Assembly: GCF_000003605.2 (NCBI RefSeq)
Contig: NW_003142819.1
Span: 77,808-141,807 of the forward strand
DNA: 64,000 nt
DNA from: Saccoglossus kowalevskii
Taxonomy: Eukaryota > Hemichordata > Enteropneusta > Harrimaniidae
Direction of reading: 5' to 3'
How positions within the stretch are numbered: position 1 is the first letter of the stretch; each line of letters opens with the position of its first letter. A program made the position numbers and the translations under genes. Shown here piece after piece: positions 1-64,000 of this stretch. The notes beneath the pieces are model-generated. The model was given only the letters and a program-made list of their open reading frames with translations, was not told the DNA's origin and did no database searches.

Positions 1-3000
1 GAAATTGTTCATGAAAAGATTTGTGATTAATAGCAAGTGAAGTTCTCCATAAACGAACCAAGTATCTAGTTAAGCATCTATGCAATGCAAAGATGGTCAC
101 ACATTTTGGAAAACTGTAAAAATCACAGATATGTTTGATTGTGAAAGGTTCCCAAAAGCTTCTGGTTATCATGGCATGGTCTTTTCCACACAAGAGTACA
201 ACACACAATTCTAACTGCAAAGGGTAGATTATTTTGTATTTCATGGAGAATTGATTGCATGCACATCAGCAGTAACAAAAAACCATTTGTCGTCAATCTT
301 ATTACTCCTCTCTAAATATAAAACAGTCTGGCCAATTCAAGTGAATATTTGAAAGCATCTGGTATAACAAGAGAATGGACAGGATATAACGAAACTTACT
401 ACTCATCTTGCCTAGCACTTAAAAGTTGATTTTTGCATAGCTCTGTCAGACCTCCCATAGACTAACAATATAATTCATAGATGGTGATAGCATGGTCAAT
501 TAAACATGAAAAATAACCCTGGCCATTTCTGCCAAATTTGGAGTATGCATATCAATCAAAGTTATTCATAGAATATTGATCAAGAGAGCACTTTAGCAGT
601 TTAACAGGAAAGATATCATTTTGACTGATTAATCATGATTTTTCTCACTTGAAATGAAAGCAGTGTCGGAATATGTTATTCATTGCCAATCGCAATACAA
701 ATGTATTGTGTGTAATGTTTGTTTTTTGCATCTGATCTTTCTATTGCCTTGGATAGTAGACATGTGGGGAATAAAGTAAATAGTATTTTTTACTGTTGAG
801 GAGATGCTAAATAATTGTTGGTTGGGCTTTCGTTGGGAATTCAGAACTGTTTGTTTAGTGTTTAGTATTTTCATGAAATCATCAACTTGTTTTGAAAAAG
901 GCACATGTATTGAAAAAATAATCACTATTCGATGCTTGTAAATATGTTAGTTAAATTTCAGTGGGTTTGAAATCAGTATACTGCACTTCCATCTCAATGC
1001 CTTATCATGTGACTAGCATAAAATGATACATTTGACTGATCTTATTACCATGCTGAAGTGAGGCATTTCTGAATTGACGAATAAATCTTGCATTTCATCT
1101 CTTGAACACATTGAATTTCCATTAGAACTATACAGGCCAGCTCATTCAGATTCCTGTGAAGGGATAAATATTGGAAAACACAACAGGAAGTAGTCAGCTT
1201 AAGCTGGGCTACCTGGGAAGAATATTGTTTTAACAGCTTAGTGTGGTACTTGTTCCTTTAGGCTTATGATCGGAAGTTTCCAGATTAATTCCTGCCATGT
1301 CTGGTGATTGCCTACTGAAATATGTGGCTGAGCCACAGGACAAAATTCACTCACTCTTAAATGCTACATGGGGCACATGATTGTGTGCTGATGTTTTGGT
1401 GCACTGTTACTGTCAGAATATGAATGTCTGTGTCAGAAACCTAAATTACAGCAACTGTGTAATCAATACCCCAGGCACAACAGCAGGATCAAAATAAAGT
1501 ATATGAAAATGGGAAAATTGAAGCTATAAGTTTATCACCAAATCTAGTCCCTGGTTTTTATTGAACACTGCAATGCCTTAAATACAAGCATACTGCAATA
1601 ATGAAATTCATTGATGTTTTCACAGAAATCTGGCTATAGCTATTAGCGGTAGTAATAACAAGTCCAGTAATGGGCTTTTTATTGAAGGAATTATACAATA
1701 CATTGTTAGCACATTAGTCATTGTGCGAAGTGTCTAATACTGTGCCAAGAGAGAATTCAAGCTAAATGTATTGAGAGGACAGTGTGAGGAGTTTCAGAAC
1801 TTTCTTATTCACATCACTGATTATCACAAAACTAGCACATTAAAATTAAATAACTTAAAAATAAAATTATCATTTAAAAACCTGCAATACCTCCTGGTAT
1901 ATTATGAATATTTTAATAATTTTCAAAAATTAAATGCATTGTTTTGAAATCATGCAATGTTTCAAAACATTTGTGACCATAGAATTAATTAATGTCTGCC
2001 TATGATATATGTAATAGGAGAAAAAATATTATTTCTGCTTGCAACATCATCCTTTCATTCTTGTTAAACACATCTTGGCGCTTTGGTGAACTAACGATTT
2101 CAAGTACAGTCATTCAAAATTGAATGACCAAATTATGTGTGGGCAGGGCACTGAATCTCTCAGTCTAAACCTAAACGGATATAGTCTGTGTCAACATTCA
2201 ACACTACTCTTTGACAAGTCATAATGATTTTATTTCGAAATGTCTGCCAAGTTTTTTGACAGCTTAGCTGTGAAATGAGCATAAAAGATTCATTTATGAA
2301 CTCGGAGGCAACTGTGCTTACATATCACATGTGATTGTGAATGAATCTTTGATAAAGTCATTGAGCTGTCAAAGTAATGCTAGTTGTTACAAATTTTCCA
2401 CAGATACAAAGCATTACTTGCCCTCCGTTGACTTATTGTGTCATCACCATTTTATAGTGATTATGAATACTACGCAGCAGAATAGAATGTTTAAAGAAAC
2501 TGACTCCATACAAAGATGCATTCAAACATCAAGTCATGACAAATAACTCATTCTGATAACGGTTCTTTTAGATTTGTGTTTAGAGATTTCTCCCCTAGCG
2601 AGTAGTGATAATTGAATTGCTTCACTTGTCAGGATGACCAATTGATTAACAGGAAGGTATTAATTATTACAAACTAATATTGATTCTCTTTGTATAACTA
2701 AAAAGAAAAATATTTCAAGCCTTTTTAGTTATGTCACAAAGTATATATTTTCTTTCAATTGGCTGTAGTAGAATATACCTTGTTGGCTCAACTGATCTAG
2801 TCACGCACACAGAAATTTTAGTCTAGTCATACAATACAGAATTTTGCTGCTAACTATATCAAATAATGCATAATTTTAATTTAAAAACGAGACATTGTTT
2901 TATCTACCCATATTTCTTCAGTCAAAAAATGGCCTTCTAGTATAGTCCACTGAAGTATAGTCTAACTGAAGTGCTTTCTTGCAGATTTCTTTACAAAAGA

Positions 3001-3962
3001 CAAATTTCTATTCTACTTAGCACATCAGAGGTACTTTAAAAGATTGTCTAAAAAGGACACCAGTCAATGAAGTCAAAAGGGATATACCTACATGATTTCA
3101 TTGATCTTAAAAAAAGTTGAATACACATTAGTACAATGATAACATTTTTTTAGTGCATTCCATCTTTCTTAAATTGTAATTCTGATTCTATACATGCATT
3201 GAAAACACGCACATTCTACCCATAATACATTGCATCATAGTTGTCCCATAATGATTCTTTTTTCATGAGTTTAAATGAATATAATCTATATATGGTTCAT
3301 TTAGCAAATTTCACCAGAAGTTAAAATAACTGTTTGATAATATATAGAGCTATTTTTCCCAAAGAAAAACATTTGATTTGCATCTAATGATGATAATCTC
3401 ATGATATCAGCTGTATGTCTATATACAAGTCTATCAAGAACTGAAAATAGTTTACAAATTAGGTTGCACAGAGCAGCTAGATGGTGTTAATTGGTCTGGG
3501 GGTTTAGGGATTGCTTTATTTAATTGGCCTCTCTAGTCATGACTCAATCTCAGCTGGATGTTGAAGGGTAACATGTCATATTGGGCCTCATCAAAACTTA
3601 TCATTGTTGGCCTATCTTCAGAGGTCAGTATAAGGTGGAATTGTTTTGTTCACCGGTGAACAAAAATGAAATCAGATGGCTGTGCTGTATGCATAGCAAT
3701 CAGATTTGCATTTGTCTGATGAATATTAATTGCATTGGAAAAGGAAAATTGACTTTGATTTTTATAAAATACACAAGATAATGACAGGTATCAGTCACCC
3801 TGATAAAAAGATGTAAAACATTGTATTGCAATAGTTTTATTGCTTAAATTTCTTTGTTATTGTAGGTTTAGTATAATCACCAGTAAAAAATTAAAAAAAA
3901 AAACAATTTTTTTCTTGAATTCCACATTTTTTGCTCATCAATAAATTTTTTATGTCTTACAG
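1..3962. other. Intron of Musashi (upstream part)
   Basis: AT-rich, CpG-poor sequence with no exon that I can match to RRM1 or early RRM2 of Musashi. The small open frames here have no recognisable protein features. The end of the stretch is a T-rich tract leading into the acceptor at 3961-3962. Confidence 0.7.
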
Positions 3963-4045
3963 GATTTGGATTTGTAACTTTTGACAGTGAAGACGTAGTT
4001 GATAAAATATGCGAGATACACTTCCATGAAGTCAACAGCAAAATG
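3963..4045 (+). CDS. msi: Musashi exon: end of RRM2 (RNP1)
   Basis: 83 nt, entering in phase 1 (the Gly codon is split across the intron) and leaving in phase 0. It encodes the RNP1 strand FGFVTF and the helix/strand up to HFHEVNSKM, the same exon span as in vertebrate MSI2. The acceptor is a pyrimidine-rich tract ending in cttacag and the donor is gtaagt. Confidence 0.93.
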
Positions 4046-7000
4046 GTAAGTTATGGAGGAGCTTGTAAATTAAAAAAAAAATGATATAGCAAGCCATTTA
4101 TATATTTTATATGCTACACTTTTATTGATAGTCATAAGTCACCATCTAAGCAACGTATTAGCTTTTATATACACTATCATATGACTTATTAAAAGATAGT
4201 GGGCTACATCAGTTCTGATTGTGATGGAGGTGCATGTTAGATGATTCAAAATCATTATTGCAGAATAGGTGTGGTTGGTAATTTGATTTGAATTGGCTGA
4301 AAGGAAGGAGGAATGTGATTGGCCAAAAGGAACACTGATATTGATTGGACAGAATGAATAATTTTGTGGGATGCAAATGTTTGAATGATGGTGTTGCATG
4401 TATATTTTTTTTGTCTTGTGTACTAGGATTGTTTTCTGATATACCCAATCAATTTGCCTATACGGTCCATATCTGTGTTGATTTGTATTTTTACAACAAA
4501 AGTGAATGATTGTAAAAAATGGATTCCCTCATAAAATGACGTATTAACTGTGGAGAATTCAAACCCTGGGAAAAATACAAACCTTATTGTATTTGGTGGA
4601 TTGGTCCCTGGGGCATATTGCCTGTAATGCCATTCGGTTTACAAATAATTTCTGTGTAACATACTTTAATTGACTGAACTAGAGCAATATTAGTATGAGT
4701 TCTTCTTGGCTGAATTATAAAACATATTTTACTTAGCTCTGCTATAGATAAACATCTACGGTAATTCAATTAATTCTTTATATTGCTAAAACCCACACAA
4801 AATTTTAGTTTAAATTCTTTGTGAATTTTCAGTTCCAGTTGTCTAATTGTAGTGTTACAAAAACATGATGGATTTTCCTAATCTGGAATATTACTAATAT
4901 AAGACTTAAATAGTCAGTGCGAAAGTGGCTTGTCATTTGATTGAGCTCTGGTCATGAAATCAACTTGCCTGGTCAGATTTTCAAAGTGCTGCAAAGTCAT
5001 GAATTATTGGATCAAATTGTAACAAGAAAAGTCGATCCGGACTGACACAACAAAGTATCGGAAAGCAACTCAGTATTAGCATATTAGATTTATCCCTAGA
5101 GAGTGTAGATTTTCAACTGACATCAGAATATTGCAACATTATATCAGTATACCTCCTGATTTGATGCAAATTAGCGCACAACATGGTATGGAGTTAGTAT
5201 ACTAGTAACAAAAGCATTATGAAATTAGAGTTACCACATCCAGGGAATGTGAAAGCAGACTTGGACAGTTTGAGCTCAATACTGACAAAAGATGATCAAG
5301 AGGTGGTGTTAGAGGTTTCACTGGGGAAGGAAATGCAGCTTGGATGGTTGCGATACACAAATGAAAAAAAAACGACAGATATAATTAGGTAAATACCTGG
5401 GCAAAGACGTTCTTATTAAATCACAGACAAAGTCTGAAAATTGACATCTCGTATAGGTTTAAATTACTCTCCTAGGTATTTCTATGCTAGTCAGGAGGGA
5501 TATGTATTGGAAATGGATAGGAATTGGATCTGGCAGAATTGATAAAATTAAATGTTTGCCTGCTTTATGAATTATGCAATATATAATGCAGGTTTATAAA
5601 TTCCTTGGTGTGTCAAGTATACATCATCACCCCCCCCCCCAAAAAAAAAAACAAACAAAAACAATTCAGGAGTTGTCTTCAGTTTCTAGGTCACACTAAT
5701 TCCATTGAGTTACCTTCGCTGGGAATTCTGTTGTCTTCATGGCATTTTAAAAATAACCATGATTACATACATGTAGTACGACTTCATTTCCTTAGTTGTC
5801 AACCAAATGTCTAGTTAGATTCAGTGATTTGGCATGCCTACAGTAAATGCAGTTTTATCAGTTAAGTAAGATGTGCCATTCCACTATCGGTTCTAGAGCT
5901 CATTAGAACTTTCACAGCTGGGTTGATCTTTTATCAAGAAATCAAGATTTTGTCCACTTCCATTGTCTGTGTTAGGAGAGAATTAGATGCTGGGAAACTA
6001 GAATGTAGATCTATTCAATAGATTTTGGTCCCCAAAGATGCATTTTTGTTATTAAAACTTTGTGATGTACAGAATGTTATCTGAAGCAGGCTTGTCATAT
6101 GTTGTAGGTTTAAAAAAAAATTATTTTAATACCTACATATAGAAGCTGTCCATATTGCTTATAATTATAATACAATTACTTGACAAGACTGTTCTCATTG
6201 CACTAGGCAGGAAAATATGTAGTTTTGTATGCACAATCAAGTTTCAAATATGAGCTGTATCAAAATCATGTGTTCGTTGTTGTGGAACTGAATCTTAGTT
6301 GTTTATGGATGGCTTTTGTTCAAACATGGTAACATAATAGGATGCAGATGCATTTATTTTTTGTGTTTTGTGCCAACTAATGACCATTCATTAATGAATG
6401 CAGTTCCAGATCCACATCTGACATGCCTGAGCAGATCAAGTTCAAACTTCACACATATACCAGACATCATTTTCGTTGCCATCAAATCGAAAATGTCTGA
6501 CTGACAGTAAAATTATTGTTGAATGCATTTCTGCTGTATCCTGTACATGCCTAGACTAATCAAGTTTAAACTTCACGCATACTTTAGGCATCAGGTCATA
6601 TAATAGCAAACATGGCAACGTTTTCTTTAGTTTAACTATGTTTTTCATTATTTGTATTTTTCAAGTTATTGATATGTGCCAGAGGAATGAAATCAAATCT
6701 AGAAAGTTATTTCAATAGAACATTTTGTGTATAGAATTCTATACATCAGAGATTTTCATTAACTGAAGATGGTATAAATAGCCTGGCAACAAACAGAGTT
6801 GTTAGTTTCCAACATCTATTGCAACAAGATGAATTCTTTTGTAATAACAATGGTGAATTACTTAACAATTTCTTGTTTAGGAAATCAACTTATGCTATGA
6901 GAGTTCAGTAATTTGACATAAGCTGCTCCATTTTTATGTTTCAAAGATTTGGACAACCATTGAGAAGAACTTTTGTGTTCAATTTAAGATGTTTGAGAGT

Positions 7001-10000
7001 TTAGTAATCTCTCTCAAAAAAGCCATTACAGTTTTGTGACTGAAAGGGTTTTCGCGTGATGAGATCACGTAGAAGTATTTGGTTCACAGTTTTGTATGAA
7101 ATAGATTGTAAATGTATCTCATGAAGGGCCAGGTTAATCCAGCTAGTCGTGCTTATCAAGGTTGATGTGTGTAACAGTAAGAATTGATTAGAGTTAAAAA
7201 CGTATTGAGAAAGTGCAAATGAAAAGTGTGCGTCTGTATGCATTAGTTTTCTATTTTCAGCTAACATGTGTTTTTTTGTTGTGGACTTTGCACATGCGTA
7301 TTGAGATGCAAATGTATAGTACTATGTCATCTGTAACTAGTACATATTCATTCTACGAGCTCAAGCAAACCATTTAAGAAAAAAAAAATTCTTTCATTCA
7401 CTGGTTAGTGATAAAAATATATCTAGAAACTCAATCCAAGCATGGTTTTCTAAGCTAGATTCCCAAATTATCACCCTGTTTTTACACATCTCTCTGGTTG
7501 GACAGACAAGCTGATGACTAAGAATATTTTTATGTAATGTACTTCACTGCTGTACAAGAAACACCACTAGTACATACTATGTTTTCAAACATATACAGCA
7601 CACCCGATTAAATAGAAGCAGCATTCTAAACTTGAATATTGTTTATTTTCAGGTGGAATGCAAGAAAGCTCAACCCAAGGAAGTGATGTTCCAGGGAGCA
7701 CTAGCACGTGGTAGGGCAGCTATGAGGGGAGCCTACGGGATGTATGGTACCGTATATCCCCTTTATCTCTTATATGTAGTAGTGACAGTGTCACTACTGT
7801 CATTAGTTACATGTAGTTGGTAGGGTGTGGCTCAATTTTCAGTTATCGCTACTACAAATTATGGGGAAAATGGGGAAATTATATAACTTGCGTTTTGGTT
7901 GGATTCCACAGATTTTTTTTATTTGGCATCATGAGCGTGGACACACTGTCCAATTTAAACAGATTTCAAATACAAAAATCCATACACTTAAATCTGTGGA
8001 ACCTTTGTGATAACTGTTGTACTGTACTGTTTTTTTGTTTTTGTTTATGATATGTCTTTATGAAAGTAAAATGCAGCTTGATATGAGTTCATTTCTCCAT
8101 GCTGTGTTTAATTCAACAGTTACATGGAAAACAGAAATTGTCATCCAGCATTACATCAGAACCCAACTCAAGTTAAAAATGTTGACGAAATACCAAAACA
8201 TTTTAATGACTGAAATTATACTTTCTTATTCCAAGAACAGAGATTTATCCAATTTTTTTTTTCCCCTCCTTTTGACCCAACATATTTTGCAGTGTACCCT
8301 CCCAACTTTGCTGCCTATGGGCGTGGCTTTCCTGGATATGCTCCTGGATTTGCATATCCATTCCCTGGTGAGTATTCCAGCAATTGTAGGATTTAGATTT
8401 TGTCTTGATGTTGTTTGTGAGCTATTTTAATACTCGGCAAATATTTGGCAGGAATAATGGCCTCTTGTTCTCTTTAGTCATTTCGGTCCAGTCATCAAAG
8501 TTGGCATGCTTTGGATAATGTACTTCAAAACATTGAAACGTGTTTTTTACAAAAGACCCAAAAAACAGTTTGTGTTGATATTACTGTCAAATATTGAAAT
8601 CAATTTGCTGTAGTATGATTAAAATCTATAACTACCTGTTAGGTTTGTCATTTATTTTTTAGGTTCAAACTCAAATGTGTTTTTTTATTATAGTAAATTA
8701 TAGTTAACATCTCGATTTAACCCCTAATTTTAAGTTGTATTGCTGTGCATCTAGCACTTTAAAATGAAAAACTACCTAAAAGTCTTTTTTCTTTTAATTT
8801 TTTAAACTAATTTTATAAAGCTTTAGCACTAAGGTTTGATTGATGGATGTTTGAGAGATTTGTAACCAATTTTGTGAGAAGAAAAATTGAAAAGCTTTTT
8901 ACATGCCACTCGCAGAAGTGTACAAAGCGTATAGTAAAAATCAGAACGGCAGACCATTCCACCTGTCAGGCTCCATATAGCCTGATTCTGATTTTAAAAT
9001 GATAGGCTTCAATTTGACTAGCCTCTTTTCGATGTCAACTCATTCTGATATCAAAATGGCTGGCAGACAGCGTATAGCCTCATTCTGATATCAAAATGGC
9101 TGGCAGACAATGTCTAGCCTCAGTTTGATATCAAAATGATTGATTTCTAAATGGAACCTCATGCAGATGCCAATCATAAGTTTCAGAATGAGGCTACTAG
9201 GTCATGGTTACAATTCATATTAAGATATATTCTTGTATGTGATAATGCATGGTTGTTTTTCATCATGCTGAATTGCCATCAATGAGCATTATGAGTAGCC
9301 CCTACTGTAACAGTAACAAAACAAATGTACTTAAAATTCACATGAGTATCATTTCAGATGAATAAAGCTCCTGGATACAAATCCATTTTAAATTAAATGC
9401 ATATATTCTATCATTTCGAGAGAATGTTCTGGTTACACCCATGCAAGTGATAACGTGTTCAGTTGAATGCATGGCAGCTACCAGGCACTTAGCAGACTAC
9501 TTGCAAGTACACAGCGTGATAGCATGCACTAACTACACTATGTTGCAAAGGGCTACTCAACTTGCTTCTTATTCTCTTGATGGTGTGTTCATACTCGAAG
9601 CAGTAACTAATGGCTTCTTCAATGTATTGTTGGAAGTGAAAGAACTTGAATCGCATGCAGAATTGAGTTTTGTTTTTGACTTAACTGCTCCAAAATAATG
9701 AATCCCTTTTATAATATAGATGGGTGGAGGGTGCTGGAAAAGCATGACCATAATAACATCTGTGATATATAATCGCTCACATATTAAACCAGCAGCTGCC
9801 CTGCTTTGCAAGGAAATAAATGTTAATCTGAGTGTTAAATACAAAAAAAAATATGCACGCGCGTTTTCCATAAACTTTTAATTGGTTTTCCAATAGCAAG
9901 TTAGATGCCAATCCCCATAACATTACACATATTGTCTAACCACAACCCTTTTCTCAGCTGTGCAGTGAAGTGTGCATTTTAAGGGGCTTTTTCTTTGGCT

Positions 10001-13000
10001 TTAATCACCTTCAAGTCAAGGATTTATATTGGATAATACAAGTATTGCTGAATATATTATCATACAGACCTGTCACTATGAAACAGTAGGCATGGGTAAT
10101 GCATTGTTCGGTCACCATGTTTTATATTTGAGTTCTCTGAAACCAAACAAAAGCCTGTGTACACAGTGAAATTATTTTGTTTTTTAGTATGCCAATAGTT
10201 GCTCTATGTTGTCTTTTATCATTTTCCTGATCTGTCTGTATTGCCATATTTTTGAAATATAGATTGAAGAATAAAATTTCTCTGAAACGGCAAATTTGAA
10301 TTAAATCTAAGCCTAAGCAGCTTCAAATTGTGCTTTCAAGTGGCAGTACTGCTTTTGCTGCTATCTTGGCTTTCAGTTCATGTATAGGTACTGTATTAAT
10401 ATCTTCAGCAATATTGTGGTATTTCATAACTAAATAAAGCTTTAGCATTCAACACATAATTTTTTTTTTTAAAGACACTAGGCAAACTGATCATTTACAA
10501 GATTGCATAATTATTGTTCTGAGTTGCTTCTTGTATGTAATTTCTTTAGTTCAATCTGCTGACGGAAACTTGTTTCAATTGGTGGTATAATCTTAGGCCC
10601 ATAAATTGAACAATTTATGTTTTTTCTCAGATTCTGATCAAACTTGCCTCTTATTTAAGACTGCATGTATAGAATATATAGATCTTTCTAGGAGATGGCA
10701 GTATTAGAGTTATGATTGTGCCACCAATGGTCAAGCACGGCTCTGCAGGCAGAAATATGTTATTATGTTAGAGTTCAGTGTTAAAGTATTGTGTTAAAGA
10801 GTTGTTGCATGTTATTTCTTTGATAAGAGATGCCATGGCAGGGAGATTGGCTGTGCCACATTTTTTAATACTGAAAATACTACTGTTGCTATTGAATCAG
10901 GATTTGGTGTGACTGCAGCGTACACAGGTGCTGGTCGGAGCACACCTGGTCGAGGTGGCCGACCTGGCAGAGGAGGCTATATGGGATATGGCCCCGGTGC
11001 TCCAGGTATAGTTCACTACAACAAAACCTAGTGCAGACTGAAGTGTGCAGCTTTTAATTAACACCTGTGTGGCTCCTGTTGTGTGGTGTTCATTTCTTCA
11101 CAATACACACATACCTGCCGGCATTTTCCCTCATCTTTTTCCCTAGTTTATAAATAATGTGGCACGCCTGTAACAGCTAATTTCTTCCCAGTTGTTGCCT
11201 GCACCCTGTTGTCAACAATAAAAAGTGAACCATGCATGATTTCAAGTTTTGCTGGTGCTGTAACTAAACTCCCCTTGGGAACTAAATAAAACCTTTGTGT
11301 TGTATTTTTCACTTAACATCAAGGCTTTTTTTAATTATTTGTCTTCCTCCTGTGTGTGGTGTATATTTTGGCTTCTTTTTTTGCTGAATTGTATGTAACA
11401 CTTTAACTCATTATTACTGTAGCCTGTAATACTTTTCAATGGGGTAATTAACAGGTGTTTATTTTTAATGTGCAACAATTTGTTTAACTTTGATACACAG
11501 TAACTATTTCCTGTATTAAGTAAAAACACTATAACCTGGGTCTGTGTGTCACAAATAAATGGTTGCTCAAACTTAGGCAATACATTTAAAATTGTCATAA
11601 ATGAAAGCATTTTGCATGCACACTTCACTGCTGTTAGGCTTTTTTAATACTTCTCTAGCAACTAACTTTTTAAACGAAAAAACCTAACTAAGCTTGTAGT
11701 TTTTATGTAAATTTGGGTGATGCATGTTTGACTTTATTGTATAAAGTAGAAGTAAAATTTGTTGTGTGTTTAGAATTTAACCTGTTAGTAAATAAGACCA
11801 CTGGATTCCCTATGTATTTGGCGTTACACAAATCCACGTAAGTACATGTAGTGTTAGGTACGTAGAATCTAGTGTCACCCAAGTCTTAACCAGGGAAGTC
11901 CAGACATAATAAGAATTAAAAAGAAAAACCCACCTCCACCCACCCGCCCCTTTTTAGTATTACATTTACATTACATTTTCCTTATTACAGGATAAGCTCT
12001 CTGAATCCCTTTCAGGTTCTTTCATTTGTATTATAGTAACAGTTAATGTTGCTGTTTCTTATCTGCTTTTGAAAGTAGGTTTAAACTGTATGACCATATT
12101 GTCTATTAGCATTGCATCTATCACTATCTTTGAATGTGCATGAATACAGACAACCATGCTTTTGGCGAAATTTGGGAAATTGCTTGGTTAAGATCAGTAG
12201 ACTTCGCTACTGATTATCAAGCAGTAATTGAGCTGAATAACAATCTCTTAATTTTTGTAAGCAGTACTAAGAGAAAATATGGTATTTAAGTTTCTTGATG
12301 TTACAGCAGCATAACTGTTCAGTGCTGTAAAAGGGAGAGATTGATGGTGTGACACTTTAGTGTGTACGTGTGTTAAGATAGATATATTGTTAGGAATTGC
12401 ATGCTATGTCTACCAACAACCGTCTCCCTATCTCCTAGGATTCCCTGGTTATGGCTATATGCCTCAGCCTGCACCTCTACCCCCTCCGACAGTGGGTGGT
12501 GATCGGCGTACTCCTGGCGCACCTCCCTACTCCTACGCAGATTATGGCTCTGCTGGTCCAGCTCCTGCAGCAGGAGCTGTGTTAACTCGTGGCACAGTGC
12601 CCAGAACAGAGGCCTCTGCTATGCATCAGCATGACTATGGGCGGGAGTACCAACATGCAGGTGGGTGGCTATACATTACATAATGACACATTTTATGTTA
12701 AATTCAATTGACCTCCATTTGAAAATGTACCTATGACATAGTTGATGTAGTGCCTTGTGGTAAATGCAAGAAGTAGAAGGTGTCATCTTTTCGGAATGCA
12801 AAATACTGCAAGAGCTTTAATTAGTTATTGGTTAGCTAGAACTCTAGTGTAGAATAAAACTGATGGTCCAATATAGACATACTTTTATCTTTGGGGCATC
12901 ATTATATGTAGGAATCCTATGGCTTGGTAATAAGTCTACAGATGTCTCCCAGTCTCTCACTGAGGTAAGATGTTGCATGCTTGCATGCGCTAGTCCTTTA

Positions 13001-15720
13001 TGATTCTAGCGTAGTGTAGCGTCTGCATATCCTAGTTCTAATCTTGTAGATTAACTGTCAGTATTAAAGTTTCAAATATTTGTCCCTATTTTTGCACCAA
13101 ATCTGATCCTGTTAAAATTCTAATCATTATTATCTAATATTTTTCTTCTCCTGTGTGAATTTTTACAGTGATAAACAGCTATCAGAGTTTTGGCCCTCCA
13201 GCCTCACCAGCCAGCAGCAGGGCCTATCACCCTGCTAACAGCACTAGCCCTGGACCCATTGATATCTACTCAGGCAGTCAGGGAGAGAGTGCAGGAGGCT
13301 ACTTGCAGGCTGCTAGCCCGCAGCCATCTGGTTTTGGACCTTCTATTGCAGCCGTCAGCTCGGTAGGTTCTTCCTACGTGGTTGCGTACTGATCCAGCTT
13401 CAAGCCTGAATGGTCTTGTACTTCTCAAGGTTTTGAATGACACAGAAAACAGACACAGTACACTCTTCTCATTTCATGAGAAGATTTTAAAGCTTTTATT
13501 CTACTGTCTCTTTGAAATTTGCTTCTCAGAACGAGTGTCTTTTTAAAATGGAATCATTCTGTACAATCATGATTTTTAAATCTCAATAAAATTGTATTTT
13601 AACTTCATATTTTTCAATGTGTGGTGTACAATTCTTATTTTTCCCATTGCATGGCTAATGGATATTCTCAAATTGTGAAGTACAAATTCTAAATTTTGTG
13701 AACAAAAAATGCTTTTAGCATCACACATTCAAAGCTAATAAATTGCAGTTTGCTTTGTTTCGCACTTTATTCTGATTGTGTAATATCCATTTGTTTTTGC
13801 AAGTTCTGAGAAGCACTGTGTCAAGCACAGCCCTGAGTCGACCATTACTTATGATGGCACTTCCTTTAGGACAAACACAACAAAACTTAACATGACAGAA
13901 AATGTTCTGTCACAATTGTATATGAAATCAAATTCAAAATATTAATATAGAACCTGGTTGTGCCTATGTGTTGGATCATTTGGCAATACAGTTTCTTGCA
14001 CAGTATGGTTAAATAACATTTACTCCAAAGACATTGAGAGGATGTGTTCCTGTATTCGATAGATGAATTTGAGAAATGTTACAAAACCTGGGAGAATTTC
14101 AAGATTACTGATGCCATCATAGGAACAGGCTTTATTTATATTATGCTTTTTATTAGTTTAAGATAAATTGTTTAAAATTAGATAGTTTTTCTTATGTCCT
14201 TAACTAATGCATGATTCACTTAAATACTTAGCTTAGTATTATAATTTGTATGTAGTATGCATTTGATGTATGAAATGAGCATGAGTTCTATTAGTCGTAG
14301 ACTACTTTAGTAATACCTGTTTACCATTAGGCTTGGACTAAACCCTTAACCAAATTCACTAAAACAATCCTTCTCTTTTTCTTTCTTTACAATTTCTGAA
14401 AACCTTCATCACCTAATGTTTTAGAAGGTAATTTCTTTTCTGAATTTTGTCAATTGATTAGTGGCCAAGCCTTTGGATTATGCCTTGTATCTTTCTAGCT
14501 GAAAATTTAGCATGATTGCACGTTGTGAGGATGAGGAGGGCTGTGCTTGTGCTCTACGCATCGACTAATGCCTCTCAAATTAAAAGAAACAAAAACAATT
14601 TATGTCAATTTTGGGGGATAATTTTGAACTGGAAACTTCATACTGAAGTCAGGTTGGGTGCCTTGCAGTTCTCTAGAACAATTTCTTTTTGTTTGGATAT
14701 GTAAATATGAATGAGCTGAACATGAATTAATTGCATATTATTGGTTAGGGTAAGGTCAGTGTTCTCTGTTTCTCAACTCATATAGGACAAATTATAAATT
14801 TATTTTTTGGTTCAGTTAAACTGCAAAGCATGTCGTGTCATTCTGGAATTTGCAATTCCATATGATAATCTTGCTAGATAGAGAAATGTTCATATCAGTA
14901 TTGGAATTTTGTGAAAAGGAAATTTCTGAGATACTTAGCTTGTACTGCACATGGTGTCCAAATGAGCTGCTTAGAGGGAGCACTGTTACTTAAGGTTATT
15001 GTTTTGTATATATATATGTAATACTATTTGTTGATGAAAAGCCTTTATTTTCTGACATCCAGCCTGCATCTAGCCTCCTCTGCTATCACCCAGACATGCT
15101 AAAGGTGGGTCCAGTAAAGCTATCGCTGGCTAGCAGCATCTAGAGTAGAATAGAGTAGTAACTAGAGGTCCTAGTCCTGGATTTGTAGTTGTCTTGTTTT
15201 AGTCATTAATTGGAATATATTTTCTACTTTGTTGCATATCAAAAATGAATCGGTGTGCTCTATTGGAAAGTTAATCGATCATCTGTTTTCTATGTTTTAT
15301 TTAATTCTGCTAATTAGCTTGATTAGCAGCTTATAGCATAGACAGATAACTATAGTTGGTAGTTTGTCACACATCCCTGCATCTATCGCCCATGTTGTAA
15401 ATCAATTGTGTAGTTCATAAACTTTGCTCAGACATTGCAAGTTTCAGAATTCATCTAAATTCTTCAATACAAGTCATATCACACAAAAAAAAAATAATAG
15501 TGTTTGAGATTTCAACTATCTGTATTGACAATGAAGCACAGGCCAGCCCTCATGCTTGTGAGATGCATAAATCAATGTCATCGTAGTGTATTTTTTGCTG
15601 TGCTGTTTTGAGTGTTAGTAGTTACATAATTGTTTGCTGACATTGCGCTTTTCCCCCCTCATCCTATCCCCATTTTAGGGCCCCCTGTTTGCATCGACTT
15701 TTCATAATGGCTATCCCTGA
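3963..15720 (+). CDS. msi: Musashi RNA-binding protein, 3' part of gene (spliced)
   Basis: Exons read 3963-4045, 7653-7746, 8293-8367, 10901-11005, 12439-12660, 13169-13362 and 15679-15720, all with GT-AG junctions and matching phases. The product starts inside RRM2 ([20 protein letters not shown]), continues with the Musashi-specific linker [12 protein letters not shown], then a Gly/Pro/Tyr/Ala-rich tail, and ends [13 protein letters not shown], matching vertebrate MSI1/MSI2 GPLIATAFTNGYH. Musashi proteins bind UAG-containing mRNA sites through two RRMs and regulate translation and stability in the cytoplasm, notably in neural and stem cells. RRM1 and the start of RRM2 lie left of the window; no matching exon is visible in 1-3962. 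The tail is longer than in vertebrates and includes an RG-rich exon. Alternative endings exist at 13392 and 25828. Identity is very secure; the exact isoform set is inferred. Confidence 0.93.
4046..7652. other. Intron of Musashi
   Basis: AT-rich intron. It holds a C-run/A-run at about 5631-5651 and a degenerate direct repeat: about 6407-6470 and 6538-6600 share the pattern around atcaagttcaaacttcac. No exon was recognised. Confidence 0.7.
6407..6600. repeat. Degenerate direct repeat, two units
   Basis: Two stretches of roughly 60 bp, spaced by about 130 bp, share acatgcct, then atcaagtt-aaacttcac, then ggcatca or gacatca. They look like a decayed tandem duplication or two copies of one short repeat. 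Confidence 0.45.
7653..7746 (+). CDS. msi: Musashi exon: RRM2 end and linker
   Basis: 94 nt, phase 0 in and phase 1 out. It encodes [20 protein letters not shown] and then an Arg/Ala/Gly/Met-rich stretch ending [16 protein letters not shown] is a Musashi signature. The donor gtaccg is weak, and the frame stays open beyond it to a stop near 7821, so intron retention would give a truncated protein. A short perfect hairpin lies about 30 nt downstream of the donor. Confidence 0.9.
8293..8367 (+). CDS. msi: Musashi exon: [10 protein letters not shown] tail segment
   Basis: 75 nt, phase 1 to phase 1. It encodes [19 protein letters not shown] and then AYPFPG, closely matching the MSI2 exon [20 protein letters not shown]. 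The acceptor ends ttttgcag and the donor is gtgagt. The 1-1 phase means it can be skipped without a frameshift. Confidence 0.92.
8368..10900. other. Intron of Musashi
   Basis: AT-rich intron containing a 40-bp-period tandem repeat (9041-9142). It also holds an 85-codon open frame at 9441-9698 that I could not relate to any family. Other parts show nothing. Confidence 0.65.
9041..9142. repeat. 40-bp tandem repeat, about 2.5 units
   Basis: Units begin at 9041, 9081 and 9121 with cattctgatatcaaaatgg or a close variant, exactly 40 bp apart. The first two are nearly identical. A reversed copy of the unit start (cagaatgaggct) lies at about 9184-9195, so the region can also fold back. Confidence 0.8.
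10901..11005 (+). CDS. msi: Musashi exon: RG-rich tail segment
   Basis: 105 nt, phase 1 to phase 1. It encodes [18 protein letters not shown] and then [15 protein letters not shown], an RGG/RG-type low-complexity segment. I do not recall an equivalent in vertebrate MSI1/MSI2. The acceptor ends gaatcag and the donor is gtatag. It is symmetric and therefore a possible cassette exon. Arg-Gly repeats in RNA-binding proteins are often methylated and contribute to RNA binding or condensation; that role here is inference. Confidence 0.88.
11006..12438. other. Intron of Musashi
   Basis: AT-rich intron with a strong C/T-rich acceptor tract at its end. Nothing else was recognised. Confidence 0.6.
12439..12660 (+). 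CDS. msi: Musashi exon: Pro/Ala/Tyr-rich tail segment
   Basis: 222 nt, phase 1 to phase 1. It encodes [20 protein letters not shown], then [20 protein letters not shown], then a Thr/Ala/His-containing stretch ending EYQHA. The acceptor ends tctcctag and the donor is gtgggt. The polyproline run and repeated Tyr-Gly pairs are typical of disordered tails of hnRNP-like proteins. It is longer than the corresponding vertebrate exon. Confidence 0.9.
12661..13168. other. Intron of Musashi
   Basis: A short intron of about 0.5 kb with a T-rich acceptor region. No further feature was seen. Confidence 0.6.
13169..13392 (+). CDS. msi: Musashi exon: penultimate exon, with read-through ending
   Basis: Enters in phase 1 and encodes [20 protein letters not shown] through [19 protein letters not shown]. 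This matches the MSI2 stretch YISAASPQPGSGFGH. A donor (gtaggt) after the Ser codon at 13360-13362 joins in phase 0 to the conserved terminal exon. If that donor is not used, the frame continues VGSSYVVAY to a stop at 13390-13392. The canonical exon is therefore 13169-13362, and 13363-13392 is the retained extension. Confidence 0.88.
13393..15678. other. Last Musashi intron / alternative 3' UTR
   Basis: Intron before the conserved terminal exon; it would be 3' UTR in the read-through form ending at 13392. It includes AATAAA at about 13585-13590, a plausible poly(A) signal for that form, and a short TA run near 15008-15018. One candidate 42-nt exon is listed separately. Confidence 0.5.
15063..15104 (+). 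CDS. Possible 42-nt cassette exon of Musashi
   Basis: Acceptor gacatccag and donor gtgggt enclose 42 nt that are open in phase 0 ([14 protein letters not shown]). The phase fits between the 13362 donor and the 15679 acceptor. There is no homology I recognise, so this rests only on splice-site pattern and phase. Confidence 0.2.
15679..15720 (+). CDS. msi: Musashi conserved terminal exon
   Basis: A strong pyrimidine tract and cattttag precede a phase-0 exon encoding [13 protein letters not shown] and a TGA stop. This corresponds to the end of vertebrate Musashi, GPLIATAFTNGYH, and joins in phase to the donor at 13363. The 3' UTR follows; a possible AATAAA lies at 16052-16057, but the cleavage site cannot be fixed from sequence alone. 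Confidence 0.9.
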   Translation, partial: GPLFASTFHNGYP

Positions 15721-17233
15721 TCTGCTTGGCATCCTAAATAAGAGGTACTTGTCTCAACTTTAACACCACTGGGGGAAAACATAACTTCATGAACCTCTCA
15801 TTTGGGTTAATTATCCAGTTGACCAGAGATTATTAGTTTCTCAAAAACAACTGTTGCCATTAGATTGAAAGGTGCCAATAGGCAATAATTTTGCAAACAT
15901 TTTCAATGCAATTGCCAAAATCAGTTTTCCCTCTTGTGTGGCCTAAAAAAATAATGGGATCTGTTGATATCTATTAAATAGTTTGTGTACATAATGAATC
16001 AACAACTGGATAAAACCCATGGGAAATGTGCAAGATACTTTACCATTTGCAAATAAATCTCTACTGAAGAAGTGCCTGCTTTTGCAAATTCCATGCATGG
16101 AATACAAATTTTCATTTGTGATACTGATTTCACTTAACCTACAAATATTTTGTCAATGTTGACTAACCTTCACTGCTAAAGTATTCTGACTTGCCCATGT
16201 ATGACTGTAAAATTACTGGGTAGTGAATGTATCAAATACCTGGTCATTTAATAGCAGACACTGGTTCTGTACCAAATATAGACGTCATGAAGTTATGAGT
16301 TACCTCTTACATTGAAAAATTACTATTAGTGTTCTGTAATTTTATGTCTTCTAGTTTTAATTATAGCAGATCTCGGCTGTCATCACCCACTCTCATGTAT
16401 ACAGCTTCAAACATTAGTCTGCATTTGAAAATGGATGACCCAGACTATTTAAGTCTGTCAACTGTCTTGCAATTATCCTTTATAAAAGTATATTTTACAA
16501 GTTGCAATTTACAATTCAAAAATGCATGAAGTTGAATGTGACACTTATGGTTGTTGAAAATATCAATCAACACTAGTGAAAAACAATGTCAATTTTTGAG
16601 ACCTAGGAAATTTTCTTATAAAATGACAATCCTCAGTGTCTTTAAAGAATACTTGATTTGGTACATTGCAAGTTTGACCAGAACTATCTAAACAAAAGCT
16701 ACTTAGTCATCCCTCCTACTTCCACATCTTGCCAAAAAATAATTTATACAAGAGTCGTGGTCACCCGTTGAATTGCTTGCTACAAGTGTACAGTGAACCC
16801 TCCATGTACCCGCTTTGTGTCATTGTGCAAGGAGATACTTTGGAGCTATCCCAGGATAGCACAAAGTTAGTGTAATAATCAACTTTCATCATTTTTAAAA
16901 GATTAACCTTTATTTCGTATATTTATTCATTCTTTATTGTTGCGAAATATTGGTCTTGATTTTGTTTGAGTACCGTAAAACATGAATATTGCTTACTAAA
17001 TGTTCATCACACCCAGCTGGCCGATCCCATGATGGCTTACCCTTAAATTTTGTCCCAAATCATAAATAAAAATACCTGCAGGAAATATTTTACTGAATGA
17101 ATACTATTTATATAAACGAAAGCAATTAGGCAAGTTTTGGTCCACTAAGATTTGGTCTATTTAAATCAGTTTTGTAACCAATTGTAACTGGGAAAGATAA
17201 ATTAAGGAAACACCATTGATTTCACTGTCTTAA

Positions 17234-17461
17234 CCTTTTCACCATCAGTTTCCTCATTTTATCACAAATTCACAAAATAGTCCCGTTTATAGTATGCACT
17301 TTCTTTTAGAAGATTATGACAAAAATAGCCACATTTTTGGAGTGAAAATTGACTGAAAATTTGGATGTTGGTTCCAAAATTAGGGCTCATTTCCAGAAAT
17401 ATTGAAGAATATAAGACAAGTGCAGAAATATTTGAGCGAGAAAGTCTGGTGGTGAAAAAGA
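17234..17461. mobile_element. Short inverted-repeat element (MITE), copy 1
   Basis: Left end ccttttcaccatcag, right end ctggtggtgaaaaaga; these are imperfect inverted repeats. It is flanked by TTAA at 17230-17233 and 17462-17465, which would fit a piggyBac-like insertion. The interior aligns with the copy at 22049-22305 (shared ccagaaatattgaagaata block). There is no coding capacity. Confidence 0.65.
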
Positions 17462-20400
17462 TTAAGAGTATTAGGTAATTCATGCGTCATAAGAAATTTT
17501 CATTGAGATCCAAAACTAGCAGTGAACTTGAATTGTATTCTTGTGATGTAATTAATGCCCCTCCCTCTCCCCCTTCTCATCCAATCTCCCACTAGTCAGT
17601 TTCTTCACTATTCATATGTACTGTAATTGCTTAGGTGGGCAGGTAATGGATCTCGGCAAGATTGGTTTAATGATGCGACATCAGCTAGATTTGACTTGGG
17701 TATTATTACCAAATCAAAGATAAGAATGGATTGATTAGGGAAACTTCAGTGGATTGTAGATGGAATGATAGATTATTACATGGTAAATAGGGCCTGTTTT
17801 GATGCATTTGTACAGTATGACAATGACTCGTTAACTAGTGGAGACATCCCAGAAAGATAGGTTAATTAGTAAATCTGCGTTTGAGGAGATTGAGAATTAT
17901 TACATCTGTAGGTAAATTATTATATAATGGAACAAGGGTGGGTTGTATTGTAACCACAAAATCCCACTGCATTACTTTACAATCAAATTTAAATAGATTA
18001 ATTAGGAAATATACATGTTGAAAATTGTAAGTACATTAAATTGCAATTTGATGAAGACATATTGGAAATACTAATATTGAACCATGCCATTAGGTTAGAA
18101 GATTGTCATTCTTGCCGTAATGAAATAGTCAAACTTTGATATTAAAATTTAATATGACTATCATGGATGCATAATTATAGTTTGTTTCCAAATCTGAGTT
18201 TCCATCAAATTGTGCATGATCTTAAAATATGAACATTCTGATATTATCGTTACCAGGTTTCTATAGACAGAATATTGGCATTGTCAATCTGCTGTATACA
18301 ACAGAAAATTTACATTGATAATGCATGTGTAGGGATCCTGTACAAGTATTGGAAAAGCAACAATCTTTCCATTGACCATTGGGAAAAAAATATTGAAATC
18401 ATGAATATACAAGAGTAGGCCATGTACAAGTAATTACTTATTAGCAGTACGATTCTATTTTTGTACAAGATAGGCAGCAATCAAATGTAAATCTGTAGAC
18501 TTTAAATATCTAATTCAAATATTAAATTGGCTGGGAAATTTGATTGACAGCTCTGATTCAGTTTTACTTTATTGAGATTAAGGACTGTCATGGGTAATAA
18601 TCACAATTAGAGTACTTGGCAACACAGAAGCTAGGATTCATTATTGAGAAAATATAAATACGACCAAACAGTAGTAACAAAAATCTTGTATACTGGAGAA
18701 CTATTCTTATTCACTCGAGTCGTCTGTAAGTGAGGTACTGTAACAATTAATTCATTTAACCAAAAAGTTTATCTAAAAAACAAATTCAACATTACAGCTA
18801 ATATTGAATAGAAGGCAATCTTTCTTGAATTTGGAGAGGGGAGGGGCATGTTCACGACAAGATACTGGGCTTTTTGCCCATAATCAAGACATTTATCTTT
18901 CGTTTAATTAGTTGTGCTTATATTATTTTATCAATCTTGTTCACTGACATATTTATCCAAATGAGATCTAATTGGTTGAACTGTGTGATGCATATTGTCA
19001 AAAAGGGAATGTGTACAATTTTGAGCATGTACCGATTAATTTAAGCAAAAATACTAAATGCAAGTCCTCAGCATTATGTCAACTTGTGACAGTACCATGT
19101 ACAGCTCCAAGCATAAAGGGATAAATGACATCTGAGAACTAGTATAATTACCAGTAAATCAAATCTCAACCAAATGTTTGATGATTGAATGACTATTACA
19201 TGTGTGGTTGCTTAGCAGCCACTAAACCAAACAACAGATTTATTTGCTGGAAACTCCTAACAAGAATTAATTTTGTCGGTAGTTAAAATCACTAATTGAA
19301 ACTGCATCTTTTTTAAAAAAAAAAATAATCTCCAATATACATTTAGTAAACTCTGTTCAAACCAAAATTGTTAGCAATTTGACATTCACAGGAACATTTG
19401 CCTGTTCTCCTAACCAAAGTGTGCACCTCCACAAACTTCTGATTTTTTTTTCTGTGACATGCAAGAATTTGTCTGTCACATGACATTAAAAAGATTTACA
19501 GTATTCTGCCTGGAGCAGTTTAACACAGTCACCTCACATCAAACTCTTTTCATCTAAACGCAGCGAAATGAAAAATGATGTGTCAAAATAATATTCTAAT
19601 TGAGTACCTCAAAGACAATTTATTTGATAAAGAAAAAAAAATGTTGATTTGTATCAAAGTAAGAACTAAGGATGCTTCAGAGAAGTTCAGAGGTCTTTCT
19701 CAATTGGCAATCAGTCTGCCAGATTCAAAAATACTGTCCATTTTTCCATAGTGATAATTTATTGTCATTTTGGCCTTTAGGATCACAGATGCCAAAGGTG
19801 GAATGTAAGCAAGCAGTTTGTCACAGTAATGAGTACCTAGCCATGCATAGAAACTGAGAAGCTCCCAGGAGGGGAACAAGCATTTAGGAAATCAATAACT
19901 AACTGCACAAATCATTGCACTTTTACTATAATGAAAACTAGCCATGTAAAACGTCTCCATGTCACCCAGCGGACATCGCAGCATTTAATATTTTCCCCTC
20001 TAAAACAATATTTGTTCATAAATGTAGTGAAATATTAAAACTATGGTCATCATACTTGTTCGATCCTTCACTATTCACTTTTTATGATCAAATTTTTGTA
20101 CAAATTGTGTGCATTGTTGTTTAATCTATCTCCACAAGAAATTAAGATAATTTTACAGATCTCAATTGCGTTTTCAATACTAAAGACGTAGTATATCTGG
20201 TCAATATAACTGAAAGAACATGACCTATTTTATATGTCCTATAGACTTTCTTTACTATGCCCTTAATGTTATTTTTAATTAGCAGGATTAGGGAGATGTT
20301 AGGTTGTGCATATTGATACACCGACAAAAGCATACAATCAGTTTACGTCTCAAGTAGTTTAATTACAAACCACTAATTAAACAAAAGTGTAGGATATGAA

Positions 20401-21779
20401 GATTTTATATCTCCCTATGGTACTGTTATCAAAACTGTTTTACCTGTAGGCTAGATGGGCAGTCCCCACAAGGGGTTATGCAATAAAACTGTTACTTGCA
20501 AGTACTAAGGTAGGGGGCAAAAGTTCAGACGTGAAGATGCTCTAATCTTGAATTTGTTGTTGTCATTAATCATTTTTATGACTGCTTTAATCTTGGAATG
20601 GAAAGTTTATTGCATGGTATTGAAGGGCACTCTGATCCGGCGCATTATTAGCCTGTCTTTAGTCACTAGCTTTATTATAACATCAAGATTTTCTTAACAT
20701 AAAACAGGATTTTGTGACATAAAACCCCCCCTGCTTTGATAATGATAATGAAAGTTGTGGCTTTTTAACGCAACTGAACGTTGAATGTATAGAAATTAAG
20801 GTACCTGGTGACATCAAATTTTATATATATGTACTCTGAGAGTGACTCATGCCATTAAGGGCTCTCACTATTCCCAAAGTGACTGTCTTGTGAAAGGTAT
20901 TCAAGTTTTGAGCTCAGGAAGGATCACTATCCTTTACTTATTAACTCTTGGGAGATTCTGTTTTTGACTGGTTTTTCGGTTGGCAATGGGTCTTATTGCT
21001 CAATTGTTCAGCTCTGGCATGCATTTGTTGAATACAGATTTAAAAAAAAAAAAGTTGATCTAAGGTTGTGATAACACTGTTCTTGGTGATGGTTGCCAAG
21101 TGAGGTGACATGTAAAATAGACACCGCCATAAAATGAATAAACCTATTCGTGACTTTTTTTATTCATAGCTGCTGGTGATGGTTGGTTAGTGAATTATAA
21201 TGTTCATATCACTGGCTAAATATTTGATTTGTATTTGGGTAAAGAATAATATTGTTGCTTCAATTATTAAAGTTAATCCCCTGATCTAGCGTTAATGTAA
21301 AAATGCAACATTAAAAAGCTGATTTATGTGCAGTGAAATGTGTGTAAAGAAGCTGAAATAAAGTTTATAAAATAGTTGTATGATTAATACATTCGCTTTA
21401 GGGAAATTTTGCTTAGACAGATTAGTGTTCAGTAAACTCTTCACTGTATTCAACGGGAATGGACAGTTGAGAATGAAAAGAGAACATTGTGCAATTGCGC
21501 GTAAAATTCAAGCGCCTGAAGAAGTTGGCCCTTTTGCCACCATTTGTCATTTTTTGCCACACTAAAACACAAAGTAGTACTTCCTATGTTCAGCTAGTTT
21601 CTAACAAACCCAAATCATGAAAACTTATGATTGAAAACTGCAAAAAAAAACAAGCGACCTCATGGTCGAAAAAGTCTATTCTGTACTATGAGATATCAGC
21701 TATTTGCCATGGTTATTGTTCCCACAATGATATTGCTACAAAATGAACTAATATGATAGAGGTCCAGCCATTATTTATT

Positions 21780-21886
21780 GGGCTTGTAAATTATCAAGAA
21801 GTAGTCAGATGAAATGGACGGACGAACGACAGACACAGACAGACAAGTGATCAAGCAGCTCATCTCTTATGGACGGCAGAGCTAAA
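21780..21886. repeat. Decayed dispersed repeat with GACGGAC microsatellite end
   Basis: A ggacggacgaacgacagaca microsatellite followed by a segment ending gcagagctaaaaa. The same tail (gcggagctaaaaa) ends the array at 45300-45420, so both belong to one dispersed family. Confidence 0.5.
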
Positions 21887-21918
21887 AATTGGTCCAAAAA
21901 ATAATGGCGGTGAAATTG

Positions 21919-21980
21919 TTAAGGTAGCAACAAGGGAAAAAACTGTTAGAAATTAATCTGTGATTCAGACATTCCCTAAG
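21919..21980. repeat. Dispersed repeat (ttaaggtagcaacaaggg family), copy 1
   Basis: About 60 bp starting ttaaggtagcaacaaggg and ending gattcagacattccctaa. It is closely matched at 62822-62883. Confidence 0.65.
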
Positions 21981-22048
21981 TTACTAAGCATGGTACTATA
22001 ACAACCTTTACGTCATTCAAGAGTTTAGATATAGGTGAATACAGTAAA

Positions 22049-22119
22049 CTTTTCATCACCAGTTCCCCTTTTCATCACCAGTTCCCCCTTTTCACCACCA
22101 GTTCCCCCTTTTCATCACT
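22049..22119. repeat. 20-21-bp tandem repeat at the MITE left end
   Basis: About 3.5 copies of a unit reading cttttcatcaccagttcccc with few differences. The array is the terminal inverted repeat of the surrounding element amplified in place. Confidence 0.8.
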
Positions 22120-22305
22120 AAATGGTCCTGTTTATAGTCTGCACTTTCGTTCAAAAAATTGGGACAAAATTAGCCAATTTTTTTTAGTAAAAACTATAAA
22201 TTGACCCAAATTTCATCTCCAAAATTCAGGTTAATTTCCAGAAATATTGAAGAATATAAGAAAAAAGTGCGGAATAATTTGGGTAAGAAAGTCTGGTGGT
22301 GAAAA
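22049..22305. mobile_element. Short inverted-repeat element (MITE), copy 2
   Basis: Same family as 17234-17461: ends cttttcatcaccag and ctggtggtgaaaa, with a shared central block. The left terminal 20 bp are tandemly multiplied (22049-22119). The right flank has TTAA a few bases out; the left flank is degenerate. Confidence 0.65.
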
Positions 22306-23249
22306 TATTATTAATCCAAAGGTGGTTTTACACTTTGCAAGGTTTCCAGCTCTATATTCATTTTGGAGTTTCATGACAATGTACAAGAGACCTGTCCTTG
22401 GCAACTTTACTAATAGGAACAAAATCAGTGGGGGGGGGGGGGTCTCCCAGCTCTCTTGAAAGTCAAAAGTAACCTGTCGATAGAATTTAAAGTAAAATGT
22501 ATGAACCCAGCTCAAGAGAGAACCAAAGTTAAATGCTTGTAGCCACTGAAAGTGAAACATAAAATTCTATTCTGGGCTGTCTATCGCCTTTTCAAAATCA
22601 ATAGCCATTAGTAAACCAGTCGTGTCAGTGTCCTTTGTGTATGGCATAATCCCTTCATTTAATCGGACACACTGGCCAATTTACGGGCTTGCACACAGTC
22701 TCCTGGTGAAAATTCGTCTTGTACGAGATCGCCAAAAAAATCACCATGATTCAGTGGTGTGACCACGCAAAGACTTTGCTTGGCTGCCTCCCACAAAGTA
22801 TGCCTATAGAACTATACGTTTCCTCATACATCTTCATGATCCAACTGTGCAAGGTGGTGAAACTTTCTGAAACGCATGCCATGTTTGAAATGTCAAGTTA
22901 ATTGTTCCATATTTGAATTCAAATTCAAAGGTAAAATGCAAATGCACTGTTATGAATGTAATGCCGAAATGCATATAATAGTTTTTACAATCAATCTGAG
23001 ATTTGGCATATAATATGGAAATCTGACCTGTATGTAAATAGTGTAGAGAGGTCCATATATCACACCCAATAAAAATGATGACTTTTTTTGTGTAAAATGA
23101 GGACAATCCATGTTGTGTAGTTGAGTGTATTGTAAAGAGTCATAAAAGTGAGTCTCTCTTGGATTGTCTCGGAATATTGATTAGCATGGTGTAATCTTTA
23201 ACCACTCCAGAATGAAAATCAATCATTTTGAAGAACCTGATGACAAATT

Positions 23250-23290
23250 GGGGTAGGGTAGGGTAGGGTAGGGTAGGGTAGGGTAGGGTG
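23250..23290. repeat. (GGGTA)n microsatellite, 8 units
   Basis: Eight perfect GGGTA units on the plus strand, the sense strand of Musashi. Runs of three G at 5-base spacing can form a G-quadruplex. It resembles telomere repeat but with a 5-base unit and only 41 bp. Confidence 0.95.
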
Positions 23291-25774
23291 TGTACAAAGC
23301 AATAAAGACAAACTTGACAACAATTAATTAGTTCTTGTAAGGTATGCCGGCTTATATAATATTTATTCTGAAATACATACAGTGATATTAATTTATTTCT
23401 GGGGTACTCGGTGTACAAATCTGTTCTCTCTATTGTCATACATTTTTTGTTGGAATATTATTTTTCATTAGAAAGAAAAAGTAATATTAATAACTGTTAC
23501 TTCATGTGACTAATGCTTGTTAAAATATGAGAGTTCATTTTTTTCCTTTGTAGAGAATGCTAGTAATATTAGTCTTGTCAGTATCAATCTACTTGCAGGT
23601 GAAATGAATCGTTTTGATAGGAGATGAATTGTACACAGAATAAATGTTTATTTTCGGATACTTTGTAGTGCTTTGACAATATTTACAGTGTTGTATTTGA
23701 GGATACAACTAAAAGCGAAATGTTGAGAGCATGATTAAAATAGAGATAAATCATACGTTTTAATTTATATGGGAGAAAGAACAAGTACTTGGCTTGCACA
23801 CCATTAATAGAGATGAATCGACGTTGTTTTAAGACTCTTCATTTTTTGACACCATGCGTCATGAAATGAAATGCCTGAAATGATGAACAAATTAATCAGG
23901 ATCACTATATTTTGAGGACCTCATACAAGCTAACAGCACTCTTGAGAGCTGTAAAAATTATCCACCTCGATCCTGCATAATTCAGTCTAGCTGACTTAAC
24001 CCAGCATAGAGTAGTCTGCAATGAAATAGAGGTTCATTTGCTCATTGTATTAAAACAATAATGAAAACAAATTAATGAGGTTGTGAACTTAATTTTGGAT
24101 TTTTTTTGGTTTTAGCATTTCATTCCTACCAAGCATGATATGTATTGTGCAGTTCAGGAAATTAAGAAATTTATACTGTAATGTGTATGATTTTTTTAGA
24201 TGCAGAATAATTTTAAAATTAATTACATTTCAATTTACGTGATTATTGTGCGCCCATTTTTATTAATATGTTCTAGCAGTTAAATGGCACACTCATTTCA
24301 CTCAATTGCTAATTGTATTGCCTGCACATTCATAGCAATGCACGTCAATTGAAATTGCAATAATATTGATCAAATGTTGACATCTATATTTATTTCTATG
24401 GATTATTTCCAAGGCCTTGTTTATAATTTTAGAATAACTCCATACTTGGTGTTATGCAGGTTTTAAATTGTAACTATACTCCATGCAAGTGGTGGTGGAG
24501 TATAATTTAAATTCTGTGGAAGGACATTGAGAGTTGTGAAACTAAAAATGCTGGTACATGTATTACAGATTCTGGGAGAATAATTTTTCTCATTTTGACA
24601 AAAGTCAGCAAACATGTCAATAGTGTTATTCACTGAGGAACTAACATTTCCGATAATGGCCATAGAGGGCCCTATTTACTAAATTCATTTGATGCGCACC
24701 ATTACTGCTTTAAAAACTGATGCAATATAGAGCCTTCAATGCACTACACATTAATACAGTGGGTGATGATGCAGGAGAGATGTGACTATATTAGTTGGTA
24801 TGTAGCTGGAAGTAAAAGATCAGTTTTGCTGCAAAAGCTCATTCCACACTAAATTTGGCTTTGTCAATTGTTATTTCAATTTAAGGAAAGTAAGTGAAAG
24901 TATTCATCTTTGTTCAACACAACGATGTAGTGGAATTGGCTTTTGCATAATTATTTGAAATGCATCAATTTGTTATTCTTGTGGGTTTTCCCTCCATTCT
25001 CTTGCTTCTCTTCTTCATTCATACGTTGTGTAGTATTTCCAAATACAGTACTGGTACTAAGAATTAATTGGGACTGAGAAAGTAACTGGCACTCTCATTT
25101 AAATTCTATGTCAAATTATCATTTCTTTTGTATTTTAGCGGTTAATATTTGTGCTGCAGCAGGTGTTTTATCACTAGTATCACAACTAGATTGATTTTCA
25201 TCAAATTTCTCAATTCATCTGAGAGGTTTTGCTCAACACTACCTAATAATTTCTCACTCAATTTCGATTTCTGAATTGAATATTTTTTTGTTTGTAGTCG
25301 GCTGTTTGCTAAAGAATTTGATTGGATGATTCCTAAATGATTCAATTTAAACTCGTAATTTTGAAATATTCTCTTGATAAAATTCTTGACAATCTTAAAT
25401 ACACATCTGCCTGAGGTAATATCTTTGCTGAATCATAACAGTAAATTTGTCATGTTATCAATTTAATATCGGTTATTAAAAATTTTAAGTACAATAATAC
25501 TCAACATGCTTAGTTACAAATTTGTTGACATTCCAATAGATAAATTATTGACTTTGTTAACCTGGATAAGGTCTAAATTCAGTGATTACACAGAGCATTA
25601 TAGAGTTAAATACACCTGTGACAGCACACAAAATCATTGACAATTTCTGAATGTTTCTGATACGACTTTTTCTTCAAAGATTTGTTGGAAATACTACTGG
25701 AAATGGTTCTTTTGAAAAGTAGTCTTCAATTATTACTTTGTTAACCAATGGTTATGTATAATTTCTCTACACAG

Positions 25775-25828
25775 GCTGGTTTTAGCAGTAGTATCGGCTA
25801 TGGAGCAATCCAGGGAAGGAATTTCTAA
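25775..25828 (+). CDS. msi: Candidate distal alternative terminal exon of Musashi
   Basis: After a pyrimidine-rich tract and ctacacag, a phase-0 frame reads AGFSSSIGYGAIQGRNF then TAA. It fits the phase-0 donor at 13363, which would give a C-terminus AVSS-AGFSSSIGYGAIQGRNF. Its Gly/Ser/Tyr content suits the Musashi tail. It lies 10 kb beyond the conserved last exon, inside the same CpG-poor block. There is no transcript proof. Confidence 0.5.
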   Translation, partial: AGFSSSIGYGAIQGRNF

Positions 25829-28054
25829 CTTAGGAAACTGCTATTCTTTTTACAACAACAACAACAATCGTCAGCTCACTGCCTTTTTTCTACATGTGAC
25901 AAACTACTAATCCAGACTGAATATAAAGCTCTTAAAAATAAGGAGTAATATGCATGTATGTCATCCATGGAATTTTTTAAAACTACTTTTATTCATTTAA
26001 TCTATCCAGTTTTGTGGATCTATAAAGCTCTTTGTGAATCCATGAGAAAACAGCTCTATTTGATTTTGGGTTGATTTTCTATGAAATTCTTCTAAATTTA
26101 AAGACACTACAAATATACACATGCCTATATCCATGGTAATGTTTCTTTGTTTCAACACAATCACTATGTATTATACTATTTTAATGGGTAAATGGTAAGA
26201 TAAGGATTTTTAATTAATTTTCTTAATCATTAGCTTTTTAGATGTGTAGTGTAATTGTTTCTTAGTCGTTAGATGTGTTTGATTAGTAAATATTCTTATT
26301 TGCTGTTTTAATATGAATTACAATTTTCATTCAATAATGGGTCATATAGAGGTATAATTAAGTCCTTCAATGTGATTTAATAATTTCATTTTTTTTTTAA
26401 TTTTACCACAATTTTAAATACTTTAAAGATTTGACTCCTCACAATCCTTAAAAAAAAAATGACACAAATTCCTAAGAAAGAGAAAAGGTTACTCTATTTT
26501 TTTGTACACAAGGTCTTATCCATGCAGCAACTTTTTAAAAAAAATACTACTTATGTTACCATTGTAGTTTTTGTAAGATATGTAGTGGTGAATCGATGAG
26601 AGCCTCCAAAAAATGAAGCTCTATATTTTGACAAACCAAAGCTTCGTTTAAAGAGGGCTTTATATATACACATTACACAAAATTTAAAGAGTCACAGTTC
26701 AGCTGAAGAAAAACCTTGATGACTGTGACAGGATGTATCTATGTAAATTTTTATTGTATCTATGCTGTTTAAAGTGTGTTGTAGTAATGGGAATGATCAG
26801 TTCTCCAGCAGGAGTGTAATTGCGGTGTACTTAAAAAAAAATCATAAGTTTATTTTGATAAGAGCAAGAGTGTTAATGTCACGTATGTATGTATGTATAA
26901 AGACAGACCTTGTACAACAGGTTGACCATCTACAAGCTGGAGTTGCTAGATGGCTAAGGCATGTAGAACACTGGAAACAACTATCATTAACCTGTTCACA
27001 CTGGAGGAAAATGTCCCAATTTAATGCTTATTTACTGGACAAGAACAGAGTTGCAGTGTTACCTCGGCTATGCTTTTTAATGCAGTGGGAACTGTTTCAA
27101 AATGTGTAGTAATACTTGAATTATGGAAACGTAGTACTTAGAAAGTACTGAAGTACAGTTTTTTCTGAAGAATAGCCACATGTCATTTCAACAATTTGGG
27201 TTCTAAGCACTACTTGTGAAATGTCATCCACAAAAAAAAAAAAAAACTTTGTATTGCATAACAAAGTTCTTCGGTACTTCAGTTATAGCAAGATCTCAAA
27301 TTCTCAAAATTAGTTAAATTAACATTCTTGCTCAAAAGATTTATTTTTACAGTAGCAACCAGAGGGAACACTGTAAATCTGAGGGCACCAACCTGCCTTA
27401 CTCAAAAGTGTATAAATTTGTAAATTGTCACTCAAAGACGTTTCCTCTAGCGATAACAAGGCTAATACCGTCTGTACTGATACTCATGGATACCCATTAA
27501 ATGATTATAACCCATAGGATTTTTTTTCTATACATACTATTGACTATACATTTAGAATGATCAGCTATCCAATTTCTTGTAGTATAGCTCAGTGTTCTTT
27601 CAAACCCCAACAGAAAAGAAAGCTGTAACTTGGTACAATACGGAATATCTCATTTACTATTTCATGGAATTATTTACTTCGTTCATTAAGAGATATTTTT
27701 TAGAATGCTGAATGTAGTGGAAGACCATGTTATGACATTTACAGATTAGTTTTTAGGGATTTGACAGAACACTATGCAGGCCTGTCCAGTTAATAATTTA
27801 TTAATATTCATTCTTTACAAAGAATATTTTATGATCATACAATTGTGAAAAAACAGGATGCTTAGTAGCGATGGAACAAATACTTTTTTTGTTTTTAAGT
27901 ATGTTCAAAATTGTTTGGTTAATAATGGATAGTAAATTATTAGCGATATAATCGGCCATGGTTTGAATATTTACCAAATGACAGTATGAAGTCCGCTATA
28001 TGGTTGGTGTCGCATCTTTGCAAACAATGTTGTGTGGCAATATATTCGGTTGTT

Positions 28055-28116
28055 GCTAGAGTGTAGGCACTCTCCAGAACATGAAGTGTCTTTCTGGCAG
28101 GTACCTACACTCTGGC
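28055..28116 (+). other. Imperfect 62-nt hairpin
   Basis: gctagagtgtagg pairs with cctacactctggc (13 pairs including one G-T). An inner ccagaa/ttctgg stem lies beyond an internal loop. It could be a structured RNA element or chance. Confidence 0.4.
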
Positions 28117-30803
28117 TTAACTTTTTAAAATGACAATTACTGGTCAGCCCTCTGACCTAACAATACAAAGAATCTACCTTTTTGAGCCGCAATATTTCTT
28201 TTATCAGTACTATTTTACATCATGAAATTAATGGCCAAAATTGTGAACAATTTCAGCTTTTTTTTATTATTTTTTATTTGGAAAACTGAATTTCAAACAT
28301 GCATCCCTATGGATATTTTGGAAGAACTTGCCCCTTTTTGTTTTAACAATATTTTCTTTAGATCTCTGATATTAAAGATTGTATTTTGAATAAACAGCTG
28401 GATTTTTAGAAGACATTGCTACAATGAATTGTTACCACACATTTTGGATACCAAGTTTTGTTTTTGACAACTGATATGTTTGCAATATCGTAAATATGGA
28501 GTTTATATTTATTACTTATTACACATTGTAATTACAAGTTATTGGCACTGACATGGTAAGGATTGAATTGTGAACTTTTTCTCTGATTCTTGAAATTCAA
28601 TTCTTCCATCGAGTGATCCTGACTTCATTGTGAAGTTAGTCAATGGGCTTGGCTGGATCAAACCAGGAACTTGTCCATGGAGGTGGAAGGGTTGATTTGT
28701 CAATCAACGGCAACAAAATAATTTCGCTACAAAATGCAAAAAAAAGGTTGTAGCTCTTGTTCTCATTACCCCATTTCCATGTTAGATGACAAAAAAGTTA
28801 TCCGCGTTATCTGGAGTGAAGACTGTGGAGCTGCCTTTCTTATGGATGCAAATTTTTAAAAATTTGACGGGTACTCTGCAGATAAAGCAAATGTGCTAAT
28901 ATATAAGAACTTCAGGGAATTATAATAAAAATTGTATTGTGAATTTTTCTCCATGTCATGTAATAATACTTCAATATTTCTCACATTTATTAAGTGTGTG
29001 ATACATGGCTTTAAAAGCCTGTCATTTTTAGCTCTGCCTTGTGTAATTTTTTAACTGTGACGGTCAGTGTACATGCTGCAAATATCTCTTTAATTCCAGC
29101 GTGTCGTGTTATTGATAGTTGTGTTCTTTGTCTCCATGAGTGTCAGTGCTTATGCATAGTGTTGTGTATTATGGTAATTTGATTAAAATGTAATAGAAAC
29201 AATGCCGCAAGTGTTGCAGGCAATGTCTGCTATATTTTAGCTATATCTTTAGATGTCAGCAGTTCATTTAAATTGAAGTGTTGCAGCATATTCATGTATG
29301 AATGAAAAAGACATAGATTTTACCAAAGCTGAATTTTTAAACTTTTACCGACAATAAGAAAACAAGTGCCGGAAATCAGGGTACCATAGCTTGTATATGA
29401 AAAGTAAGTTTTTATTTTCATTTATGAAAACTATGGGTTGGTATCTAGGACAGATAATGTTGTGGTACATAAAAAAGGTAGATCTAGAAAGTACAAACTG
29501 TTTATGCTCTGGATGTACTGCTTCATCATGCCAGGTTTCAGTGAGAAAATATTGTGGCTCAAAGTCACTTGCTAGATTTTTTACTAGTGTAAAGTAAATT
29601 TATTGTAGCATGACTTACAAGATCTGTAATACGCTATAAGCAACCTAGACGAGATCTCAACAATTATTTATTTTCTGTATCTCATTGAGTGAAGCAGTCC
29701 TCCAGAACCTGATCATGGTTGTACAAAATTTGGGGAAATATTTTTGACAGCATCCAGTACTATGAGTTTGAATTGTGTCTCTGATTTTTTCTGAGGCTTT
29801 ACACCTATTAAAAAAAATGCCAATATTTTGATATTTTGGAATTGCGGTGTGCAGAATTGTCCACACTGTGGCATTGTTTCTAATTACTGTGAATTTGTAG
29901 CTGTACTGGATAAACAACACATTGTATGTTTATTAAACATGTCTGTAAATGGAAGCATTAGTCTTATTGTAATGTAGCTGATCTTAAGTATTTTAGTGAA
30001 TCAATTAAGGTAATTAATAATTAGACATTAATATTATATAGTGTATTGAAGGACTGTTAGGTGAATCTGTATAAATATTTTCCACATTATTAAGTCATTG
30101 TACACTAGGAAGTAAATTCAAGAACAAAACTAGTTAACTTATAAAATTATTTTTATGCCAATGTGTGTTGGTGGATGGTCAACATACATGTGCTGTCCAT
30201 CATCATAAAACTTAAAAAAAGATTTATGAATCCCCTGGGATGTATCAGGGATTGTATTATTTCTATTTTTCCCTCAAATATTTGTTTTCTCTTTGACATT
30301 GTAAATGCTTTGGTTGGTGAGAATTTTTGTAAAGGATAGAGTACTGTATTTTCGGTTAGTAGGATAGCAATGTAAACAAAAGGGCATTGTTAACACATAA
30401 CTAGTCACTTCCTAGTGCCAGTGATGGTAGTGGAAAAGTAGTATCTTCTTGATTTTCTTGTATTATCTATAGAAATTGTGGTTTTTACAGACCAAGGGTT
30501 TTATCACACAGATAATCTGTGCAGTTATCTTTTAACAAGAAATTTTAATGGGAACATTTGCAGTCTTCTTGCGAAAAGAGAAATCTTGAATCATGCTACC
30601 TTAAAATCACGGCAGATGACGGGTAATTTTTTATACTGAAGTGAGATTGTACTACTAGCTTGACTTAAAATGTGTTAAGTAGGTATGGCCGGAGATTGGA
30701 AGACCAGTTTTCACGGTCCATATAAATATGTGTAGCAGTCATGGAATTTCAGCATTCACTAGCCTAACAAATAGGATGTGACACTAACTAGAATATGTCT
30801 TTT

Positions 30804-30853
30804 NNNNNNNNNNNNNNNNNNNNNNNNNNNNNNNNNNNNNNNNNNNNNNNNNN
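30804..30853. other. Assembly gap
   Basis: 50 N. The round number suggests a placeholder of unknown true length. Confidence 0.95.
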
Positions 30854-32819
30854 AATGGTATCAAGTTTATCACACCAGTGGCAAACAACCCCTACCCTAC
30901 TGTGGGGTTAGAAAGGGGGCACATTTATTCCAAAGTTTCACTCAGACACTGCCAGTTTTTGTTGAAATCTTTCTATATTTTTGCACTTTTTATTGATGTA
31001 TCTCCCTCTATTTGCTCTTATGATTTACTGTATTCTCTACATGGTGTCTTTTTTACTGGTAATACGTCTTGATGATCTCAACATCTGGTGTGATTAAGTT
31101 GATCCCTATATAGATTTAGAACGATGATTTGTCTGTATGGAATTCGATGTCACATCTAATGCATTTTACTTCCAGACAAATCCTCGGCCTACTACTGTCA
31201 AATAAACATTATACAAATTAGGTCATTTAAAATGTGGAAACCACAAAAAAATAAAAAGTGAAATAAAAATAATGCTTGTCAATCTCAATAGTTGTTTGTC
31301 TTTTTCCAGACTAATTGCTTGATGAATGAAAAAAAAAAGGTTCAACTGATTTCCAAACATTAATTTGATCCCAGAAATCAATATGTGTCTCAATTGTTTC
31401 CAAAGATGAAACCTTAAAAATAGATTGCAGCTACCCCACAAATAAAGCAACATTGATGCTGAAGATTTGCTACCAGAACACAAGTTAGCCTGCCATCTCA
31501 ATATTAATTGGCTTTTGCTAAAATCCCAATTGTGCCAGCCAGTATGCATGTTTTTGTGGACTGCTGAAAGTTAAATTTTTCGTGTGAACTTCTAGTAACT
31601 GGTATAGTCCAGAATAATCTTTCTATAAATGTTACAAGGAGTCTGGTCTTTAAAATTCTACTTGCTTGGGAACTACAATTAATCTAGAGTGGTGGTTTAA
31701 ACAAGTCGAGAACTGCAAAATATTGTTATAGGATAGGCATAGCTTTCTCTTTTGACGAGAATTTAATGATCACAAAGTTTTGAATATCCTGAAAAAACAA
31801 TTAGAAAGTTTACTGTACACCCAAACTATAGAGGGCGCTTGATGGCTAAAATACTGGTGCATTTTCTCAACTGGACGCACAGAGCTGGGAACAGCCACTG
31901 GTGGCGTTGTATAGTTGCAAAAACTTTGGTGGCTTGCAAAAATAGCTAAGGCACAATGCTTCATCTCAAAAAATAATCAACTTCAGTGAACTTTCCCAAT
32001 ATCTAGTTTTGGTTCCCGTAACTCTGGATTTAGTCTTTCATCTTTAAATAACAAATGCAGTAATCACCGATACTGATTCCCCTACCTTGAACTGATCTCA
32101 AGGTGCTGGTCGTACTTCCCTATATTGGCTTCTTGATCAGAATTTATCAATTGCAAAGTGATCAAAATGTTTGAATACTTGTAAGGTTACAATTGTTGAT
32201 TTGAACTCAAGATTGGTAGCCCGCTATCCCCACTTCCCTACAAGAATCTTTTATATACAAAAAATGGCTCAGTAAGCCAAGAGGTACGATTTAAAATGTG
32301 GGATAGTCAATTGAAATGTTATCCAGATGTTGTAAGATGAATGCTAAACAAGTCTCCAGTAATAGGTGTCATTCTAATATTCGATTGAGGTGGATTCAAA
32401 TAATCAAAATAGCTGACATGCTAATGTTGTTATAGTTTCATCAGCCATCCAAAATCTATTCAAGTGATCAATAACATCTAATCTTGATGGTATTTTGTTT
32501 GGCCAAAATTTTGCTGAAGAATCAAGATGGTGGACTACATAAATTGATGAAAAGTTGAATATCTAGAGAATGAAAATTGATATAAAACAATGTAAATTGC
32601 ATGTTTCTACATTTGCCGAGCTCATTCATCTGGGAGTATTCTGTTGTGAGCTTTGACTATTCCTTTAATTCTAATAAAAATTGGTGAAAAGCTAAAAAGT
32701 AATTATTATGGATGTATACAAACCCCCGACCTGATTAAATGTAGCACATGTTTTGCATGAATGTTTTGGTGGGCCTCTTTGGTGGCACGTGACGCTATAT
32801 TGATCCTGTATTGTTTATA

Positions 32820-33460
32820 CTTTACTTATTGGTCTTTATTTACAAATTTAAGGCCATCGGCCCATAAAAGTATTTACACATACAAGAAGAATATTCAAAA
32901 AATAAAAAGAATATTTAAATAAAATCACATATCTCGTTCCTAAGTATCAATGCATGAAAGATGCTGCAGCCAGTGGTTGTAAAATGTCAGAATTTTGAGA
33001 AGTGTTAAGATCTATAAATTTATCAAAAGATGGGGTATTATAAAATGTATTGGGTAAGTATGAGGTTCGCAATTCGTGGTAATATGGGCAAACAAGGAGA
33101 AAGTGAAACTCATTTTCAATTTCATCTATGTCACAAAGAGGGCAAATACGTTTGTCTCTCTCAATTACACCACGATCTCTTTTAATGCGAAGGCAGTGAG
33201 AAGAGCATCAAAACCGTGCAAGAGCTACTCTATGGGAATAAATTCCAACAGATTTTAAGTATTTTTCCGGCTGCAATGTAACCTTAAATTCCCGATATGT
33301 AACCAGTTTGTCTAAGGAACAAATATCAGTAAGCCACTCAAAATGTAGGCATTTCTTAAAATGACATGAAAATACGCTTACAAATTCCTGAATATTGCCT
33401 ACTTTCTGCGAATACCAAACATGCCACCCAGTTAGGTTTCGCCCTCACCCCCGATTTGTC
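32820..33460 (-). mobile_element. LINE (non-LTR retrotransposon) 3' fragment
   Basis: The minus strand encodes the C-terminal zinc-binding region typical of LINE ORF2: ERDKRICPLCDIDEIE then NEFHFLLVCPYYHELRTSYL, i.e. C-x2-C followed by H-x4-C. This lies at about 33060-33190. Toward 32820 it continues into a probable 3' UTR with a ggccgatgg motif. It is 5'-truncated, as is usual for LINEs, and interrupted in the upstream part (a stop after VALARF near 33205). The clade (CR1/L2-like or other) is not determined. Confidence 0.75.
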
Positions 33461-34140
33461 TGTTATATAACATGTTGTAGCATTTACGTGGGAGTCTGTT
33501 ACTTGACATATTGATGATTTTAGCCCAATATTTGATGCATGGTTTGCGGTGTAAAAGAAAACAGGTTATCTTCCACACTCGCCCAGTACACAATTGTTAG
33601 GTTGTTTATACTGGTTTTACATGTTGCATGTGTCAAAACGGTCACATCAGACCTATAGGTACATAATTTTGACAACAATCATACATTTGTAGACATTTTG
33701 TGATTTTTGTAAAAAGTAATATTCTATTTATTTTCTCAAAAAATCTATAACTTGAAATTGTCACCAGCCCAACTGAATAGTTACCTGTGCCAGGCATATG
33801 GGCGGGCAGTAATTTCAAACACTGTTATGTGCATACAGCAGTGACAAAATTGTTAGTCAAAATCTTCTACAATTATTTGTTTTAGCATCAGTTAACAGTA
33901 TGTGACATTTTTTCGTTCTCCGTTACGTTTTTTTGAATAATATGCACAATGCCATTTTAGCAGCAGTTTACATAGACCACAATGAAAACACATATTCTTG
34001 TTAAAAACAAACTTCAAATAATGTCAATTTTTTATATACTTTCGTGTAGAATGATAGATATATTTCAAAATTAGAGACACTTGTGAGTATAAAAATTATG
34101 GTTGTAATTGATAAGCATTTTTATTTTTAACCATTATCGT

Positions 34141-36260
34141 TTTGTCAAAGTTAAGCCGAGTGCGGGACGTCTTTTCCTACTAGTATATTTATACATAAAT
34201 ACAGTCGTAACGAGTAATACAATACCATCGAAATGACTTACTATCGGCTGCAAAGGCAAATAAACAACAAATACAGCGTTGAAAGTGTTTTTCTGCGTCA
34301 ATAACAGATGCTTGTTATCGTTAGAATGCCAACGTAGTTTTTAAGGCACACATAAAAAGAACATGGGGGGGGATCCTACCTTGTGCTCTGTCACCCAATC
34401 ATGAATGGAAACTTTCATCACGAAAACCAACAAGTCCACAATTCCACGAAAGTAACTAAATGCAAATAGCACCGCCCAGTAGCACCACTTTGAATTATAT
34501 CGTCTGCTCAACAGCGCATGCTCCGTATTGCCTACTATTAGTCAACAGCGCATGCTCTGTAGCGTCTGCACGACTCAAATATTATAGACCCTTTTGGGCA
34601 CCGTGGCTGGACGATCTAAGTATGGCTAATATAAAAAAAAGTTTACACATGTATCTAATATTTACAGCGGGTGCAAACGACATTCGCAAGGGGAGTTAGC
34701 AAACTCTCTACTAAAGTCCCCGTTATTAAACGCGATTATTAGATTTTAATAGCGCCACCAACGGCACAATAGCATGTTTTTATATAACCACGAACTAAAA
34801 GTGAGTGTGGTACTAGTAGTTTCCAGCAGCATTTTCTTTAATATTGGGCAAATCACAAAACATATGATTAAATTCATAATGTGAAATAAAAATATTAGCG
34901 CTACTCTCAATGGACGTTGCTTGTTGACCTTTGCACTGGCATGCGTGACAAATCATTTTCTATCTGACGGCGTTGCACAGCGTTGACCCCCGTTGTCATG
35001 GCATGACTTGTTTGTCGAGCTGTCTTAAAATTTCTCAGTGTTTGACCGTCTTCTCGTCGAATTTAATCTCAACCCTCCACCAAAGAGAACATCGTTGCTT
35101 ACCAATCTTATCGTGGTGTGTTGAGGTCACATTGGGGGTTTCAGTATTTTATTTGGTTTACCCCCTGTTCGATATGGGACGCGTGTAAAATACATTGTTT
35201 ATTTACATGAAATTCGAACAAGCGCTGCGCGACGACTACCGCGCTACTACTATGCGTTGTGCATACCGTGCATGGCACACGTTATGAGTTTATTACTTCA
35301 ATATAAAATGATTTGCGTTGGTTACTGCTGTGACTACTTGGCGCTTGTTTTCTCGAGTGTCGAGCTAGAGGCAGAAATGGGTTTACAAATATAAGGAAAT
35401 AACAATGTCTTCTATCAGATGGTTATTGCAATGACTTTTCTACTATGGAATGCAAAATAAATCTATTCTTTAATTCGTAAAAAGGCCAGTATTGTATTTG
35501 AACACCCATTGAATTAAAAAGTGTGTTTGGTATTGGAAAGGGTATGTCAGAAATAGGATTCATAATCACGTGGTTAGCCATTTATCCTATCCTTTTAAAC
35601 TATCGGTTGATTATATAGTATAATTACATTCGTATGATATTACATTCGTTTTATTATCAATCAATTTATTGTCTATTACTCCGTGTTCTTCTAATCGTAT
35701 TACTGTTCTTAATATTATTTATCCTTGTATTAATTATGGTCTGCTACATAACTAGCGTTAATCTCATGTCGGTGCATGCTAGTGTTAAAATCGTACGCTG
35801 AATATGTGTTGGTTACCTAGCAGGTCATATGTGTATCGGTAGAGTTGTATAACACTTATGGTGTCCAATTCAATAATTCCTGTTAATTCAGCAATACTTT
35901 TACTTCATAACATTCAACATTCATATATATTTTCAGCAGCACATACTTTAAAGGGCGGCAGTCGACGCGTAGCGCAAGTTAAGTGCGACATTAGTGTTGA
36001 TAAACTTTGGTTTTCCCACAATCCAACGCGCTCTTCTAATGGAAATCACAAGTATGAGGTTTGACCTTGTCGCGACTTGCACTAATTACCGCCGGTGACT
36101 TATTCGATACATTCGAATCGCCTAAAAATACCTAATTAATGATTGATTACGTCTAATCTTGTACTCGTTGATCTGCGCAACAGTCAAAGTTGCCGTCTTT
36201 GTTTGTATGAGACCCATGTATCTCGCGCATGCGTGGCGCGACGACTACCACCTTTAAGAG
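34141..36260. other. CpG-rich, gene-less stretch
   Basis: CpG density rises abruptly here compared with the preceding 34 kb (many gcg, cgcg and acgt sites at 34150-34200, 34500-34760, 34920-35360 and 35960-36260). No convincing protein-coding frame is present. It could be an unmethylated regulatory region or promoter of an unannotated transcript. Confidence 0.45.
35946..36257. mobile_element. Short inverted-repeat element (MITE-like)
   Basis: The left end ctttaaagggcggcagtcg and the right end cgactaccacctttaag are imperfect inverted repeats about 310 bp apart. There is no open frame. A partly similar segment starts at about 63581 (ttaaagggcgg, then gtgttgataaac). Confidence 0.5.
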
Positions 36261-36529
36261 TCCACGTAGTTTGTCCATTGTTGTCAAACTATGACCTTTA
36301 TTTTAAAAATGCTTAGTGCCCTCGTATTTTTTAAAGATTTGTTATCACTGTATGAACCACTATCTTTGCTGGATGTTTTGAGGAATTTGTTTGTATTCAG
36401 ACGTGTCTATCTATATCTACCTTAAAGATGCCACAAATGAAGATACAGCTAGTTATTTGCTACTTTGGGCTGGTGAAAAAGGACTGTATATGTATAACAT
36501 ATAAGCTGGATAGAAACAAAATACTTTAT

Positions 36530-37140
36530 CCAACATTTAGAGCCAAAATCCAACCATGGTATACATGTACATAGATACAAGACGTGAGACAAAAGCCCGA
36601 TAAATCAATAGAGATCTTCATTTCTAAACTGAAGAATGTTGCAGCAAAATGTAAATTTGGTGATGTAAAGGAAATGGAAAGCAGGTTGGTGGAATATTTG
36701 ATATGGGGCTCATGCCAACAAGAAAAGTAATGTAGATGTAGTCCAAAGCAAAGCCACTGGCAAACAAATGAAATCACTCTACAACCAGGACAATACTGTC
36801 ACCAGGTCGGTGAATGCCATTAAGAGAGAACCCAGTGGTAATACACAACAGAGACACTGTAGGTAAAATATCCAGCATATGGTAGTGCATGTCACAACTG
36901 TGGGCAACAAAACCACGGGCAGTCGGTTTGCAGAACAGATACAAGACAAATACATGATCTCATTCATGATGCTGAGGATACTGAAGAATAGAAGGTCAGC
37001 AACGAAAAAAAAATAGATATTTGACATCAAGTATAAGCCATACAAAATGCTAATAGCTGACGCATTATCTCGTTTGTACTCACACTAGGGTACCTGAAAT
37101 GGAAGTTAGAATTCATCATCTAGGAAATGTCACAGCAGTG
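36530..37140 (+). mobile_element. Ty3/Gypsy LTR retrotransposon fossil
   Basis: Fragments of a gag-like region are visible (a KCKFGDVKEMESRLVEYLIWG-type capsid stretch near 36650, and a CHNCGQQNH-type zinc knuckle near 36895). A piece resembling the end of the reverse transcriptase/RNase H region, with an ADALSR-like motif, lies near 37060. The element is broken and incomplete, with many interruptions and no visible LTRs. It is an old insertion. Confidence 0.6.
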
Positions 37141-37149
37141 AAACTGACG

Positions 37150-38430
37150 CACTTTAGCTTATCGGCCCGCCTGGCAGGTCGTCCGTGGACGACTTCTTCT
37201 CCAAAACAACTGGACCTTTATTTATAATTTTTGGCATGAAGATTCCTTATTAATTTAGGATGGTAATTAGTTCAAGAGAAGTGGATCTATCAACAAATAT
37301 GGAAATTGGGTCAAAAAAGCTGAAAACTGATATTTTCGTAAATTTCTCGAACAATTTTCAATCTGATTGATTTGCTTTTTAGCATGTAGCTTGGTTAATC
37401 CTTTATGTGGCCTGATGATGTAGAAGCATTATCTTTAAATTTGTATTTTAAGTGATTTTTTTCATTATTATTTATGCATATTGTGTTATTTTCCACTTCT
37501 TCTCCAAAACCGACAGTCAAATTACTTTCATAGTTCGACTCTCTTGACGTTGCTCATTTCGTAATGATGTCTTAAATTTTGTGCAATTTATGATTTTTTT
37601 GGATTATTTATATTTTGACTCTCCATAGGTAATACATAGGACTTACAGAATGCATAGGTACATATATCAGTCATCAGCTTTGATTTTTGGCGAGAAGGTA
37701 CCCTGTAGGAATAGAGATTGGAATTTCATTATGAGATTGGAATTTTTTCACAGATTAGTCTATAATTCTGTAAATTGGGTCAAAAAAGCAAAAAATTGAC
37801 ATTTTTGCCAATTTCTCAAAAACCATCAGTCTGATTGACCTCATATTTAGCATATAACTACGTAGACCGGTCCTCTGTGTAGCCTGTCGATGTGGTAGCA
37901 TTATCTTAAATTTTATATTTTTAGTGATTTTTTTATCAATTTTTTAACCTTTTTGTCCAAATATTAGTTTTTGAGAATTCTTTTTTTCGTGCCAACCATA
38001 GCGTTACCTTATGCAACCCTCTCTGTGATTTTGTCATATGGTGGAGTTATCTTTAATTTTGTAATTTTAGTATTTTTTTAGATTCTATTTTGTTGATTTT
38101 TTGGCAGAAATGTATTTTCAAGATTTTTTTTTCAAACTGCTAGATTGTTAGTTTTTATTTCAGGTGTGAAGGTTCCTTATTGGTTGAAGAGTGTAATTTG
38201 TTCAAGATGTGTAGATTGACTAATAAATCTGCAAATTTGGTCAGAAATGCCAAAACATGAATTTTTGTAATTTTATGTCAGACTGACTTCACATTTAGCA
38301 CACATGTACATTGGCTAATACTGTGTCTTGTAGATGTTGTGGTATTATCTTCAATTTTTTGTTGTTAGTGATTTATTTTGTTCTATGTATTTTTTGTTCA
38401 AAACTTTTGAACTTTATATATGGCAGGTCT
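37150..38430. repeat. Long degenerate tandem array, about 3 units of 450 bp
   Basis: Three units recur near 37350, 37810 and 38270: a tctgattga / ttagcat / gtagcctg-tgatgt-gtagcattatctt / tagtgattttt pattern. The array begins with a gtcgtccgtggacgac head and a cttcttctccaaaac motif. It belongs to a dispersed repeat type with GTCCGT-type heads. Confidence 0.55.
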
Positions 38431-39402
38431 ATATCTGGGCTGGTTCTCTGTGTGACAAAAACACAAAAAGAATGTACATGAACAAGGAGTAGACAATTCA
38501 TACAGTGACCTCTCACATACGGTATTGCGTAACTATACATTGCATACTTAAAACAGTACCAATTTGTTGTGAAATTTTCTAATGTCAGCTACAACATTTA
38601 ACACATACAGGCTAATATTATAATTACCGATGAGCGTCAGGCCTACAGGCCTATTTTAATTACACTGAAGCGGCTGATATATTCTACACTAATGAAGCAT
38701 GTACATGATACATCATCATCATTTCAGATTACTACTTTAAATTTCTATTAATGAGAAATCTGAAAAACTTGCGTGCGAACACAGTACGCTACAAGAAACC
38801 TGTTCGAAGAGAAAGGCCTAACCAGTTGCATTAGCAGTGATAATAGCTCCCAATTCACATTGAAATAATACCAAAGCCATGCAAAAGATGGTCGTGACAT
38901 TATAAAACTGCATTGATTTATTTCTATAAACCGTTTGTCTTTATGCAGTTTGTAAACCGACCACAGTTGTATTCATATGCTGAGTGTAAATGCTACAGAT
39001 AACTGTGGCATATTTTGTGAACCAGCATTGTCTTAGCTACATAATTGTAACGTAGTTTGTAAACCGCTATTGTAAATTGGACATGATACCTTGACTAAGT
39101 CTGTGCAGCCTTAGTCAAGATGCAAGGCCACTGGCTTTGAAGAGAGAGAGAGATCATGGTTTATGTTGTGTTTGAACACACAACATAAACCAGGGTAGGT
39201 AGAGCCGATTTCTGATGAAGAAAATTGGGAAAAACAGGTATTAGAAGCTTCATTTCAATATCAAGTTGTACTTTGATTTATTCATGAACAAATGACAAAG
39301 CGGACAATACAACTTTTGTACATGTATTTACGCAAACTAATTATAATAAACACATGCTCACGTTGTGCACTGGCAAGGTAGGTCATCGCTGAATTTTTCA
39401 AA
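38431..39402. other. Gene-less stretch with two short hairpins
   Basis: It holds a perfect 10-bp stem (cttgactaag/cttagtcaag, 39089-39118), an AG run at 39141-39153, and a 15-bp stem palindrome (tggtttatgttgtgt and its complement, 39157-39192). No coding frame was recognised. Confidence 0.5.
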
Positions 39403-39476
39403 TATGATGGGCGTTCAATAAGAATGCCCCTGACCCACTTCCAGTTGTCTGATCTAGATACAATTTTGCATGTGTA

Positions 39477-40199
39477 ATGATTAACATCTCTATGGGTTAT
39501 GTCGCAAAAACAGCTCTGATCTATTGGTATTTGAAAGGACGCACACCAACTTTTGATGAAATGAAAGAAACTTATGGTGATGATACCCCATCCTATGATC
39601 TTGTAAAATGCTGGCATCGTGAATTCAAACATGGCCGGAAACAACTCCCAGACCTGATCTGTCCGTCAAGTTGATGCAGTCATTTTGGAAGATCGATGCA
39701 TTACCGTTTCCCAAATAGCCCAAGAGGTCAGTACAGGGTCTGTGAAAACTATCATTCATGATCATTTGCATATGCATAAGGTGTCTACCAAATGAATTCC
39801 CGGGCTGCTCACACCTTTCCAGAAGCAAGAACGCGTCGAGTGCTCAAGGATGAATTTGGAGATGTGCCAAGAAGATAAGTCAAAGTTTTTCAAAAGACTG
39901 ATTACACAGGATGAAACTTGGGTACATCACTATGATCCAGAGACCAAAGCCCAGTCAATGCAGTGGAAGGAAGCACTTGGACTCACCACCTCCAAATAAG
40001 GCAAGGGTGCAGCCCTCTGCTGGCAAGATCATGCACAGTTTTCTGGGACCAAGACGGAGTAGTGATGACAGATTTCCTGGCAAAGTGTACCACATTACAG
40101 GAGCCTATTACACTTCACTTTTGATGAAATTAAGAGGAGCTATCAAAATCAAGAGACGGGCAAGATCAGCAAATATATCCTCCTCCTGCAGGACAACGC
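39477..40199 (+). pseudogene. Mariner transposase, N-terminal part (broken)
   Basis: The start reads MINISMGYVAKTALIYWYLK and continues with a helix-turn-helix segment, DDTPSYDLVKCWHREFKHG, typical of mariner DNA-binding domains. The first catalytic Asp lies in TQDETWVHHYDP (about 39904-39939) and the second in LQDNA, just before the inserted element. The frame changes several times (after PDLICPSS near 39670, and again before 39911 and 40000), and there is a stop near 39795, so this is dead even without the insertion. Confidence 0.8.
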
Positions 40200-42344
40200 T
40201 GTCATGAATTTGTTTTCGCGTATCTGTTGCGTACTAGTGTATGGCTGTGTTAGACCTCTATTTCTGACAGTTGGTATTCGCAGTTAGTAATATAGTGAAC
40301 GATTAATCAAAAGTTATGACGTGTCCAGTACTTAGTGTGATTGGCTGTATGATTGAAGGCCACGTCTTAATAAATGAATAAACAAGAGAGACGCAGTCTA
40401 GGGACAGAGTCTTGGGTCAGCCTTGCGATAGTCTTGGGGACTTTTTCCCAGGGCGCTGTGTCTCACATGGTACTCGACTGACGAGAGTTGAAATGTATTT
40501 TGTTGTGTGCGTCTATTTGACTGTAAGGTTTAAGTGACTTTTCCGATCCCGTTTGACGACTGCGTTTGATGACTAACGACATTACCCGAATCACGCCGAT
40601 GAACAACGCTGAAGAGATGAAGACTTCGGAGCCCCTTAGGAAGGACAAGTATCGATTAGAACTGTATAATCAAGGTGACTTGAGCAACATTAAAGACAAG
40701 ATGATGAAATAACGACCCGGACTAACGCAATGAAAGAGGAGAAGACGCTATAGAGACTGTGATTAGAACTTTAGCTATTTGTGTATTGTGTAGAGAACCG
40801 TAATGGACACTGTAACTCAAAGACATTGAACTCTTTTTCAGAATCTCAACACTATTGTTCAGTATGTAACGTATTGCTTGCTTTTTTTTATATTGAATTG
40901 TATGTATGTGAGCGCCCAGATCTTTGTTTTGAACTGATATTTAGTGATGTGCGAGGTCCTTTATATTGATTTAAGCATGTTTCAGTGGACAAGTATTTGC
41001 AACACAGTGTTATGAGTTTTATGAAGTTTTATGGTGTTTTACTGAGTTTAAGAGTAAGGAATATGATGGGGAGAGTAATGCCCCAAAGAGTTTTCAGAGT
41101 TTTAGTAGTTGTCGATGTACAGAGATACCGACGTTTTGAGAATTATTGAAGTTTACGTGTTGTTTTCGGAATACTTTTGGACACTTTTTGTGAGTTGATT
41201 TGAGTTGAGAGCATTTTGGAACGTTTTTTTATGTCTTTTTGAAATGAGATTGTGGTGCGCCTATGTATGTATTGTTTGATAACGCAAGCTTTTGCTCATG
41301 ATTGACAAGATTATATGTAACTTAGTAGTGTCTATCGTTTTAGCCTTTTCCCGTCGTTTTTGCCAGAGGAGTAATGTGTTATGATAACGACTTTGTTTTT
41401 GAATTCCGTTTCCACGCCGTATGACTTTTGTTTAGATTAACGACTTGTGAGTTCAGTTGAAGTTTATAAGTATAAGCGTATAGGACAGAAGTTTGATTAA
41501 TAGATTGTTTATTCATTGATTAGTAGTAGTTGCAATGCTTTAACCGAGAGACGCATCCCTGGTAATTACATCATCATGCTGTCGACTGCAGCGATTGGCT
41601 GGTCGCTTGGTTACACCGCCACGCCTTAGTTTTTTTTACCTTTTGATATAGAGTTTGTAACCTTAGTAACGGGAGACAGTGCAGCGAAGGGCTTATGTCG
41701 GCGGACTGTTTTGAGGAAAACGGTACGGTTTGAGCCCCTTCCTGGAAGAGTAGGATATTTAGACTTATAACCGTTGATATTTGTGACTTTATAACCATTG
41801 TATTTAGAATTATAATCAGTGTATTTAATCAGTGTGTTTTACTCTTTTGATTAGTATTGTATTTAACCTGTATGACGATGAGTAGATGACGGTATCCTTG
41901 ATTTATGAACGTGTTATGCCAGGAGGCATAGCTCAGTTTGGGTGAAGAGATGTGTCATGAATTTGTTTGCATGTATTTGTTAATCGACTTATTTAGCTGA
42001 TTACTAGTGAATGGCTGTGTTAGATCTGTCATCATTTAAGTTCATGCGGGGTCCTGGACGGAACTTGACTCAGTGATTTGGAACTAATTACGATATAACC
42101 GTTGCCATTCGGACCGCTATTTCTGACAGTTGGTATTCGCAGTTAGTAATATAGTGAACTATAAATCAAAATTTATGACGTGTCCAGTACTTAGTGTGAT
42201 TGGCGATAGTCTTGGTGACTTTTCCCCAGGGCGCTGTGTGACTTTTCCGATACCGTACCTCAAGGGGACGTGTATAGAGAGAAGACGAGTATTCCCCCTG
42301 ACACGTGTTTGGGAACCCCATAGGAGAAAATTTTCCCCATGATA
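40200..42344 (+). mobile_element. Non-autonomous LTR-type element (fossil) nested in mariner
   Basis: It begins TGTCATGAATTTG and ends CATGATA, flanked by a 4-bp ACGC duplication (40196-40199 and 42345-42348). Direct terminal repeats lie at 40200 to about 40550 and at 41953-42344. They share the stretch from gacagttggtattcgcag to gggcgctgtgt. The interior of about 1.4 kb shows no retroelement protein. A solo copy of the terminal repeat lies at 59535-60269. It is an old, non-coding copy; family assignment beyond LTR-type is uncertain. Confidence 0.65.
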
Positions 42345-42595
42345 ACGCTCTGGTCCACAACTCGCATGTTGCCAGATCAGAAGCACAGGCGTGTGGCGAT
42401 GAACTCCCCACCCATCCCCCTCACTCTCCTGACCTTGCACCCTCTGAATTTCATCTCTTCCCAGCCATGAGAGGAAAGCGTTTCCCAGATGATGCAGCCT
42501 TGATTTCTGAAGTTATGACGTGGTTGGAGGACCAACCAGGGGTGTTCTACAAAACGGTGTCTAAAGCTGCATCAAACGATGGGAGAAATGCATAA
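42345..42595 (+). pseudogene. Mariner transposase, C-terminal part
   Basis: Open frame ALVHNSHVARSEAQACGDEL, then HPPHSPDLAPSEFHLFPAMR, ending NDGRNA then TAA. SPDLAPSEFHLFP carries the third catalytic Asp of the mariner DD34D triad. It is separated from the N-terminal part by the nested element at 40200-42344. The right inverted repeat follows within about 100 bp. Confidence 0.85.
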
Positions 42596-42702
42596 CTCTG
42601 GGTGGTTCTTATGTAGAGAAAGACTAATAACTGTACCAATTTACTTTAATCTCCTGCTATCGGAAATGGGTCAGGAGCATTACTTATTGAACGCCTCTCG
42701 TA

Positions 42703-43233
42703 TACTAGTATTATTTTTTGAAAGTGTTGGTTATATATAACGCTACATTTTTATATTCAATAACCCACACTTTCAAGTATTTACATTAAATAAATGTGCA
42801 GCAAGAACAAATGATCACATGACCAAAATTGGTATAATAAATGTTAATAAACTCTTTATATGATACGAGACATCAAATTACATACATGCATTTCACGTTC
42901 ATTAAAGAAACCTTTTGGTTTCCCAGGAATTATACAACTAATTAAATATAATTATGTACATTTCAATCTGCCATCAGCCAGAAACCTAACTTCAGGGGAA
43001 GATTAACCAGATAAAATTCTGAATCTGAGACAATTGTGTTTCAAGTTTTTTGAACAAATACCAGAATATTGACACGGTGGCAGTGTACATATGGGACAAC
43101 CGATCATTAGAACACAGTGGAGCCAGAACAAAACATATATATAACACAAAATCGAACTGGCAAGCAGAAATCGTATTAATTTCAAAATAGAAAATACCTA
43201 ATAACTAATTAGCATAAAGACATAAATGAAGAA
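42703..43233. other. Spacer between the mariner and copy A
   Basis: AT-rich, no gene recognised. It contains the likely end of the copy A transcript on the right side. Confidence 0.5.
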
Positions 43234-43239
43234 TTTATT
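43234..43239 (-). terminator. Poly(A) signal of copy A
   Basis: AATAAA on the minus strand, about 90 bp after the stop codon of copy A. Confidence 0.55.
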
Positions 43240-43328
43240 AGCTTGTAACATGTCGTATATTTATAGAACAGCGTGTATTGTAATAGTTGTCATGCAAACA
43301 CAGGTTGATTGATTGTATACTGGGTTCA

Positions 43329-43408
43329 TCAATGATGTTGCCCTCTACAACACGTGGCCACAGCCCACGTACCACCACCGTTACCGTTAACAGCTTTGCA
43401 GGTGTCAT
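43329..43408 (-). CDS. Copy A exon 7: end of module 3
   Basis: 80 nt, phase 1 in. It encodes DTCKAVNGNGGGTWAVATCC then RGQHH and TGA at 43331-43329. Human PCSK9 ends this module NTCVV...VTAVAICCRS. Confidence 0.86.
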
Positions 43409-46400
43409 CTACAGAACAAAACATATACATTGTTAGGAGTCTCCTCTCTGGAAATTACGAGCACATTCAGAAAGTACACAGGTCATTTGTCAATGATGCG
43501 TCTATTGAGATTTTTATTGGAGGGAGTATAGAAAGTTGGGCAAGTCCAATTGAGTACATGTAGTTTAGTATGAAGATTTTTGTTGTTGAAAATCTTACAA
43601 TTTCAAAAAAGTGCTTCTCTGACTTACCCTCAATATATGCTCCATGATTACCAACCCATGCAGTGTAGCTGTTACACCCAGTTAATGTCCACCCTTCGTC
43701 ACACCAGACTTCCGCTATGTCCCCAATATCAACACCACTCTTTGTGGAATACTTGACCCCACATTCAAGGTCAGGGGCGCTGCAACACGCAGCGTAGGAG
43801 TATACCCCTGTAAGATATCGTTAGTTTTAATCACATGCAGCTCATTTTAGTTGTATGTACTATTAAAGACGAATAAATACATTCCAAATAGTTCGGTGGG
43901 TAAATGAACACATATCCTTACCTGCACCACAATAGCCGTTAATTGCCTGACACGCGTTCCTTGTTATGGGGCTAGTAGTTTCTTCTGATTGGTCTCCTAC
44001 AGGGCGTGCACCATCTATACATGTCCATGGAGTATACGCCATGCATCCTGGGTAATAAAGTAACCATATTTGGTATAAAGAGGGGGAGGCAAGGGTTATT
44101 TTCGTTCAACGTAATTGCAATATATTTTTGTTCGTACAACGTAAATTGAACAAGCAGCCTATCGGCTGAGATAGCTCCGCTGTTAGCAATGCACATTTCA
44201 ATTAAAGAACTGAAGACATGATTAGAAAATGAACAATATGAATAGTATCAAAGCAATCAGACTTACAGTTTTTAACAAGAAGTCGAAAATATCACTTTTT
44301 ACCAAAAAATTACAAAAATATTCACCAAAATAAATNNNNNNNNNNNNNNNNNNNNNNNNNNNNNNNNNNNNNNNNNNNNNNNNNNNNNNNNNNNNNNNNN
44401 NNNNNNNNNNNNNNNNNNNNNNNNNNNNNNNNNNNNNNNNNNNNNNNNNNNNNNNNNNNNNNNNNNNNNNNNNNNNNNNNNNNNNNNNNNNNNNNNNNNN
44501 NNNNNNNNNNNNNNNNNNNNNNNNNNNNNNNNNNNNNNNNNNNNNNNNNNNNNNNNNNNNNNNNNNNNNNNNNNNNNNNNNNNNNNNNNNNNNNNNNNNN
44601 NNNNNNNNNNNNNNNNNNNNNNNNNNNNNNNNNNNNNNNNNNNNNNNNNNNNNNNNNNNNNNNNNNNNNNNNNNNNNNNNNNNNNNNNNNNNNNNNNNNN
44701 NNNNNNNNNNNNNNNNNNNNNNNNNNNNNNNNNNNNNNNNNNNNNNNNNNNNNNNNNNNNNAGGTCCACATGTAGTACCTATATATGTAATATCAAAGCA
44801 ATGGACTTGCGGTTTTAACAAGAAGTCGAAAATATCACTTTTTACCAAAAATTACAAAAATATTCACCAAAATTAGAGAATTAAAGATATCATTACGAAA
44901 ATGAACAAATCTGAGAGAGGTCCACATGTAGTACCTATATATGTAATATCAAAGCAATTGGACTTGCGGTTTTACAAGAAGTCGAAAATATCACTTTTTA
45001 CCAAAAATGACAAAAATATTCACCAAAATTAGAGAATTAAAGATATCATTACAAAATGAACAAATCTAAGAGAGGTCCACATGTAGTACCTATATATGTA
45101 ATATCAAAGCAATTGCACTTGCGGTTTTACAAGAAGTCGAAAATATCACTTTTTACAAAATGACAAAAATATTCACCAAAATTAGAGAATTGAAGATATC
45201 AACATGAAATGAACAAACCTAAGAGAGGTCTACCCAAGGTACATATACACCAAGTATCAAAGCATTCAGGCTTGTAGTTTTCAAGAAGAAGTCGAAAAAG
45301 TAAAACATTGACACGGACGACGGACGACGGACGACGACGACGGACGACGACGACGGACGACGACGGACAATCACTCATATGATAAGCTCCGCTCGACAAA
45401 GTCGACAGCGGAGCTAAAAAAAATAATTCCATAATTCTGTAATCACAGGCTAGACGTACAACGTAATCAATCAAATATTTTTTTCGTTTACTGTATAAAA
45501 TGTGTCATTTTTTTCGGTACGTACAAGAATTTTCTAGGTTTTCTTGTTTAATTTTCCGTAACATGTAAAATACCCTTTATTTTCTCTGTAAACATTCAAT
45601 TTCCACTGTAAACTGTAAAAATGTTTGTTTTTTTCCTTGTAAATTGTAAAAAGCCCTTTTTATTTCCCGTAAAACTGTACCAACTACCCCTTGCCCCCTC
45701 TATAAATAAATCAAATAGATAGACGACTTTCCCGGAAGTAGCAAAACTGGGGTGCAAAAATACTCCTGCTTTGTCACGGTGGAAAATACAAACATGTCAG
45801 ATTGCTTATAATCGATAGAAGGGGATTCTATTTTTGTGATATCAATTGGTGCACTCAGAAGCACAATATCACGCATGCAAGTTTACGTTACACCCCAAAA
45901 CGACATGCGCGCGCATGCGAAACGCCGTATCTTCGACTTCCGGGAAAGTCCACACGCTATTGTGTTATTCAATTTGAAAGACATGTTACTATGGTAACTT
46001 ACCTGTGGGAATTGTAGGACGCCGGTTGAACCAATGATCACATACTGTTTCAGCTATAGCGTCGTCTTGTCTTTCGGATTTTTCAGACTTGGGGTAATAG
46101 CACGTCATATCAGGCCATGTACAGCAACGTGCAAATGCTCGCACTCCTAATAAATGTACATATATTTGCCGGGTCATCATTTCTCTTGGCACAACAGGGA
46201 CATTACTGTTATCTTATAAACATTTATAAATTTCACATTTCAAAATAAAACAAGAGTTTCTATTGACCGATTGAACAACAATGTAACATTTTCAAATTAA
46301 GTCAACGCGAACTGCACTCTTAAACTGACATTGACATTTATAAATAATTATCAAGACGAAGGGAATGCATTTGTTGTGCCGATAGTAAAGCACAACGATT

Positions 46401-48522
46401 ATTAAATCTTCTTTCGACACATCGTTTGGGGATATATAATGTACATTATATAGTGTTTGACTATGGGGACAGGCGATACTACCCAGATGCTACCAATGGG
46501 GGGGGGATCGCTTAGAAAATAAACTGCAGACATGGGGAAATGTCCGAGATTACAAATTCAATATTTATTGTCTTATGATTTCAACAGGACAATAATTGTG
46601 ATTTGTGACAGGATCTAAAGATCTATAAGTCAAGTCAAATTACCGCCGCAAATGACTCATTCCAAACGCCTGCTAAAAAATCTACACTAAATCAATACGA
46701 GTATTATTGTAGACAACAAAAACGAATGAGCTGAACATCATTTAGCCTGACATTTATGCGTGAGTAGGCCCTCGCCGGCCGAACGACATCAGACCTCACT
46801 GTGTGGGTTTGGAGAACCACTGAGCAACTCACGCGACCTCGTCAGGCTAAACATCATTGTACCACAATCAGTCAAATCGATGTAATAAGCCATGATGTGT
46901 AATGTCAATATCAGGACAATAAACATGTTTGAGGATGTATTCAAATAAACTAATGCATTTCGTGTATTCAGAAAACCAGTAAGTCAGTGCATCAAACCCA
47001 GAACAAATTGACGAGTGTGTGTTTCATTTTTATATCATGTTGGAACAAAATCGGCATTTACACATCCACCGTCCATAAACACGGGACTAAGATACCGTTA
47101 TCTTTTTCATGTTTGCAGAATATTTCATACAATCTGATGAACGCAATCAGTTGTACAATTTATCTCAGTTAAACTTACCAGCCCCTCCAACACCATTGTA
47201 TGCCACACAAGTGGCGCGTCCCTGTACGGAAAACACAATTTTTTCACCATCCCTTGAATCGTGTCCACCGCCTTGCAGAAGACTGCTACATCCAGTCATT
47301 ACCTCATCTTCCAAACACGTGACCTGGGACGGGTCGTCATCGCCCGTATTGGACACTAGTCCTTGTCGAGTAGTGCAGACGGGTTGTATATTTGTCGCAC
47401 ATTCTTTTGATTTCAACTGCCCGATTTCTTGAAAAATCATGAAAATAAAAATATTGCGGGTATCGATGATAGCGAGTACTTTCTACATATTATAGTAGAA
47501 TACTTCGACTTTTCACGGAAAGTAAAATTCTTAACAAGTCTGAATTCTCTGAACTACAGTGTCCGCTATGATTGTACTGACGTAATTGATAGAATGACGT
47601 GGACTGACTTACCATTTCTTATCAAGTCTATATTCTCTGAAATACGAGCAACGGTATCCGCTGTAGTTGCACTGACGTCATAAAGGTCACATACATCGCA
47701 CGTTTGCTGTTATTGATAAAAATAACAAATGATATAAAACGAACAAGTGATTGGGTTAATATTGCTTCTCGGATTTAGATTTTAAAAAATCAATTTTTGC
47801 ATAGTATTTGCGAGTATTTGAGCTCATGACCTGACCTAGGGAGCCACAGAGAACTGCAAGTTGTGGGGCGTTCCCAGGCGACTACCTAGCATAGTGATAA
47901 AATACCCATAGTCTCTGCGAAGGAGAGCGGGAATTCGGGTATCGTCGGGTTATCATTCGATTCGAACGCCGCGTTTGCTGATATGTGCTTTAAACTTTTG
48001 AGTGATAAGTAAAACTTTGACACCTTTCACAAAATATAATCCACGTATTTGTTTTAATATGTTTTACCTAAATGCTAACCAAGACCTGCAGTAAATAAAC
48101 ATAAATAATAACAATTGTGTTTTGGTTAAAAATTATCAAAAACCGTGGCACTCTTAGAAACAGCATGAAAATGAGCAACATTTTGCCAGTGACAAAATAT
48201 GCTAGAACAAAAATAAATACGACGTATGTATTCTAAATATCATGCATGATAACTAGTAATATCTCGTAAATATACTCAATTAATATAAGAGTAATACAAA
48301 ATATAACGCAGATATTATTAATATCTTATAAACCCTTGTTAGCATGTAATCTCAATCATTCTGTCTGAAACATCACAGACCACAGTTCACAAATAACGCT
48401 TTGGTACGAGTCATGGTAGGTACGTTGGTGACAATTGTCGAACTCACCACTGAAATTACGCTTGCATCCCCGGCTGAAGTTACGAGAAGAAACACAGTGA
48501 AGAGAAATGCGTTGGTGTACAT
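43329..48522 (-). CDS. Secreted PCSK9-type Cys-rich-domain protein, copy A (spliced)
   Basis: Seven exons on the minus strand: 48448-48522, 47613-47706, 47179-47427, 46003-46146, 43922-44047, 43628-43807 and 43329-43408. They total 948 nt, encoding 315 residues. The start MYTNAFLFTVFLLVTSAGDA is a signal peptide. A QTCDVCD segment and a short helical stretch follow. Three modules then match the PCSK9 C-terminal domain M1-M3: VTCLEDEVMTGCSS...VRAFARCC; TGCMAY...VYSYAACCSAPDLEC; CDEGWTLTGCNS...WAVATCC. About 23 cysteines suggest an extracellular disulfide-rich protein. There is no subtilisin domain. A poly(A) signal lies at 43239-43234. Homology to the PCSK9 domain is by motif recognition; function is unknown, probably a secreted ligand or adaptor. 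Confidence 0.85.
43628..43807 (-). CDS. Copy A exon 6: end of module 2, start of module 3
   Basis: 180 nt, phase 1 to phase 1. It encodes VYSYAACCSAPDLECGVKYS and CDEGWTLTGCNSYTAW. Human PCSK9 has IHASCCHAPGLECKVKEH and CEEGWTLTGCSA at the same places. Confidence 0.9.
43922..44047 (-). CDS. Copy A exon 5: module 2
   Basis: 126 nt, phase 1 to phase 1. It encodes CMAYTPWTCIDGARPVGDQS through RNACQAINGYCGAG. It differs from copy B at 4 of 43 residues. Confidence 0.87.
44236..45290. repeat. 155-bp tandem array in copy A intron 4
   Basis: Units start at 44762, 44918, 45073 and 45226 (aggtccacatgtag or a close variant), about 155 bp apart, with another partial unit left of the N gap. Units share gaagtcgaaaatatcac and aaaatattcaccaaa. 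The array is AT-rich, and the assembly collapsed here into a 426-N gap. Confidence 0.85.
44336..44761. other. Assembly gap inside the tandem array
   Basis: 426 N, lying wholly within intron 4 of copy A, so no exon is lost. Confidence 0.95.
45309..45420. repeat. GACGGAC microsatellite and gagctaaaaa tail
   Basis: An array of gacgacgga-type units, then a short palindrome-rich tail (ctccgctcgacaaagtcgac and gcggagctaaaaa). It closes the tandem array and marks one end of the dispersed family. Confidence 0.75.
45725..45950. mobile_element. Short inverted-repeat element
   Basis: A perfect 15-bp inverted repeat, gactttcccggaagt (45725-45739) and acttccgggaaagtc (45936-45950), encloses about 200 bp with a gcgcgcatgcg core. 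It lies in copy A intron 4. Confidence 0.5.
46003..46146 (-). CDS. Copy A exon 4: CC motif of module 1, start of module 2
   Basis: 144 nt, phase 1 to phase 1. It encodes VRAFARCCTWPDMTCYYPKS through AETVCDHWFNRRPTIPTG, corresponding to PCSK9 VYAIARCC and the following Cys. It differs from copy B at only 4 of 49 residues. Confidence 0.88.
46743..46849. mobile_element. 107-bp MITE with 9-bp target duplication
   Basis: Ends TAGCCTGAC and GTCAGGCTA are perfect inverted repeats, flanked by AACATCATT on both sides (46734-46742 and 46850-46858). A 9-bp duplication is typical of Mutator-like elements. It lies in intron 3 of copy A and has no coding capacity. Confidence 0.75.
47179..47427 (-). CDS. 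Copy A exon 3: start of Cys-rich module 1
   Basis: 249 nt, phase 1 to phase 1. It encodes EIGQLKSKECATNIQPVC..., then VTCLEDEVMTGCSS, and ends with GRATCVAYNGVGGAG. Human PCSK9 has LVCRAHNAFGGEG at the corresponding place. Confidence 0.88.
47613..47706 (-). CDS. Copy A exon 2: CxxC and short helix
   Basis: 94 nt, phase 0 in and phase 1 out. It encodes QTCDVCDLYDVSATTADTVA then RISENIDLIRN. The second half is amphipathic and may form a coiled coil. Same length as exon 2 of copy B. Confidence 0.82.
47707..48447. other. Intron 1 of copy A
   Basis: No exon or named repeat was recognised. Confidence 0.5.
48448..48522 (-). CDS. Copy A exon 1: signal peptide
   Basis: Starts at the ATG at 48522 and encodes MYTNAFLFTVFLLVTSAGDA then SVISV, phase 0 out (gtgagt). 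The hydrophobic core and small residues fit a cleavable signal peptide. A TATA-like box is about 50 bp upstream. Confidence 0.8.
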
Positions 48523-48572
48523 CTTGTCGAAGCAATGAAGTTACTGTAACATCAACATTAAGTGTTGTGCAC

Positions 48573-48594
48573 TCTTATACACAAAACTACGTCA
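48573..48594 (-). promoter_or_regulatory. Core promoter of copy A (TGACGTAG and TATA-like box)
   Basis: On the minus strand TGACGTAG (48594-48587) is followed by TATAAGA (48579-48573), about 50 bp before the ATG at 48522. Confidence 0.5.
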
Positions 48595-49206
48595 TTGAAA
48601 ATTTGAATACAATGCTGTTTATCGACCGTTGATGCCAAAACAACACAACAGGAGATGACATCATTGTTTTCAAGTGCACTGGTGTCGTATACAGCCTGCA
48701 TACAAATCCTCTGACCACGGCATATATGATATGCTATTGTGAATGATTGTATCAACTAACCAAATGATGTAGGTTGCTATTTACTTATTTGTTAATACAA
48801 TTTTCATGTGTACAAATAATTGCAATTTAGGAGTTATTTCACATCTATTTCCTGCCCTATGAAATGTTCTGGCCAATTTGTTTTTGCCAAGTTGTCTAAT
48901 TCGGCGACAGGATGTCAGGCTCTGTTGTGATTGTTGTTTTGATTTTACGGACTACTTTGTAATATGCCAAAATAATTCTCATATTTTTGCCTGAAAGTTG
49001 GGTTATAATTACATTTACCCAAAACTGCAGTTCAAAGAATTGTGGTAACGACAGTAATACTGTAAATATAAAAAATAATCAGATATAAAAATACAGATGC
49101 TTTTAGGTTTGTAGATAAAGGATATGGATGTCGGCTATGAGGTAAATAACCATGAATACAATGACCCCGTGTTATAAGCGACCGATAACAAGTTGAAAAA
49201 ACCACG

Positions 49207-49231
49207 TGACGTAGATTAGTCAGATATAAAA
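49207..49231 (+). promoter_or_regulatory. Core promoter of copy B (TGACGTAG and TATA box)
   Basis: TGACGTAG at 49207-49214 overlaps a CACGTG E-box (49203-49208). It is followed by TATAAAA at 49225-49231, about 46-70 bp upstream of the ATG. The same two elements occur in the same order before copy A. Confidence 0.55.
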
Positions 49232-49276
49232 CCAGACACACGTAAATTTTGATATTATAGTAAATACAGTTTTGGC

Positions 49277-49342
49277 ATGATGCATCTAAACACAGTTTTC
49301 TTCGCTTACTCTATTCTGACGATTACAGTCGTGGTAACATTG
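49277..49342 (+). CDS. Copy B exon 1: signal peptide
   Basis: 66 nt, phase 0 out (gtgagt). It encodes MMHLNTVFFAYSILTITVVV then TL. A TATA-like TATAAAA lies at 49225-49231, about 46 bp upstream of the ATG. Confidence 0.8.
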
Positions 49343-52300
49343 GTGAGTCTTATGTTTATTTCAAAAGAATTATTTGAACGATGTCATAATAGAAATATTA
49401 ACAGGTATATTATGCGAAATCGTTTTGAAGATGAATTTCACATCATTCTGTTATAGAAACTTGTGAACCGAGTATATTTCACTCTAAGCCATCAAGGTCC
49501 ATAAATTGTGATATCACATCATATAATATCTGTTAAATAAGAAATCTTGACAAATTTGTCTACACAGCATTTAAATTAGTCGTATACATGTACCAACATG
49601 TAACTGATTTACAAATATAATGATTTATTGAACTTATGTAACTCTGTTTGATGCCCCGTACACGTAGCCTGGTGGCATTAGACACGTTATGTATTTGGTC
49701 GAACTTTGATATTTAGTAAATAAAGATATACCATACAGTGAGTGGTCGATACAAATACACGGCGTGGCCGATACTCAGTTGATACAGATAAAACTTAGTG
49801 AATGTGCACAAAATATTTAGGTTCATCTAAATTAACCTATACTTCTAAATTAGTATTGGCTTGTCGATTAAGTTATATAATGATATTTTTGAATAACAGG
49901 AAACGTGTCATGTCTGTGATGTTTATAACGTCGGTACAAATACAGCGGAGATCGTGGATAGTATATCAGAGCGTATAGACATGTTATCAGATGGTAAGTC
50001 ACAGTCATGCATCGATTAATGTAATAACTTTGAAAAACAAAGTTCTATTGAACTACAACCTGGCCGGACCTTATTGGCAGTGGTTATATTTTCTAGAAAT
50101 CAAGCAGATGAAAGCCCAAGAATGTAATAACAGCCGAGAACACACCTGTGTCACTCGGGAAGGGTCGTCCTCCGGTCCTGACGACGACAACATGTCCGAG
50201 GTCACATGTTTAGAAGATGAGGTAATGACCGGATGTAGCAGTGTTCTGGAAGGTGGTAGACACGATTCTAGAAATGGTGAAAAAATTGTGTTCTCAGCTC
50301 ATGGACGCGCCACTTGTGTGGCATACAATGGCAATGGAGGGCATGGTAAGTGATACGGACAATGTAACACACAATAATTCAGATGATTTGCATCACTTTA
50401 TGTAGGCAGGAAATACACGTCATGTCAGATAAACCTAAGTTTTTAGGTTGTCAAATAACGAACAATTCGTAGTGCACCCTATTCATTTGAACAATAGGCT
50501 TTAATCTACAATTAACTTGCTATATCCGTATTTAGAACTCTTGATGATCGTCTGTTTGAAATACGATTAATTGATTTGAGGAAATAACTTGCAAATGATA
50601 TGTAGTTCTTTTGCGAGTAGTGTCTAACTAAAATAACTAGCTTAGAAATTATGTCTACGATTGGTTAAAGATGAATTTCACTTCATTCTGTTACAGAAAC
50701 TTGCGAACCAAGCATATAGACATAATATACATTACGCCACCCATTAGTCAAATTCGTTGGGTACGTGTTGTAAGCAAAGCGTCGTGGATGACATAGCAAA
50801 GCTGTTCATATATTAGATGATTGTCCGTCGTTGTATTCAAATATTATGTATTCTTCTTAAAATCTACCATCCTGATTGCTTTGGTATGATACATGTAGAT
50901 ACATGTAGATACCTTGGGTCACAGTCCCTCAACACGGGATGTAACGCGGGGGAACAACATGAACAAATCTCGTGTGGAGGGACTGTGCTTAGGTGGACCT
51001 CTATCAGATTTGTTCATTTCCTGACAATATCATTCATTCTCTATTTTTAGCGAATATTGTTGTCATTGTTGGTAAAAATGATATTTTTGACTTCTTAAAA
51101 ACTAGAAGTCCGATTGGTTTGGTATGTTTTATTTAGGGATCTTTGGTAGACCTTTAAGAGATTTGTTCATTTCATGGCGATACCATCATTTAAACACATT
51201 TCTATTTTAAGCGAATATTTTTGATCAAAATGGCATTTTCGACCTATTCTTGAAAACTACCAGCCCGATTGTTTTGATAGTCGAGTTGTACATCATTTTT
51301 GGTGAAGTTAGGTTGGCATATTCAAAAAGCCAGAGCCAGAACCTTTTTGTGGGTTACCTGCGTGGTGTGCATTACTGAAATTGGCTACTACCACAATACT
51401 CTTTGAGGAGGGTCGGCAAGGGACATTTTCGTAAGCTGTAATCAATTGTTTTTATTTTCGTAATAACGTAATTTAAATAAATAAAAAACGTAAATTCGTA
51501 GACACGGGCACGTTGTAAAAGGCAATCAGCTATTTTATTCGTCGTAATTTGTACAAAGATCTTGATTTTTGTAAGCGTATAAAACATTTTCCACATTAAA
51601 AGTCGTAATTCGTGCTAAATTTCCAATTTTCATTCTTAAACACAAATTATCATATATATTATAAAAATGTAAAATTTGCTTTATCTGTAAAGTGTAAAAA
51701 CCTTTTTTACTGGAAATGGAACTTTCCATTTTATTTCCTGTAAACATGTAAAATGCATTTTTTATTTTCTGTAACCTGTACCAGCTCTTCCCTTTGCCCC
51801 CCCCCCCACCTTAAGGACAACGGAGCCATGTCGCTTGTTTTCATTTTTGATAAAAAAATAAGATTTTTCAGGAAAACTACCAGCCCGATTACTTTGATTG
51901 TGTGAACCTCTTTCATATTTGTTCATGTTGTTCTCTCACGTTACATACCGTGTTTCCCATGGGTTCGTATGTATTTCCTTCATATATCAATGACTCGACC
52001 TGTACTTGAATAATACCAAAATACGATTGTTATTTGCAGGAGTGCGGGCATTTGCACGTTGCTGTACATGGAAAGATATGACGTGCTATTACCCCAAGTC
52101 TGAAAAATCCGAAAGTCAGGACGACGATATAGCTGAAACAGTATGTGATCATTGGTTCAACGGGCGTCCTACAATTCCCACAGGTAAGTTACCGTGGTAA
52201 CATATCAATCAAATGAAATAAAATAAGAAGCATGTATGGCAAACCTTCAACTATTTGATATGTTTGATTTATTTATACCAAATATGGTTTCTTTATTACC

Positions 52301-53069
52301 CAGGATGCATGGCGTTTACTGCATGGACGTGTATAGATGGTGTACGCCCTGTAGGAGACCAATCAGAAGGAACTACTAGCCCCATAACAAGGAACGCGTG
52401 TCAGGCAATTAACGGCTATTGTGGTGCAGGTAAGGATATGTTCAAACCATCAAATTATTGTTGTACCCTTGTCTGAAGACATGCCATATAAATGTTTGGT
52501 GTATCTTACAGGCGTGTATTCGTACGCTGCATGTTGCAGCGCCCCTGACCTTGAATGTGGGGTCAAGTATTCCACAAGGAGTGGTACTAGTAGTTGGGAC
52601 AGTGCGTCAGTGATGTGCGATGAAGGGTGGACATTAACTGGATGTAACAGTTTCACTTCATGGGTTGGTAATATTGGAGCATATATTGAGGGTAAGTTTT
52701 AACATGTATCATAATATTTACATATATTTGTATATATTCGATGCCACTAGTAAAACTCGTTCGTTGGTCGGTCATAAAATTTACATGTTATCAATGAAAA
52801 TTGAAAATGTCCAATCGATGGTCGACCAGATGTATATTGGGTTATTAGTGTGTTCGCAATGATTCAGGGAAATCTGGATTAAGTGTTATTTTGGTAAATG
52901 ACACTGCAGTCTGAGAAACTGTACTCGTTTTGTGTTGGTGAATAACTCATACAGGAGATGCTTAACATAATTCTTGTTTGTTCTCCCAGGTGATACTTGT
53001 AAAGCGGTGAACAGTAACAACTTTGGTGTATGGGCTGTGGCTACGTGCTGTAGAGGTACAACCCGTTAA
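49277..53069 (+). CDS. Secreted PCSK9-type Cys-rich-domain protein, copy B (spliced)
   Basis: Seven exons: 49277-49342, 49900-49993, 50097-50345, 52040-52183, 52304-52429, 52512-52691 and 52990-53069. They total 939 nt, encoding 312 residues, with the same exon lengths as copy A except exon 1. Signal-like start MMHLNTVFFAYSILTITVVV; then ETCHVCD, a helix with SISERIDML, and three Cys-rich modules matching PCSK9 M1-M3 (TCLEDEVMTGCSS...VRAFARCC; TGCMAF...VYSYAACCSAPDLEC; CDEGWTLTGCNS...WAVATCC). There is no protease domain. In PCSK9 this C-terminal domain is needed for LDL-receptor degradation and binds CAP1; whether a stand-alone version does the same is unknown. ATG 49277 is followed directly by a second ATG (49280). 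A poly(A) signal lies at 53239. Confidence 0.87.
49900..49993 (+). CDS. Copy B exon 2: CxxC and short helix
   Basis: 94 nt, phase 0 in and phase 1 out. It encodes ETCHVCDVYNVGTNTAEIVD then SISERIDMLSD. The arrangement Cys, then helix with a xINERI/xISERI-like pattern, recalls the resistin N-terminus. Confidence 0.82.
50097..50345 (+). CDS. Copy B exon 3: start of Cys-rich module 1
   Basis: 249 nt, phase 1 to phase 1. It encodes EIKQMKAQECNNSREHTC..., then VTCLEDEVMTGCSS, and ends GRATCVAYNGNGGHG. Confidence 0.9.
50820..51330. repeat. Dispersed tandem family, copy in copy B intron 3
   Basis: It shows the complement of the 155-bp unit seen at 44762-45290: gtggacct, agatttgttcatttc, gcgaatatt and ttcgacttctt-like blocks, repeated about 2-3 times, with a tgtccgtcgt head. 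It lies in intron 3 of copy B, a different intron from that in copy A. Confidence 0.6.
51407..51806. mobile_element. Foldback-type element in copy B intron 3
   Basis: Inverted ends (ggcaagggac on the left; ccctttgcccccc on the right) and inward arrays of gtaa/acgtaa and gtaaaatg. It is related to the outer element at 44087-45705. Confidence 0.5.
52040..52183 (+). CDS. Copy B exon 4: CC motif of module 1, start of module 2
   Basis: 144 nt, phase 1 to phase 1. It encodes VRAFARCCTWKDMTCYYPKS through AETVCDHWFNGRPTIPTG. Intron sequence just after the donor is also similar to copy A. Confidence 0.9.
52304..52429 (+). CDS. Copy B exon 5: module 2
   Basis: 126 nt, phase 1 to phase 1. It encodes CMAFTAWTCIDGVRPVGDQS through RNACQAINGYCGAG. 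Confidence 0.88.
52512..52691 (+). CDS. Copy B exon 6: end of module 2, start of module 3
   Basis: 180 nt, phase 1 to phase 1. It encodes VYSYAACCSAPDLECGVKYS and CDEGWTLTGCNSFTSW, ending GAYIEG; human PCSK9 has LGAYAVDNTC at that point. Confidence 0.9.
52990..53069 (+). CDS. Copy B exon 7: end of module 3
   Basis: 80 nt, phase 1 in. It encodes DTCKAVNSNNFGVWAVATCC then RGTTR and TAA at 53067-53069. Confidence 0.88.
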
Positions 53070-53238
53070 TGAGCCCTGTATTCAATCTAATAACCAGTGT
53101 TGAGTGTGTGTGTGTGTTGCGTGCTAATAATAATCAGTATTGTGACAATTCTATCTGTATCACATAACACATGTTAAAGTTACCGAATTATACCAATGTT
53201 TTACACACAATTATAACTATTATTGTCTCTTCATAAAC

Positions 53239-53244
53239 AATAAA
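53239..53244 (+). terminator. Poly(A) signal of copy B
   Basis: AATAAA, 170 bp after the stop codon of copy B. Confidence 0.55.
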
Positions 53245-53939
53245 TGACGGGAATAATGTTAATGTAAGTTGTCTGTATTTTATAAGTGACACTGTTATTG
53301 TTTGTGAGCAAAAATTGAGCAATATGTGGACGATGTTCTCTTAACTTAAAGAATTGTTCTGAAAACACCTTAAAGTAATTGTTTCCCACCATGGCCAAAT
53401 GCGCATTTATATTTATCAACTAAAGCAACTTTTTTCGTGGTATAAGAAGGGATCTAAAGAGATGATTTGTCAGAATTTAAATTGATCAGTTTGAGTTTCT
53501 TAGTCTGATCTTTGACATGGACCAGCCAGTTACAAAGGTTAATTTCTCACTGCCTGTGTGGAGACAGACATTTATCATTGATTGGTATCATCACGGTAGT
53601 TAATAGATTGGTCGTATCACAGCTCAAATATCTGCTCACTTCACTGCTAAATCCCACACCAGTGCCAAATAAATATCAGAATTTATGATTTCATTTGGAA
53701 ATGAAAAATACCGATAATCAGCAGGATCACTCTCGGTGGAACTATAACACAGAGAGGTTTAAATCTGGTAGATTTGTTTATCTTCTCAAAGTTACTTAAA
53801 ATGAACATGGCCAACAGATCAATAGAATTGTGAGATCACCAATGGAAAACTTTGTTTTCAGTAATATTTGATCAAGCGGGTGCTTCCATAATTTTGGCCA
53901 ATGACAAAAAGTATATTTCAAAATTTAAATAAGAAACAA
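53245..53939. other. Spacer downstream of copy B
   Basis: AT-rich, no gene or named repeat recognised. Confidence 0.5.
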
Positions 53940-56900
53940 GATTTGTTTAACTACTTCCGCACAATACAGTATTAGTTTGTCTCAATTGCTGCGGTGGCTT
54001 CGTAAAGAGCCTAGTACGTCGACACTTGTGACTTCAACAAATAGAAGACTAAAGTCAAGCCTTTCACCTGTATTCACTTTCACCAGTTTTTGAGCTAAGT
54101 AGTTTCCTTGTTTCTGTGACTCTCGTGCAGTTTGTGATATTGCTGTGAACCATTAAACCGTGATTGGGCTCATTCAAACCATTATGGCATCCGCTCGCGC
54201 TCCGAAGCAATGGCAACTCACCAATAATGAAACTACTGATTCATTTGGAAACTGGAAACAGAATTTATTGTATATCCTTTCACTCGAAAATAATTTCTCG
54301 GTATTTCTTGTTGATGGATTTAAATGGAGGAAGATAAATACTGCCAACCAAACCAGAGAACTACAGGACGATGGAAGCCCAATGCCCGCCGAAAAATGTC
54401 CAGCTTGAAGTATTGCTCTGTCAGATAGCAAATTACTGCACAGTTATATCATAAGCAATGTACCTCGCTCAGTGATATTTGACAGAAAATTTGACTATGG
54501 ATTATGGGGCTCATTTGTTGGATCTTGATAAAATTCTCCTACAATCGGATGGAAAACGTGAAGATTTGTGTCAGCGCATTTTATGAAGATAATTTATTGA
54601 CCAAAGATGGCGGCATTACACATCACAATGACTGGGCGCCAGATGATGAAGATTTGAACCCAACCCCTGAGAACACGACTGACTGTGTTTCTATAGAGAA
54701 GACGAAATGGGGTGCGGAACTACGTAATAAATCTTTGGCTGTTTTGAAACCCGAAATTTCGCAAGCCATGTCATCTCTATTGGACGAGTTACACAATATT
54801 GAAAATAGGTGCTTTAACCGGCCATGAAGAAAACAAGGTAATTCTCATATCTGAAGTACGCTGCACGCAAAAAGCCTTTTAAAATGTCTGTTCTTTGTAG
54901 AACAGCTATGAGACTTGGGCATTCCCCACAAACACTGATAGACTGTAGGTACTGGCCGGAAGCAGATAGGGGTGCTATCAGTCGTTCTCGTTTGGTCACA
55001 CTAAAAATGAAGACGACTTTCAACTTTCACCGATGATATAGAATATGATATACAAGACGAGTCTGTAGTTCACAATACTCTAATTGATCGGCCAACAACT
55101 CCACGGGTTAATGTAATACAGTCCCCATTTTCGAATACATATTATCTTAGTATTCACACCAAGTAACTTTTGATACTGGGCCACAACTAGTTTAATAAGA
55201 GCCTCATTTGCTGAAGCTGTGAATCTGCCCGCTAAACCAGCATCTCAGATGGTTCATCAGGCTGATGGAGTAACCCCACTTGATGTAATTGGAACCTCGA
55301 ATGGATAGTCAGACCAATAAACATCTTTGATTTAGTACAACTTATCCCCCAGAAAATCCAGTCAGTTGGTCACACCCTCGGAGTTACTAACTCAACACCT
55401 GATCCAATATTGGTAAAACGACATGATCATATGTGCAAATTTCGCCCAATAACACCAGCTATGGAAAATACTCATGAGAATACTCCAATAGCAAATAACT
55501 CAGCCAAACCATTTCACCCACACTAATATATCATTGGTCCCAGCTTCCTGCAGATACTAAGGGCAGATTCGGGGATTTGCATTTACAATATGATGAAGTA
55601 TTCAACCCTTCAATACCTAAGTGGACAGATTGAAGCAGTGGAAAACATGGGCCCAGTCTTAACCCCCCCCCCCAAAAGAAAGGGCAGACTTCCCCCATTA
55701 ACACTGTCGCAGGGTTGCAATCATTTATTGGAGCATACAAAGTTCACAGTCGTGTTCTTAAAGGTTGTGCAGATATCATTGATCCTTTCAGCTAGCAAAA
55801 TCAACTGGTCGGAGAATCTAATAAACTCATTCAAAACTGCTCAAAATGCACTCCAATTTTGTCGAGAGATTACAGTGCCTGATTCAAATGACCAATTGTG
55901 GATAATCACAAATGCATCCAGGAAAAAATAAAGGAATTGCTGCTACATTGAACTCCTCTCAACAAAATCGCAAATTACATCTATCAGGCTTCTTTAATGC
56001 TAAATTGATGAAACATCAACAAGCATGGTTGCCATGTGAAGTGTAATCCTTGTGCATAGTAGCAACAGTAAAGCACTTATATAATACAATCTAAACATAA
56101 ACCCTCGCTTTTGACTAATAGTCGACCTTGTGTCCAGGCTTACAAGAAATTGAGACGGGGTGAGTTCTCTGCCAGTTCCAGAGTTACTACATTATTGTCC
56201 ACATTGAGCTGTTACATGATAGATGTTATAGCATACCAGAAGTTTAAAATGTACCTTCAGATGTTTGGACCGATCTTGTCAAATTTGTAAGTTTGTTGAG
56301 TTGGAGAGTTGCGTGGTTACTAATCTGAGTGTAAGTGACGTTATTAAGGGGTTGGGGGAAGATGCTACTCATTCACACCTTATCCAAGGCACCAGACCCT
56401 CAAAGAAATTGGCTTAATTTAAAGACGTAAAACGTTGCAAGGGGAATGTAGCTAATGACGGACTTCTTATAGTGAGAGATACTCAACTTTTCCAGCCAAC
56501 CAGAGAATGTATTGTTGGCCTGAGAAGCATCATTGACGGCTTGCTCACAGCAGTTCATCTTCAGCTGCTAGCAAGACCACACTCTATTTGATTCATGTGG
56601 AAATCCAGATGGTGTACCTGAAATGTGTCTATAAATAGGCTAGACTGAGGACAGTTGGGGTCCATCATTTCAACTTAGTATCCTGTGTGTTGCTGCTACG
56701 ATATTGTGAGACAAGTGATACAGACTACAATCATCATTCTGTGAGACTTGTATGAACTGTTCTGCGATCTCCTGCTATCAGCGGCGCCCTCAAGAATAAC
56801 AGGGTTCCTCTGCAAGCAAGACTCCTGTATTTTTTCATCGTTGTGTTGCAGAAGCCATTGACTGCCATCAATTCCTACATTCTGAAACTGTGAGTTATCA

Positions 56901-57960
56901 CCGATGCACACTTCCCTAGGTAATCCCCTATTTTAGTGAATTTATTCATTGTATTTGTCTGTGCTCTGTTTCTTGTACTTATTTTGAGAGGTATTAAAGC
57001 CAGGAGCTTTAACTCGATATTGTGGTGTATGTGTATTTCATTGCCAGTACTATTGTCTTGTGTACCCCATTCTAGCAGTGAAAGAACCCCCTGTCCAGTG
57101 TGAGTTATGTGGAAGGCCCTCTTAATAGCAATAAGCAGGCCTTACACTGTGACACATGTGGACTCTGGCCCGGGCAGACATTCAAACGACTAGGTATACG
57201 TTTATAGGTTGGAAATGTTAAAATTGTTAATAAGAATTTAGTGGCAGAGTATGCTATCAAGAAACTGGATGCCTCAAAATAACCCTGAAGAAGGTCCCTT
57301 ATCCATTACTACTTTAGCAATGGTGACTTGTAATATAAATACCGGAATAAGGAGAGGAGGCTTATCGGAACGTGAGATATGGATACAGAGACCATTTCAA
57401 GTCCTAGTTCAAAATCAAAAGCGCATGGCAAGTCAATATATATTACATGAGATATATGTCTTGGTGAAATGGTATACCTTTATGATGTCTGATGACCATT
57501 GTCGAATTAGAAAGTTCATGAAATCCAAGTTTCGTGCTAAAATATATGATGTTAGACTTAATGGTTGCTACCCAATTAAGCCTACTGTGCTACATCAGCC
57601 TTTCTCCGACCATGTTAGATGTCTAAATGAAGTTGAAGACTCAGATTCGGATATTGATACATCCTTGCTTACTAATCTGGCTACCCCAACCTTATTTCGA
57701 GCCTCGTCAGAAAGACGTGACAATAATGAAGAGACAACTACTGGTATTATGCCACGCCGATCTTCCAGAGTTAGAAAGCCACCTGGATGGCAACTAATTG
57801 GAAATCGGGTAATGGAATAAATTCAAGGCTATATAATGCCTATATAGAATGCTAGTCTAGCGCCACCCGTATATTTATATATAGGTCCTACGTCCGCGCA
57901 ATACAGCATTGGTTTGTCTTATTTATCGATTGAACAATTCTGTGAATAACATCAATTCAA
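53940..57960 (+). mobile_element. Ty3/Gypsy-type LTR retrotransposon (fossil)
   Basis: In order on the plus strand there are gag-like pieces (about 54160-54830, with a KQWQLTNNETTDSFGNWKQN-type start), a zinc-finger-like stretch, and traces of the reverse transcriptase/RNase H region (about 55570-56050). Integrase traces extend to a C-terminal piece at 57251-57820 that ends with an RRSSRVRKPPGW motif. Possible LTR remnants share ccgc-caatacag-att-gtttgtct at about 53957-53984 and 57893-57920. The element is broken many times (well over ten interruptions) and is old. Confidence 0.75.
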
Positions 57961-58100
57961 ACCCTAGATAAAATGTAGAGGCTGCAGGTGAGGAGGACTG
58001 TGTGTGTATGTAGTTGTTGTTGTTGTTGTTGTTGTTGTTAGCCTACTGAAATTGTGACAGCTGTACCATATACCCAAGATCTACATAATGACCATTGCCA
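57961..58100. repeat. (GTT)n microsatellite and flank
   Basis: A run of about nine GTT units at 58012-58039. Nothing else in the flank. Confidence 0.85.
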
Positions 58101-58500
58101 ACTTATGAATATACAAATTCAACAAACTGGTAATGGGAGTTTCGTTTGAGAATCGGTCGATTTACTGGCACAGACCCTGCATTTTGACAACCATTTCAAA
58201 TTATTTGATTCAATTATATTTCCTGTTCTGTGTTACGAAGCTGAGATTTGGGGATTCCAATGGCATGCTACGACCAAATCGAAAAGGTACATAGGAATTG
58301 GTTTAGGAGGCTACTTGGAATGCCTCAATGTACTGCATAAAATATAGTTGGAGAATGTGGACGTTGTACTTGTTTTGCCTCAAGAAGTAGAAAGCAATGA
58401 CGTTTTTCTTTCTGAATTTGTACAGCGAGTCTCTAGCACACAGAAAAAGCAAATGCCTAAATTACGTAATTAAATTGAGTTCAAGAGTGCCTTACAACCA
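58100..58500 (+). mobile_element. LINE ORF2 fragment
   Basis: The plus strand encodes LFDSIIFPVLCYEAEIWGFQ, matching the LFDKLVxPILLYGSEVWGF segment just after the reverse transcriptase in LINE ORF2 proteins. In a second frame it continues IEKVHRNWFRRLLGMPQ near 58278-58328. A frameshift separates the two, with further stops; both LINE ends are missing. Confidence 0.65.
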
Positions 58501-59379
58501 GAGAAATATTTATGTTTAAATTGCAGTCTGCAACTGTGGGGTTTTCCCCCTTAAAATTTTTTTAGTCTCTAACATGAAATTCTAAATTGATTTTTTAGAC
58601 CGTCAAAGCAAGTAATATAATCTAATATACTTAAAATACCATCAATGTCCACAAAATAGTGGTTGACCTCTTGAGTTCACTGATTATTTCCCAGTCCTTC
58701 TGCAATTTCAGTTTATGATCTCTTTGTCAAACAACAACTTTTGTGAATCGAATAATTGCTGCGTGTTGAAAAGTACTTTAGTTTTGTTCTTATTTCCCTT
58801 GAATTGATCATTCATTCAGATTGATGAGTAGATTCAATCAATAACGGAATAAATTTTGTGAAAATTTAGTATATTTGTTATTATTTACTGATTATTTCTT
58901 GGGCCTCCTGGTCTGAAAACAGACCCCATCCTAGACCCGTAAACCTGATGTTGAACCAAAAGGCAAGCAAATCTATATCCCCATTTTATATCAAACAGCT
59001 AAAAATTACTACCAAATCACTATTTGGTATATGGGGTTTTACTTCCCGGACGCACGCCACTACCAAACTGAAAGGCCAGTGACTCCCCGGGGTTGTAATG
59101 GTCAACATTTCCCTAGATTTCAATCCAAAAAACGACAATGGCGACAGGTACGAAACTACAGTGCCTGTGATTTCCTACAATCGTATGTGTGTTACAGTAC
59201 AAGAAACGATCAGCGGTACATTACTCTGGTGTGATACAACATCTGGCTGCCACCAGGGTCAGACCACAGGTACTTTTGACCGGATTCAACACAAAGAATT
59301 TCGCTGATTCTGTTCTAAACATTTTGGATTTCGGCATTCCCATGGTGTATACTAGGAAGGAAAGGGTGTGTAATAATAA
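58501..59379. other. Low-coding stretch with one unrecognised frame
   Basis: AT-rich at first, then an open frame at 59098-59307 (VNISLDFNPKNDNGDRYETT, then CVTVQETISGTLLWCDTTSG). It is followed within the frame by a possible donor (gtactt after accacag, about 59268). I do not recognise the family; it may be an exon or a transposon piece. Confidence 0.25.
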
Positions 59380-59510
59380 GTTTATTACGAGAATACCTCA
59401 AAGTATGCACTCAGACTGTGCACCGCGCATCGACCTCCGCTGCGCGTCGGTCGATATATATTCCATATGTACTGTCTTCGTGCATACTTTAAAGTATCCT
59501 CGTAATAACC
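59380..59510. mobile_element. Foldback (MITE-like) palindrome
   Basis: ttattacgagaatacctcaa with agtatgcac on the left is answered by gtgcatactttaaagtatcc with tcgtaataa on the right, an imperfect palindrome of about 130 bp. It has a GC-rich core containing gcgcatcgacc/tgcgcgtcggtcga. Confidence 0.6.
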
Positions 59511-59534
59511 TCATAATAATGCCAATGAACATAC

Positions 59535-60269
59535 TGTCATGAATTTGTTTTTGCGTATCTGTTAACCGACTTAATTAGCTGATTATTAGCTGAATTGCTG
59601 TGTTATGTCTGTCATCGTTTAGGTCTATTTGAAGTTTTGGACGGAACTTGGCTCAGTGATTTGGAACTAATTACCAGATATCCGTCGCGATTCTGACAGT
59701 TGGTATTTCATAGTTATTAATGTAGTGAACGATTAATCAAAAGATATGACGTATTCAGTACTTAGTGTGATTGGCTTTATGATTGAAAGTTACGCCCTAG
59801 AGTCTTTTTACTGCTTTGTAATTGGTTAGAGTTTTGAAAATGAATAAAGAGAGTTTGAGTTGGTCTTGGGGAGCACAGCACGATAGACGCAGTGGAGAGA
59901 GTGCAGTCCTGGGCAGTCGAGTCCAGTCTAAGAGAGTCTTGGGGCGAGCCTTGACGCAGTCCAGTCTTGGGCGAGTCTTGGTTCAGCCTTGTGAGAGTCT
60001 TGGGGACTTTTCCCCAGGGCGCTGTGTCTTATAGNNNNNNNNNNNNNNNNNNNNNNNNNNNNNNNNNNNNNNNNNNNNNNNNNNAGTGCTCCAAAAGATC
60101 GACTAAGACGAGAGTTGAAACGTATTTCGTTGTGTGTGTCTTATTTGACTGTAAAGCTAAAGTGACTTTCCCGATCCCGTACCTCAAGGGGACGAGATAG
60201 AGAGACGAGACGAGTTTCTCCTCTGACAAGTGTGGAGAACCCCAGAGAGAAGAGATTTTCCCCCTGATA
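59535..60269 (+). mobile_element. Solo LTR of the same family
   Basis: It begins TGTCATGAATTTG and ends CTGATA, flanked by ATAC on both sides (59531-59534 and 60270-60273). It aligns with the terminal repeats at 40200 and 41953, including the cttttccccagggcgctgtg block. It includes a 50-N gap (60035-60084). Presence of a single repeat with its own target duplication indicates a solo LTR. Confidence 0.65.
60035..60084. other. Assembly gap
   Basis: 50 N inside the solo LTR. Confidence 0.95.
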
Positions 60270-62487
60270 ATACGAACAAATGAGCTTATTTGATAACAGC
60301 AGCTCGCCTCTACTCGTACATACATATCATAATATACTGCTTAGTCGGACCACCTGCCAGAATGTAGGAACACAGAAAATCTCAGATTCCAACGCAAACT
60401 CCCAAGTCTAAAATGAAATCTCTGTTGACAAGAATGTATTTGGCAGAAGTAATGCTAAAAGGATATGTAGGAAATATTCCAAGCGACGGGTTAGTTGATC
60501 ACGCGGCGGGTATGATAGACAATTATACAAAATAAAGATATAGTGGATACAAACGTATAGCAAGGCGGATCACATGAACGGAAACCATATAAGAACGTAC
60601 CAATTCCATTGCCCAATGCAAACAACCAGGACAAAAATAAGAGCTGTACTGGTACGGTGAATGTAATAACTGCAAACAAGGCGGACAGATATTGGGAATA
60701 TTGAATTAGGCTACTTATGCAAATTCCCGTGGTGGAAGCAATCTTTATGTTAGCGACGATACCGGTGTGCAGTCAACGTGTAATATGACCTTGCCATTTG
60801 ATGTAAATGTCCTACAAGTACAAGACAAAGCTTATAAACGAAACACATAGGAGAATGTAAAACCACAAGGAAAGCCTACACCTTCGTCCAAGACAACGAC
60901 TAGGGGCATACCGTTTTAATATTCAGGACTGGACTGGATATGCAACATTAAAAAAAAACAGTTGGGACTAAATAAGAGTGTCGATCTTGGCGATAAAGAT
61001 GAGCATAAAGTGACATATTCAAATATATCAGTATGACAATTGAAATATAATAACAATGTTAGTATGTGATTGTAATAATGTCGTACATACGTGACAATGG
61101 TGTTTAATCGTCCTCACTTGAACAATATACTACTTGAATTTTTTCTGTGTTCATACCATGCCAAGTTGTTGATCTATCTACTTCGATGTAATTAGTCACT
61201 GCGTTAAAACACATATGTATATACGAATACTAATGTGAGTGAGATAATTGTTAGTATATTGTCCAGGTATATATCGATATCCAGACATGGTATTACCCGA
61301 CCCACATGACCTCAATATATACTGACTGAAATCCCGTAGGTTTCTCAAAGTGTCTCAGTCTTGTCAATTTTAGAGCATGTGACCTATGGTTATGGCGGCT
61401 TGTTATGACACGCTTATACCAGGTGAGCACATACTAATATGTTACAGTTTATTTGTTGCCATGACATTTAAAAATGACCACTGCAAAGGATGACTAATAA
61501 TATAAAGTTTAGTTTTAATTATGGCTGCTCGGTATTGCTAATGAATCATGGGGGTCGGCATTTATGGTTTACGTGCGACAAGTAATTTTATTTCAACAGC
61601 GTTTAGTACCATTACACACTTTTGATGTCTACAAACAACACACTTGTATGGACGCCATTTACGTGTCCACTGTGAATAACCATTGTCGCAATGGCACGCC
61701 CACTTGCTGTAATAAATATTCATATGCAACCATTAGACTGAGCGTAGTTCAATATTGGCGCACGGTGATGCAAATGTCATGCGAGACACGTAATGTAGGT
61801 AGCCAATAACGATGTATTGAAAAAAATGAACATTTGTAATACTAGTATTTCATTATGGGTTCGCGTGTTCGTGTCACCAATATTAAGTTTACTTTTTGAA
61901 TAAAGTCTTCGCAAAAAACATCTCAACAGTCATCTCTATCTTATTGTTCATATTTACTTTATGTTTGTCCAAATTACTCAATACTTTAATTACGTCATTC
62001 GAAAACAATATAGTAATGACTTTATTTGAATGAACAGTTCTTTAACGTCTAAAGCTGTAGTATAACATACCGTTGTCTGCTGCTGTTTCGACAGTGGCGA
62101 TTCATGTGCAAGCCTGTTTACGTTATTGTTCGGAAATTTTCGGGATTTTTGTCACGGTAAATCGTTTTTGAACTTCGACGACATACTAGTATGTATAATT
62201 TGCATATAAGTGGCAAATTTGCATTTTACATTAAACTCAAAAACACTCTATTATAATATTGATTAGTGCAATTTACACATGAATATTATTCCATAAACAG
62301 AATAGACTAATATACGCTCGTTCCGAAAAAGTATTATGATTACGAATAAACGAACTATTAATGTCCACGACATTCGCTGTAGTATTACGTAACACGTACA
62401 GAATATAACCAATCAACACACATAGTGACGTCAGTGTTTCGAAACGTGACATCGTGAAGTATCCTCACAGTAGAATTTGAATTCAAC
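60270..62487. other. Gene-less stretch
   Basis: No protein family recognised on either strand. A TGACGTCA element lies at about 62427, just before the candidate first exon. The 81-codon frame at 61564-61809 has no recognisable domain. Confidence 0.45.
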
Positions 62488-62527
62488 ATGATCCATTATG
62501 TATCAAGAACCCTTCTCGGCGCAACAG
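62488..62527 (+). CDS. Possible first coding exon of a gene running right
   Basis: An ATG at 62488 opens MIHYVSRTLLGAT and runs into a consensus donor (gtgagt) at 62528 in phase 1. The basic, hydroxylated, acid-free start resembles a mitochondrial targeting peptide. A CRE-like TGACGTCA lies about 60 bp upstream. No second exon was found before the window ends, so this rests on signals only. Confidence 0.25.
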
Positions 62528-62821
62528 GTGAGTCACACATTACCATGGCGACAAGGCTCCGTCATTTGGCCTTGGTCAAGCGCATGCTGGAACTCAATTT
62601 ACGGAAGGGATTGTTGGTTGGATGAACCAGTTTGTCTTTGATTAGTAAATTTATGACGGGGATTTTCTTACGAAGAGAAAGTTGGTTGGAAAAACTCGGA
62701 ACCTGTCTTTGACTAGTTTGACTCGTTTGTTTATGCACGACACCCGTAACTGTGATCAAATTATATTCATAGCGACGGAGTACACAAACTATATCCATAG
62801 CGACGGGGTACACAAGCTAAT

Positions 62822-62883
62822 TTAAGGTAGCAACAAGGGGAAAACGAATTGAAAATTGATCAGCGATTCAGACATTCTCTAAA
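62822..62883. repeat. Dispersed repeat (ttaaggtagcaacaaggg family), copy 2
   Basis: Matches 21919-21980 from ttaaggtagcaacaaggg through gattcagacattctctaa. Homology fades beyond. Confidence 0.65.
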
Positions 62884-63580
62884 CGTCACTACGTGTTCAA
62901 GTTATATATCATTTGGAATACTATGCATACTATGCATACACACAGCAGTGCATACCGTATCGATGTTTGTCTATGGGGTTATCTAAATCTCAATTGTTGA
63001 CTATATTTTAATTCTTTTAGTCACACGAAAGACTTGTTGGTTGGAAAATAGCTTTTCATATGACTTTGTTTTCTAATACGACCAAATAACTGCAGACATG
63101 TTCCCGGCCATTTATTGGACAGGTTGATAGGCTGTAATTAGAAAAATGAACTAAAGTGTGGATAAAATAAAACTAAGGGTTCTTGTACATTGTCATAAAA
63201 ATATATCCCAGGATTAATGTGGAGTCTGAAATCTCGCAAAGCGTGAAACACCTTTAAATTTCTTCGACTTATACTTAGTAATGTTTGAAGAATGTCTGAA
63301 AGACTTGTCAAGTTTTCTCCGTAGCTACATCATTATACAGTAAATGCAGCATATTTCTTCAAAATTATCTGTATTTTATAGTAAACTAATCTTATTGTTA
63401 AACTTGTCTGAATGTTACCCTGGTTACTGGTAATAAAACCATTGAATCCGTTTACGTGACGAAACAATGTGATTAACGAGGTGTGACACATTTAACAATC
63501 ACGTTTACAATTTGACAGCAATAGAACGTAAATGTGTGTAATCGATAACAGACAATATGATGATTCAATCTTGCAACGTC

Positions 63581-63710
63581 ATTAAAGGGCGGTGGCCGTC
63601 GCTCCATCCCATGTGCTACATCTGTGTTGATAAACATTCCCACTACCCAATCTGCTATACCAACGGAAGGCACGAATACAAGTTTTCACAGAGAGCGCGA
63701 TGTGCACGAA
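63581..63710. repeat. Segment related to the 35946-36257 element
   Basis: It shares ttaaagggcgg, gtgttgataaac, a taccaacggaa/ctaatggaaa block and cacgaa/cacaag spacing with the left half of the element at 35946. Only the left half is recognisable. Confidence 0.35.
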
Positions 63711-64000
63711 ATACCGACTTAGGAACGGTGAATTTGGGGTCAGGTCAAATAACATTGATGTTGATCCTCTATCTCGACATGCAATCTGATTCCGGAAGTT
63801 TGTTTTCAATACTGCACAGTCACCTGTAGAGAAAAATAATACTTAGTATTATAATAAAAAGATTCGCTTACGTTAGTGAGTCCATTTCTAATGTCAAAAG
63901 GAGAGTCCTTCACTGTGAGCGTGATTTTTGTTCATCTTTCAATACAATATTAGATTTTACTATAGTACATATATCATTGAATATAATCACTAAGTAATGT

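Follow-up and report, generated by a model that had tools for sequence, protein, structure and literature searches.

Introduction

PCSK9 is a regulator of cholesterol in humans and a major drug target, and its C-terminal tail takes part in receptor degradation. The origin of this tail is, to our knowledge, unsettled. A stretch of 64,000 nucleotides from the hemichordate Saccoglossus kowalevskii (here called the window) raises the question whether such a tail can exist as a protein of its own. A sequence-only reading of the window had claimed two genes with the three cysteine-rich modules of the PCSK9 tail, each with its own signal peptide and without a subtilisin. In vertebrates, the same reading held, the domain is not known to occur other than as part of PCSK9. 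Natural stand-alone tails would be material for structure and binding work.

Gene models

The two genes were found where they had been placed, A on the minus and B on the plus strand, adjoining and in head-to-head orientation, their start codons 757 bp apart. Both models, derived from the sequence, comprise seven exons with open reading to a stop codon, and the predicted proteins have 315 aa (A) and 311 aa (B). In gene A, exon 1 (48448..48522) carries the start codon and a hydrophobic leader, exon 2 (47613..47706) a CxxC motif and a heptad helix, and exon 3 (47179..47427) the helix end together with the first part of module 1. Exon 4 (46003..46146) completes module 1 and starts module 2, exon 5 (43922..44047) encodes the middle of module 2, exon 6 (43628..43807) its end and the start of module 3, and exon 7 (43329..43408) the end of module 3 and the stop codon. 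The same parts are distributed in the same way over gene B, with the leader in exon 1 (49280..49342), CxxC and helix in exon 2 (49900..49993), and the modules in exons 3 (50097..50345), 4 (52040..52183), 5 (52304..52429), 6 (52512..52691) and 7 (52990..53069, including the stop codon). Exon lengths are equal except for exon 1 (75 bases in A, 63 in B), all introns are GT-AG, the first in phase 0 and the remaining five in phase 1, and 223 of 311 aligned residues are identical between both proteins.

The motifs GRATCVAYNG, VRAFARCC, CCSAPDLEC, CDEGWTLTGC and WAVATCC reported for the window are present. Each gene also begins with a leader-like exon of its own, as had been proposed, hydropathy being the sole criterion for this judgement. 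Promoter-like elements picked by eye precede both start codons, TATAAAA (49225..49231, plus strand) ~50 bases 5' of gene B and TATAAG (48574..48579, minus strand) ~52 bases 5' of gene A, and AATAAA follows the stop codons of B (53239..53244, plus strand) and A (43234..43239, minus strand).

Within an intron of gene A, a 156-base unit is repeated ~3.5 times in tandem (44762-45298). The repeat adjoins an assembly gap (44336-44761), and a GACGACGG-rich stretch (45313-45365) comes after it. A remnant at 42302-42592 of the window resembles, by eye, the end of a mariner-type transposase.

Relationship to the PCSK9 tail

In Pfam searches both proteins match PCSK9_C1 (A, 4e-21; B, 3.3e-20) and PCSK9_C3 (A, 4.2e-16; B, 3.9e-15), in all cases above the curated cut-off. 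With phmmer, residues 70-308 of B match the PDB entry of the PCSK9 tail (1.7e-17). The corresponding value for a profile built on ten family members is 7.9e-32, the next unrelated match having an E of 0.2. Due to these scores, the likeness of A and B to the PCSK9 tail cannot be attributed to chance. All 18 cysteines of the human tail, three sets of six, are aligned in A and B, several cysteine steps of module 1 are the same as in human (C1-C2 20, C2-C3 9, C4-C5 17), and so is the step of 7 between modules. Identity to the human tail amounts to 77 of 216 residues for A and 76 of 217 for B, and to 33-39% over ten members.

The PCSK9 C-terminal (V) domain (PF18459, PF18464, PF18463) thus shares with A and B three modules in the same order and the 18 cysteines, while A and B differ from PCSK9 in that they have a leader of their own, a helix ahead of the modules, additional cysteines and a longer middle module, which stays under the Pfam cut-off, and in that no protease was found in cis. 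The middle-module model PCSK9_C2 did not exceed its cut-off in A or B (9.9 bits in A versus 26.1, no match in B) and had no match at E 1 in the whole genome; in two of four other members scanned it scored just under the cut-off, over module 1 and not over module 2. Although the model misses this module, its six core cysteines align in A and B. The proposed three-module homology is borne out by the Pfam matches, the cysteines and the family profile, and the observation of two predicted genes with a PCSK9-type tail holds.

No relative was confirmed in 48 pattern stretches from genomes of bacteria and archaea or in 30 stretches from viral contigs. Among the matches listed from the open literature, which were screened by titles and the starts of abstracts and lie outside subscription papers and database annotations, no report of free PCSK9 tails was found, and the Pfam names and accessions of the tail occur in no paper of the searched literature. 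Proteins of this kind may well have entries in databases.

The family in the genome

In the scanned genome (572 Mb, 4830 contigs), PCSK9_C1 identified 11 module-1 exons, 10 of them over the cut-off, and PCSK9_C3 gave 17 matches at E 1, with 12 module-3 exons over the cut-off. These 11 and 12 exons are confined to six contigs, namely C3373 (the window's contig), C3647, C2799, C3905, C258 and C4008. The tail family hence expands beyond the two genes of the window to ~12 assembled copies in local arrays; the five tail exons could be modelled in 11 copies, and in the twelfth, which is truncated by a contig end, the last three. Since the exon finder required phase-1 introns, the common intron phase is independent evidence for A and B only. 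The alignment comprises ten copies including A and B, but not C3905c and C4008b; the exons of C3905b are joined over an unread gap. The family tree is unrooted, with a very long branch leading to the human sequence.

Copies on C2799 and C3905 share 73-86% DNA identity in aligned pieces. C2799b and C3905a were considered as alleles, but with 78-86% identity in aligned pieces they are probably separate copies, and an allelic relation of the copies on these two contigs is unlikely. Leader-like exons, tentatively assigned by eye, lie 5' of three copies (C258, C3905b, C4008a). Of the core cysteines of module 1, precisely the first and the last are missing from C4008a; these two form a disulfide in human PCSK9.

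Two further candidates were rejected. A third CDEGWT match, on C3610, was regarded as a chance occurrence, since the surrounding 9.9 kb contain no tail exon in the same orientation and neither Pfam search gave a match on the contig. PCSK9_C3 also matched a seventh contig, C1644, but weakly and across two stops (E 0.95), and this match was discarded.

For the tail of A versus B, the Nei-Gojobori method gave a dN of 0.102, a dS of 0.278 and a dN/dS of 0.37, compared to 0.78 for the first 85 codons and 0.52 for the whole protein, which suggests that the tail domain of both genes is under constraint.

Helix and cysteine parity

Between the cysteines in front of module 1, stretches picked by eye follow a heptad pattern (3-4-3-4-3) at six of six positions in both A and B, a result equalled by none of 5000 shuffles of A and by 3 of 5000 of B. 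The pattern is weaker in the C3647 copy (five of six, equalled by 319 of 5000 shuffles), and no convincing helix exon was found in the other copies, for several of which ~1.5 kb upstream was covered. Cysteine counts are odd in the three members with a helix (23 in A, 23 in B, 21 in the C3647 copy); the seven other aligned members have 20 or 16, counted from exon 3 on as their upstream exons were not placed. Six of these seven hold a cysteine pair at alignment columns 42 and 157, and the helix-bearing members lack the second cysteine of this pair, at column 157. Such a pattern would fit an interchain bond beside the helix. Resistin has a cysteine-flanked helix with an interchain bond ahead of its module.

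We propose, with a probability of roughly 0.6, that A and B belong to a secreted, protease-free family of PCSK9-type tails, that they are oligomeric by means of a cysteine-flanked helix and bind by avidity, and that the same domain type was joined to a protease toward the vertebrates. The three cysteine-rich modules in one chain would correspond to a resistin trimer made as a single polypeptide, and the helix ahead of the modules in A, B and the C3647 copy probably links such chains into oligomers. Both proteins would then act as extracellular binders by avidity, without proteolysis. A fusion of this domain type with a proteinase-K-like protease most likely took place in the lineage leading to vertebrate PCSK9, and the free form is likely ancestral to the PCSK9 tail, as judged from one animal genome.

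Concerning function, we infer that A and B may serve as a ligand, as a mucus or defence protein, or as a trans-acting partner of separate proteases. Among these roles we tentatively favour a secretion of epithelia (mucus, innate defence) as the most likely. The decoy or ligand on the partners of PCSK9 that the sequence-only reading had suggested is conjectural. Transcripts of the PCSK9 superfamily have been reported from a ribbon worm, where they were counted among proteins of putative defence, body wall and mucus (PMC9132205). With the PCSK9-named proteins of that mucus proteome A and B have the name in common, the section concerned leaving the domain carried unstated (PMC9132205). A PCSK9-named protein of a sea cucumber is described as a collagen-degrading serine protease and likewise has the name in common with the tail (PMC5897022). 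A further study, as far as its available part indicates, covers placental mammals (PMC8553125).

The protease side

The main alternative assumes that an ancestral full-length PCSK9 lost its protease half in this lineage and that the remaining tails then multiplied. The domain is best known as the tail of a protease, and proteinase-K-like subtilisins are present in the genome, both in favour of this alternative. Peptidase_S8 gave 33 matches on 17 contigs of the genome at E 0.001, but none on any of the six tail contigs, the window's contig included; two of the tail contigs are shorter than 60 kb, and a distant protease exon could escape there. A small S8 profile built from two sequences detected 25 ORFs within the S8 loci, none in the window and none in 29 tail loci; in turn, the tail profiles had no match to the S8 loci at E 0.01. 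No fused tail-protease gene was seen among the tail loci and S8 loci. Likewise, no prodomain family occurs among the general Pfam matches of A or B, whose exons 1 and 2 encode leader and helix. The earlier statement that neither gene carries a subtilisin is in agreement with these searches. Missing traces of a protease count against a recent loss only, as an old loss would be traceless, and we consider derivation by loss unlikely compared to a free tail that was joined to a protease later.

Many S8 matches run over stops, as expected for exons read into introns or for decayed copies. Of 30 fetched S8 loci 19 were read, and by their motifs 13 appear proteinase-K-like, five furin-like (two of which overlap) and one site-1-protease-like. 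Proteinase-K-like subtilisin exons, labelled by motif, are many, with several per contig (C4556, C131, C3060, C2117, C2347 and others). Both halves of PCSK9 occur in this genome, apparently unlinked, which suggests that PCSK9 was built from parts that can be separate genes.

A possible resistin link

The PCSK9 tail resembles the resistin trimer. A and B share with the resistin/RELM hormones (PF06954) a C2-C3 step of 9 with TGC and a CC near the end, as well as a putative cysteine-flanked helix, a feature of resistin too. In contrast to resistin they contain three modules in a single chain, and neither A and B nor the module profile has a significant resistin match. Pfam Resistin has no match in A or B, and only one of 20 modules scored with it, at E 0.017 and below the cut-off level. 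The reverse comparison of a tail single-module profile with a resistin-like protein of the same genome (described below) gave 4.8 bits, the best of 2000 shuffles reaching 8.0. As no sequence match between tail and resistin goes beyond chance, the kinship of the two rests on the published fold similarity.

The genome search with the Resistin family resulted in one match over the cut-off (5.5e-9) and one weak match. The former belongs to a complete three-exon gene model on the minus strand of contig C4672 (16089-16014, 15781-15710, 14334-14171), which predicts a protein of 103 aa containing a leader and a single resistin domain (Pfam, 2.2e-14; RELM-beta structure 1rh7, 1.6e-8). Its second intron harbours an interspersed repeat with copies of 92-96% identity on at least 36 other contigs, including C258 (40 of 753 candidates scored), and the gene is therefore native and not a contamination. 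A vertebrate genome survey of 2015 lists, in the part available, resistin-type genes in mammals, Sauria, amphibians and coelacanth only (PMC4467842). Relative to this survey, an invertebrate resistin-like gene would move the origin of resistin back.

These findings bear on a second alternative, in which A and B would be resistin-like hormones or cytokines acting via a CAP1-type receptor. The human PCSK9 tail is reported to bind CAP1, which is also the human resistin receptor (PMC10981688). The helix ahead of the modules and the presence of a resistin-like gene would be in line with a hormone as well. However, the module profile scores the resistin-like protein no higher than shuffles, and expansion in local arrays seems to us less typical of a hormone; a hormonal role thus appears quite unlikely.

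A third alternative is a split PCSK9, in which the free tail would, in trans, assist or regulate separate proteinase-K-like proteases. Tail and protease are both multicopy in this one genome, but their loci are unlinked, and we regard this arrangement as improbable. That the exons are part of a larger gene with an upstream protease is hardly credible, even for models built from sequence, given the short head-to-head spacing, the own leader exons, the TATA-like and AATAAA elements at both genes and the negative subtilisin searches of window and contig.

Returning to the free, oligomeric tail as the preferred reading, the occurrence of tail, protease type and resistin as separate genes in one genome makes a fusion origin of PCSK9 testable. 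In a wider and rather doubtful, though possible, scenario, invertebrate deuterostomes would keep separate families of oligomeric, resistin-like tails, of proteinase-K-like proteases and of true resistins. PCSK9 would have arisen from them by fusion, and resistin/CAP1-type signalling by the tail would be older than its role in cholesterol regulation.

Other genome observations

Of two phylum markers searched in the genome, neither hemerythrin nor haemocyanin gave a match, the control of the haemocyanin search depriving that result of weight. In the mitochondrial COX1 gene (C4830), TGA encodes Trp at nine codons. At nine compared ATA positions the best-matching solved chain (7o37_a, from mouse) has Ile five times, Val twice, and Leu and Met once each. 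AAA is used once, at a conserved Lys position, versus six AAG, and AGA and AGG are unused. This codon use makes a deuterostome origin plausible, presumably matches the hemichordate and not the echinoderm code, and would fit a hemichordate-type mitochondrial code.
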